Shown: piece after piece, positions 1 to 33,651 of the stretch | How positions within the stretch are numbered: position 1 is the first letter of the stretch | How the letters are laid out: each line of letters starts with the position of its first letter | Source of the DNA: Armatimonadota bacterium | Lineage (GTDB): Bacteria > Armatimonadota > Fimbriimonadia > Fimbriimonadales > GBS-DC | Reading direction: 5' to 3' | Length of the DNA: 33,651 bases | NCBI GenBank assembly: GCA_013359125.1 | Contig: JABWCR010000028.1 | Span: 1 to 33,651 of the forward strand | Made by a program: the position numbers and the translations under genes | The notes under the pieces: generated by a model | What the model saw: the letters and a program-made list of their open reading frames with translations, nothing else | The model's database searches: none | What the model was told of the DNA's origin: nothing

Positions 1-4
1 CCCA

Positions 5-38
5 AAATCGCTCGGGAGGGCGAGCGGCCCCGCGAGCC
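5..38. repeat. Dispersed repeat family A, copy 1
   Basis: A GC-rich 34-base element that reads GCTCGGGAGGGCGAGC followed by GGCCCCGCGAGCC on the plus strand. A second copy identical over the 34 bases starts 61 bases further on. Inverted, slightly diverged copies lie near 20245 and 31187. It is internally palindromic (GCTCG...CGAGC). It sits in the spacer downstream of the minus-strand secreted protein gene. No coding function is seen. Confidence 0.75.
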
Positions 39-65
39 GAAACACCGTGCCAGGCGGAAGGTTCC

Positions 66-99
66 AAATCGCTCGGGAGGGCGAGCGGCCCCGCGAGCC
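66..99. repeat. Dispersed repeat family A, copy 2
   Basis: Second copy of the 34-base family A element, in the same orientation as copy 1 and 61 bases downstream of it. The spacer between the copies contains TGCCAGGCGGAAGGTTCC, which resembles the inverted repeat near 21260. The pair therefore looks like a composite intergenic repeat that recurs elsewhere in the window. Confidence 0.75.
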
Positions 100-120
100 A
101 AAGAGCCTGATCCCTCAAGC

Positions 121-150
121 CCCCCTCCGCTCAGAAACAAAAGGAGGGGG
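121..150 (-). terminator. Hairpin after secreted BNR/dockerin gene, possible terminator
   Basis: CCCCCTCC (121-128) pairs perfectly with GGAGGGGG (143-150) around a 14-base loop. It lies 16 bases past the stop codon of the minus-strand gene ending at 167. There is no T-run on the minus strand after the stem, so an intrinsic terminator is possible but not typical. It may instead be another repeat-type hairpin. Confidence 0.35.
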
Positions 151-166
151 ACTCACTCAAACCGTC

Positions 167-2683
167 TTAGCAACCGTTGCCGAAGTTCTCCAGCAAGATC
201 GCCAGATCGGTGTCGTCCACGATGCCGTCGCCGTTAAGGTCGGATGAGCCGCCAGCGGTCGAACCAAAGACGGTCAACAGCCGGGCTAAGTCCGCATCGT
301 CCACACAGCCGTTGCCGTCGATATCGCCCAGAGGATTGAACGGCAATCGCATCCGCCACATACCGCGGCCCCAGGTCGCTGCGTTCAGATACCCGGTGCC
401 CGCAACGAGCTTCAGGTCGTTCACCTGCACGTTGGGCAGTCCAAACGGCCGAGTGCCGTTGTACCAGGTCGCTCCACCATTGCGCGTATAGAATACGCCG
501 ACATCGGTACCGACATAGAGCCGACCCGTGTTGCCCGGCTCAACTTGTACGGTATTTGCAGGCACGTCGGGCAGTCCGGTCAGTCCAGATCCGCTGACAT
601 CGACCCAAACGCGCGTAACGGCTGCCGTGTTATCGCATCGCCAAACATGGCCGGTACCGGTACCGGAAACCGTTACCCATATGCGGGTTGGCGTCGTCGG
701 GTCGACCACAACGCAGGTGATCGCACGGTTGGGCAAACTGGGCGATCCGGTATTGATCTGCGTCCAGTTGGTGCCCGCGTTCGATGTCATCCACAGTTCG
801 CCCTGGTTGCTGCCGGTATAGATGTAGTTGCCGTTGCTGGGCGAGATACCAATGAAGTTGACATAGCCGCTGACAGACAACTCTTGGCTTCCTAATCGCG
901 CCGTCCACGATTGAGAGGTTTCGCTCCAGCGCCACAGGTAGTTCGACCCGGCATAGAGCAAGTTCGGGTTGGTGTAGCTCAGTTGGATCGGCGCGATAAA
1001 GCCTCGACGGTCGCTACCGAAACTAGGCGTGATCGTGTTGCTGCTGGACCAATCGTTGGCCGTGCGATAGATGTTTAGATTCTGAGAGGTGGCGTACTGA
1101 ATGTTCGGATTGCTCGGGTTGATCATGCAGAAGCCGCCGTCGCCGCCGCCCACATTGCGCCAAACGTCCAGATTGCCCGAACACTGTGGCGTGGCGTTAT
1201 CCTGCGTGCCGCCCAAGAGCCGGTTCGGGTCGGTCGGATGGAACGCAGATTTGTAGAACTGGGTGATGCCCAAGCGACGATTGTTGGTCGTGTTGAAGTT
1301 CCACAGGTTTGATCCGGAGTTCCAGTTAAAGGGGAATATTCCGCCGTCGTTGCCGACCAGCGCCTCGCTGGGGTTGGACCGATTGATCGCGATGGCGTGA
1401 TGATCGTTGTGGGTGAGCGCCGAGTTCGTGTAGGTCTGCCCCAGCGATTGCCATGTCGCGCCGCCGTCCGGCGACTGGACGATATCGATCAAACCGACAT
1501 AGATCACGTCGGTGGTCGATCCGTCGTTGCGATTTCCCACGTCCAAGAACATGTCGTAGGTGTGCTGGCTCCAGTTGTAGTTATTGCTCCCGTTCGGGAA
1601 GCCTGCAACGATGCTGGTCCAGTTGACTCCGGCATCCGTGCTGCGCCAGATGTTGCGGTTCACGCCCGAGATGATGTAGACGTTGTTATGGTTGTTGGGC
1701 GACGCCGCCACTCGCACCGAAGATTGGAACGCCGAGCTCATCGGCGTCGTCAGTTTGGTCCAAGTCGCGCCGTCGTCTGAAGATCGCCAGATCTCGCCAC
1801 CGTTCGAATGCCCGCTGACGTAGAAGTATCGCTTGTTGTTGCTGGGATTGATTCTTGAATAGGAAATGTGGCTCCAAACGGCGCTGGTCGCAATCACCAT
1901 CTGCCACGTGTCGCCGCCGTCGGTCGACCGGTAGACGTTTCCATTAGTGCTCGTTCTGCGCCCGACCGTCGCTAAGATGATGTTCGGCTGCTCGGGATGG
2001 ATGAGCACCTTGCTGACCGACCGCCCAGCCGACTCGGCAACGAGGTGAGCCGTCCAAGTCTGGCCGCCGTCCATAGAACGCAGAATGCCCTGGCCATATC
2101 CGCCGCCGCCAGGAAAGTCGCCCGTGCCGACATAAATCGTGTTGTGGTTGATCGGGTGGATCGCTACGCTGCTTGTTCTCATGTAAGTCCAGTCGTCGCT
2201 CATCGGCGTCCAATCGGCTCCAAAGTTCTCGGTCTTCCACAATCCGCCCACGCCAGAAGTCAAGAAGTAGCGGCCCAGTCCGCCCGGATGATAAGCGACC
2301 GAGCTTATTCGACCAATGATGTTGCCCTGGCCGTAATAGATTCGATAAGGCACCGGTAAATTGCGCGGCCCGAAATACTCCCATTGGGCCGCCATGATGC
2401 CGGCTTCCGTCGGCATGGCGTCGCGATGCAAAGCGCCTTGTTCGATCGCCTTCCAATCGACCTCGTCGTAAGGAAAGGCGCGCTGCTCGATGTAGTAAAG
2501 CCACGAAGCCATATATCCAGGACGAAAAGTGCGGCCTTCTTCCTTGGCCTTTTTGTGGTTCTCGGCAAAATAGGCCTTTAGCCTGTGCACGGAGTCGTAA
2601 ATGCCATAGAAGTTCTGGCCAAATCCGGATACGAACAGACCAGCCAGAAGTGCGATTGCGGTCAAGCGAACTGTGGTTCTCAT
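167..2683 (-). CDS. Secreted sortilin/BNR-repeat (VPS10-like beta-propeller) protein with C-terminal dockerin-like domain
   Basis: 838-residue secreted protein. The start at 2683 is preferred over an upstream in-frame ATG at 2797 because AGGAGG lies 7 bases before it and the protein then opens with a signal peptide (MRTTVRLTAIALLAGLFVSG). The body contains many Asp-box type motifs (SMDGGQTW, STDGGDTW, SSDDGATW, SPDGGATW), typical of BNR/sortilin beta-propellers that resemble glycosyl hydrolases. The last ~55 residues form two calcium-loop repeats (DIDGNGCVDDADL and DLNGDGIVDDTDL) ending in FGNGC, as in dockerin-like tails that recur in secreted proteins of Armatimonadota. The likely role is an extracellular or cell-surface binding or hydrolytic protein; no catalytic residues can be assigned. 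It is divergent from ygfZ, with 38 bases between the starts. Confidence 0.88.
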   Translation of the reverse strand: MRTTVRLTAIALLAGLFVSGFGQNFYGIYDSVHRLKAYFAENHKKAKEEGRTFRPGYMASWLYYIEQRAFPYDEVDWKAIEQGALHRDAMPTEAGIMAAQWEYFGPRNLPVPYRIYYGQGNIIGRISSVAYHPGGLGRYFLTSGVGGLWKTENFGADWTPMSDDWTYMRTSSVAIHPINHNTIYVGTGDFPGGGGYGQGILRSMDGGQTWTAHLVAESAGRSVSKVLIHPEQPNIILATVGRRTSTNGNVYRSTDGGDTWQMVIATSAVWSHISYSRINPSNNKRYFYVSGHSNGGEIWRSSDDGATWTKLTTPMSSAFQSSVRVAASPNNHNNVYIISGVNRNIWRSTDAGVNWTSIVAGFPNGSNNYNWSQHTYDMFLDVGNRNDGSTTDVIYVGLIDIVQSPDGGATWQSLGQTYTNSALTHNDHHAIAINRSNPSEALVGNDGGIFPFNWNSGSNLWNFNTTNNRRLGITQFYKSAFHPTDPNRLLGGTQDNATPQCSGNLDVWRNVGGGDGGFCMINPSNPNIQYATSQNLNIYRTANDWSSSNTITPSFGSDRRGFIAPIQLSYTNPNLLYAGSNYLWRWSETSQSWTARLGSQELSVSGYVNFIGISPSNGNYIYTGSNQGELWMTSNAGTNWTQINTGSPSLPNRAITCVVVDPTTPTRIWVTVSGTGTGHVWRCDNTAAVTRVWVDVSGSGLTGLPDVPANTVQVEPGNTGRLYVGTDVGVFYTRNGGATWYNGTRPFGLPNVQVNDLKLVAGTGYLNAATWGRGMWRMRLPFNPLGDIDGNGCVDDADLARLLTVFGSTAGGSSDLNGDGIVDDTDLAILLENFGNGC

Positions 2684-2707
2684 TGAGGAGCCTCCTGTTT
2701 CTACGGG

Positions 2708-2713
2708 TAACAT
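2708..2713 (+). promoter_or_regulatory. -10-like hexamer TAACAT just upstream of ygfZ
   Basis: TAACAT ends 8 bases before the ATG at 2722. No Shine-Dalgarno sequence is visible, so transcription would begin at or next to the start codon. One of several such arrangements in this window. No convincing -35 is seen. Confidence 0.4.
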
Positions 2714-2721
2714 TCGACGCA

Positions 2722-3588
2722 ATGGCGCAAGATTCCTATCTTGATTCTCGGCCTGGCGGTCTTTTCCGTCTACTGCCCAGTCAACGAATTGCCGCAATTA
2801 CCGGCAATGATGCTTGGCGTTTCCTTCAGGGACAGGTAACTCAAGACGTGTTAGGCATGGCGCCGGGCGAGGGCCGGGCGACGGCCTTCTGCGATCCGAC
2901 CGGCCATGTATTGGGAGAAGGCTACGTGCTGAGCGACGGCGATTCGGCGCTCGTCTGTGCGAGCGATCTCGCTATCTTCGAGAGGTTGGACGGTCTCCTC
3001 TTTATGGACGACGCCGCGATCAACATACTCAACCTGACATGCACGGCCATCGTTCGCGATGCGGATCCCGAGGGCCGGTGGACGCGGAACAAAGACGAAA
3101 TCGTGGTTTCGTATGATCGGACGGGCTTTGGCGGGGTTGACGTCTGGTCGCATGGTGTCCAATCCAATGGGGGATTGGACGAGAGCGGTTGGCGCGCGCT
3201 TCGATATGAGCGCGGAATGCCCGAGTACGGCATCGACGTTACAGCGAAAACGATCGCGAACGAGGCGGGCGAGCGATACATGAACCGGCGCGCATCGCTG
3301 ACCAAAGGCTGTTACGTCGGTCAAGAGGTGTTGATGCGAATCTATTCGCGCGGGAGAACGCAGAGAGAATTGGCGCATATTGCCATCGAAGGAAGAGAAC
3401 TACCGCCAGACGGCGCGCCGATCGCCTCGCGCGATCGCGATGACGCGGGATGGATCACCGGATGCGCTTTGACGCCGCTGGGCGCCCGCGGCATGGGCTA
3501 CGTTCGACGCGACTACTGGGACGGCGCCGAATTGACCGCTATCTGGGGCAACAGTTCCTGCAAAGTCTCGATAATCTCCTCGGGCTGA
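2722..3588 (+). CDS. ygfZ: YgfZ/GcvT-family folate-binding protein (Fe-S cluster maintenance)
   Basis: 288-residue cytoplasmic protein of the aminomethyltransferase-fold YgfZ/CAF17 family, which supports assembly or repair of Fe-S enzymes with a tetrahydrofolate-type cofactor. The family signature KGCYVGQE is at residues 195-202 with the conserved Cys197. It is followed by the expected basic R-x-x-S-R-G-R stretch, and a short barrel-like C-terminus is present. The ATG at 2722 is chosen over an in-frame ATG at 2650, which would overlap the divergent gene's start; the family normally begins close to the LxxRxxIxxxGxDAxxFLQGQ-like segment seen at residues 17-38. The 3' end overlaps the convergent glycosyltransferase gene by 76 bases. 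Confidence 0.88.
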   Translation: MAQDSYLDSRPGGLFRLLPSQRIAAITGNDAWRFLQGQVTQDVLGMAPGEGRATAFCDPTGHVLGEGYVLSDGDSALVCASDLAIFERLDGLLFMDDAAINILNLTCTAIVRDADPEGRWTRNKDEIVVSYDRTGFGGVDVWSHGVQSNGGLDESGWRALRYERGMPEYGIDVTAKTIANEAGERYMNRRASLTKGCYVGQEVLMRIYSRGRTQRELAHIAIEGRELPPDGAPIASRDRDDAGWITGCALTPLGARGMGYVRRDYWDGAELTAIWGNSSCKVSIISSG

Positions 3589-4484
3589 ATCTCTCTCAGG
3601 GCTTTTCCCGCATCGGAATGCGTCAGCTTTCGGTCCGAAGGTCGATAGATCGTGCGATGGATTTCCGTCCGATAGCCCCAGCGATGGCCGGTGTTAGGAT
3701 TGTGAACGCTGACGCTGGGAACCCCGAGCGAGACTGCGATGTGCCGCAGGCCCGTATCGCTGCTGAGCCAGAGACCGCACTGAGCGATTTTGGCCATCGC
3801 TTCGCGCAATGTGGTCTTTCCAACCAGATTGAGAACCTCTCCCTTGTACTCGGACAAAAACTTCTCAGCATACTCGGCCTCGTTTTGAACGCCAAAGATC
3901 GCAATCTGCCACCCGGCTTTCGATAGAAAGCGAGCGACCGGCGCCCACCGTTCCGGCGGCCACAACCGCCGGTCGGGATCGTTCGCGCCTGGCTGGATGC
4001 CGACCCATCTGCCAGACGGAAGCCGATTAGCCTGCCTCTCCTCTTTGCTAAGCCACAATTCTGGGAGCAGATTCTTGGGTGTTGCGCCCAAGACCTCGGT
4101 CAGTTTGCACAGGCTCTCGATCTCGGTGAGCGATGGGTCTTGGCTGACGGGATGGGTCAGCAATAGCGCTCTGCTTTCGGCGCGATGACCGATTCTGATC
4201 GGTATTCTCGCCCTCCACACGGTCCATGCAGAATTGACCGAACGATCGAACACAACCGCGGCGTCAAATCCCTGATCGCGCAGGAATCTGTGATCTTCCT
4301 TGGGCTGTCGCTCAATAAGTTCGGCAATCCAGGGGCAGCCCTGCATCGCCTCGATAGCGGCCCTGCCGGACATAAGCGTCAACCGGGCCTCGGGATGGGC
4401 CTGGCGCAGCGCTCGAATAGCGGGCGTCGCCGCAACCGTGTCGCCCATAAAGCGTCGCTTAGTAACCAGCAGGATCTTTCGCAA
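3513..4484 (-). CDS. Glycosyltransferase family 9 (heptosyltransferase-like), second of a pair
   Basis: 323 residues. The N-terminus (MRKILLVTKRRFMGDTVAATPAI) matches the GT9 pattern in which a hydrophobic strand is followed by a G-D loop and an A-x-P-A helix. The C-terminal half has the nucleotide-sugar site signature SSDTGLRHIAVSLGVPSVSV and a W-G-Y segment. Such enzymes transfer heptose or related sugars to lipid A-core type glycolipids at the inner face of the cytoplasmic membrane. The start is TTG at 4484, which overlaps the upstream GT9 gene by 26 bases, so translational coupling is likely. Its 3' end overlaps ygfZ by 76 bases. The exact sugar and acceptor cannot be read from sequence. 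Confidence 0.85.
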   Translation of the reverse strand: MRKILLVTKRRFMGDTVAATPAIRALRQAHPEARLTLMSGRAAIEAMQGCPWIAELIERQPKEDHRFLRDQGFDAAVVFDRSVNSAWTVWRARIPIRIGHRAESRALLLTHPVSQDPSLTEIESLCKLTEVLGATPKNLLPELWLSKEERQANRLPSGRWVGIQPGANDPDRRLWPPERWAPVARFLSKAGWQIAIFGVQNEAEYAEKFLSEYKGEVLNLVGKTTLREAMAKIAQCGLWLSSDTGLRHIAVSLGVPSVSVHNPNTGHRWGYRTEIHRTIYRPSDRKLTHSDAGKALREIQPEEIIETLQELLPQIAVNSAPSQ

Positions 4485-5475
4485 CTTTCGCCAACCTCAG
4501 TTCTACCAACTTGAAGACTTCGTCGACTGCGATCTCAGACAGGCCGTCTGGCCGGTAAATAGCCCATTCGCGCTGACCATAAGGGCCCGTTCGATCCGGA
4601 TCGGTAGGGCCAAAAAGGGATACGCAAGCGGCGCCCACTGCAGACGCAATGTGCGCGCTGCCCGTATCGCCGCAGACATGAAGAGCGCTCCTCTGGATAA
4701 CCCTTGCCAATTGCTTAAGCGTCGTCTGCGCGATGGTCGAGCGAAAAGCCTCCTTCTTGAAGCCCTTTGCGCGCTCGCCCAACTCTACATCGCCTGGGCC
4801 GCCCACAAAGAGCGTCTGCAGACCCAGATCGCGCTCAATTCGGTCCGAAAGCTCGGCGAAACGCTCCACGGGCCATCGTTTCCACTCGCGACCCGCCGAA
4901 GGATTGAGACTGACAAACTCCCGGTCGATCCCGACGTTAGCCAGCAGCGCGTCCGCCTTCGCTGTATCGTCGGGCGAGATTTGGATCGGAAACTCGACCG
5001 GATCGACCGTCGCCCCCAAAAACCGTGGCACATCCAGATACTGGTCCACCACGTGGACGCTTTCCGGTCGCCTCTCTACGCGCTTCATCAAAAAGCGCGA
5101 GCCCTCTCGAAGCCGATTGTATCCATATCGCCGCTTGGCGCCGCATCCGACCGTCCAAACAGCCGCCTTCAACAATCCCTGAAGATCGATCGCCAGGTCG
5201 TACCGATTGGCTCGAAGCTGCTTGGCGATCGTCCAACCTTCGCGCCATGTCGAGATCGAATAGCGCTTTGGCTTCCACTTCCTTCGCGGCAAGATGTAAA
5301 GATTGTCCAGACAGGGGTTGTCGATCAGCATGTCGGCGCTCATGTCCTCCACGATCCAATCAAGGACGATATGCGGAAACGATCGTTTTATGGCCGCTGA
5401 AACAGGCAGCGCGTGCACCACATCCCCGATCGAACTGAGCTTAACGATAAGAACTCGCCGACACTCGGCCAACAT
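4459..5475 (-). CDS. Glycosyltransferase family 9 (heptosyltransferase I/II-like), first of a pair
   Basis: 338 residues with clear GT9 features: N-terminal RVLIVKLSSIGDVVHALPV, an AIDLQGLLKAA strand, NPSAGREWKRWP (start of the donor-binding domain), VCGDTGSAHIASAVGAACVSLFGPTDPDRTGPYG (donor site) and an R-x-Y/P region near the end. It begins with ATG only 3 bases after the dnaN stop codon and overlaps the next GT9 gene, giving a compact dnaN-GT9-GT9 operon. The likely role is sequential addition of core sugars to an outer-membrane glycolipid, implying a diderm envelope. Confidence 0.88.
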   Translation of the reverse strand: MLAECRRVLIVKLSSIGDVVHALPVSAAIKRSFPHIVLDWIVEDMSADMLIDNPCLDNLYILPRRKWKPKRYSISTWREGWTIAKQLRANRYDLAIDLQGLLKAAVWTVGCGAKRRYGYNRLREGSRFLMKRVERRPESVHVVDQYLDVPRFLGATVDPVEFPIQISPDDTAKADALLANVGIDREFVSLNPSAGREWKRWPVERFAELSDRIERDLGLQTLFVGGPGDVELGERAKGFKKEAFRSTIAQTTLKQLARVIQRSALHVCGDTGSAHIASAVGAACVSLFGPTDPDRTGPYGQREWAIYRPDGLSEIAVDEVFKLVELRLAKVAKDPAGY

Positions 5476-5478
5476 GGG

Positions 5479-6594
5479 CTACAGCGCCATGGGCATCACG
5501 ATGCAAAGGTAGTTCTCGTCCTCTGCGGGCTTTAGCACCAATGGTCGAAGCGGATCGGTCAGTTCGATGTACAGATTGTCCCCGCCCATCGCATCGATCG
5601 CGTCCAGCAGATACTTGACGTTGCAGGCCAGCTGCACCGTATCGCCCTCGGCGACAACCCCGATCTCTTCGCGACCTTCGCCATATTGCTCGTGTCGGGC
5701 CGTGATGATCAGAGAATCGTTGCCGTCAGAACTTTTGCCCATTTCGAACGATACCTTGCCGGCCGCCGGCACGGCCAACGGCTGGAGCGTGCGCAGCGCT
5801 GGCTTCAGTTCCGAAACGTGAATCTGCCACCGTCGCGTAAACTCGGTGGGGATGACGCGCTGATAGTTGGGATAGGGGCTGGTGATGGTAGAGCCTACGA
5901 TCGTTGCGAGCGGCGTTTCGTACTTCACTCGGTTGCCCGCAATGTAAAAATCCAGTTCCTCGCTCTCGGCCACGCGCGAAACGGCCTGGGCGGCCTTCAG
6001 CGGCACGATCGTTTCGATCATGTCGGCCATGCCTTGCGAAGGCAGCGCAGCCTCGACCTTTGCTAAGCGATGGGTATCGGTGGCGACCATTCGCAACGTC
6101 GATCCGTCCCACTCGGTTTTGACCCCGCGCATCGACTGGCGGGCCTCGTCCTTTGCAACGGCGAACGCGACCTTCTCCACAAGCTCGATATACTGCTTGG
6201 TGGGCAGGGTGATCTTGGCAGGGTCTTCAATCTCTGGCAGATCGGGAAATTCTAATGCAGAGAGGCTGAGGAGATTGTATTCGGAACCGGGCGCTGTAAC
6301 CTTCACAGAGCCATTGGCCGCAGTTTGCACTTCAACGTCGCCGCGATTCCTGAGAGATTTGAGCACATTGAGGAAGAGATCGCCCGGCACCGTTGCCGAA
6401 CCGGTGTCCTTGACCAAGGCCGGCAGTCTGCGCTCGACCCAGATTTCAAGATCGCTGGCGACCAAGCGGATGCTGTCGGCCTTTGCCTCGATCAGCAAAT
6501 TGGTCAAAATGGGCAACGGGGTCTTTTCCGAAGTAACCGGCGCGACCTGTTCGGCCGCCTTAGCGAGCTCTTCGGTTGGGCAAACGAAATGCAT
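5479..6594 (-). CDS. dnaN: DNA polymerase III subunit beta (sliding clamp)
   Basis: 371 residues, the usual clamp length. The three-domain clamp pattern is visible, from MHFVCPTEELAKAAEQVAPVTSEKTPLPILTN at the start to the hydrophobic-cleft C-terminus ENYLCIVMPMAL. Conserved segments include GVKTEWDGSTLRMVATDTHRLA (end of domain 2 signature) and SPYPNYQRVIP. The ATG at 6594 has strong GGAGG/GAGGAG ribosome-binding sequence just upstream. The clamp encircles DNA and tethers the replicative polymerase. dnaA and recF are not next to it; instead two GT9 genes follow with a 3-base gap. So this is not a classical dnaA-dnaN origin region. Confidence 0.97.
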   Translation of the reverse strand: MHFVCPTEELAKAAEQVAPVTSEKTPLPILTNLLIEAKADSIRLVASDLEIWVERRLPALVKDTGSATVPGDLFLNVLKSLRNRGDVEVQTAANGSVKVTAPGSEYNLLSLSALEFPDLPEIEDPAKITLPTKQYIELVEKVAFAVAKDEARQSMRGVKTEWDGSTLRMVATDTHRLAKVEAALPSQGMADMIETIVPLKAAQAVSRVAESEELDFYIAGNRVKYETPLATIVGSTITSPYPNYQRVIPTEFTRRWQIHVSELKPALRTLQPLAVPAAGKVSFEMGKSSDGNDSLIITARHEQYGEGREEIGVVAEGDTVQLACNVKYLLDAIDAMGGDNLYIELTDPLRPLVLKPAEDENYLCIVMPMAL

Positions 6595-6722
6595 CTCCTC
6601 TCCTCCAGACTGTCAAAAGAATTGGTACAATAGCGAGCGCGCAAGGGAAGCTTGGCGCTTTCGACTTGGGCCGCCGCCCCAAAGAGTATACCGGGAGCAG
6701 CGGCCTTAGATCATCGCTTCGA

Positions 6723-6914
6723 CTACTTGCCGCCGAACTTCTTGTACATCTCCTCGTTGACGAACTTGAAAAGCTTCTGGCCGTCGTGGGTCGCGGTCAA
6801 GGCATAGCGCACTTGTTTCGCGCCCGACTTGGTCTTCCGCTCGTACTTCTGGGTCTTTACCTCTTTGTCGTCCACGTTCACTTTCTGACGCGCTTTTACG
6901 TTGTAAAACTCCAT
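6723..6914 (-). CDS. Small basic conserved-looking protein of unknown function
   Basis: 63 residues, MEFYNVKARQKVNVDD... ending MYKKFGGK, rich in Lys. The start at 6914 is supported by AAGGAGGG six bases upstream; a longer in-frame start at 6944 lacks this. It has no signal peptide, membrane segment or Cys cluster. It is separated from dnaN by about 130 bases that contain a GC-rich inverted repeat (6669-6680 with 6694-6705). The clean ribosome-binding site and strand-like alternation suggest a real folded small protein. I do not recognise the family. Confidence 0.75.
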   Translation of the reverse strand: MEFYNVKARQKVNVDDKEVKTQKYERKTKSGAKQVRYALTATHDGQKLFKFVNEEMYKKFGGK

Positions 6915-7051
6915 CGTTTCCCTCCTTGGGGTTTTTAGGCTCAACGCCCCATTCGGACTAACTATACGCTATGCCTTCCGCGATTCCTTCTGGGCCGTCA
7001 AAACTTCTCTTCGACGCGCTCTCACAGGAACCTTCCTTCTGGGCTCGAACG

Positions 7052-7057
7052 TATAAC
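7052..7057 (+). promoter_or_regulatory. -10-like hexamer TATAAC upstream of BatA/VWA operon
   Basis: TATAAC ends 10 bases before the ATG at 7068, with no Shine-Dalgarno sequence between them. This would give a very short leader for the two-gene VWA operon. No clear -35 is seen. Confidence 0.4.
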
Positions 7058-7067
7058 GACTTAATCG

Positions 7068-8891
7068 ATGCTATTACAGGCGGCGGGGATCTTATGGTGG
7101 GCTGTGCCCGTTTGCGCCGCGCTTATTGCGCTCTATTTGCTTAAGATGCGGCGCAGCGACGCAACCGTGCCCGCGCTCTTCCTTTGGCCGCAGATCATGA
7201 CCGATGTGCGCGCCAACGCGCTGTTTCAAAAACTCCGACCGAACCTTTTGCTCTTCCTCCAGCTGCTTTTTCTGTGCCTGCTGATTTTTGCGCTGGCTCG
7301 GCCATCCGCCAAAAGTTCCGCACCGATAGGATCCGCCACGGCTATCGTCATCGACGCCTCCGCAAGCATGAAGGCCAAGGATGCCGCCCCATCCCGCTTC
7401 GATGCTGCTAAGAACCGGGCCCTTGCCCTGGTCGGCGCGATGTCGCCGACCGACCAGATAGCCGTCATCTCGGCCGGAGCAGAAGCAAAGTCCGCCGCCT
7501 CGCTCACATCGGACAAGAAGCGCCTTCAAGACGCGATTCGCTCATTAACCCCCCAAGACGCGGCGTCCGACATGGGCGAAGCCTTGCGACTGGCCTCGGC
7601 GCTGGTCGGCCAGCGCGACGGCTCCAAAATCCTGCTGCTGTCCGATGGCGCATTTCAAGAAGTTGCTAACTTCTCCCCTGGCAAAGCCGCCGTTACTTTT
7701 GAGTCGTTTGGATCGACCGGCGAGAACGTTGGCATCGTCGCCCTCGACTCCAGCGAGACGGCGACAGGCGTGCGAAGCTTCGCTTCCATCAAGAACTTCG
7801 GCGCCAAGCCCGCCGAGATTCGGCTTGGCATTTACGCCGATGGCTCGCTGATCGATGCCAAGGACTTTACCGTCCAGCCCGGTCGGTCGGTCGGACACGA
7901 ATGGTCTGCTCCCAAACGGGCCGAATGGATCGAAGCGAGAATCGAGACCGACGACGCCTTAGAGTCCGACAACCGAGCCTACTGGTACGCGGGCGGCGGC
8001 CGCAAGACCCAGGTTCTGCTGATCGGAGCGGGCAACTTCTTCCTCGAACGCGCTCTGAGCCTCGAACCGACCATCGACCTCGACAAAGCCTCCACCGTGC
8101 CCGAAACCGCTCGCAAAGAAGCCCGCTACGACATCGCGATCTTTGACGGCGTCCAGCCACAGCCGGTCAATGCCAAGGGCATCTGGATGATCGGCGGCCA
8201 ACCGCACGAAATGGCACAATTGTCGGGCGAGTTGAAAGAACCCAGCCTATCGACATCGGCCCGCAACCACCCCATAATGCGCCATGCCGAATTGGGCGCC
8301 GCTTACATCGAGAAAGCCGTTAGAGCAACCGCCGCCGACTGGGCAACGCCCCTCGCAGAGTCCGGAGACGCAGCCCTCATCATTGCGGGCGAAAGATCGG
8401 GCCAAAGGCGCTTGTGGATGGCTTGGGACATCATGCAAAGCGATGTCGCCTTACAGCCCGGCTTTCCTATCTTCGCCGCTAACGCCGCGCGATGGCTGGC
8501 GGGCGAAACGCGCGAGAACAGGGGCTTTGCCGCACGAACGGGACAGCCTATCCGAATCTCCCATCCCTCCAACAACGGGCGCTTTCAACTTCAACTTCCA
8601 AATGGTTCAATCGCTCAGCTCACGGGCGGCGAGAACGGCGTCAGTTTGCGCGAAGCCGTCTATGCGGGTCAATACCGTCTGAGAGGCGAAGCGCTCGACC
8701 TGATATTTGCTTTGAGCCTGCTGAACCAGCAAGAATCGAACATCCAGCCGCAGAAGCAAACCCTGCTGGGCGGCAAAACGACCGTCGCCAGCGGTCGCGC
8801 GCTTGCCCTAAAGGAGCTGTGGCTATACTTCGCTTTCCTCGCTCTCATGCTTTTGGCCGTCGAATGGCTCGTATTTATCAGGCGGAGCTGA
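7068..8891 (+). CDS. BatA-domain/VWA membrane protein
   Basis: 607 residues. Two N-terminal membrane segments (about 8-25 and 58-77) flank the short loop typical of BatA N-terminal domains. A von Willebrand A domain follows with a MIDAS-type motif D-A-S-A-S (residues 96-100), and a final membrane segment lies at about 585-603. The middle carries CARDB/Ig-like strands and a glutamine-amidotransferase-like portion often seen in this family. The orientation is extracytoplasmic between the membrane anchors. It is followed after 4 bases by a second VWA protein, so the two likely work together in an envelope complex. Families of this kind usually sit beside MoxR AAA+ and DUF58 genes, which are absent here. 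Confidence 0.82.
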   Translation: MLLQAAGILWWAVPVCAALIALYLLKMRRSDATVPALFLWPQIMTDVRANALFQKLRPNLLLFLQLLFLCLLIFALARPSAKSSAPIGSATAIVIDASASMKAKDAAPSRFDAAKNRALALVGAMSPTDQIAVISAGAEAKSAASLTSDKKRLQDAIRSLTPQDAASDMGEALRLASALVGQRDGSKILLLSDGAFQEVANFSPGKAAVTFESFGSTGENVGIVALDSSETATGVRSFASIKNFGAKPAEIRLGIYADGSLIDAKDFTVQPGRSVGHEWSAPKRAEWIEARIETDDALESDNRAYWYAGGGRKTQVLLIGAGNFFLERALSLEPTIDLDKASTVPETARKEARYDIAIFDGVQPQPVNAKGIWMIGGQPHEMAQLSGELKEPSLSTSARNHPIMRHAELGAAYIEKAVRATAADWATPLAESGDAALIIAGERSGQRRLWMAWDIMQSDVALQPGFPIFAANAARWLAGETRENRGFAARTGQPIRISHPSNNGRFQLQLPNGSIAQLTGGENGVSLREAVYAGQYRLRGEALDLIFALSLLNQQESNIQPQKQTLLGGKTTVASGRALALKELWLYFAFLALMLLAVEWLVFIRRS

Positions 8892-8895
8892 TGCG

Positions 8896-11691
8896 TTGAG
8901 GTTCGCCAATCCGGAATATTTGCTGCTCATCCCGGTCGCCGTCGCATTCGTCCTCATGTCTGGGCGGCGCTATCTGGGCGTCAACCGATTGCGCAAACGC
9001 ATTGCCATGGCCTTCCGGCTTATTGTCGCAACGCTCCTCATCTTTGCTATTGCCGGATGGCAAAGCGTCGGCCAAAACAAAGGCGTCTGCACGATTTTCC
9101 TGCTCGACATGAGCGACAGCGTTCCAGAGGATGCGCGAAGACAAGCCGAAGAGTACATAAGCCAGGCCGCCAAGCATTTGGGCGACAACGATAAGATCGG
9201 CATCGTGGCCTTTGGCGAAGAGCCGCTGGTTGACACGACGCCGGCCAACGTCCGACAAGTTGGAAGGCTGTTGTCGGCGCCCGGAAAGCAAGGCACCGAC
9301 ATCGCTGCGGCGGCCAGATTGGCGATGGCGCTCTTCCCCGACGGCCACGGCCGTCGAATCGCCCTGCTTTCGGACGGAAACGAAACGAACGGGGACGCCG
9401 CGGCAAGCTCTTTGACAGCCGCCGCAGAACAGGTGGAAATCGACACGATCCAACTGGCCTCGGCAAAACCTAAAAAGGACGCGCTCATCGCCGAGGCGAT
9501 CGCGCCCAGTGAGGTCAAGATCGGCGAGCCGTTCAATCTGCGCGTCAACGTCGACTCGTCCGACCAAACGACCGGCATTCTGCGCGTAGACCTGGACGGC
9601 CGCACGATTAGCGAGGCGAAAGTCTCCCTCTCTCCTGGCAAAAACAACCTGATTGTTCCCATCCAGACCGAACGCCCCGGGTTCTTTCGCTATCGAGCGA
9701 CCCTTGAAATCGATAGCGACGGCGACCCGCGCAACAACGTCGGACGCGCTTTCGTGGCGGTCCGAGGCAAACCGACCGTGCTGGTGGCTTCCGGGACGAA
9801 CTCAAACGCGCTCGTCTCGTCGCTTCGCCAGCACGATATCGATGTGGAAAGCGCGCCCTTGGGCGCCTTTCCCTCGCGACCGACCGACCTGCAGCGCTAC
9901 GATCTGGTCGTGCTGAACGACTACCCGGCCGACGGGCTTAGCGCGGCTCAGATGCTCATGCTTCAAGCCGCGGTCCGAGACAGCGGCACAGGTTTCGCCA
10001 TGATCGGCGGCGAACGCTCGTTCCTATCAGGCGGCTACTACGAAACGCCCATCGCCGAGATGCTCCCGGTCGATCTCAACGTCCGCCAGCGCAAGACCTT
10101 CCCCGCCGCGACGGTGGTCATCGCCATCGACATCTCCGGATCGATGGCGATGGTCGAGGGCGGCTATCAAAAGGTGCAGTTGGCCGGACACGCCGCCATG
10201 CAAACGCTGAAGCTGCTGAGGCCCGACGATCGATTTGGCGTGATCGTCAGCGGCACCGGAGTCGACTGGCTAACGCCTATCCAAGAGGCCGCCAAGCGAC
10301 AAGAAGCGATGGACAAAATCTCTCGTATTTACGCAGGCGGCGGCGGAATCTATGTGCGTCCGAGTTTGGAGTACGCCTACCGCGCTCTGACTGCCGAGAA
10401 GACGCGCACTCGCCATCTGATCGTACTGGCCGACGGAAACGACGCGGACGAGCAGCAGGGTTGCATCCCTTTGGCCGCTTCGCTTGCCTCGCGCGGCGTT
10501 ACGCTTTCAGTCGTCTCGTTAGGTCAAGGCAAGGACGCGCCCTTCCTTCAACAATTGGCCGCTGCAGGCAAAGGCAACTTCTTCCTTGCTCAACGCGCCA
10601 GCGATCTGCCAAAACTCTTTACGGCGGACGTTGCGCTGATGACACGATCGGCGATCGAGGAAGGCGCGTTCTTACCCAAAGTTACATCGGACGAGCTTCT
10701 TCGCGGCATCGATTGGAGCAGCGCTCCGCCGCTCTTGGCCTACAATCTCGTCTCGGACCGTCCATTGGCGCGCACTCTGATGCGAACCCATAAGGACGAC
10801 CCTCTCTTTGCCATCTGGCGATACGGGCTCGGCTCGTCCATCGCCTTCGCATCCGATTCTGGCCCGCGCTGGGCGCAACGGTGGCTCGGCTGGAACGGGT
10901 ACGGCGCATTTTGGTCGCAGACCCTGCGCGGCGCGCTCAGACAGCGCGGCAAAACCGACCATACCATCCTAGTCCGACGCGAAGGCAGCCGCGCCATCGT
11001 CGAGATGCAGGCCTTTGACGCTTTGGGCAATCCGATCAACTTCTTGTCCCCAAACGTTCGCGCCTCCAGACCGGATGGCAGCAGCCTTGACCTCAAGCTG
11101 AACCAAACCGCGCCGGGCAAGTACGAAGCGGAGATGGAAGCCAAACAAATCGGCGACTACCTGTTGACCTATGTCGAGCAATCCTCCGCGGGCGAACCTC
11201 TGACGACCACGACCGCCTTTGCCGTGCCCTACCCGCCCGAATATCGGTTTGCACGGCCCGACGAGCCCCTGATGCGAAGAATTGCCGAGTTATCGGGCGG
11301 GAGGGCAAATCCCAGGCCGGAAGAGCTCTTTAGACCGGTCAGGCAGACCGGCACATCGGTCAAAGACTTGTGGCCGCTCTGCCTCTGGCTGGCAACTGGG
11401 CTCTTCCTGATCGATGTCGCCATTCGCCGCGTCGGCCTGCCGGTCGCCTTGTTTCGAGAAGCCGCGCAGGCTATTCGCGCCCGGCTTCGCCGCCAGCCCA
11501 GAATCAGAACTGAGCCGGTCGGTACAACTGGCAAACTTCTGACGGTAAAATCCAGGACGACAAAGACCGAGCCGCCGCCACAGATCAAGGTCGAAACGCC
11601 GTCGAAATCTCCTGTCCCTCCACCCCCGGAACCCAGCGGAGACACGATGTCCGAACTGCTGAAGAAGAAACGCGAGCGAAAGGGAAGCTAA
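8896..11691 (+). CDS. Large membrane protein with two VWA-type domains and glutamine-amidotransferase-like region
   Basis: 931 residues. It begins with TTG at 8896: the only nearby ATG (8891) hits a stop after two codons, and MRFANPEYLLLIPV fits the usual family opening. Membrane segments are at about 8-21 and 40-54. A first VWA-like domain has D-M-S-D-S at 71-75. A GATase1-like segment (GFAMIGGERSFLSGG, about 366-380) is followed by a second VWA domain with D-I-S-G-S at 412-416. One more membrane helix lies at about 825-846, before a proline- and lysine-rich cytoplasmic tail. It is in an operon with the preceding BatA-like gene. Its stop overlaps the convergent GATase gene's stop by 4 bases. 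The function is probably envelope protein-protein interaction; the substrate is unknown. Confidence 0.82.
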   Translation: MRFANPEYLLLIPVAVAFVLMSGRRYLGVNRLRKRIAMAFRLIVATLLIFAIAGWQSVGQNKGVCTIFLLDMSDSVPEDARRQAEEYISQAAKHLGDNDKIGIVAFGEEPLVDTTPANVRQVGRLLSAPGKQGTDIAAAARLAMALFPDGHGRRIALLSDGNETNGDAAASSLTAAAEQVEIDTIQLASAKPKKDALIAEAIAPSEVKIGEPFNLRVNVDSSDQTTGILRVDLDGRTISEAKVSLSPGKNNLIVPIQTERPGFFRYRATLEIDSDGDPRNNVGRAFVAVRGKPTVLVASGTNSNALVSSLRQHDIDVESAPLGAFPSRPTDLQRYDLVVLNDYPADGLSAAQMLMLQAAVRDSGTGFAMIGGERSFLSGGYYETPIAEMLPVDLNVRQRKTFPAATVVIAIDISGSMAMVEGGYQKVQLAGHAAMQTLKLLRPDDRFGVIVSGTGVDWLTPIQEAAKRQEAMDKISRIYAGGGGIYVRPSLEYAYRALTAEKTRTRHLIVLADGNDADEQQGCIPLAASLASRGVTLSVVSLGQGKDAPFLQQLAAAGKGNFFLAQRASDLPKLFTADVALMTRSAIEEGAFLPKVTSDELLRGIDWSSAPPLLAYNLVSDRPLARTLMRTHKDDPLFAIWRYGLGSSIAFASDSGPRWAQRWLGWNGYGAFWSQTLRGALRQRGKTDHTILVRREGSRAIVEMQAFDALGNPINFLSPNVRASRPDGSSLDLKLNQTAPGKYEAEMEAKQIGDYLLTYVEQSSAGEPLTTTTAFAVPYPPEYRFARPDEPLMRRIAELSGGRANPRPEELFRPVRQTGTSVKDLWPLCLWLATGLFLIDVAIRRVGLPVALFREAAQAIRARLRRQPRIRTEPVGTTGKLLTVKSRTTKTEPPPQIKVETPSKSPVPPPPEPSGDTMSELLKKKRERKGS

Positions 11692-12377
11692 CGGCAAGAA
11701 TCGACAAACGCCTTGAACAACCGTTTGGTGTGCTCGGCTTCGGGCGTCTTCTCTGGATGCCACTGAACGCCGACGAAGAAAGGCAGCTTCGGATCCTCGA
11801 ACGCCTCGACAACGCCATCGTCCGACTCGGCGGTAACCACCAGTCCCCGCCCCATTCGATTGGCACACTGATGGTGCGAGCTTGCGCTCTCGATCTCCGT
11901 CTCTCGGATGATCTCCTGCAACCGCCCCTTTGGCAGAATCCTAACGGAGTGCGGCACGAAGGTCCCGGACCGAGCGTGAGTAATGTCGCTCCCAAACTTT
12001 AGCGGCAAGTGCTGAATCAAGTCGCCGCCGCGGTGCACATTGATCAGTTGCGAGCCATAACAGATCCCCATCACCGGAAGCCTGCCGTCCGCAGCCGTCA
12101 GCATCGCCTTATCGAACTGGTACCGTTCGTGCGCGACCAGATTTGTTTCCGGCGCTTTGTCTTGCCCGTATTCCTTAGGATCGATATCCGGCCCGCCCGG
12201 AATCAATAGACCGTCGATCATCGAAAGCAACTGGGCGATTTGCTTCTGAGGCGCTAAGATCAGCGCAACCCCGCCAGCCTCCTCTACGCATCGCACATAG
12301 CCATGATCCAACTGCACCATCGGGCCGTTCTCGGCGTCCTTCCAAGAAGCCGTAATGCCAATAACGGGCATCTTCAT
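11688..12377 (-). CDS. Class I glutamine amidotransferase, gamma-glutamyl-GABA hydrolase (PuuD/peptidase C26)-like
   Basis: 229 residues. The catalytic triad of class I amidotransferases is visible: nucleophile Cys106 in GICYGSQ, and His207 with Glu209 in VQWHPE. IPGGPDIDPKEYG near residue 59 is characteristic of the peptidase C26/PuuD branch, which hydrolyses gamma-glutamyl bonds in the cytoplasm. The ATG at 12377 is preferred because it overlaps the upstream stop as TGATG, indicating translational coupling; an in-frame ATG at 12371 is an alternative, and a longer start at 12416 would run into moeB. It is the last gene of a three-gene minus-strand operon. The physiological substrate is not determinable. 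Confidence 0.85.
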   Translation of the reverse strand: MKMPVIGITASWKDAENGPMVQLDHGYVRCVEEAGGVALILAPQKQIAQLLSMIDGLLIPGGPDIDPKEYGQDKAPETNLVAHERYQFDKAMLTAADGRLPVMGICYGSQLINVHRGGDLIQHLPLKFGSDITHARSGTFVPHSVRILPKGRLQEIIRETEIESASSHHQCANRMGRGLVVTAESDDGVVEAFEDPKLPFFVGVQWHPEKTPEAEHTKRLFKAFVDSCR

Positions 12378-13516
12378 CAATACTTCTTGACCTCGGGATC
12401 GATCGTATCGGCCCATCCGTTCATGCCGGTCGCCAAATTATAAACCTGCTTAAATCCTTGGTCCAATAGATAGTCCGTAACCTTTGCGCTTCGATTCCCC
12501 GTGCGGCAGATCACGACGATCTCAGCGTCCGCGTCCAATTCGTCCATCCGATACGGCACGTCCTCCATCGGAATGTGCACAATGCCGGGCAATTGGCTGA
12601 TCTGAAGCTCGTGCGGCTCGCGAATGTCCAACAGCACTAAACGGTCTCCGCGGTCCATCCGGTCCTTTAGCGTTTGTGGGTCGATCTCGTTCAAATTTGG
12701 CTCCTCGGGGAATATACCGCAGAACTGCTCGTAATCGATCAACTCCTTCACCGTCGGATTGTCGCCGCACGCCGGACAATCGGGATCGCGCCGAATCTTC
12801 ATCTCGCGCCATCGCATTTCCAAAGCGTCGAACAGCAACAGCCTTCCGACCAAACTTTCGCCCTTGCCCAAAATCAATTTGATCGCCTCGGTTGCCTGCA
12901 CCAGCCCGATAATGCCCGGCAATACGCCCAAGACGCCGCCCTCCGCGCAACTGGGCACTAATCCGGGCGGCGGCGGCTCGGGATAGAGACAACGGTAGCA
13001 CGGTCCACCGGGAGCGCCGAACACGCTGGCCTGGCCGTCGAACCGAAAGATGCTGCCGTAACAGTTCGGCTTTCCCGCCAGCACGCAGGCGTCGTTCACC
13101 AAATAGCGCGTTGGAAAATTGTCCGCCCCGTCCAGCACAATGTCGAACTGCGAGACGATCTCCAGCGCGTTCTTTGAGGTCAGTCGCTCGGCGAACGGCA
13201 CGACCTGCACATTTGGATTAATGGCCGTTATCTTCTCCGCAGCCGATTCGATCTTGGAGCGCCCCTCGTCGGTTGTAAAATGGATCACCTGGCGATGGAG
13301 GTTGGAGGCGTCCACTGCGTCAAAATCGACAATGCCCAGCGAGCCGACGCCCGCTGCAGCCAGATAGAGCGCCGAGGGCGAGCCAAGACCGCCCATGCCG
13401 ACCAGCAAAACCTTGGCCGCCTTGAGCTTCAATTGTCCTTCCATGCCCACTTCGGGCAGGATGATATGGCGGCTGTAGCGCTGCGCCTCCTCCGGGGTGA
13501 GGGCTGTGGCGATCAC
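12377..13516 (-). CDS. moeB: MoeB/ThiF-type adenylyltransferase fused to rhodanese (MoeZ-like)
   Basis: 379 residues. The E1-like domain has the ATP loop GMGGLGS (40-46), zinc cysteines C173/C176 and C247/C250, and the putative catalytic Cys190 in VPSCAEGG. A C-terminal rhodanese domain carries C337 in CRTGNRS. Proteins of this build activate the C-terminal glycine of a ubiquitin-like sulfur carrier (MoaD/ThiS type) by adenylation and then pass sulfur from the rhodanese cysteine. They serve molybdopterin, thiamin, cysteine or thio-tRNA synthesis. The start is GTG at 13516, 3 bases after the upstream DUF1028 gene's stop. No sulfur-carrier gene is seen nearby, so the pathway is open. Confidence 0.92.
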   Translation of the reverse strand: MIATALTPEEAQRYSRHIILPEVGMEGQLKLKAAKVLLVGMGGLGSPSALYLAAAGVGSLGIVDFDAVDASNLHRQVIHFTTDEGRSKIESAAEKITAINPNVQVVPFAERLTSKNALEIVSQFDIVLDGADNFPTRYLVNDACVLAGKPNCYGSIFRFDGQASVFGAPGGPCYRCLYPEPPPPGLVPSCAEGGVLGVLPGIIGLVQATEAIKLILGKGESLVGRLLLFDALEMRWREMKIRRDPDCPACGDNPTVKELIDYEQFCGIFPEEPNLNEIDPQTLKDRMDRGDRLVLLDIREPHELQISQLPGIVHIPMEDVPYRMDELDADAEIVVICRTGNRSAKVTDYLLDQGFKQVYNLATGMNGWADTIDPEVKKY

Positions 13517-13519
13517 TCT

Positions 13520-14425
13520 CTACCTCAACACGCCTTGCCGCTTGGCTTCGTCCCGGATCGCGTCTAAATCCGAATCCTGATTGGCATGGCTCATCATCGT
13601 TGGATCCAACTGAAGCGCCTTCTTCAGGCTCGCCAGCGCCGCATCGCGCCGACCCGCCATCGATTGCCCGCAAGCCAGATTGTACCAATGCGTGCCGTTG
13701 TCCGGCTCCTCGTTCACCAACGCCTGAAAAGTCGCAATCGCCTGATCCCACTGCTTCTTTTGCAGCTCGTCGTATCCGCGCATCATGCGGGCAAAGCGCA
13801 GCTTCATCCCGAGCAAGCGTCTGAGTTCGGCCACCGGCTCTTTGTGGTCGTCCACGCGCAGGTCGACGTATTTGTCGTCAAAGCCGCCGTAGCCGCCCTT
13901 CTTGCGCATCACGATCATGCCCGCCGACTGTTTGCCTCGACTATCGCCGCCCGCCGCTTCGCCCGCCTCCAGCGCGGCCATCATCTTGAGCGCAATCTCG
14001 CCCTCGGTCGTCTCGAACGCGCGCGCCATCGCCTGCACCACGTTCTCGCCGGTCAAGATATTGCCCTGACAGCTGTAGTTGGGCCCGCTCGCCGCGCCGC
14101 ACCACTTGAGGCATCGGTCGCCGGTGAAGTTAGCCGTGCGGCCTCGGGCATCGATGACGGCCAACTGTCGCCGCCCCTTATCCTGATCGGGATCGGTCAA
14201 CCGCTTGATCGCGTCTTGAGGGTTGACTTTATTTCGCAGCATCTCCAACCCTTTGGGGCCATAAGTCGTGTTGGCGAACGATTGAGTGGCGATCGCGCCG
14301 ACGCCCGCCTCGGCAAAGGGCACCACCGACGCGCACGCCAACACGCGCGATGCGACGGCCACGCCCAAATCGCCGTTCTTGGGATCAAAAGCGACAATGC
14401 TAAACGTCCCAGCCATATCGATCAT
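13520..14425 (-). CDS. DUF1028 family Ntn-hydrolase-like protein with C-terminal TPR
   Basis: 301 residues. The opening MAGTFSIVAFDPKNGDLGVAVASR is the hallmark of DUF1028, a family with an Ntn-hydrolase-like fold; internal segments GVGAIATQSFAN and YSCQGNILTG also fit. The last ~75 residues form a tetratricopeptide unit (ATFQALVNEEPDNGTHWYNL and AALASLKKALQLDP), a fusion seen in some relatives. The start ATG at 14425 is 10 bases after a TAAAAT box with no ribosome-binding site between; an ATG at 14416 is the alternative. It is the first gene of the operon with moeB and the amidotransferase. Biochemical activity is unknown. Confidence 0.85.
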   Translation of the reverse strand: MIDMAGTFSIVAFDPKNGDLGVAVASRVLACASVVPFAEAGVGAIATQSFANTTYGPKGLEMLRNKVNPQDAIKRLTDPDQDKGRRQLAVIDARGRTANFTGDRCLKWCGAASGPNYSCQGNILTGENVVQAMARAFETTEGEIALKMMAALEAGEAAGGDSRGKQSAGMIVMRKKGGYGGFDDKYVDLRVDDHKEPVAELRRLLGMKLRFARMMRGYDELQKKQWDQAIATFQALVNEEPDNGTHWYNLACGQSMAGRRDAALASLKKALQLDPTMMSHANQDSDLDAIRDEAKRQGVLR

Positions 14426-14435
14426 AGTGAAGGAG

Positions 14436-14441
14436 ATTTTA
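14436..14441 (-). promoter_or_regulatory. -10-like hexamer TAAAAT upstream of DUF1028 operon
   Basis: On the minus strand TAAAAT is followed by 10 bases and then the ATG at 14425. The intervening bases (CTCCTTCACT) contain no Shine-Dalgarno sequence. A leaderless or near-leaderless start is inferred. Confidence 0.4.
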
Positions 14442-14473
14442 CCTTGGAGCGAGGTCGGCAGAGTCGATCAAGC

Positions 14474-16462
14474 TCACTTATCCAACCCAACCCCAACCTG
14501 ACTCTGAGACGCCTTGTCGTTCTGGCGCGACCAGTGCAGCCAAGACAACCGATTCCCCGCAAAGGCAGCCTCGGTCGGGTAAACGTCCTCGCCGGCGCCG
14601 TCTATAAACAGCCCCAAACAGAGCGATCGGCCCCTGTGAGAGCCTAATTCAGATGGGTTGGCACGGCCTAAGTTCGCGCTGTTCGATCGGATGCTGTAGC
14701 GGTCGTTCCCAGCAAGATCGCAAAATACTCCAATGCCGTTCGCGTTTCCGCCTCCCAATGCCAGACTCGGCGCGTCATATCGATCGTCGCCCGCCCGATC
14801 CAGCAGATACCCAATGCTAAAGTCGTGCCCGGCGCCCTGCGCCATGTTCATAGTCGCCGTATAACTATCGTTCCCGCTCTCGTCCAATAGATAGCCGATG
14901 CCAAAGTGCGCCGCCGAGCCTTGCACGTACCAAACTCCCTTGTACTCGTCGTTGCCGCCCAAATCCAGCAGCATCCCCATAGCGTTCCAATATCCCGCGC
15001 CCTGACCGAACAGCCCGCAGCTATAATGGTCGTCGCCCGAGGCATCGATCAGCGCGCCAAACCCGCCGCCCAACGAATGGCCATCGATATAATCGCCTCG
15101 CCGGCCATAGCCCATTCCCTGGCTCAGGTTCGCATTGTGCTCCGCAGTTTGAGGCGATGGAAAGTCGATCTGCGCGTCGTTCGCCTCATAAACGTCGTTG
15201 CCCTTCAAATCCAGCAGAAGCCCAAAGCCCATCGTGCCGCCAAATCCCTGGCTGGTCTGAAAAGCCTGATAGCGATCGTCGCCATCGTGGTCGATCAGCG
15301 CGCCCACGCCAAAGGTCGCTGAGCCTTGACACCTAGCATAGCCGTCGTATGTATCCTTCCCGCCTTGATCTGCCAAAACCCCGACGCCAAATTCCCCGCT
15401 GCCCATGCCGGCGGACGCCGAACGATAAGCGTCGTCGCCTTTAAGATCGAACAGAATGCCATAGCCCAAGCATCCGCCGCCAAAAGCCATGCCTCCAGCG
15501 TTCTTGCGCTGTGCGTCCTGAGCCACAGGCCCTTCTCCCAAAACGTACCGATCGTTGCCATCAAGGTCTATAAGCACAGAAGCAAAGTTGGCCGCCGACG
15601 CGGTCGCCCCCCCGCCCAGATAGACGTCGTCGCCCCCGGTATCGATAATCAGCAGATAGGCGCCCGGCTCGTAACGGTCGTTCCCCCCGCCTCTCAGAGC
15701 AACCTTGCCCCAAGGCGTATCGAAGTCCACGGCAAATGGCTGGGGTAGCTCCGCCTGCGAGAGCTGCCGAGCAGCCTCCTCGACCGCCGCGATCAGGTCG
15801 TGCGCGCCAGCAATCAGCAGTTTCAGATCGACCGACCGCATGATCGGAAGGCTCTGCCAAAACGCTTCCCGTCCGTCGCCCTGAGAGACCGGCTTCGTCA
15901 ATCGGTCGTACATAGCCTGCAAATCGCCCGCCTGCAAAAGCGCGCGATCTCGCCATGACTTTGCCTCGATAGCGGCCAGGATGATCAGCGCCGCCTGCTG
16001 TTGAACAGGCGCCGGAACCAACCGAACGTCCAAATCGTCGGGCGCGGTCTCTTCCGCGTACACAGCCTTGATCGCATCGGCCAGCGCGGTCGGCGACTGG
16101 GCTCTCTCGATCAGCCGCGCAATGGGATTGCCCAAAAGCTTCCGCCTTGTGCCCCGGTTCAAATGCCCGGCGCAAATCTCCACAATCGAAGAAGGGCTGC
16201 CGGTCTGAGCCATGATTTGATGCTTAAGAATGCCCGCATAGGCTGGAATCTCAAAAGGGTTCTCGAAGTAGCTTCGAAACGTCTCCAGCACAAACTCGTC
16301 GTGGTTGATAAAGCGCAGCCCGGCCAGATCGAACTTCGCGGTCTCGACGCTCAGGCTGGCCTTCCCCAGAGCTTCGTTCAGCAATTCGTCCGATGGTCCT
16401 TGGGAAAACGCGAGCGAAAAGAGAAGCAGACAAACGGCCAGACAGACTCCGGTTCTTATCAT
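14474..16462 (-). CDS. Secreted repeat protein with 13 G-[ND]-D-x-Y motifs, function unknown
   Basis: 662 residues. The ATG at 16462 gives a signal peptide (MIRTGVCLAVCLLLFSLAFS); a longer frame from 16510 would run through tRNA-Val and is rejected. The N-terminal third is helical. From about residue 270 the chain is built of repeats averaging about 30 residues, following the pattern [hydrophobic]x3-D-x-x-G-[ND]-D-x-Y, then a glycine-rich turn with G-x-G. I count 13 such motifs (for example GNDRY, GDDVY, GDDHY, GNDEY). The acidic loops recall calcium-binding RTX-like or beta-solenoid repeats, but the consensus is different. It is probably extracellular or periplasmic. Confidence 0.85.
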   Translation of the reverse strand: MIRTGVCLAVCLLLFSLAFSQGPSDELLNEALGKASLSVETAKFDLAGLRFINHDEFVLETFRSYFENPFEIPAYAGILKHQIMAQTGSPSSIVEICAGHLNRGTRRKLLGNPIARLIERAQSPTALADAIKAVYAEETAPDDLDVRLVPAPVQQQAALIILAAIEAKSWRDRALLQAGDLQAMYDRLTKPVSQGDGREAFWQSLPIMRSVDLKLLIAGAHDLIAAVEEAARQLSQAELPQPFAVDFDTPWGKVALRGGGNDRYEPGAYLLIIDTGGDDVYLGGGATASAANFASVLIDLDGNDRYVLGEGPVAQDAQRKNAGGMAFGGGCLGYGILFDLKGDDAYRSASAGMGSGEFGVGVLADQGGKDTYDGYARCQGSATFGVGALIDHDGDDRYQAFQTSQGFGGTMGFGLLLDLKGNDVYEANDAQIDFPSPQTAEHNANLSQGMGYGRRGDYIDGHSLGGGFGALIDASGDDHYSCGLFGQGAGYWNAMGMLLDLGGNDEYKGVWYVQGSAAHFGIGYLLDESGNDSYTATMNMAQGAGHDFSIGYLLDRAGDDRYDAPSLALGGGNANGIGVFCDLAGNDRYSIRSNSANLGRANPSELGSHRGRSLCLGLFIDGAGEDVYPTEAAFAGNRLSWLHWSRQNDKASQSQVGVGLDK

Positions 16463-16472
16463 GGTGTCGGGG

Positions 16473-16478
16473 ATTGTA
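16473..16478 (-). promoter_or_regulatory. -10-like hexamer TACAAT between tRNA-Val and repeat protein gene
   Basis: On the minus strand TACAAT is followed by 10 bases and the ATG at 16462. It lies in the 22-base gap after the tRNA-Val 3' end. Either the gene has its own leaderless start or it is co-transcribed with the tRNA. Confidence 0.4.
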
Positions 16479-16484
16479 CCGAAG

Positions 16485-16559
16485 TGGTGGGCGGTACATG
16501 AATTGAACATGTGACCCCCTCGACGTCAACGAGGTGCTCTACCGCTGAGCTAACCGCCC
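16485..16559 (-). tRNA. tRNA-Val (anticodon GAC)
   Basis: The minus strand folds into a complete cloverleaf. Acceptor GGGCGGT pairs with ACCGCCC, the D arm is GCTC/GAGC, anticodon stem CCTCG/CGAGG holds loop TTGACGT with anticodon GAC, and T arm ACATG/CATGT holds loop TTCAATT. Discriminator A is followed by an encoded CCA (16487-16485). GAC reads the GUC/GUU valine codons. Confidence 0.95.
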
Positions 16560-16573
16560 ACTGCCGGGCAGAG

Positions 16574-16579
16574 AGTATA
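16574..16579 (-). promoter_or_regulatory. -10-like TATACT for tRNA-Val
   Basis: TATACT on the minus strand lies 14 bases before the tRNA 5' end, a plausible -10 box. The expected -35 position holds CCGGGT, which is poor. Confidence 0.4.
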
Positions 16580-16635
16580 CCCGACGCGCAAAAAATACCC
16601 GGCTAAATTGCGTGCGAGTCGGCCCAGAAACATGC

Positions 16636-16641
16636 TATATT
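16636..16641 (+). promoter_or_regulatory. -10-like TATATT immediately upstream of STAND NTPase gene
   Basis: TATATT ends 7 bases before the ATG at 16649, so the transcript would start at the initiation codon. No Shine-Dalgarno sequence or -35 box is evident. Confidence 0.45.
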
Positions 16642-16648
16642 ACAGTAA

Positions 16649-19600
16649 ATGAGCGTCAAGACGAGCGCCAAGGGGGTTGGGGTTCTATTGGGCGGCGTGG
16701 CGGGCGCCGCCGCAATGGGGCCGCTCGGCGCCTATTTTGGGGCCTCCTTGGGCACGGCCGCCGCCGGCGTTCTGAGCGCCGAAGCGGTTGCGGCCATCAG
16801 CGACGGAATTGCTGCGATCGGCGTCGAGATGATCGGCAGAGCGCTGGGCGACTTCAAAAACAACCGCCAAGAGAAAGAGCGTCTGAAGCTCAATCACGAC
16901 GTTGCCCGGGCGGTTACTCAGGCCTTGGCCAATGCGATGCATAACGAGGCCAAAGACGACCTGACCCGATTCTGGGCAAAAGGGCTGGAGTACGCGGCTA
17001 AGAATACGGAGGCGCACCAGAACCTCTACAAAACCGCGCACGAACCGAACTGGGAGCAAGAGACCCTTAAGAATCTGAGCGATTCAGAGAAGTTGGACGA
17101 TCTGGTGTGGAAGGATGTATGCAACTTCCTCCTGCGCCTTCCCGAGTGGCCCGGCGATTGTTGCCGTCCGTGGTATGCGCTCGGCTTTAACCGACGTGCC
17201 TTGAAAGTCAATCAAGTATCGGAACCAGACCGCACCCAACGATTAGTAGGCCTCCGCGACAAGGTTCTGCCCAAAATGGTCAAGGCCTATGCCGATGCGA
17301 TAGCGAAAGATCCCATTGCCCGTGATAAATCTTTCCACTACATGCTTCAGGTCATCGCCCAAGCACAAAAGGTCGACAGCGCAAAGCTCGACCAAATCCT
17401 AGGGCAGCTAAAAGACCTGAAGCCCGCCGACCATTCCAGCCTCCTCTTGGGTCAAGCAAGCGATGAAGTCCGCAAGATATTCTCGGATCTTGAGGCTGCC
17501 ATTCGCGATGAAGGCAAGAAGACGCGAGAACATGTAACCAAGACGACCAAAGAGATCAAGAAGGACACAGAAGCCATCAAAGCAGGCGTCGCCGCTGTCC
17601 ATGCCGATGTCAAGAAGCTCCAAGGCGCCCACGCCCTCATCCCGTCCAACCTCCCCAAAGACCCCGTAACCGCAGAGATTGAACGGCCGGAACTGATGAA
17701 GGAGATCGGCACGAAGCTCCAGAATGGCCCCGCCGTGCGGATGGGCGGCAGGGCCACCCTCCAGGGCCACGGCGGGCAGGGCAAGACGACCCTCGCCTAC
17801 GCCTACGGTCGTGCGAACTTCGACAACTACCCCGGCGGCGTCTATGTCGTCAACTGCGCGGGCGCCCAGATCGTCGAGCCGTTTGTAGCCTTGCGATTAC
17901 AAAACGAGAAGGTAGGCGAACCGCCGCCCGAGCATCCCGAACAGATCGTGAGCGCGCTGCTATCCGATCCAAACAAGAAGGCACTCGTCATCTTCGACAA
18001 CGTCGACTCCAAAGAGCAGTGGGACGAGTTCGTCCCCCTCTTGCCCAATTGCGACATCATCGTGACCACCCAGGACGAGAATATCGATCCCCAAGGCGCG
18101 ATCAAAGTAGAGCATTTCAGCTTCGAGCAGGCGCGAAAACTTCTGGGCAACTACCGAGAGTCTGCGCTGAAGGCTGAAAACGAACAAAACATAAAGAGCA
18201 TACACAGGGATACGGAAGGCCTCGCCGCCCTCATCGCAGCGATCGGCATGGCCATGAGTCTTGACAAATCAGACGGCTGGTCTAACTATGCCAATTGGCT
18301 GGCCAATGTCGATATCGGCCAATATCCCAAATTGAAGCACTATCCGCATACGACCGCGGCTATTCTGGACGGCCTGCGATCCAAACTCACACAACCTCAG
18401 CAACGAGTCCTGGAGTATGCCTCGCTGCTCCCGCCAGAGGCCCTTCGAGAGTGGTGGCTGAAATGGCTGCTTCAGCATGACGGCGTCGATCTGGGCACGG
18501 ACAGCCGCGGCGAGCCGCGAGAGCCTTCGTGGCACTTGGAAGGCCTAAAGGACCTCGGACTGTTGAGGCCGATGGACGAAGCGGGCGAGACTTGGTCCAT
18601 CAACCGCTTGCACCTGAAGAGGGCGCAGGAAGCGTTGTCGGCGACGATGACCGTAACAGATCCGATGGCATCGAAGTTGGTCGAACTTGCACGCACGGCG
18701 TTTGAGCGTGCGCGGGTCTCCCAAGAAGAGCTGCGCTATTCGCACGCAATCGACTTTTATACGCAGTGCATCCTCATCATGGAGTCGCAGCGCGAGGCGC
18801 TAGGCAAGTTGTGGCCAGCCGAGTTCCAGAACAACCTGGCCGGGGCCTACGCAAACCGCGGCAGCGCCAAACAGGACCTGCAACAGTTCGGCGCCGCCAT
18901 CGCGGATTACGGCGAGGCGATCGAGATCAGGGAGGCGCTGCGCGAGGCCTTTGAGGAGTCGGGCCAGCCGTGGCCGGCCGAGTTCCAGAACGACCTGGCC
19001 AAGGCCTACCTAAACCGCGGCAACGTAAAACAAGACCTGCAACAGTTCGACGCCGCCATCGCGGACTACGGCGAGGCGATCAAACTGATGAAGGCGCTGC
19101 GCGAGGCCTTTGAGAAGTCGGGCGAGCAGTGGCCCGCCCAGTTCCAGAACGACCTGGCCGGGGCCTACATGAACCGCGGCAACGCCAAAAAGGGCCTGCA
19201 ACAGTTCGGCGCCGCCATCGCAGACTACGGCGAGGCGATCGAGATCAGGGAGGCGCTGCGAAAGGCCTTTGAGGAGTCGGGCCAGCCGTGGCCGGCCGAG
19301 TTCCAGAACGACCTGGCCAAGGCCTACATGAACCGCGGCAACGCAAAACAGGGCCTGCAACAGTTCGGCGCCGCCGTCGCGGACTACGGCAAGGCGATCG
19401 AGATCATGGAGACGCTGCGCGAGGCCTTTGAGGAGTCGGGCCAGCCGTGGCCGGCCGAGTTCCAGAACGACCTGGCCGCGGCCTACCTAAACCGCGGCGT
19501 CGCCCGGAACGGCCTGCAACAGTTCGGCGCCGCCGTCGCGGACTGCGGCGAGGCGATCGAACTGATGAAGGCGCTGCGCAAGGCCTTTGAGGAGTCGCGC

Positions 19601-20200
19601 CAGCCGTGGCCGGCTGCGTTCCAGAACGACCTGGCCAGGGCCTACATGAACCGCGGCAACGCAAAACAGGGCCTGCAACAGTTCGACGCTGCCATCGAGG
19701 ACTGCGGCGAGGCGATCAAACTGATGAAGGCGCTGCGCAAGGCCTTTGAGGAGTCGCGCCAGCCGTGGCCGGCTGCGTTCCAGAACGACCTGGCCAGGGC
19801 CTACCTAAACCGCGGCAACGCCCAGCAGGGCCTGCAACAGTTCGGCGCCGCCATCGCGGACTACGACAAGGCGATCCAGATCAGGGTGGCGCTGAGAAAG
19901 GCGCTGGGCGACCAATGGCCGGCCCAGTTCCAGAACGACCTGGCCAAGGCCTACATGAACCGCGGCAACGCCCAACAGGGCCTGCAACAGTTCGGCGCCG
20001 CCGTCGAGGACTACGACAAGGCGATCGAAATAGCCAGAAACTTACGCGCCCTGCTCGAGCCGCGCGGTCATTGGGCGCCAGAACTCCGATACCTCTACGC
20101 CTTGATCCTAGGTAATCGGGCGATTGCTTATGATGAAGTCGGCCAGCACTATCTCGCCATAGCCGACCGAGAAGAAGCCGAGTCCGTCTGGCCTGCCTGA
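16649..20200 (+). CDS. STAND NTPase: glycine-zipper N-terminus, coiled linker, NB-ARC domain, tandem TPR-like repeats
   Basis: 1183 residues. Residues 9-65 are hydrophobic with two glycine zippers (G11-G15-G19 and G27-G31-G35), suggesting membrane insertion or oligomerisation. Residues about 270-322 form a charged helical coil. The NB-ARC core has Walker A GHGGQGKTT (373-381, Lys379), Walker B LVIFDNVD (446-453), a sensor-like IIVTTQ and a GL-rich segment, then a winged-helix-like region to about 680. From about residue 733 to the end lie eight TPR-like repeats of 53 (two of 50) residues that are nearly identical in DNA. The layout effector-like N-terminus / NTPase switch / repeat sensor is that of STAND proteins, known in anti-phage (Avs-type) and signalling systems. 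A defence role here is inference. It is a single gene, followed directly by REP-like hairpins. Confidence 0.88.
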   Translation: MSVKTSAKGVGVLLGGVAGAAAMGPLGAYFGASLGTAAAGVLSAEAVAAISDGIAAIGVEMIGRALGDFKNNRQEKERLKLNHDVARAVTQALANAMHNEAKDDLTRFWAKGLEYAAKNTEAHQNLYKTAHEPNWEQETLKNLSDSEKLDDLVWKDVCNFLLRLPEWPGDCCRPWYALGFNRRALKVNQVSEPDRTQRLVGLRDKVLPKMVKAYADAIAKDPIARDKSFHYMLQVIAQAQKVDSAKLDQILGQLKDLKPADHSSLLLGQASDEVRKIFSDLEAAIRDEGKKTREHVTKTTKEIKKDTEAIKAGVAAVHADVKKLQGAHALIPSNLPKDPVTAEIERPELMKEIGTKLQNGPAVRMGGRATLQGHGGQGKTTLAYAYGRANFDNYPGGVYVVNCAGAQIVEPFVALRLQNEKVGEPPPEHPEQIVSALLSDPNKKALVIFDNVDSKEQWDEFVPLLPNCDIIVTTQDENIDPQGAIKVEHFSFEQARKLLGNYRESALKAENEQNIKSIHRDTEGLAALIAAIGMAMSLDKSDGWSNYANWLANVDIGQYPKLKHYPHTTAAILDGLRSKLTQPQQRVLEYASLLPPEALREWWLKWLLQHDGVDLGTDSRGEPREPSWHLEGLKDLGLLRPMDEAGETWSINRLHLKRAQEALSATMTVTDPMASKLVELARTAFERARVSQEELRYSHAIDFYTQCILIMESQREALGKLWPAEFQNNLAGAYANRGSAKQDLQQFGAAIADYGEAIEIREALREAFEESGQPWPAEFQNDLAKAYLNRGNVKQDLQQFDAAIADYGEAIKLMKALREAFEKSGEQWPAQFQNDLAGAYMNRGNAKKGLQQFGAAIADYGEAIEIREALRKAFEESGQPWPAEFQNDLAKAYMNRGNAKQGLQQFGAAVADYGKAIEIMETLREAFEESGQPWPAEFQNDLAAAYLNRGVARNGLQQFGAAVADCGEAIELMKALRKAFEESRQPWPAAFQNDLARAYMNRGNAKQGLQQFDAAIEDCGEAIKLMKALRKAFEESRQPWPAAFQNDLARAYLNRGNAQQGLQQFGAAIADYDKAIQIRVALRKALGDQWPAQFQNDLAKAYMNRGNAQQGLQQFGAAVEDYDKAIEIARNLRALLEPRGHWAPELRYLYALILGNRAIAYDEVGQHYLAIADREEAESVWPA
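18845..20098 (+). repeat. 159-bp near-identical tandem repeats encoding the TPR-like sensor
   Basis: Eight in-frame units begin at 18845, 19004, 19163, 19322, 19481, 19640, 19799 and 19949. The first six are spaced exactly 159 bases (53 residues) and the last two are 150 bases. Each opens with AY-[LM]-NRGN and contains GLQQFGAAIADY and FQNDLA. Units 6 and 7 are the most alike. Units are conserved at silent positions as well, pointing to recent duplication or gene conversion. Confidence 0.92.
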
Positions 20201-20201
20201 T

Positions 20202-20231
20202 CCCTCCACACCCGCCGTTCGGTGTGGAGGG
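20202..20231. repeat. REP-like hairpin B1 (possible terminator of STAND gene)
   Basis: CCCTCCACACC and GGTGTGGAGGG form an 11-bp perfect stem around an 8-base loop. It begins 2 bases after the STAND gene's stop codon, so it could also end that transcript. First of four copies within 1 kb. Confidence 0.85.
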
Positions 20232-20244
20232 TTTAGGGCGCTTT

Positions 20245-20270
20245 GGCTCGCGGGGACGCTTGCCCTTCCG
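20245..20270. repeat. Dispersed repeat family A, inverted copy
   Basis: Reads GGCTCGCGGGGACGC then TTGCCCTTCCG on the plus strand, which is the reverse complement of the family A elements at 5-38 and 66-99 with a few substitutions. It lies between hairpins B1 and B2. Confidence 0.65.
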
Positions 20271-20299
20271 TAAAAGCCGCCGTTTCGCGATCCCGCGAT

Positions 20300-20329
20300 C
20301 CTTCCACACCCGCCGTTTGGTGTGGAGGG
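20300..20329. repeat. REP-like hairpin B2
   Basis: CCTTCCACACC pairs with GGTGTGGAGGG (one G-T pair) around loop CGCCGTTT, nearly the same loop as B1. Both are followed by TTTAG. B1 and B2 thus form a subtype different from B3 and B4, which have 4-base loops. Confidence 0.82.
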
Positions 20330-20446
20330 TTTAGAGTAAGCGAAGGCGTCGAATCTGGCTGAAAGCCTCCACAGCAGGCGCTCTCTCTCGGCTCGCAGGG
20401 CGATAGGGCGTTCGAAGTGCCAGAAGTCGGCGAGCGCGACCTATAT

Positions 20447-20472
20447 CCCTCCACACCTGCGGGTGTGGAGGG
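20447..20472. repeat. REP-like hairpin B3, downstream flank of RAYT
   Basis: CCCTCCACACC - TGCG - GGTGTGGAGGG, an 11-bp perfect stem with a 4-base loop. It lies 50 bases past the stop end of the minus-strand transposase remnant. Its loop is the reverse complement of the loop in B4, so the two copies flank the transposase as inverted repeats. Confidence 0.88.
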
Positions 20473-20481
20473 ATCACGGTA

Positions 20482-20523
20482 ACGGCGGGGGCGGAGGGAT
20501 CGGCACGGCGGGGGCGGAGGGAT
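20482..20523. repeat. Short direct repeat, 23-base period
   Basis: ACGGCGGGGGCGGAGGGAT occurs at 20482-20500 and again at 20505-20523. The GGAGGGAT end resembles the right arm of the neighbouring REP-like hairpins. The second copy touches the stop codon of the transposase remnant. Confidence 0.75.
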
Positions 20524-21061
20524 TAGTACTCGCCCACCGTTAAACCTGCCACAGGGTCCCAGAGTCCTTCGTCATAAAGCCTCGCGCTGGACCATCGATA
20601 GTCGGCTGCTCTCTCGACCAAGCCCGCCTCCACCGAGTTATTGTGAATGTAGCGCGCCTTCTCCCAAAACACGGTCTCGCCCTGGACTTCGAATGCGCGA
20701 AACGACCTCATCCAAAACCGGCGGTCGTTCAGGCCGGATTGAGCCGACAGCGCCGTTCGTTCCGTCGGGCCGAGCAGGGGAGCAGATCGTTGGCAGAGTT
20801 GGTCTTGAAGCGCTGCACGAACCAACTTACCGTCTTCCCTTCTGGAACTTGGAGCAACATGTGCAAATGATGGGCCATGATCACAAAAGCGTGAAGAATT
20901 GCGCCGTAGTGAGCGCAATCGGAGAATAAGCGCGACTGAAGGCGATCCTTCATCTCGTCCCGGCGGAAGAGTTCGGCGAAGTCCAGGCACGTGGTTGTTA
21001 CGAAGAACGTACCGCCTTGCGACGGCGAGTTTCGCCAGTGTTTGTAGTTCGAGCGAGGCAC
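20523..21061 (-). pseudogene. REP-associated tyrosine transposase (RAYT, Y1/IS200-like), frameshifted
   Basis: Two minus-strand frames join into one RAYT of about 179 residues. The N-terminal part starts at GTG 21061 (PRSNYKHWRNS) with FFVTTTCLDF and the HUH motif HHLHMLL. The C-terminal part has DRRFWMRSFRAFEV, RYIHNNSVEAGL (likely catalytic Tyr) and YRWSSARLY, all typical of RAYTs. The switch is a -1 change near the run GGGG at 20777-20780 (CCCC on the coding strand). One extra C there would restore a continuous reading (DLLPLLGPTER). RAYTs nick and join single-stranded REP elements. REP-like hairpins B3 and B4 flank this gene, supporting the link. It is probably inactive unless the indel is a sequencing error or is bypassed. 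Confidence 0.85.
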
Positions 21062-21100
21062 GGTCTTTTGTTCGATACGATCGGTGAGCGGCCTTCTGAT

Positions 21101-21126
21101 CCCTCCACACCCGCAGGTGTGGAGGG
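21101..21126. repeat. REP-like hairpin B4, upstream flank of RAYT
   Basis: CCCTCCACACC - CGCA - GGTGTGGAGGG, a perfect 11-bp stem 40 bases before the GTG start of the transposase remnant. It is preceded by GAT and followed by ATC, so the palindrome extends to 32 bases (GATCCC...GGGATC). Confidence 0.88.
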
Positions 21127-21223
21127 ATCGCGCCCAACTCCCCGGGAATCGCGCCATACCCTCGATTCGGTGCAGAGGCTTAAGGGCGTGCCGCGCCTTT
21201 GGAACGCCGTTCGGAACGCCTTT

Positions 21224-21249
21224 GGAACGCCGCCCTTCCGGGCGGCCCC
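21224..21249. repeat. Dispersed repeat family C, copy 1
   Basis: GGAACGCCGCCCTTCC followed by GGGCGGCCCC, with a 7-bp internal stem GCCGCCC/GGGCGGC and loop TTCC. It matches the element at 30965-30990 at all but one position. Preceded by two shorter GGAACGCC units (21201, 21213), giving a small tandem. Confidence 0.8.
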
Positions 21250-21259
21250 GTTGTCTTCT

Positions 21260-21277
21260 GCCAGGCAGAAGCCTGGC
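21260..21277. repeat. Inverted repeat family D
   Basis: GCCAGGC - AGAA - GCCTGGC, a 7-bp perfect stem with a tetraloop, followed by GTTCC. Related pieces TGCCAGGCAGGAAC (21292) and TGCCAGGCGGAAGG (49) occur elsewhere in the window, so this is another dispersed element. Confidence 0.65.
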
Positions 21278-21319
21278 GTTCCGATTGGTTTTGCCAGGCA
21301 GGAACATCGCTTCGGGCGG

Positions 21320-21325
21320 TAAACT
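21320..21325 (+). promoter_or_regulatory. -10-like TAAACT upstream of HEAT-repeat gene
   Basis: TAAACT ends 11 bases before the GTG at 21337, with no ribosome-binding site between. It supports the GTG as a leaderless start over the longer frame through the repeats. Confidence 0.35.
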
Positions 21326-21336
21326 CTGTCTCTCTT

Positions 21337-22416
21337 GTGAAACTTGCGCCGATTGGAATCGCCCTAACCGCGGGCGCTGTGATCTTTGCCGCCGTCGCCG
21401 GCTCTGCCGCCACGCATCGCCTATTGGACGACGCCTGCTCCGGGAAACCGACAGCCATCAAAGAACTGGCCGCTCGAGAGGACGCCTTCGACCTGCTCCA
21501 ATCGCGACCTCTGTCCCAGCGCATTGCCTTTGCCCAAGGCGCTCAGGAAGCCAATTCGCCCGACGCCGTCAAACTCGCGCTGAGCATGATGAAAGACCCT
21601 GATCTGCGCGTTCGAGAGGCCGTGCAAAGCGCCCTGGATCATCTGGCCCAAACGCATATCGCGCCGATGGCCGAGGGACTTAAGAACCCCCACGCCAATG
21701 TGAGACGCGCCGCCATCGAGGCCCTCGCCAAGGTCGGCCCGCCTGCACTACCATTTGCCGCACAAACCGCCAGCGCAGCGCCCGAAGCAACGGGCGAACT
21801 GTTCGTCAAAATCGGCCCCGCGTCCAGAAATCATCTAATCAGTCTGCTAAAAGACCCAAAGACCCAAAACATGGCGATGGACGCACTGGGCAAGCTGAGA
21901 TTAGGCGCAAGAGAAATCATGCAGTACGAAGGCGCCGCCGCCATCCGCGCTCTGGCCGAAATTGCCGATCCCGCCAGCGCCGATCGCCTTGCAAAAGCCG
22001 CGCAGAACGAGCGCGAATCGCCCGCCCTCCGCGCCACCGCCATAGAAGGCTTAGGGCGAATCGATCCGAACCACTCAACCCTCAAAAGCCTCGCCAGCCA
22101 CGACGACCCGGCCATCGCCGAGGCCGCCGTCAAAACCGGAGCAACCTCAAAAGACAGCCTCTTGACCGCCCGTGCGACGCGAGACGAAACGATTCTTGTC
22201 CGACTGCTCAGCCATCCTGACGACCGCGTCGCCGCACAAGCCGCCCGGTCGTTAGCAGGCCGTCAGCCCGACGCCCTGCTGAAAGCAGTCCGAAGCAACC
22301 GTCCGGTGGTGATCGAGGCCGCCATCCAGTCGCTCGATCCTGATCGCGTTCGGACGCTAACCAAAGATGCCGATCCGGTCGTCCATTATCTCGCTCGCAA
22401 GGCGATGGGGGATTGA
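21337..22416 (+). CDS. Membrane-anchored HEAT-repeat protein
   Basis: 359 residues. The GTG at 21337 is chosen because the longer in-frame start (21199) would translate through dispersed repeats, and because the protein then opens with a hydrophobic anchor or signal (KLAPIGIALTAGAVIFAAVAGSAA). The remainder consists of helical HEAT/PBS-type repeats (DPDLRVREAVQSALDHLA, NPHANVRRAAIEALAKVG, ERESPALRATAIEGLGRI, HPDDRVAAQAARSLAG). Such scaffolds bind other proteins; no catalytic motif is visible. Its stop overlaps the next gene's start as TGATG, so the two are coupled. The anchor suggests action at the outer face of the membrane. Confidence 0.8.
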   Translation: MKLAPIGIALTAGAVIFAAVAGSAATHRLLDDACSGKPTAIKELAAREDAFDLLQSRPLSQRIAFAQGAQEANSPDAVKLALSMMKDPDLRVREAVQSALDHLAQTHIAPMAEGLKNPHANVRRAAIEALAKVGPPALPFAAQTASAAPEATGELFVKIGPASRNHLISLLKDPKTQNMAMDALGKLRLGAREIMQYEGAAAIRALAEIADPASADRLAKAAQNERESPALRATAIEGLGRIDPNHSTLKSLASHDDPAIAEAAVKTGATSKDSLLTARATRDETILVRLLSHPDDRVAAQAARSLAGRQPDALLKAVRSNRPVVIEAAIQSLDPDRVRTLTKDADPVVHYLARKAMGD

Positions 22417-22709
22417 TGCAGCGCGACCGCTTGGCTCGGGCTTCGGGTTGCGCGGTCTTCTTGATCGGCATCGTCGCGCTCTGCGCGGTCTTCTACTGGG
22501 CTTACGAACTCTTCCGATCCGACCCCGCCGCTCTGTTTGGCAGCGCGACCAAAGACAACATGCCCAACCTTCAGGCGTTGCTCTCCGGCTTGATGGCGGG
22601 CATCTATCGCGTACTGCTGTTGACGGTGATGGCCATTGTCAGCGGGATGATCGCCAACCGAGGGATCAAGATGTATTTGAACGACCGAACGAGCGAAGCG
22701 CAGAAATAG
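22416..22709 (+). CDS. Small two-helix membrane protein
   Basis: 97 residues with two strong transmembrane helices (about 12-31, ASGCAVFLIGIVALCAVFYW, and about 60-78, ending VSGMIANRG) and a basic tail. The ATG at 22416 overlaps the HEAT gene's TGA stop; a TTG at 22413 is the only nearby alternative. It is translationally coupled to the membrane-anchored HEAT protein, so the pair may form a complex. I do not recognise the family. Confidence 0.75.
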   Translation: MQRDRLARASGCAVFLIGIVALCAVFYWAYELFRSDPAALFGSATKDNMPNLQALLSGLMAGIYRVLLLTVMAIVSGMIANRGIKMYLNDRTSEAQK

Positions 22710-22719
22710 TACCGTTGCA

Positions 22720-22728
22720 TGGTATAAT
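22720..22728 (+). promoter_or_regulatory. Extended -10 promoter for tRNA-Thr
   Basis: TGG-TATAAT (TATAAT at 22723-22728) is a consensus extended -10 element, 9 bases before the tRNA-Thr 5' end. There is no good -35, consistent with an extended -10 promoter. Confidence 0.65.
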
Positions 22729-22737
22729 GCACGTTGT

Positions 22738-22812
22738 GCCGATGTAGCTCAGCGGTAGAGCGGCGCACTCGTAATGCGTAGGTCGAGGGTTCAATTCCCT
22801 CCGTCGGCTCCA
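22738..22812 (+). tRNA. tRNA-Thr (anticodon CGT)
   Basis: Complete cloverleaf. Acceptor GCCGATG pairs with CGTCGGC (one G-T), the D arm is GCTC/GAGC, anticodon stem GCGCA/TGCGT holds loop CTCGTAA (anticodon CGT), and T arm GAGGG/CCCTC holds loop TTCAATT. Discriminator T is followed by encoded CCA. It reads the ACG threonine codon. Confidence 0.95.
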
Positions 22813-22830
22813 GGAAGAAATTTCTGGCTT

Positions 22831-22849
22831 CTGCCAATAATATTGGCAG
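22831..22849. repeat. 19-base near-perfect palindrome in the tRNA-Thr/csp spacer
   Basis: CTGCCAATA - A - TATTGGCAG, a 9-bp inverted repeat around one base, located 18 bases after tRNA-Thr and about 175 bases before the cold shock gene. Without a T-run it is not a typical terminator. Its length and symmetry would fit a protein operator or an RNA hairpin. Confidence 0.6.
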
Positions 22850-23024
22850 GAATCCGTCGAGCGAAAGCGGAATCTATCAGTAAGCCGCCTCGGCGGTGGG
22901 TGTTTGGGCGTAGGAGAAAGTCAGCTTCCTTGAGACGTATCGTCGTTTGTTCGACGCAGGCCTCCAGTGAAGAGTTGTTCTTTCGACAGACCGGACACGA
23001 AAGTACTTTGCAGGAGGAACGGTT

Positions 23025-23234
23025 ATGCAAACCGGCACAGTCAAGTGGTTTAACGCTTCGAAGGGCTATGGGTTCATCGCCCAGGATGGCGGCGAGGATG
23101 TCTTTGTACATTTTTCCGCAATTCAGTCTAACGGCTATCGGGAACTCTATGAGGGCCAGGCAGTCGAGTTCGAAGTCGAGAACGACCCTAAAGGCAAGGG
23201 CCTGCGCGCAAAGAACGTTACAGTCATTAAGTAA
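23025..23234 (+). CDS. Cold shock protein (CSD family)
   Basis: 69 residues, a single cold shock domain with RNP1 KGYGFI (13-18) and RNP2 VFVHF (26-30), and the expected N-terminus [16 protein letters not shown]. It binds single-stranded RNA/DNA and acts as an RNA chaperone in the cytoplasm. A strong AGGAGG lies 7 bases before the ATG. About 210 bases of non-coding sequence separate it from tRNA-Thr; a long structured 5' leader, as in other csp genes, is possible. A clear intrinsic terminator follows. Confidence 0.96.
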
Positions 23235-23255
23235 CCAGCGCGTTTAACCAAGCCT

Positions 23256-23293
23256 AAAGCCCGCTCGAGCCATCCGGTCCGGGCGGGCTTTTT
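23256..23293 (+). terminator. Rho-independent terminator of the cold shock gene
   Basis: AAAGCCCGC... pairs with ...GCGGGCTTT, extending with two wobble pairs and one mismatch to a 16-position stem around loop ATCC. It is followed by a run of T (89-93 of the 23200s). It lies 21 bases after the csp stop. Confidence 0.92.
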
Positions 23294-23304
23294 GGTATCT
23301 ACGG

Positions 23305-23310
23305 TATAAT
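23305..23310 (+). promoter_or_regulatory. -10 box TATAAT for tRNA-Ser
   Basis: Perfect TATAAT 10 bases before the tRNA-Ser 5' end. No clear -35 is seen; that position falls in the csp terminator stem. Confidence 0.6.
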
Positions 23311-23320
23311 CGAACTCGCC

Positions 23321-23408
23321 GGAGGGGTGGCCGAGCGGCTGAAGGCGGCGGTCTTGAAAACCGCATCCCGGCAACGGGACGGGGGTTCGAATCCCTCCCC
23401 CTCCGCCA
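23321..23408 (+). tRNA. tRNA-Ser (anticodon TGA)
   Basis: Class II tRNA of 88 bases. Acceptor GGAGGGG/CCCCTCC, anticodon stem GCGGT/ACCGC with loop CTTGAAA (anticodon TGA), long variable arm ATCCCGGCAACGGGAC, T loop TTCGAAT, discriminator G and encoded CCA. It reads UCA-type serine codons. Confidence 0.95.
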
Positions 23409-23416
23409 TTACAAAC

Positions 23417-23932
23417 ATGCATCCCGAAGTCGCTGCCCTGAGAGAAGCCTGGAGATGGTCCTACGACGATCTACAGCCTGCATTTGACGGACTGCATCCC
23501 GACAACCTTCATCGCCGACCCGCGCCCAACTGCCCCGCCATCAGCGAAATCGCCGCGCACCTAGCCTACGACGAGGCCATGATCGTGATGGAACTGCTCG
23601 GCAAGAGAGACCCATCCGAATGGAATATCGATAGCCCCTTGGTTGACGCGACTTATGCCTGGCTGCCAGACATATTGGGAGCAGAAGTTTCTGCAGGGCT
23701 GAAGGCGCTCGGCCCCACGGACGTCTATCGAGAGGTGAAAAGGGTGCACGACTTGATGTTCGAGCGCACGGCTGCGCTCGATCTGCCGGCAAATTTTAAG
23801 ATAAGAGAGGGCGATACCGTCTGGGCAACGGTGGCGGGTCGGCTCATCTATTGCGCCTATCACGCCGCCTATCACATAGGGCAGATCTATCAAACGAGAG
23901 CGCTTTTGGGCGAAGCAACGCCCGACAACTAG
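23417..23932 (+). CDS. DinB-like four-helix metal-binding protein
   Basis: 171 residues. The ATG at 23417 is chosen because the longer frame begins inside tRNA-Ser. The pattern fits the DinB/YfiT superfamily: a helical bundle with His48 in AAHLAYDE and a C-terminal H-x3-H (His149, His153) in YHAAYHIGQIYQTRALLG, the metal-ligand triad. Members include thiol-dependent transferases and stress-induced proteins; the substrate here is unknown. It starts 8 bases after the tRNA, so it may share the tRNA-Ser promoter. Confidence 0.85.
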   Translation: MHPEVAALREAWRWSYDDLQPAFDGLHPDNLHRRPAPNCPAISEIAAHLAYDEAMIVMELLGKRDPSEWNIDSPLVDATYAWLPDILGAEVSAGLKALGPTDVYREVKRVHDLMFERTAALDLPANFKIREGDTVWATVAGRLIYCAYHAAYHIGQIYQTRALLGEATPDN

Positions 23933-23948
23933 AACATTGGAGGCGATG

Positions 23949-24659
23949 ATGCTTACGATTTTGCTTGCATTGGCGGTGGCTGTCGCGCAAGACCCGATTC
24001 ACACGGCAATGGCGCCTGCGCCTCGAACGGACCAGCGCTGGATCGATCGGAACGACCAACTGACCAAAATGGACAAAAGCGCCGCTGAGGTGATCTTTTT
24101 GGGCGATTCGATCACCGAAGGCTGGGAGACGACCGGAAAGCACATTTGGGACGACCAGATCGCACGGTTCAAGGCCATTAACCTGGGCATCAGCGGCGAC
24201 CGCACCCAACATGTGTTGTGGCGCATCAAAAACGATAACCTGAAAGGAGCCAACAGCGCAAAGTTGGTTGTGATTATGATCGGCACCAACAATTCGAACG
24301 GCAACGACCACACGGCCGAACAGATAGCGGACGGCGTGAAGGCGATTATCAAAGAGGTTCGGCAGCGGCTTCCTAAGGCAAAGGTCTTGGCGCTGGCGAT
24401 CTTCCCTCGCGGCAAAGAGCCCAATCCTCAGCGCGCCAAGATTCAGACCGCAAACGAACTGATCGCGAAAGCCGCGGACAACAAATGGGTGTTCTATCAC
24501 GACATTGGCAGCCATTTTACGGACATGGAAGGTGCGATTTCGGCTCAAGTCATGCCCGATTCTCTGCACTTGAGCGAAGAGGGCTATCGAATCTGGGCGA
24601 CTCACATGACGCCGATCATGCGCGAGTTGCTGGCGCTACCGAGCCCGGATAGTCTTTAG
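23949..24659 (+). CDS. Secreted SGNH/GDSL hydrolase (PAF acetylhydrolase beta/gamma-like)
   Basis: 236 residues with a signal peptide (MLTILLALAVAVAQ). SGNH blocks are all present: block I GDSITEGW with Ser54, block II NLGISGDRT, block III GTNN, and block V DSLH with Asp204/His207. The domain resembles the lipase/acylhydrolase branch that deacetylates sugars or lipids. GGAGG stands 5 bases before the ATG at 23949; an ATG at 23946 is also possible. Its 3' end overlaps the convergent GH20 gene by 24 bases. With a neighbouring hexosaminidase, a role in removing acetyl groups from extracellular polysaccharide is plausible but unproven. Confidence 0.88.
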   Translation: MLTILLALAVAVAQDPIHTAMAPAPRTDQRWIDRNDQLTKMDKSAAEVIFLGDSITEGWETTGKHIWDDQIARFKAINLGISGDRTQHVLWRIKNDNLKGANSAKLVVIMIGTNNSNGNDHTAEQIADGVKAIIKEVRQRLPKAKVLALAIFPRGKEPNPQRAKIQTANELIAKAADNKWVFYHDIGSHFTDMEGAISAQVMPDSLHLSEEGYRIWATHMTPIMRELLALPSPDSL

Positions 24660-27101
24660 CGTATAACCCAAGGACGCTTTAGATTTTATAGCGATCGCAC
24701 TGATAGTCTTGTTCGGATGCGGGTTGCGCCACACTGTTCCGCGCCATCCGCCCTCTTCGACCGGCGCATCGTATACCATCAGTGGGTCGTTAATGCCCGA
24801 TGCGTTCTGCCCATAAATGAGCGGGATCGTTTCAACGGTTCCATCTTGATATTGGAGTTCGATATCGGCGACGGGCAAGCCCTTCTCGCCCTTTCTGAGA
24901 CATCCGCCGACAAAAAGCAACTCCAAAGCCTTGAGGTTCATTGAAACTGTGGCTTCTTTTGCAGAGCGCTCGAACGGATCGTCGATCGTAACGCCAATGG
25001 CGGCCTCTTGGCTCCACGCTCTATCAGGATCCATCCACTGGCGCAATACAGCCTCGGCCTTGTAGGAAAGATTGTGCGGGGGCGGCGAATCAGTGTTCCA
25101 AGCATACTCCGCCGCCCAAATGTAGGCCGCGATCTGTTGCGCAGCATCCCTTAGGGTCTTCTCGCTCAGGTTGAAACCCGCCCAAGTCGACTGCAACAGC
25201 CCCCAAGCCTTGGCGTCTCGCGCAGCCCGGGCAAAGTTATAAATGTTTATCGGCTCGTACCACGTCGTAGCGGCCACCCGCTGAAACCCCGCGTCCATCA
25301 ACACCTTCAGGCTCTTGTATTCCTGCGGCTCCGACGGCGTGTAGTGCCAATCCATGATCGCGAGGTCCTTGGGCAGTTGCGCCCGTACCTTTGCAGCCTG
25401 CTCGGGCGTCGGCGCATGGGCGCCCCCATCGTTCGCCTCCGACCGGTGCAACAGCACATCGCCCCACATCATCACGGTCTCGACGCCTTTGCCTTTCAAG
25501 AATTCGCGAATCTTAATCGTATCCTCAATAAACAGTTCGCTGGAGGTCGCCCCGCGACAGCGATCGCAGTGCGGAAACCGACCGCGCATCGTAACCTCGT
25601 CATGGCCAATGTGAAACTTCTTCGGCTTGAAAATCTCAATCGCCTCGGAGTAGACCGATTCGATAAACTTGCGGCTATCTGGGTTGCGAGGGCAGTAAGC
25701 GTAAGGCGTCTCAGGGTCTTCCGCCAGGTCCAGATTCCGGCCGTTCTTAAACATCCACTCGCAATGGCCTAAGGACTGAACGAGCGGCACAACCTCAAGC
25801 CCGGCATTGGCTGCTGCGTTGGCGACTCGCGTCAGATCCTGCTTGGACATCGAATAATCGACCCAAATCTTTGGATCCGTCTCCCACTGCGCGTACTCGC
25901 ATTCGAAGACCAAGTGGTTGAACTTTAGCCGTCCCAATAGCCTATTGATTAGGCGGACGTGAAAATCGGCGCTTGCGCCTGCCAATAGGTGCACGCCGCG
26001 AAACGGAAGCGACGGAAAATCGCTAATGGCAACGCAGTCGGCGCGAAGCATTGGGCCATCCCTGGATAGAAGTTGCGTTAAAGTTTGAGCGGCAAATCTT
26101 AAACCTTCAAGCGTGTTGGCCGTAAGCCAGACGACATCGTTATCGATGTTGAGGCCGTAGGCTTCTGGTTGGTCGGGGGTTGGGAAACGACGCGCATCTT
26201 CTCGCCGTATCGAAAGGTTGATGTTGCCTTTCTGGCCAAAACGCACGGGATGATTCAGTTCGTTGGCGATGAAGGTCCTGAGTTGCTCGGCAACAGGTTT
26301 GCTGGCGTCATCGTGGGTGACGATCACGACCTCACGGCTCCTCCACTCGCCTCGGTTCCAGTTAACGACCTTTGGCTGCGGGATGAGGACGGGCCGTTCG
26401 CTGCTCCGGCGCTCTACCCTGGGCGCAAAGCGCGCGCTTCGGCTAACGTCCGGCGCTGCCTGATGCGCGCTGGGTTCGATAACTGCAAGCGCCTCCAGCG
26501 TCGCTGCGCCCCCAGGCGAAATGGGATAACCTGTAACGCCCAGCCAATAGGTCGAACCGTTCTTCTGAAACAACAAGTCGAAAGTCGCGCAAGAAACGAC
26601 CATTGTTCCAAATCGACCAGAAATCTTCAGCCGCTTGCCTCTGACCGTCTTGAAGTCCATATCGAGCGATACGCGGGTTTCGCCCGACTCGATCTCGCCG
26701 CCTTCCAACGCTTCAGCATCGAACGAACCCAGCTTCCACTCGACTATGGCTTGGTCTGTCCCGCCATACTCAATATTCAGGACAGCGGTTACGCCATCTT
26801 GTAATGTATAAGTCTCTGTAATGGAACCTATACTCTTATCCATCTGCCGCACAACACGGATACCGTTGGCAAGACGGTTTGTAGAAACCGCTTTCCCGGT
26901 CGATGTGTAAATCCCCTTTTCCCAGTTGGGCGTCGCCAACTGAACGCCGCTTCCCCTTAGCAGCGGATAGCCGTTCATCAGCCAGCGACCTTGACCGTCG
27001 ACCAAAATGCCATCCGTAGAGAAGAAAACCAGACTCATGATGATTGCGAACACGCCGATAGATTCGAGGCCAGCGTGTATAATCCTTGAAATGAGCCGCA
27101 T
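24636..27101 (-). CDS. Glycoside hydrolase family 20 beta-N-acetylhexosaminidase-like protein
   Basis: About 821 residues. An N-terminal hydrophobic segment (IGVFAIIMSLVFF) looks like a signal or anchor. A GH20 N-terminal alpha/beta domain (about 240-360) precedes the barrel with FRGVHLL, and the catalytic Asp501-Glu502 pair in HIGHDEVTMRG. GH20 enzymes release terminal GlcNAc/GalNAc by substrate-assisted catalysis. C-terminal W residues (TTWYE, STWAGF) line the usual sugar pocket. The ATG at 27101 would overlap the divergent HMA gene start by 11 bases; a GTG or ATG nearer 27038 is an alternative start, so the 5' end is uncertain. Confidence 0.82.
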   Translation of the reverse strand: MRLISRIIHAGLESIGVFAIIMSLVFFSTDGILVDGQGRWLMNGYPLLRGSGVQLATPNWEKGIYTSTGKAVSTNRLANGIRVVRQMDKSIGSITETYTLQDGVTAVLNIEYGGTDQAIVEWKLGSFDAEALEGGEIESGETRVSLDMDFKTVRGKRLKISGRFGTMVVSCATFDLLFQKNGSTYWLGVTGYPISPGGAATLEALAVIEPSAHQAAPDVSRSARFAPRVERRSSERPVLIPQPKVVNWNRGEWRSREVVIVTHDDASKPVAEQLRTFIANELNHPVRFGQKGNINLSIRREDARRFPTPDQPEAYGLNIDNDVVWLTANTLEGLRFAAQTLTQLLSRDGPMLRADCVAISDFPSLPFRGVHLLAGASADFHVRLINRLLGRLKFNHLVFECEYAQWETDPKIWVDYSMSKQDLTRVANAAANAGLEVVPLVQSLGHCEWMFKNGRNLDLAEDPETPYAYCPRNPDSRKFIESVYSEAIEIFKPKKFHIGHDEVTMRGRFPHCDRCRGATSSELFIEDTIKIREFLKGKGVETVMMWGDVLLHRSEANDGGAHAPTPEQAAKVRAQLPKDLAIMDWHYTPSEPQEYKSLKVLMDAGFQRVAATTWYEPINIYNFARAARDAKAWGLLQSTWAGFNLSEKTLRDAAQQIAAYIWAAEYAWNTDSPPPHNLSYKAEAVLRQWMDPDRAWSQEAAIGVTIDDPFERSAKEATVSMNLKALELLFVGGCLRKGEKGLPVADIELQYQDGTVETIPLIYGQNASGINDPLMVYDAPVEEGGWRGTVWRNPHPNKTISAIAIKSKASLGYTLKTIRAR
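27078..27083 (+). promoter_or_regulatory. -10 box TATAAT for HMA-two-component operon
   Basis: Perfect TATAAT ending 7 bases before the ATG at 27091, so the transcript should begin at the start codon. No Shine-Dalgarno sequence is present. The box lies within the first codons of the divergent GH20 gene if that gene starts at 27101. Confidence 0.55.
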
Positions 27102-27309
27102 AACCAAGACGTGGGTCTCGCCAGACATCGAGTGCGACGGTTGCGCCCGGTCGATCAAACAGGCTCTGGTTCAACTGAAGGGCATCGAAAGCGCGGAAGT
27201 CCATGTGCGCGACAAGCGCGTAGTCGTCGACTTTAACGCCGACGAGGTCTCCGAGTCGACGCTGATCGAAACGCTCGAAACAGCTGGATTCTCGGTCGAG
27301 CCGGCCTAA
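27091..27309 (+). CDS. HMA-domain metal-binding protein (CopZ-like)
   Basis: 72 residues, a single heavy-metal-associated ferredoxin-like domain with the C-x-x-C motif at Cys15/Cys18 (ECDGCARSI). Such proteins bind Cu(I) or other soft metals and hand them to transporters or regulators. The ATG at 27091 follows a TATAAT box by 7 bases; longer in-frame starts (27007) lie in the divergent gene. The histidine kinase starts 2 bases after its stop, so the three genes form an operon. A metal-related signal for that kinase is possible. Confidence 0.9.
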   Translation: MSRITKTWVSPDIECDGCARSIKQALVQLKGIESAEVHVRDKRVVVDFNADEVSESTLIETLETAGFSVEPA

Positions 27310-27311
27310 GA

Positions 27312-28457
27312 ATGGACCAGACAGGGCGAACGCCCAAGCCGGTATTCGTCAACGTTTGGCTAGTCGTCATCTGTGCTATCGTCTGGGCGGTCGTGCGCTA
27401 TAGCCAAGGCCGCCTAGAGATCGCGCCCGAACTTCTGGTCGCTTTGGTGCTCTTCGCAATCGCATCGGCATCGCTTCGCACCTATGTCGCGGTCAGCGAT
27501 CCCTCCAAGGTCTTCACCTTTACCCATTGGCTGCTGGTTTTCGACATCTTGGTCATCTCCGTAGGCGTCGCGGCCACGGGAGGCGTGCACAGCGAGGCCT
27601 GGATTCTCTATTTTGCCCTGCTGTGTACCGAGGCCGCCGTTATGCCGCCCAAATGGGTCGTGCCCGCCATACTCAGTTGCGCCGCAGGCTACTCGATAGC
27701 CTGTTGGGGCGATTGGGGCATCGCCTGGATCGACATTCTCTTCCGTATCTCGATGGTCGTAACCGTTACGCTCTTTATCAACATGGTGCGTGTGATGCAT
27801 CTTGAGCGACAAGAGGAAATCGCCGAACTGCGCGAGAAGCTCCACCTTGTGGAAGAGCGCGAACGGATCGCCTCGGACTTTCACGACGGCCTCGGCCATT
27901 CACTGGTCAAATCTGTTCTCGGTCTAGAAGTAGCCAAAGCGATCTGCGAATCCGAGCCGACCGAGGCTAAACGACTGGTGGAAGAACAAACGAGCGAACT
28001 GCGATCGGCAATGGCCGAGATGCGAGACGTCATCCATCAGCTCCACCACGATTCCAACGTCTCTTGGCAAAACCGAATACGACTGTTGGCGCGCCAAACA
28101 CAAGAGAGGATCAGAGCCGAGATCACGGTCGATCTTCCCGATATTCGCCTGCACCCGCAGTTGGAAGAAACGGCTGTACGAATAGCTCAAGAGGCGCTGA
28201 CCAATATCATGAAGCACTCGGCTTCCGCTACGCGCGTGGCGATTGCCGCGAAAGCAGACGGCGGTCGGTTCGCATTGACTATCACCGACGACGGACCGGG
28301 ATTTGATACCGCCAACCAAGGCAACGGCTTGACCAATATGAGCAGACGCGCAACCGATTCGGGCGGACGCCTCGAAATCGCCTCTGCCCCGGGTCAAGGC
28401 ACAGCTATCGAACTAACAGCGCCCATGGAGAGAGAATGGACAAAGTCCGCATCATAA
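27312..28457 (+). CDS. NarL/DesK-type membrane sensor histidine kinase
   Basis: 381 residues. Five or six N-terminal transmembrane helices (within 12-160) with no large periplasmic domain are followed by a HisKA_3 dimerisation helix with phospho-acceptor His191 in DFHDGLGHSL. The HATPase domain has N-box EALTNIMKHS, G1 DDGPGFD and a G-N-G-L-T-N-M segment. It autophosphorylates and passes phosphate to the response regulator encoded next, whose start lies inside its last codons (22-base overlap). The signal may be in or near the membrane. The preceding HMA protein raises the possibility of a metal cue. Confidence 0.93.
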   Translation: MDQTGRTPKPVFVNVWLVVICAIVWAVVRYSQGRLEIAPELLVALVLFAIASASLRTYVAVSDPSKVFTFTHWLLVFDILVISVGVAATGGVHSEAWILYFALLCTEAAVMPPKWVVPAILSCAAGYSIACWGDWGIAWIDILFRISMVVTVTLFINMVRVMHLERQEEIAELREKLHLVEERERIASDFHDGLGHSLVKSVLGLEVAKAICESEPTEAKRLVEEQTSELRSAMAEMRDVIHQLHHDSNVSWQNRIRLLARQTQERIRAEITVDLPDIRLHPQLEETAVRIAQEALTNIMKHSASATRVAIAAKADGGRFALTITDDGPGFDTANQGNGLTNMSRRATDSGGRLEIASAPGQGTAIELTAPMEREWTKSAS

Positions 28458-29089
28458 TCGCCGACGACGACCCGAACCTTCGAGGGTTGCTGCGTAAACT
28501 GCTATCGGCATCGCCAGACATCGAAATCGTTGGCATAGCCTCCGATGGAGACGAAGCCGTGGAACTGTGCGAGCGCGAAGCGCCCGATGTCGCGCTGATG
28601 GACATCGGCATGCCCAGGATGACCGGCATCGAAGCGACTCGCCGCATCAGGCGCGCTTTACCTACCCAAGTCGTCATATGGACTATCTACGGCGACGACC
28701 AAAACGTCTTCGAGGCGATCAAAGCGGGCGCGCTCGGCTACCTGCTCAAAGACAGCGCCGGCGAGCAGCTCATCAACGGCGTGCTGTCTGCCGCAAGGGG
28801 CGAATCGCCTCTCCATCCCGCAATCGCTGTGCGCGTGCTCGACGAGTTTCAACGCATAGCCAGCCTCCAAAAGGCCAAGTACGACCTGATGAGCGACCTG
28901 ACCGTGCGCGAAACCGAAATCCTAAAGCTCGTCGCCACCGGCAAACGCAACAAAGAGATCGCCGATCAGCTCTTCTTGACCGAAAAAACGGTCAAGAACC
29001 ACATCACCAACATCCTATTTAAGCTTCAGGTCAACTCGCGCACAGAGGCCGCCATCAAAGCCATTCAAGAGGGCCTTGTCAAGCCTTAG
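28436..29089 (+). CDS. NarL/FixJ-family response regulator
   Basis: 217 residues. The receiver domain has the acidic pocket D10-D11-D12, phospho-acceptor Asp56 in VALMDIGMP and Lys in YLLKDS. A C-terminal LuxR-type helix-turn-helix follows (LTVRETEILKLVATGKRNKEIADQLFLTEKTVKNHI). It is the cognate partner of the kinase, whose gene overlaps its start by 22 bases. It acts as a DNA-binding transcription factor. Targets cannot be named. Its 3' end overlaps the convergent HhH gene by 11 bases. Confidence 0.95.
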   Translation: MDKVRIIIADDDPNLRGLLRKLLSASPDIEIVGIASDGDEAVELCEREAPDVALMDIGMPRMTGIEATRRIRRALPTQVVIWTIYGDDQNVFEAIKAGALGYLLKDSAGEQLINGVLSAARGESPLHPAIAVRVLDEFQRIASLQKAKYDLMSDLTVRETEILKLVATGKRNKEIADQLFLTEKTVKNHITNILFKLQVNSRTEAAIKAIQEGLVKP

Positions 29090-29348
29090 CGTCCATCCAG
29101 TTCCACCATTTGGTCAGCCGCTCCTCTGGTTCGGGCGTCGAGGCGACGTAAACCGCGCAACGAAAGACATAGAGCAGACAACGGTCTATCTTGGCGCCGC
29201 TCATCGCCTGGATGCGCTCGTACATCTCCTCCGGGTCTTGGCCGACCAGATCGGCCGGGCGGCGATACCCCAGCGCAATCAAGTCGGCCTCGATGCTCTT
29301 CCCCACGCCCGGCAGGCTGCTCAGCCTCTCGGGGTCGAACGCTTTCAC
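29079..29348 (-). CDS. Helix-hairpin-helix protein (Cdd1/pathogenicity-locus-like)
   Basis: 89 residues. An HhH motif (LSSLPGVGKSIEADLIALGYRRPADLVGQ) is followed by DPEEMYERIQAMSG and DRCLLYVFRCAVYVA, the consensus of the small Cdd1 family. It probably binds nucleic acid non-specifically; its cellular role is not established. The start is GTG at 29348, which overlaps the upstream VOC stop as GTGA, so the two are coupled. Confidence 0.85.
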   Translation of the reverse strand: MKAFDPERLSSLPGVGKSIEADLIALGYRRPADLVGQDPEEMYERIQAMSGAKIDRCLLYVFRCAVYVASTPEPEERLTKWWNWMDAKA

Positions 29349-29731
29349 GCCGCTCGCTCAGCAAACACCAGAATGTAACCATTCGGGTCTTCGATCATGA
29401 ATTCGTTCATGCCGTAAAAGGTCAGTTTCGGCTCCTGAAGCACTTTCGCCCGTCCGACCACGCTCTCGTAAAGCGACTTAAGGTCCGTAACCTCGATAAA
29501 CAGCGTGCCCGAACCGCCCAACTCCCGCCCCACAAAGTGCGGCAGGTAGCTGACCACCGATTCCGCTCGCTCGAACATCAACGTAACGTTGTCCCGCTTC
29601 ACCATCGCCCACTCGTAGCTGCCAGCCTCGGGATGAGTACCGACCACCTCAAATCCCAGCACGTCGTGATAGTACTCCGCAGCCTCGTTCACATCTCTCA
29701 CCATCAGATCCGGCGATAACGACTTGAGCAT
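29345..29731 (-). CDS. VOC/glyoxalase superfamily protein
   Basis: 128 residues with the two beta-alpha-beta-beta-beta modules of vicinal-oxygen-chelate proteins. The first begins PDLMVRDVNEAAEYYHDVLGFEVVG; the second ends with DPNGYILVFAE, which contributes a metal-ligand-like Glu. Members are dioxygenases, glyoxalases or antibiotic-binding proteins; the substrate is unknown here. GGAGG lies 7 bases before the ATG. It is translationally coupled to the following HhH gene. Confidence 0.88.
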   Translation of the reverse strand: MLKSLSPDLMVRDVNEAAEYYHDVLGFEVVGTHPEAGSYEWAMVKRDNVTLMFERAESVVSYLPHFVGRELGGSGTLFIEVTDLKSLYESVVGRAKVLQEPKLTFYGMNEFMIEDPNGYILVFAERAA

Positions 29732-29761
29732 CTTTGCGCCTCCATCAATTTAGAATACATT

Positions 29762-29791
29762 TGTATACCACATGCTCGCGCCGTTTGTCAA
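29762..29791 (-). promoter_or_regulatory. Sigma70-type promoter for VOC gene
   Basis: Minus-strand TTGACA (29791-29786) and TATACA (29767-29762) are separated by 18 bases. The -35 box includes the stop codon of the upstream gene (29790-29788). The start would lie about 25 bases before the VOC ATG, leaving room for its GGAGG site. Confidence 0.55.
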
Positions 29792-30474
29792 GGCCCGTCC
29801 GAAAGAAGTTTCAAAAAGACGCCCATCTCGCGCAAGTGCTGCATGTGATCCTCGCCCGTATCGCCCGCGAAGCCCAACAACGTCAGCCGACCGCGGTCGC
29901 ACCTCCGATACAGCTTCAACCGCGGCGCCAAGTTCTCCGACGCCGATCGCCATCTCAGTTCCAACGCCCCTGCCAAGGCGTCCGCCGTCTCCGTTGTGCT
30001 GGCATATCCGGCGGGCCGAACCTGAGAGTGAGTAACCGCCATCCGCCGCTTGCCTTCCGCCGCCAGTCGCGCAAATCGCACAAACGGCGCCATCTGATCT
30101 TTGCGAGGCTCGATGCCGTCCGCCTCATACCCGGCATGGATTGAATCGAGCATCAGCAACCGATCGACGCGCTCGGCGGCTTTGGGTTGGTTCAGAATCT
30201 CCCTGACGCCGCCAAATCCGGCGCTGAACGCAATCAGAGCAACCCGATCGAACGTTCGACCCGCCTCGCGCTCTGCCTGTGCGACCAGATCGAAAAACGC
30301 TCGTGGATCGGCAAACCGCTCTCGATAGACGCCCGACAGCCCGTTCAATGCGACGGTAACCAGCGCCCCGCCCTGGCCAGCCTTCGTAAACTGCTCCACC
30401 CCGGTGCGATGGTTGCAATGAAGCGCGATTGTCAGCTCCCTGGCTCCATCGGCTATATGAACGTTGGTTTGCAT
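29788..30474 (-). CDS. Alpha/beta-hydrolase-like protein, function unknown
   Basis: 228 residues, no signal peptide. The segment VALIAFSAGFGGVREIL places Ser84 in an A-x-S-x-G nucleophile elbow. LLMLDSIHAGY gives a candidate acid (Asp110), and GDTGEDHMQHL near the C-terminus a candidate His, in the order expected for an alpha/beta-hydrolase. The family is not recognised, so activity is tentative. The ATG at 30474 is favoured because CATAAT lies 7 bases before it; a longer frame from 30513 has no support. It precedes the VOC gene on the same strand. Confidence 0.75.
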   Translation of the reverse strand: MQTNVHIADGARELTIALHCNHRTGVEQFTKAGQGGALVTVALNGLSGVYRERFADPRAFFDLVAQAEREAGRTFDRVALIAFSAGFGGVREILNQPKAAERVDRLLMLDSIHAGYEADGIEPRKDQMAPFVRFARLAAEGKRRMAVTHSQVRPAGYASTTETADALAGALELRWRSASENLAPRLKLYRRCDRGRLTLLGFAGDTGEDHMQHLREMGVFLKLLSDGP

Positions 30475-30481
30475 AGCGTCG

Positions 30482-30487
30482 ATTATG
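30482..30487 (-). promoter_or_regulatory. -10-like CATAAT upstream of hydrolase-like gene
   Basis: CATAAT on the minus strand, 7 bases before the ATG at 30474, with no ribosome-binding site. It fits the window's leaderless pattern. Confidence 0.35.
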
Positions 30488-30552
30488 ACAATGGGCAAGC
30501 AGGAGATTGACAAATGGGCTTCGAAACATCAAGATAAATAGGAGGTAAGAAG

Positions 30553-30912
30553 ATGGAACGAGCAGAGGTCAAGTCGTTCGAGCATCCAGACGAAGTGCGA
30601 GAGTTTCCGCTGGGACGGCTGGAATTGATGAGGATCGGCGGCGCCACGGTCGGCAGGGCGATTTTCGAGCCGGGTTGGCGATGGGCCACATCGGTACAAC
30701 CCATTGCGCAGACTAAAAGCTGCGAAGCGCCCCACTTTCAGTATCATCTTTCGGGCACACTGATGGTGCTGATGGACGATGGCACGCAGTTGGAGTGCAA
30801 GGCTGGGGACGTCTCGCTATTGCCTTCGGGCCACGACGCGTGGGTCGTGGGCGACGAACCAGCCGTCGTGATCGACTTCCAAGGCATGATCGACTACGCA
30901 AAGGGAGGCTGA
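30553..30912 (+). CDS. Small cupin-domain protein
   Basis: 119 residues forming one cupin barrel: FEPGWRWATSV, then CEAPHFQYHLSGTLMVLMDDG with possible metal-ligand His residues, and GDVSLLPSGHDAWVVGDEP as the second cupin motif. Such proteins bind small ligands or have dioxygenase/isomerase activity; no specific function can be assigned. The ribosome-binding site AGGAGG is 7 bases before the ATG. A consensus -35 TTGACA lies at 30507-30512, but the matching -10 is weak. Confidence 0.85.
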   Translation: MERAEVKSFEHPDEVREFPLGRLELMRIGGATVGRAIFEPGWRWATSVQPIAQTKSCEAPHFQYHLSGTLMVLMDDGTQLECKAGDVSLLPSGHDAWVVGDEPAVVIDFQGMIDYAKGG

Positions 30913-30964
30913 CAGCGAAGCCTTAACACCAAACGGCGAGTGCGGAAGCTTCGCGACACCCCTC

Positions 30965-30990
30965 GGAACGCCACCCTTCCGGGCGGCCCC
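30965..30990. repeat. Dispersed repeat family C, copy 2
   Basis: GGAACGCCACCCTTCC followed by GGGCGGCCCC, one base different from the copy at 21224-21249. It is in the same plus-strand orientation and lies 52 bases after the cupin stop. Confidence 0.8.
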
Positions 30991-31186
30991 TCTCCGTACT
31001 CTTTGCAGGCTTGACCCTCCGCGAACGGCATTCTGAAAAAATGTAGGACAACTTTGAGTACGAATCGAACCCTGAACAGGCAAACGGCAACCTGTGCAGG
31101 CAACGGATAGGCCGCCGAGACGGCGGCGGTACTTTAAGGGCGGTACTTTGACGGAAGGGGGCATGCTCTCGCCCTCCCGGTCTTTC

Positions 31187-31212
31187 GGCTCGCGGGGACG
31201 CCCGCCCTCCCG
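31187..31212. repeat. Dispersed repeat family A, inverted copy
   Basis: GGCTCGCGGGGACGC then CCGCCCTCCCG, the reverse complement of the family A elements at the left edge with two changes. It is preceded by a second CGCCCTCCCGG (31170-31180), indicating a partial tandem. Confidence 0.7.
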
Positions 31213-31232
31213 GATTGCGGTTCTATGGTATA

Positions 31233-31238
31233 TATAAC
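31233..31238 (+). promoter_or_regulatory. -10-like TATAAC upstream of second STAND gene
   Basis: TATAAC in an AT-rich stretch (TATATATAAC), ending 11 bases before the ATG at 31250. A short leader with at most a weak GGG site is implied. Confidence 0.4.
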
Positions 31239-31249
31239 AGGGTACGGGA

Positions 31250-33651
31250 ATGTTAGAGATACTGATAGATTCAACCGGCATTGCAAGATTGACTCTCGGC
31301 GCCATCGCCGAGAAAATCAGCAACGGGCACAACTACCACCTTGAGTATGTAGTCGAGGACGCCTTCCGAGCCGCATTAGACGGATTGGTAAACGACACCC
31401 GGGGAATGCTCAAAGCCGACTACGAGGCCGTCCGCAAGAGACTCCTGCCCCGCCTAAAGCCCGGTCCTCAATTCCCAACGCAAATTTCAGCGCCGCTTCT
31501 GACCAAGGACGTAGCCGCATTGCGACAAGCGATCGGGGAGATGATCCAAGGCGCCATTCCCGAAGAGAATCACGATTCCCGCACACGCATCCGGCGCGAT
31601 CTGCCCAACGCCTTCCTCTATGCGTTCTCGGAGCGCCTCAAACACAAGAAACACGCCAAAGGTTGGATCGCCTTCCAGCGAGAGTGTCTATGGGCGATCG
31701 CACAAAAACTCGACAACCTCCCGCCGACAAACCTCCTTGGGAACGCCTACGATGGCTTGGTCGAACAGATCGATCAGAAGATCAAAAACGCCCTTGATGC
31801 CCAACAGAAAACAATTGAAGCAGCGCTTAACAGAGCCCTTGCCAACCAGTATCGGCCGCAAGTCTATGATCCCCTGTTGGATGGCGCGATCGATGGGAAC
31901 GAGATTGATCGCTATCGCCAGGCTTTCTCGTACAAGTCGCGATTGACCGAGTACATCTGGCCGACCGAAGCGGCTGCCGCCGTGCACGACTTTCTGCATG
32001 ATGAACGTCGGTTTACTTGGTCGCTCTTCTTGGAAAAGGCTGGCGCCGGCAAGAGCCGATTCGGGCTGGAATGGGTCGAGAGGCTGAAAGCGAACGGACG
32101 ATGGGACGCCTTTTTCTTTGACGTCGGTCGAAACGAGAATTACGATCATTGGCGCGATTGGCAACCAGAGGCCGATACTTTGATAATCTTCGACTACGCC
32201 TATCAGGGACGAGAAGCGATCAAGAAGGCCATCCACGCGCTCCATCAACGGCAGAATGAACTTGAGCACAAGATCCGCTTCTTGCTTTTGGAAAGAGAGG
32301 CGATGGGGCGGTTCCTTTCGCAAGAACTGACTTCGACTGCCCGGTTTCGCGGCAGCCAGAAGTTCGATGACGTCAATCCCTTGCAGGCGTTGGCGGGCGG
32401 GCGCGGCTCCACTGAATCAGGCCAAGATTATTTCGAGATCGACCAGTTAACGCCTGACGCCCGCGCGCGAGCGCTGAAAGAGACCTATGGGCGATTCGTC
32501 GAGCCGAATAAGGCAAAAGATCGAGATTTTGATGCCTCGATCGCAGAACTGGACGCACAGGAGTTGAAGACGCCTCTATGGGCGATGCTGGCGGGCTTTG
32601 CACTGGCTTATGCGGACAACTCTGGAAGCGGACAGCCGAAACTGAACAAGCAGGAATTGCTTCAGGCTATCTTTGATCGCGAGACTCAGATGTTAGTCAA
32701 CTTGGCAGATCAAGAGGCCGGACGGAAGGTGGCCCATGCGGTCGCCGTGGCCAGCGCGTGCGGGCAATATAGTCGGCAAGCAGGGATCGACGCCGAGACT
32801 GAGTTGAACACAGCGTTCTTACAGGGCTATAGCCTGTTTGCCAATTATGATGGCAATAAAATGGCGATGAAACCGGCGCTGCCCGACCTGATCGCCGAGG
32901 CGTTTGTGCTGTTTGCATTGGATCAAAAAATCCTTCCGTCGTGTCAACCGCAACTGCGAGAAGAAGTCGGGTCTGCGATCCGCGACTGCGATTTGGAACA
33001 TCGCTGGAGTTTTGCAGCGCGTGCAGTGCAGAACTATCCCGAACTTTATCAAAAGGTTTTAAAGCCGCTATTGCCAGAGGGCAGCGAAGGCGAGTGGCTC
33101 GTCGAAGCGTTGGGGGCTATGGAGCAACCCCTGAGCGATAAAGAGTTGGAAGCGATAACCAACCGGGCGATAGCGCAGGGCAGGACGAGCGGGCCGTGGA
33201 CGGGTTATCTGGGGGTTCAAGCGGCGAGCGGTGATCCGAGGGCGTTGGTGGAAGGGCAAAGGCTGTGGCAGGCGTTGACGCAGAACGAAAAGGGCGGGCA
33301 CACGAGACCGTATGCTGGGCTGATAGTCAACAGTCTCGCGCGAGTTCCCTTGACGGTCGATGAGCGGCTCTCTGTTACAAACGATCTGAAGGCGCTCTGG
33401 GAGGCGTCGCAAGAGCCGGAGATCCGGCTGATATACGCCCAAGGCCTGTTCAATGCGATTAAGCCCGACATGACGGTCGAGCAGCGGCTCTCTGTTACAA
33501 ACGATCTGAAGGCGCTTTGGGAGGCGTCGCAAGAGCCCGAGATCCGGCTGGCATACGCCAAAGGCCTGTTCAACGCGATCCAGCCCGACATGACGGTCGA
33601 GCAGCGGCTCTCTGTTACAAACGATCTGAAGGCGCTCTGGGAGGCGTCGCA
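31250..33651 (+). CDS. Second STAND-like NTPase with tandem-repeat C-terminus (partial, runs off the window)
   Basis: Open from the ATG at 31250 to the window edge, 800 codons with no stop; the 3' end is missing. Residues 1-230 are mostly helical and unrecognised, ending in a coil (QIDQKIKNALDAQQKTIEAAL). The P-loop is at 264-269 (A-GAGKS, Lys268), though the usual first Gly is Glu, followed by RFGLEWVERL. Walker B is LIIFDYAYQG (Asp315), and RFLLLEREA follows, a combination typical of bacterial STAND/AP-ATPase-like proteins. The C-terminal part is a helical solenoid that ends in 40-residue repeats (TVEQRLSVTNDLKALWEASQ...). The layout parallels the STAND protein at 16649, but the sequences are unrelated outside the motifs. 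A sensor role in defence or signalling is inference. Confidence 0.85.
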   Translation, partial: MLEILIDSTGIARLTLGAIAEKISNGHNYHLEYVVEDAFRAALDGLVNDTRGMLKADYEAVRKRLLPRLKPGPQFPTQISAPLLTKDVAALRQAIGEMIQGAIPEENHDSRTRIRRDLPNAFLYAFSERLKHKKHAKGWIAFQRECLWAIAQKLDNLPPTNLLGNAYDGLVEQIDQKIKNALDAQQKTIEAALNRALANQYRPQVYDPLLDGAIDGNEIDRYRQAFSYKSRLTEYIWPTEAAAAVHDFLHDERRFTWSLFLEKAGAGKSRFGLEWVERLKANGRWDAFFFDVGRNENYDHWRDWQPEADTLIIFDYAYQGREAIKKAIHALHQRQNELEHKIRFLLLEREAMGRFLSQELTSTARFRGSQKFDDVNPLQALAGGRGSTESGQDYFEIDQLTPDARARALKETYGRFVEPNKAKDRDFDASIAELDAQELKTPLWAMLAGFALAYADNSGSGQPKLNKQELLQAIFDRETQMLVNLADQEAGRKVAHAVAVASACGQYSRQAGIDAETELNTAFLQGYSLFANYDGNKMAMKPALPDLIAEAFVLFALDQKILPSCQPQLREEVGSAIRDCDLEHRWSFAARAVQNYPELYQKVLKPLLPEGSEGEWLVEALGAMEQPLSDKELEAITNRAIAQGRTSGPWTGYLGVQAASGDPRALVEGQRLWQALTQNEKGGHTRPYAGLIVNSLARVPLTVDERLSVTNDLKALWEASQEPEIRLIYAQGLFNAIKPDMTVEQRLSVTNDLKALWEASQEPEIRLAYAKGLFNAIQPDMTVEQRLSVTNDLKALWEAS
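33353..33651 (+). repeat. 120-bp near-perfect tandem repeats in second STAND gene
   Basis: Units start at 33353, 33473 and 33593 (the last cut by the window edge), each exactly 120 bases or 40 residues. By eye units 1 and 2 differ at about 10 of 120 bases, and the visible 59 bases of unit 3 differ from unit 2 at one base. More units may follow outside the window. Confidence 0.93.

Follow-up and report, generated by a model that had tools for sequence, protein, structure and literature searches.

A candidate NLR-like STAND receptor with near-identical, position-specifically variable sensor repeats in an Armatimonadota bacterium

Several well-described STAND proteins provide the background against which the gene analysed here can be read. 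In Avs proteins the C-terminal repeats bind phage proteins and the N-terminal effectors fire (PMC12931631, PMC10907252). PH0952 and MalT, which combine a NOD with a TPR-type sensor, pass through a STAND cycle in which an inducer releases a closed ADP form and an ATP-bound multimer results (PMC6468293). The fungal NLRs het-d/het-e and the TPR and ANK NLRs of Podospora carry near-identical sensor repeats of ~42 aa, show codon-specific diversification on one face and suffer breakage in short-read assemblies (PMC4986451, PMC12222747); the selected TPR sites of fungal NLRs map to the concave side (PMC4986451), and WD40 repeats of high internal conservation have been noted in bacteria (PMC12222747).

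The window, that is, the whole 33,651-nucleotide stretch of DNA analysed, is one entire contig (C28) of an Armatimonadota genome of 2.82 Mb in 47 contigs, and the gene in question occupies its downstream end (31250..33651, + strand). Its product resembles Avs5 (SIR2-STAND-TPR) in tripartite layout, in predicted fold (9jap, Z 12.7) and in the SIR2 effector found in five scanned relatives, but the nSTAND3 domain of Avs5 (PF20720) is matched by only 2 of 42 proteins here, the N-terminal domain differs, and no Avs model in PADLOC matches the window protein. With the fungal NLRs it shares the repeat design, whereas its NTPase subfamily and effector are different and the protein is bacterial. PH0952 and MalT are the source of the autoinhibition model used below (PMC6468293), yet we did not find near-identical repeats described for them in the literature consulted, and no DNA-binding output of the MalT type was found in the window protein. 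Proteins of the SAMD9 family are the top Foldseek matches and likewise place TPRs after a STAND NTPase, but their P-loop is of the GGT/S type and they contain AlbA_2 and Sir2-like domains as well as an OB fold, the Sir2-like domain preceding and the OB fold following the NTPase (PMC5445408), whereas the window protein has a GKS P-loop and a helical N-terminus, and none of these three domains was found in it. Most notable is an apparently TPR-like sensor of probably high internal conservation, with position-specific diversification, on a predicted STAND receptor.

An interrupted gene with a STAND-type core

The first-pass annotation reported an unclosed frame of 800 codons, and the frame is indeed free of stops from 31250 to the window edge (31250..33649, +); an in-frame stop lies four codons 5' of 31250, so this ATG is the first start. 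The edge falls inside a 120-nt near-identical tandem repeat with copies at 33351, 33471 and 33591. When the other contigs of the genome were searched, the sole resemblance to this protein was at the end of contig C7. C28 and C7 share a single exact overlap of 93 nt that preserves the frame, and the terminal frame on C7, KGLFNAIQPDMTVEQRLSV..., runs on to a normal stop. The downstream sequence called for by the annotation is thus at hand, and it does not bear out the degenerate remnant that the annotation had considered just outside the window. We infer from this overlap that the two contigs are adjacent; the exact in-frame junction then gives a gene of at least 878 aa (2402+328-93 = 2637 nt), a lower bound to which every repeat possibly collapsed by the assembler would add 40 aa. 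The frame is unclosed in the window because the assembly breaks within near-identical sensor repeats, and such repeats also break assemblies of fungal NLR genes (PMC12222747). A chance frame is excluded, since the invariant motifs are common to relatives in ~10 phyla.

The contigs of six relatives (L023, L025, L030, L035, L048 and L053) likewise stop in or beside near-identical repeats. By hand count, broken assemblies affect 6 of 13 members with near-identical repeats versus 8 of 27 others, with no clear enrichment.

The NOD core (residues ~216-600, 31895..33049), delimited by alignment, AF2 model and structural neighbours, consists of a STAND NTPase followed by a helical/winged-helix part; all positions given here lie on the + strand. 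Both Walker motifs are present and, across 34 aligned sequences, their key residues are invariant: G265, G267, K268 and S269 of Walker A (AGAGKS, residues 264-269, 32039..32056) together with R270 directly after it, and D315 and Y316 of Walker B (LIIFDYA, residues 311-317, 32180..32200). In the sensor-1-like RFLLLER (residues 343-349, 32276..32296) R349 is invariant and R343 at least 90% conserved. The same level of at least 90% is reached by P442-L443 (32573..32578), the presumed counterpart of the STAND GxP / GLPLAL element, and by P545-D546 (32882..32887) of the family motif LEPDxLGExFVL, so that the invariant or nearly invariant columns comprise the P-loop, the Walker B D-Y, the two arginines of R.LLLER, the PL pair and the PD...E motif. 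Judged by position, R343/R349 and P442/L443 are probably equivalent to RNBS-B and GLPLAL.

The AF2 model has a pLDDT of ~90 in the core (residues 230-350 and 400-510) and above 90 in the repeats from residue 730, and is poorer at the N-terminus. It shows a long helix before the P-loop, the STAND NOD fold with NBD, helical and winged-helix domains, and a helical solenoid after the NTPase. The best structural neighbour is NLRC4 (Z 15.5 over 344 residues, 4.8 Å, residues 193-700; Foldseek, VIA-align), and the same tools retrieve NLRP3, Apaf-1, the NB-ARC of NRC1, NOD2, MalT, EfAvs5 and PH0952. A swappable N-terminal output domain and a C-terminal helical-repeat sensor complete the layout. These data support the assignment of the window protein as a STAND-type ATPase with N-effector, NOD and helical sensor, and they agree with the annotation in its STAND-like call, its P-loop GAGKS, its Walker B with FDYA, its RFLLLERE (343-350), its coil before the P-loop and its solenoid after it.

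The gene escapes the available models. No match to the window protein, and hence no full-length match to a non-STAND family, was found in the Pfam, NCBIfam or PADLOC models, a PDB sequence search returned nothing credible, and NB-ARC (PF00931) gave no match even at E 10. nSTAND_NTPase5 (PF25199) weakly matches 21 of 42 relatives over the P-loop to Walker B region, with a best E-value of 5.8e-9, but the scores listed for them (19.7-28 bits) stay under the gathering cut-off of 34 bits, and for the window protein there was no match at all. The proteins are thus best described, by sequence, as a putative subfamily of STAND/NLR-like receptors near but below the nSTAND_NTPase5 cut-off.

A profile built from the window's NTPase core, order-level relatives and one plasmid protein identified 41 loci in named genomes from ~10 phyla, as judged by record title. 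Within its own phylum the distribution is patchy (NTPase matches in 18 of 291 genomes), and in the same 291-genome search the rest of its own family gave no match. Plasmids yielded one distant relative, with nine repeats; viral contigs and phage records yielded no family member, which has no bearing on defence either way.

Exchangeable N-termini

Residues 1-200 (31250..31849, +) occupy the effector or adaptor position and are predicted to form a helical bundle that leads into a long coil. The annotation held that the first ~230 residues match no family, which stands for the library models but not beyond them: the helical domain occurs on other STAND and TPR proteins. In related genomes, phmmer finds counterparts of residues 1-200 at the N-terminus of a TPR protein (1e-9) and of a NACHT-like protein (2e-7), and against Phycisphaerae family members the domain reaches an HHalign probability of 94% over 169 columns, with 0.2% for the reversed control. 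An N[HY]D[LI]-like motif lies at residues 28-31 of the window protein, and the form N[HYN][DH][LIV] is common to the N-terminal domains of the protein and its relatives. The best hit of a fold search with the domain (Z 7.9, part of an aminomutase/lyase) is at chance level for helical bundles. A pore-former reading was considered and set aside, as the matches to the Zorya tail and the SmhB pore cover the long coil only; a Gly-rich N-terminus hidden by an upstream frameshift was likewise discarded, no such segment being present in any upstream frame.

Among the relatives the NTPase is kept and the N-terminus is swapped. The effector position is filled by SIR2_2 (the five relatives mentioned above), SMEK_N, a DUF676 esterase, a CBASS SAVED-type PDDEXK nuclease (4e-88), a CBASS-type HNH (1.8e-18) or an LmuA-type nuclease (2.3e-9), and several relatives have helical or membrane-like N-terminal domains. 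Two examples are found in Micromonospora and Streptomyces (L045:137-2899(+) and L047:7362-9776(+)), where the NTPase is fused to nuclease domains of CBASS SAVED effectors; in these fusions STAND sensing apparently replaces cyclic-nucleotide sensing.

A sensor of near-identical repeats

The notable feature of the gene is its diversifying repeat sensor, for which the annotation had gone no further than a helical solenoid. Three 40-aa repeats are encoded on the + strand of the window: copy 1 (33351..33470); copy 2 (33471..33590), with 92% DNA identity to copy 1 and protein changes at positions -2, +1 and +8 of the aligned unit; and copy 3 (33591..33651), which is cut by the contig end and carries on in C7. 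A repeat array counts as highly conserved internally when its units agree at 85% or more of positions across 100 aa or more; the window repeats have 92-97% DNA identity, with only ~100 aa readable before the contig end. In many relatives the repeats number 2-17, measure 38-44 aa and are almost the same throughout one protein but differ from protein to protein; amino-acid identity is up to 0.75-0.95 in the best stretch of the array. The Pfam TPR models do not match the window repeats; several relatives match TPR_1, TPR_2 or TPR_12, and the repeats form helix pairs in the window AF2 model. No such TPR-like near-identical repeats were found described in the literature searched on bacterial STANDs.

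With an invariant A (position 0) and an invariant N (+5) as anchors for the alignment of the repeat units, the same five positions, -2, +1, +4, +8 and +9, are hypervariable in 17 proteins, and these five lie on one helix face of the repeat. A leave-one-out test, with columns defined from the other proteins, gives a combined p of ~2e-19, a value that takes the 17 proteins as independent and is computed on units that are related within each protein; the window's two complete units alone give p = 0.003. The pN/pS ratio is 1.51 at the five positions versus 0.53 elsewhere, an estimate biased upward because the positions were chosen by amino-acid variability. A mutational hot-spot behind the hypervariable sites was rejected, pS being about equal there and elsewhere (0.27 versus 0.24). 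Placing the invariant A at TPR position 8 would put +1 and +4 at TPR positions 9 and 12. TPR positions 9 and 12 face the ligand groove. The hypervariable repeats suggest a detector that can be retuned quickly, with phages as its likeliest target.

A second STAND gene of the window (16649-20200, +) has an NB-ARC domain (PF00931, 1.6e-9). It directly follows a tRNA-Val gene (16485-16559, -), and its product has a Gly-rich N-terminus, then NHDV, and eight near-identical 53-aa TPR repeats. The annotation called the two genes unrelated, which is borne out for the NTPase subfamily, where profiles of the two cores do not match (HHalign 5%), and is only partly right overall because both sensors share the design of near-identical TPR-like repeats; the repeats of the second gene vary at +1 and +4 (p 0.03), two of the five positions that are hypervariable in the 17 proteins. 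The N-terminal domains have the motif N[HY][DH][LV] in common and reach 31-60% in HHalign, partly over coil, and may be related. A search with an N-terminus of the 16649 type gave matches in only three further genomes of the class, and in none of the three did the NTPase of the window-edge gene reach E 1e-10, a sample too small to judge co-occurrence.

Genomic neighbourhood and likely function

With C28 and C7 joined as proposed, the full effector set of a type III-B CRISPR system (cmr1, cas10, cmr3, cmr4, cmr5, cmr6 and csx1) lies ~3.5 kb downstream of the gene on C7 (L021:586-6923 and L101:15405-16499, both -); no tandem direct-repeat array was seen in stretch L101. In between are a dockerin-like gene in the opposite orientation, a gene for an FAD-dependent protein and one for a small protein with PDC-S09 matches. 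The upstream genes are ordinary: a two-component pair (27312-29089, same strand), Cdd1, a glyoxalase and a cupin. A 25-nt element, GCCGCCGAGACGGCGGCGGTACTTT, is located 5' of the gene (31111..31135, +), with a second copy in the same orientation just past the gene's stop (C7:96385-96409(-)), and these two are the only exact copies that the genome holds; this direct repeat is possibly the trace of an insertion or an intergenic element. Also 5' of the gene, at 31037-31065, is the element AAAAATGTAG.ACAA...TGAG.ACGAAT, which recurs at ~81% identity in a 53-nt stretch 3' of the stop on C7.

We consider it likely, with a probability of roughly 0.7, that the gene encodes an NLR-like anti-phage STAND receptor with a fast-diversifying TPR-like sensor. 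By analogy with PH0952/MalT, NLRC4 and Avs, the NOD would rest closed around ADP, with the repeat domain keeping it in this state. Binding of a foreign ligand, for which a phage protein is the likeliest candidate, to the concave face of the TPR-like solenoid through the hypervariable residues of helix A would release autoinhibition and allow exchange of ADP for ATP and oligomerisation. The clustered N-terminal helical domains could then halt or kill the infected cell, via the membrane or via a recruited partner, and recombination between near-identical repeats would add, remove and shuffle units and so change specificity fast.

Three other readings have to be weighed against an anti-phage receptor. 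The repeat design finds its closest parallel in the allorecognition NLRs of fungi (PMC4986451, PMC12222747), and the same idea has been raised for bacterial STANDs (PMC10907252), so that the protein might recognise self and non-self, be it kin or mobile elements, in the manner of het-d/het-e. We regard this as unlikely: the defence effectors fused in relatives and the CRISPR neighbour favour the anti-phage role, and nothing points to cell fusion in this bacterial group. Slightly less probable again is a MalT-like STAND regulator of signalling or transcription whose ligand would be a metabolite or protein of the host rather than a phage component. MalT and PH0952 are indeed among the structural neighbours, and the two-component pair upstream is on the same strand, but no DNA-binding domain was found in the window protein, the effector position of the relatives holds nucleases, SIR2 and an esterase, and diversifying repeats would be unusual for a housekeeping ligand.

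We give the least credence to an N-terminally truncated or inactive receptor, that is, an adaptor, a decoy or a decaying gene that has lost its hydrophobic effector segment. Most relatives with the same N-terminal domain have such a segment before the NHDL motif (KD ~1.8-2.7), whereas the window protein peaks at 1.27, and the GCCGCCGAGACGGCGGCGGTACTTT repeat on both sides of the gene would fit this reading as well. On the other hand, the NTPase motifs are all intact, the frame is open with a normal stop, and the segment of the plasmid relative is weak too (KD 0.98), yet that protein has its nine repeats.

Beyond the single gene, we advance as a tentative view, at somewhat below even odds, that the relatives in ~10 phyla constitute a bacterial receptor family with a recombination-diversified array of near-identical 40-aa repeats, five hypervariable residues in each, which would be the counterpart of the high-internal-conservation sensors of fungal NLRs and would often be broken or missed in short-read genomes. 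Short-read assemblies can break at the repeats, so that counts of such receptors may be too low and the genes may look truncated at contig ends. If this view is correct, NLR-like receptors in many phyla evolve their sensors by repeat shuffling and selection at fixed surface positions, no diversity-generating retroelement would be needed for such diversification, and the five positions per repeat would offer a direct handle on the determinants of specificity.

Follow-up and report, generated by a model that had tools for sequence, protein, structure and literature searches.

The final gene of the window (the whole stretch of DNA analysed here, 33,651 nucleotides, which is the entire contig C28, positions 1-33651, of a 2.82-Mb Armatimonadota genome in 47 contigs) encodes a P-loop protein that ends in near-identical tandem units, and in independent arrays of this kind from different species the same helix-A stripe varies. 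We conclude that the gene probably encodes a STAND receptor with a ligand-binding C-terminal solenoid whose units are re-sorted by recombination. Its product would be a stand-alone, NLR-like signalling NTPase in which an N-terminal effector or adaptor is followed by a P-loop switch module and, as C-terminal sensor, a two-helix alpha-solenoid. Unequal recombination or gene conversion would homogenise the 40-44-aa units within the gene and also alter their number. Scaffold residues would stay constant, among them the Asn that occupies column 13 in almost all units, and the most variable positions, a stripe along helix A (columns 6, 9, 12, 16 and 17), would form the ligand-contacting face. The features on which this account draws are as follows.

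16649-20200, plus strand: other compared gene, NB-ARC + TPR, 1183 aa, with an array at 18811-20028 (159 bp x 7.7)
31250-33651, plus strand: STAND-like P-loop NTPase gene, 5' part (800 aa), an open frame that runs off the contig, with its 3' end on contig C7
31397-31771, plus strand: N-terminal region (aa 50-174), putative effector/adaptor, from similarity and at low model confidence
32039-32059, plus strand: Walker A AGAGKSR (aa 264-270), with G265, G267, K268, S269 and R270 invariant in ten aligned sequences
32177-32197, plus strand: Walker B-like strand TLIIFDY (aa 310-316), with D315 and Y316 invariant and a strand at 309-315 in the model
32795-32869, plus strand: winged-helix-like segment with beta hairpin (aa 516-540), from the model, in which 507-542 have pLDDT <50
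33236-33352, plus strand: degenerate unit preceding the array, by eye from the translation, with a weak partial profile match at aa 693-722
33353-33472, plus strand: unit 1 of the 40-aa array, from TRF and unit comparison
33473-33592, plus strand: unit 2, identical to unit 1 at 110/120 bases (91.7%)
33593-33651, plus strand: unit 3 (59 bases), truncated by the contig end and completed on C7, identical to unit 2 at 58/59 bases
33559-33651, plus strand: 93 bases identical to the C7 end (reverse strand), the last 93 of C28 being the first 93 of reversed C7

TRF returned a single array at 33351-33651 with a period of 120, 2.5 copies, 93% matches, no indels and a score of 532, and all three units belong to a single frame (31250-33651, 800 aa) that is open at its 3' end. 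This confirms the near-perfect, in-frame 120-bp repeats that the sequence-only reading had placed at 33353-33651, and its estimates of unit identity (about 92% between units 1 and 2, 58 of 59 bases between units 2 and 3) were accurate. Unit 3 is a mosaic of its neighbors, matching unit 2 at five and unit 1 at four of the sites that separate those two. No TRF array with a period of at least 100 was found in 20 spread-out 20-kb stretches (400 kb) of the same genome, so the window array is not a product of chance. One of these 20 stretches carries 60- and 90-bp arrays. At L160:19367-19629 (G000:C14), units of 30, 60 and 90 bp code for KLADGAVTTxKI-type repeats unrelated to STANDs.

Because the contig terminates within the array, at 33651, the unit count is only bounded, at three or more. 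The end of contig C7 (minus strand) carries the 3' part of the gene: it completes unit 3, adds a single degenerate unit and then reaches the stop; if the overlap is a true join, the protein would have ~878 aa and three near-identical units. In a survey of 63 contig ends (41 starts and 22 ends, from the 47 contigs), an overlap of exactly 99 bases occurs in eight pairs and one of 93 bases in two. Since the other junctions measure 99 bases against 93 here, the overlap appears to be a dead end within the repeat, shorter than the apparent assembly word. We had also considered that the break marks an edge of the assembly graph where a word is repeated, which would have required extra identical units; this was dropped given 99 bases at eight junctions and 93 at this one. 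The array may then be partly an assembly artefact, a chimera of collapsed short reads in which the true number and order of units differ, as the position of the contig end and the short dead-end overlap would allow. Excerpts of a study of similar fungal receptor arrays report short-read assemblies that omitted or invented units (PMC12222747). However, the units are in frame and free of stops, the two contigs match across 93 bases, and comparable full arrays lie inside contigs elsewhere: 9.0 copies of 123 bp in relative G033 (86%, in frame), and 17.1 copies (87%) in Caulobacter sp. SLTY, the largest array found. We consider such an artefact very unlikely as an account of the array, and some further hidden units or chimeric units may be present in the window gene.

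The label "STAND" was at first a guess of the sequence-only reading, as profile searches with the window protein gave no match in Pfam (E 0.1), NCBIfam or PADLOC (E 1). The cut-off of the curated nSTAND_NTPase5 family (PF25199) was not reached, with no match at E 0.1, and PDB sequence searches yielded no name for the gene. Still, an alignment of ten P-loop domains shows conserved GxGKSR, DY and further Arg, and both the Walker A and Walker B motifs that mark STAND NTPases are present (invariant AGAGKSR and DY across the ten aligned sequences). When 18 relatives were scanned against PF25199, L253 alone passed, at 36.4 vs 34 bits, and the others fell below or were unmatched. The window N-terminal region is partly common to a NACHT-type protein (G006, aa 104-157; E 1.1e-4) and a TPR protein (G023, aa 50-174; E 5.8e-7) from the same taxonomic order. 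STAND NTPases have the order NBD-HD-WHD followed by sensor repeats; a model of the window protein built from 12 sequences (mean pLDDT 62, low confidence in places) places an alpha/beta core, a helical part and a beta hairpin before the solenoid, and the superstructure-forming C-terminal repeats appear as a helix-pair array with pLDDT 80-92 over aa 701-800. Foldseek matches to this model, all at low TM, include SAMD9, NOD2, NRC2, a STAND-TPR protein (6mfv), Avs5 and Avs4.

From the P-loop alignment, the model and the fold matches, the STAND assignment holds fairly well, in the sense of STAND-like: the protein is probably a divergent member of the P-loop NTPases with a STAND build, close to nSTAND_NTPase5, and may work by a STAND switch mechanism, with an ADP/ATP switch and oligomerisation on ligand. 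The placement of the array in a putative sensor is likewise supported by its C-terminal position. We weighed a non-STAND, AAA+-like P-loop protein with a scaffold role, given the absence of a curated STAND match for the window protein, similarly scoring AAA_16 matches, and Foldseek scores for AAA+ proteins (ORC, RFC) about equal to those for STANDs. Against this, the relatives lean to nSTAND_NTPase5, their N-termini differ, and the class of repeat changes behind one and the same P-loop family, a combination that makes a scaffold protein quite improbable. The window gene itself is solitary, and no nameable defence genes are adjacent to it.

These differences emerge from a wider set of relatives. 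A class search with the window protein matched 12 of 113 genomes, its own included. At E 1e-3, 138 of 291 genomes match, mostly through the Walker A stretch alone, and we took as members the 16 rows under 1e-15. The scan of named genomes gave 38 loci with a patchy distribution over Armatimonadota, Alphaproteobacteria, Planctomycetota, Firmicutes, Nitrospinota and others, five of which (L227, L231, L235, L242 and L257), judged by contig name or length, duplicate genes from the class and phylum searches. Behind the P-loop, in-frame TRF arrays (period at least 60) are present at 13 of the 38 named loci, with main periods of 120-132 bp, all multiples of three, and six of the 13 reach the last base of their contig (L223, L225, L227, L229, L245 and L249). 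Repeats behind this P-loop include the 40-44-aa type, TPR or TPR-like, LRR, ANK and PPR (ANK and some TPR/LRR assigned by eye). N-termini range from hydrophobic helices in several members (by eye) to an alpha/beta hydrolase in L245. In the latter gene (L245:1262-3625) the N-terminal alpha/beta hydrolase is DUF676/PGAP1-like, and the array (126 bp x 2.1, 97%) runs to the contig end.

Copy number, whose conservation across relatives would have refuted the sequence-only reading by its own account, is not conserved; near-identical units number from ~2 to 17, and some members have only diverged ones. Beside the long arrays above, G065 has 3.2 and 2.4 copies of 123 bp flanking a run of 100 Ns, G056 carries arrays of 4.1 and 4.7 copies of 123 bp on separate contigs, each located at a contig end or close to one, and G271 has 3.6 copies of 102 bp at a contig end. 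Novispirillum itersonii ATCC 12639 has 5.6 copies in the interior of a long contig. G079, G071 and G072 have diverged units only. On contig G035:C10 (L213), a P-loop gene at 2911-4758 is overlapped by a frame at 4725-5882 whose 123-bp x 7.6 array runs off the contig; the gene may be split, or a frameshift or an error may be involved. Close orthologues for a comparison of copy number between sister species were sought in the family of the Novispirillum relative, where five of 73 genomes match and none is close except itself, and in the window's own family, where two of 18 match, itself included. Scanning the contigs of genomes with the window protein as sole query gave no relative. The window protein had no tblastn match among plasmids; as query, the Novispirillum relative gave seven partial matches in plasmids and none in phages.

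Units are mostly far more alike within arrays than between species. Mean within-array nucleotide identity is 0.908 in the window, 0.919 in G065 (two units), 0.822 and 0.889 in G056, 0.853 in G033, 0.722 in G035_C10 and 0.534 in G079, and units from arrays of different species share 0.36-0.56. This excess, which applies to most arrays, is as expected if the units undergo concerted evolution, and recombination may be its cause. It also supports the recent amplification proposed from the sequence alone, "recent" being relative to species divergence. Measured against a published benchmark of >85% identity over at least 100 aa (PMC4986451), the window array lies barely above the line, with a mean aa identity of 0.858 for three units and 120 aa, a figure that assumes the C28-C7 join. 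Units of the two G056 contigs, C13 and C8, share 0.847, and the first 124 bases of reversed C8 occur in C13, which would fit one broken gene or two close ones.

According to structural models, the units form a two-helix alpha-solenoid. The model of the G033 array (pLDDT 92.5) has 24 helices arranged in pairs. Foldseek ranked an engineered repeat protein (4rv1), Vac8 and others first, with importin alpha lower, and VIA-align gave Z of 15.5 for the LGN TPR, 14.7 for importin alpha 3 and 14.7 for the OGT TPR, values which for repeat proteins may reflect a common arrangement. Several of these nearest structures (TPR and ARM solenoids) were solved with bound peptides. A PDB search with the array alignment gave only chance-like matches (best E 0.76), so descent from ARM or TPR is not evident from sequence.

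To compare units, we numbered columns with the P of PEVRL as 1; in the corresponding PEIRL phase, the window has two visible units. The five stripe columns lie at N-7, N-4, N-1, N+3 and N+4 relative to the Asn. Across four arrays of other species (G000 and G065 deliberately excluded, as were single units of G056 and G079), mean entropy peaked at columns 9, 12, 19, 6, 16 and 17. Across nine arrays including the window's (the seven of 16 with fewer than three anchored units omitted), columns 16, 17, 6, 9 and 12 ranked most frequently in the top five for variability within columns 1-19; no variation was seen at columns 3 and 10. Asn occupies column 13 in 51 of 53 units of the nine arrays, between variable flanking columns, and the anchoring motif itself favours Asn. 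The window pair follows the same pattern: its three replacements fall only at columns 6, 9 and 16, and its four silent changes all fall elsewhere (stripe pN 0.329, pS 0; rest pN 0, pS 0.158). Another phase, which takes in all three window units, gives five replacement columns, three in the stripe and two outside. These five have higher entropy in other species than random columns (p 0.013, or 0.030 with poorer gap placement).

The stripe is a candidate ligand face. pN/pS is higher at the stripe than in the rest in each of four arrays; it is clearly above 1 only where silent changes are absent (G056 and the window), it is below 1 over whole units in G033, G035, G065, G079 and the window, and in G033 it is below 1 even at the stripe. 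Positive selection is therefore not demonstrated, and we treat it as a lead. The same values leave room for neutral slippage or recombination of a repeat protein, in which solenoid units would duplicate occasionally, near-identity would simply record recent events and the stripe would be the face free of packing constraints. Constraint in a solenoid is lowest at surface helix positions, whole-unit pN/pS mostly stays below 1, and the three relatives with only diverged units would suit such drift. Yet arrays recur at 13 of 38 family loci in several phyla vs none in the 400-kb sample of the window's genome, and the stripe of G056 and of the window pair holds replacements and no silent changes. 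A neutral origin is possible but, in our view, unlikely, and we continue to favor a receptor whose solenoid binds ligand through the stripe.

The window's own genome bears on how general this process is. The sequence-only reading had described a second in-frame array with a different unit, and the NB-ARC + TPR gene indeed has 7.7 copies of 159 bp. By eye, the most variable sites of its 53-aa units (18811-20028) include N-4 and N-1 before a constant helix-A Asn, as in the gene at the end of the window. From the two genes it had proposed a common diversification process in this genome, and suggested a genome-wide search for other long in-frame repeats in P-loop genes, with absence of similar arrays from other STAND genes of the genome as a refuting outcome. 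A profile search of the genome placed NB-ARC at seven places, six of them above the cut-off, and AAA_16 at 38, and we took 15 further P-loop loci around NB-ARC and the longer AAA_16 frames. Only one of the 15, on contig C40, has an array with a period of at least 100: an AAA_16 + TPR gene (L138:1360-4134) with an in-frame array of 144 bp x 4.9 (85%). Five TPR loci of the same genome (L214-L218, of which L218 overlaps an earlier P-loop locus) had no such array. The outcome was mixed, with arrays in three of the P-loop genes examined and none in most, and a process common to the genome is unsupported (one of 15 further P-loop loci, no TPR locus, nothing in 400 kb). Arrays in this genome are concentrated in this receptor class, yet not in every member. 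Because arrays also occur in members of this receptor family from other phyla and are few in their own genome, the pattern tracks the receptor class rather than the genome, which supports sensor diversification as a feature of these receptors. Variable sites of the C40 array lie partly at similar helix-A places (the residue before Lys or Asn, by eye), and 38-bp tandem repeats lie at each end of contig C40 or close to it. The C7 gene located past the array (L002:94-1062) and the window gene at 167-2797 (minus strand) encode proteins with similar DxDxNxxxDDxDLAxLLxxFG tails, dockerin-like by eye.

Several known systems share parts of this design. Fungal NLRs (het-d/het-e/hnwd, TPR and ANK forms) pair a STAND core with C-terminal repeats >80-85% alike, and available portions of two papers describe concerted evolution, changing repeat number, a few hypervariable sites per unit and unreliable short-read assembly (PMC4986451, PMC12222747). 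The likeness to the window family extends to each of these features, whereas the latter is bacterial, with a divergent P-loop and 40-44-aa two-helix units, and its copy number was compared between species only. WRAP WD40 propellers on bacterial STAND ATPases also consist of recently amplified near-identical repeats, with a proposed role in innate immunity according to excerpts of PMC9218822, which cites Dunin-Horkawicz 2014; this cyanobacterial precedent is built of beta-propeller blades, unlike the open alpha-solenoid of variable length considered here. Given the fungal NLR and WRAP precedents, this kind of receptor is already known, and the new part is a bacterial alpha-solenoid form with a common variable stripe. 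The anti-phage STAND Avs5 has an N-effector, a STAND NTPase and variable C-terminal helical repeats required for sensing, as stated in a partial text of PMC12931631. With Avs5 and Avs4 the window protein shares a proposed N-effector, STAND NTPase, C-terminal helical repeats and fold matches; however, Avs5 carries nSTAND3 and Sir2, and the window protein lacks a PADLOC match. DGR-diversified bacterial STAND sensors likewise have a diversified C-terminal sensor, but they rely on mutagenic retrohoming of a C-type lectin (PMC10907252, in part), in contrast to the apparent whole-unit turnover here. Among open-licence papers, in the portions of text retrieved, a literature search returned no publication that describes arrays for this P-loop family. 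The receptor may act in defence or self/non-self recognition.

Conserved Asn residues suggest a further comparison. Designed ArmRPs have a conserved Asn ladder (PMC6838082) and OGT has conserved contact Asn residues (PMC4840301), each as given in excerpts. Armadillo/TPR peptide binders (importin alpha, LGN, OGT, designed ArmRPs) resemble the array in their helical solenoid units and conserved Asn, a likeness of predicted structure and Asn with no PDB sequence match to the window family. ArmRP contact positions and TPR hypervariable positions are part of the background to this comparison, as are TALE and PPR codes for modular, unit-wise reading. A bolder proposal, which we hold to be doubtful, is that these proteins are widespread bacterial NLR-like receptors with a modular peptide-reading solenoid: the Asn of each unit would fix the ligand backbone, the five stripe residues would read side chains, and recombination would re-sort and re-count units for a fast shift of repertoire, TALE/PPR-like but for peptides. 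Such a class would be hidden in short-read databases because assemblies break in the arrays. If the favored receptor account is right, concerted evolution of hypervariable receptor repeats, as seen in fungi, would extend to a bacterial family in several phyla, a brief list of residues bearing on ligand choice would follow, and sensor domains often cut or garbled in short-read genomes would lead surveys of bacterial immunity to undercount diversity.

Contig breaks appear over-represented in these receptor genes, which is suggestive and not proof. Among the 38 named loci, 16 have a contig end within 1.5 kb on the downstream side of the P-loop and four have one on the upstream side (p 0.006), and with a 3-kb limit the counts are 17 vs 9 (p 0.084); frames are open on the 3' side in 15 and on the 5' side in two. 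Part of this downstream excess is expected because the gene is longer behind the P-loop than before it, and at L234, L247 and L260 the contig ends before any repeat, so not all breaks fall in repeats. By break density, among the 10 members whose assemblies have no more than 60 contigs, four are broken where 0.33 would be expected (P 1.6e-4), in a test conceived post hoc with rounded sizes and assumed gene lengths and with the weaker third G035 member omitted. Six members in more fragmented assemblies were kept apart, and five of them are broken against 2.3 expected. Ends of the window genome's own contigs C15, C20 and C21 overlap in 21-base steps, and 21-bp tandem repeats of ~ten copies each lie close to genes of this kind in two species of the order (L222:16237-16444 and L041:3360-3560).
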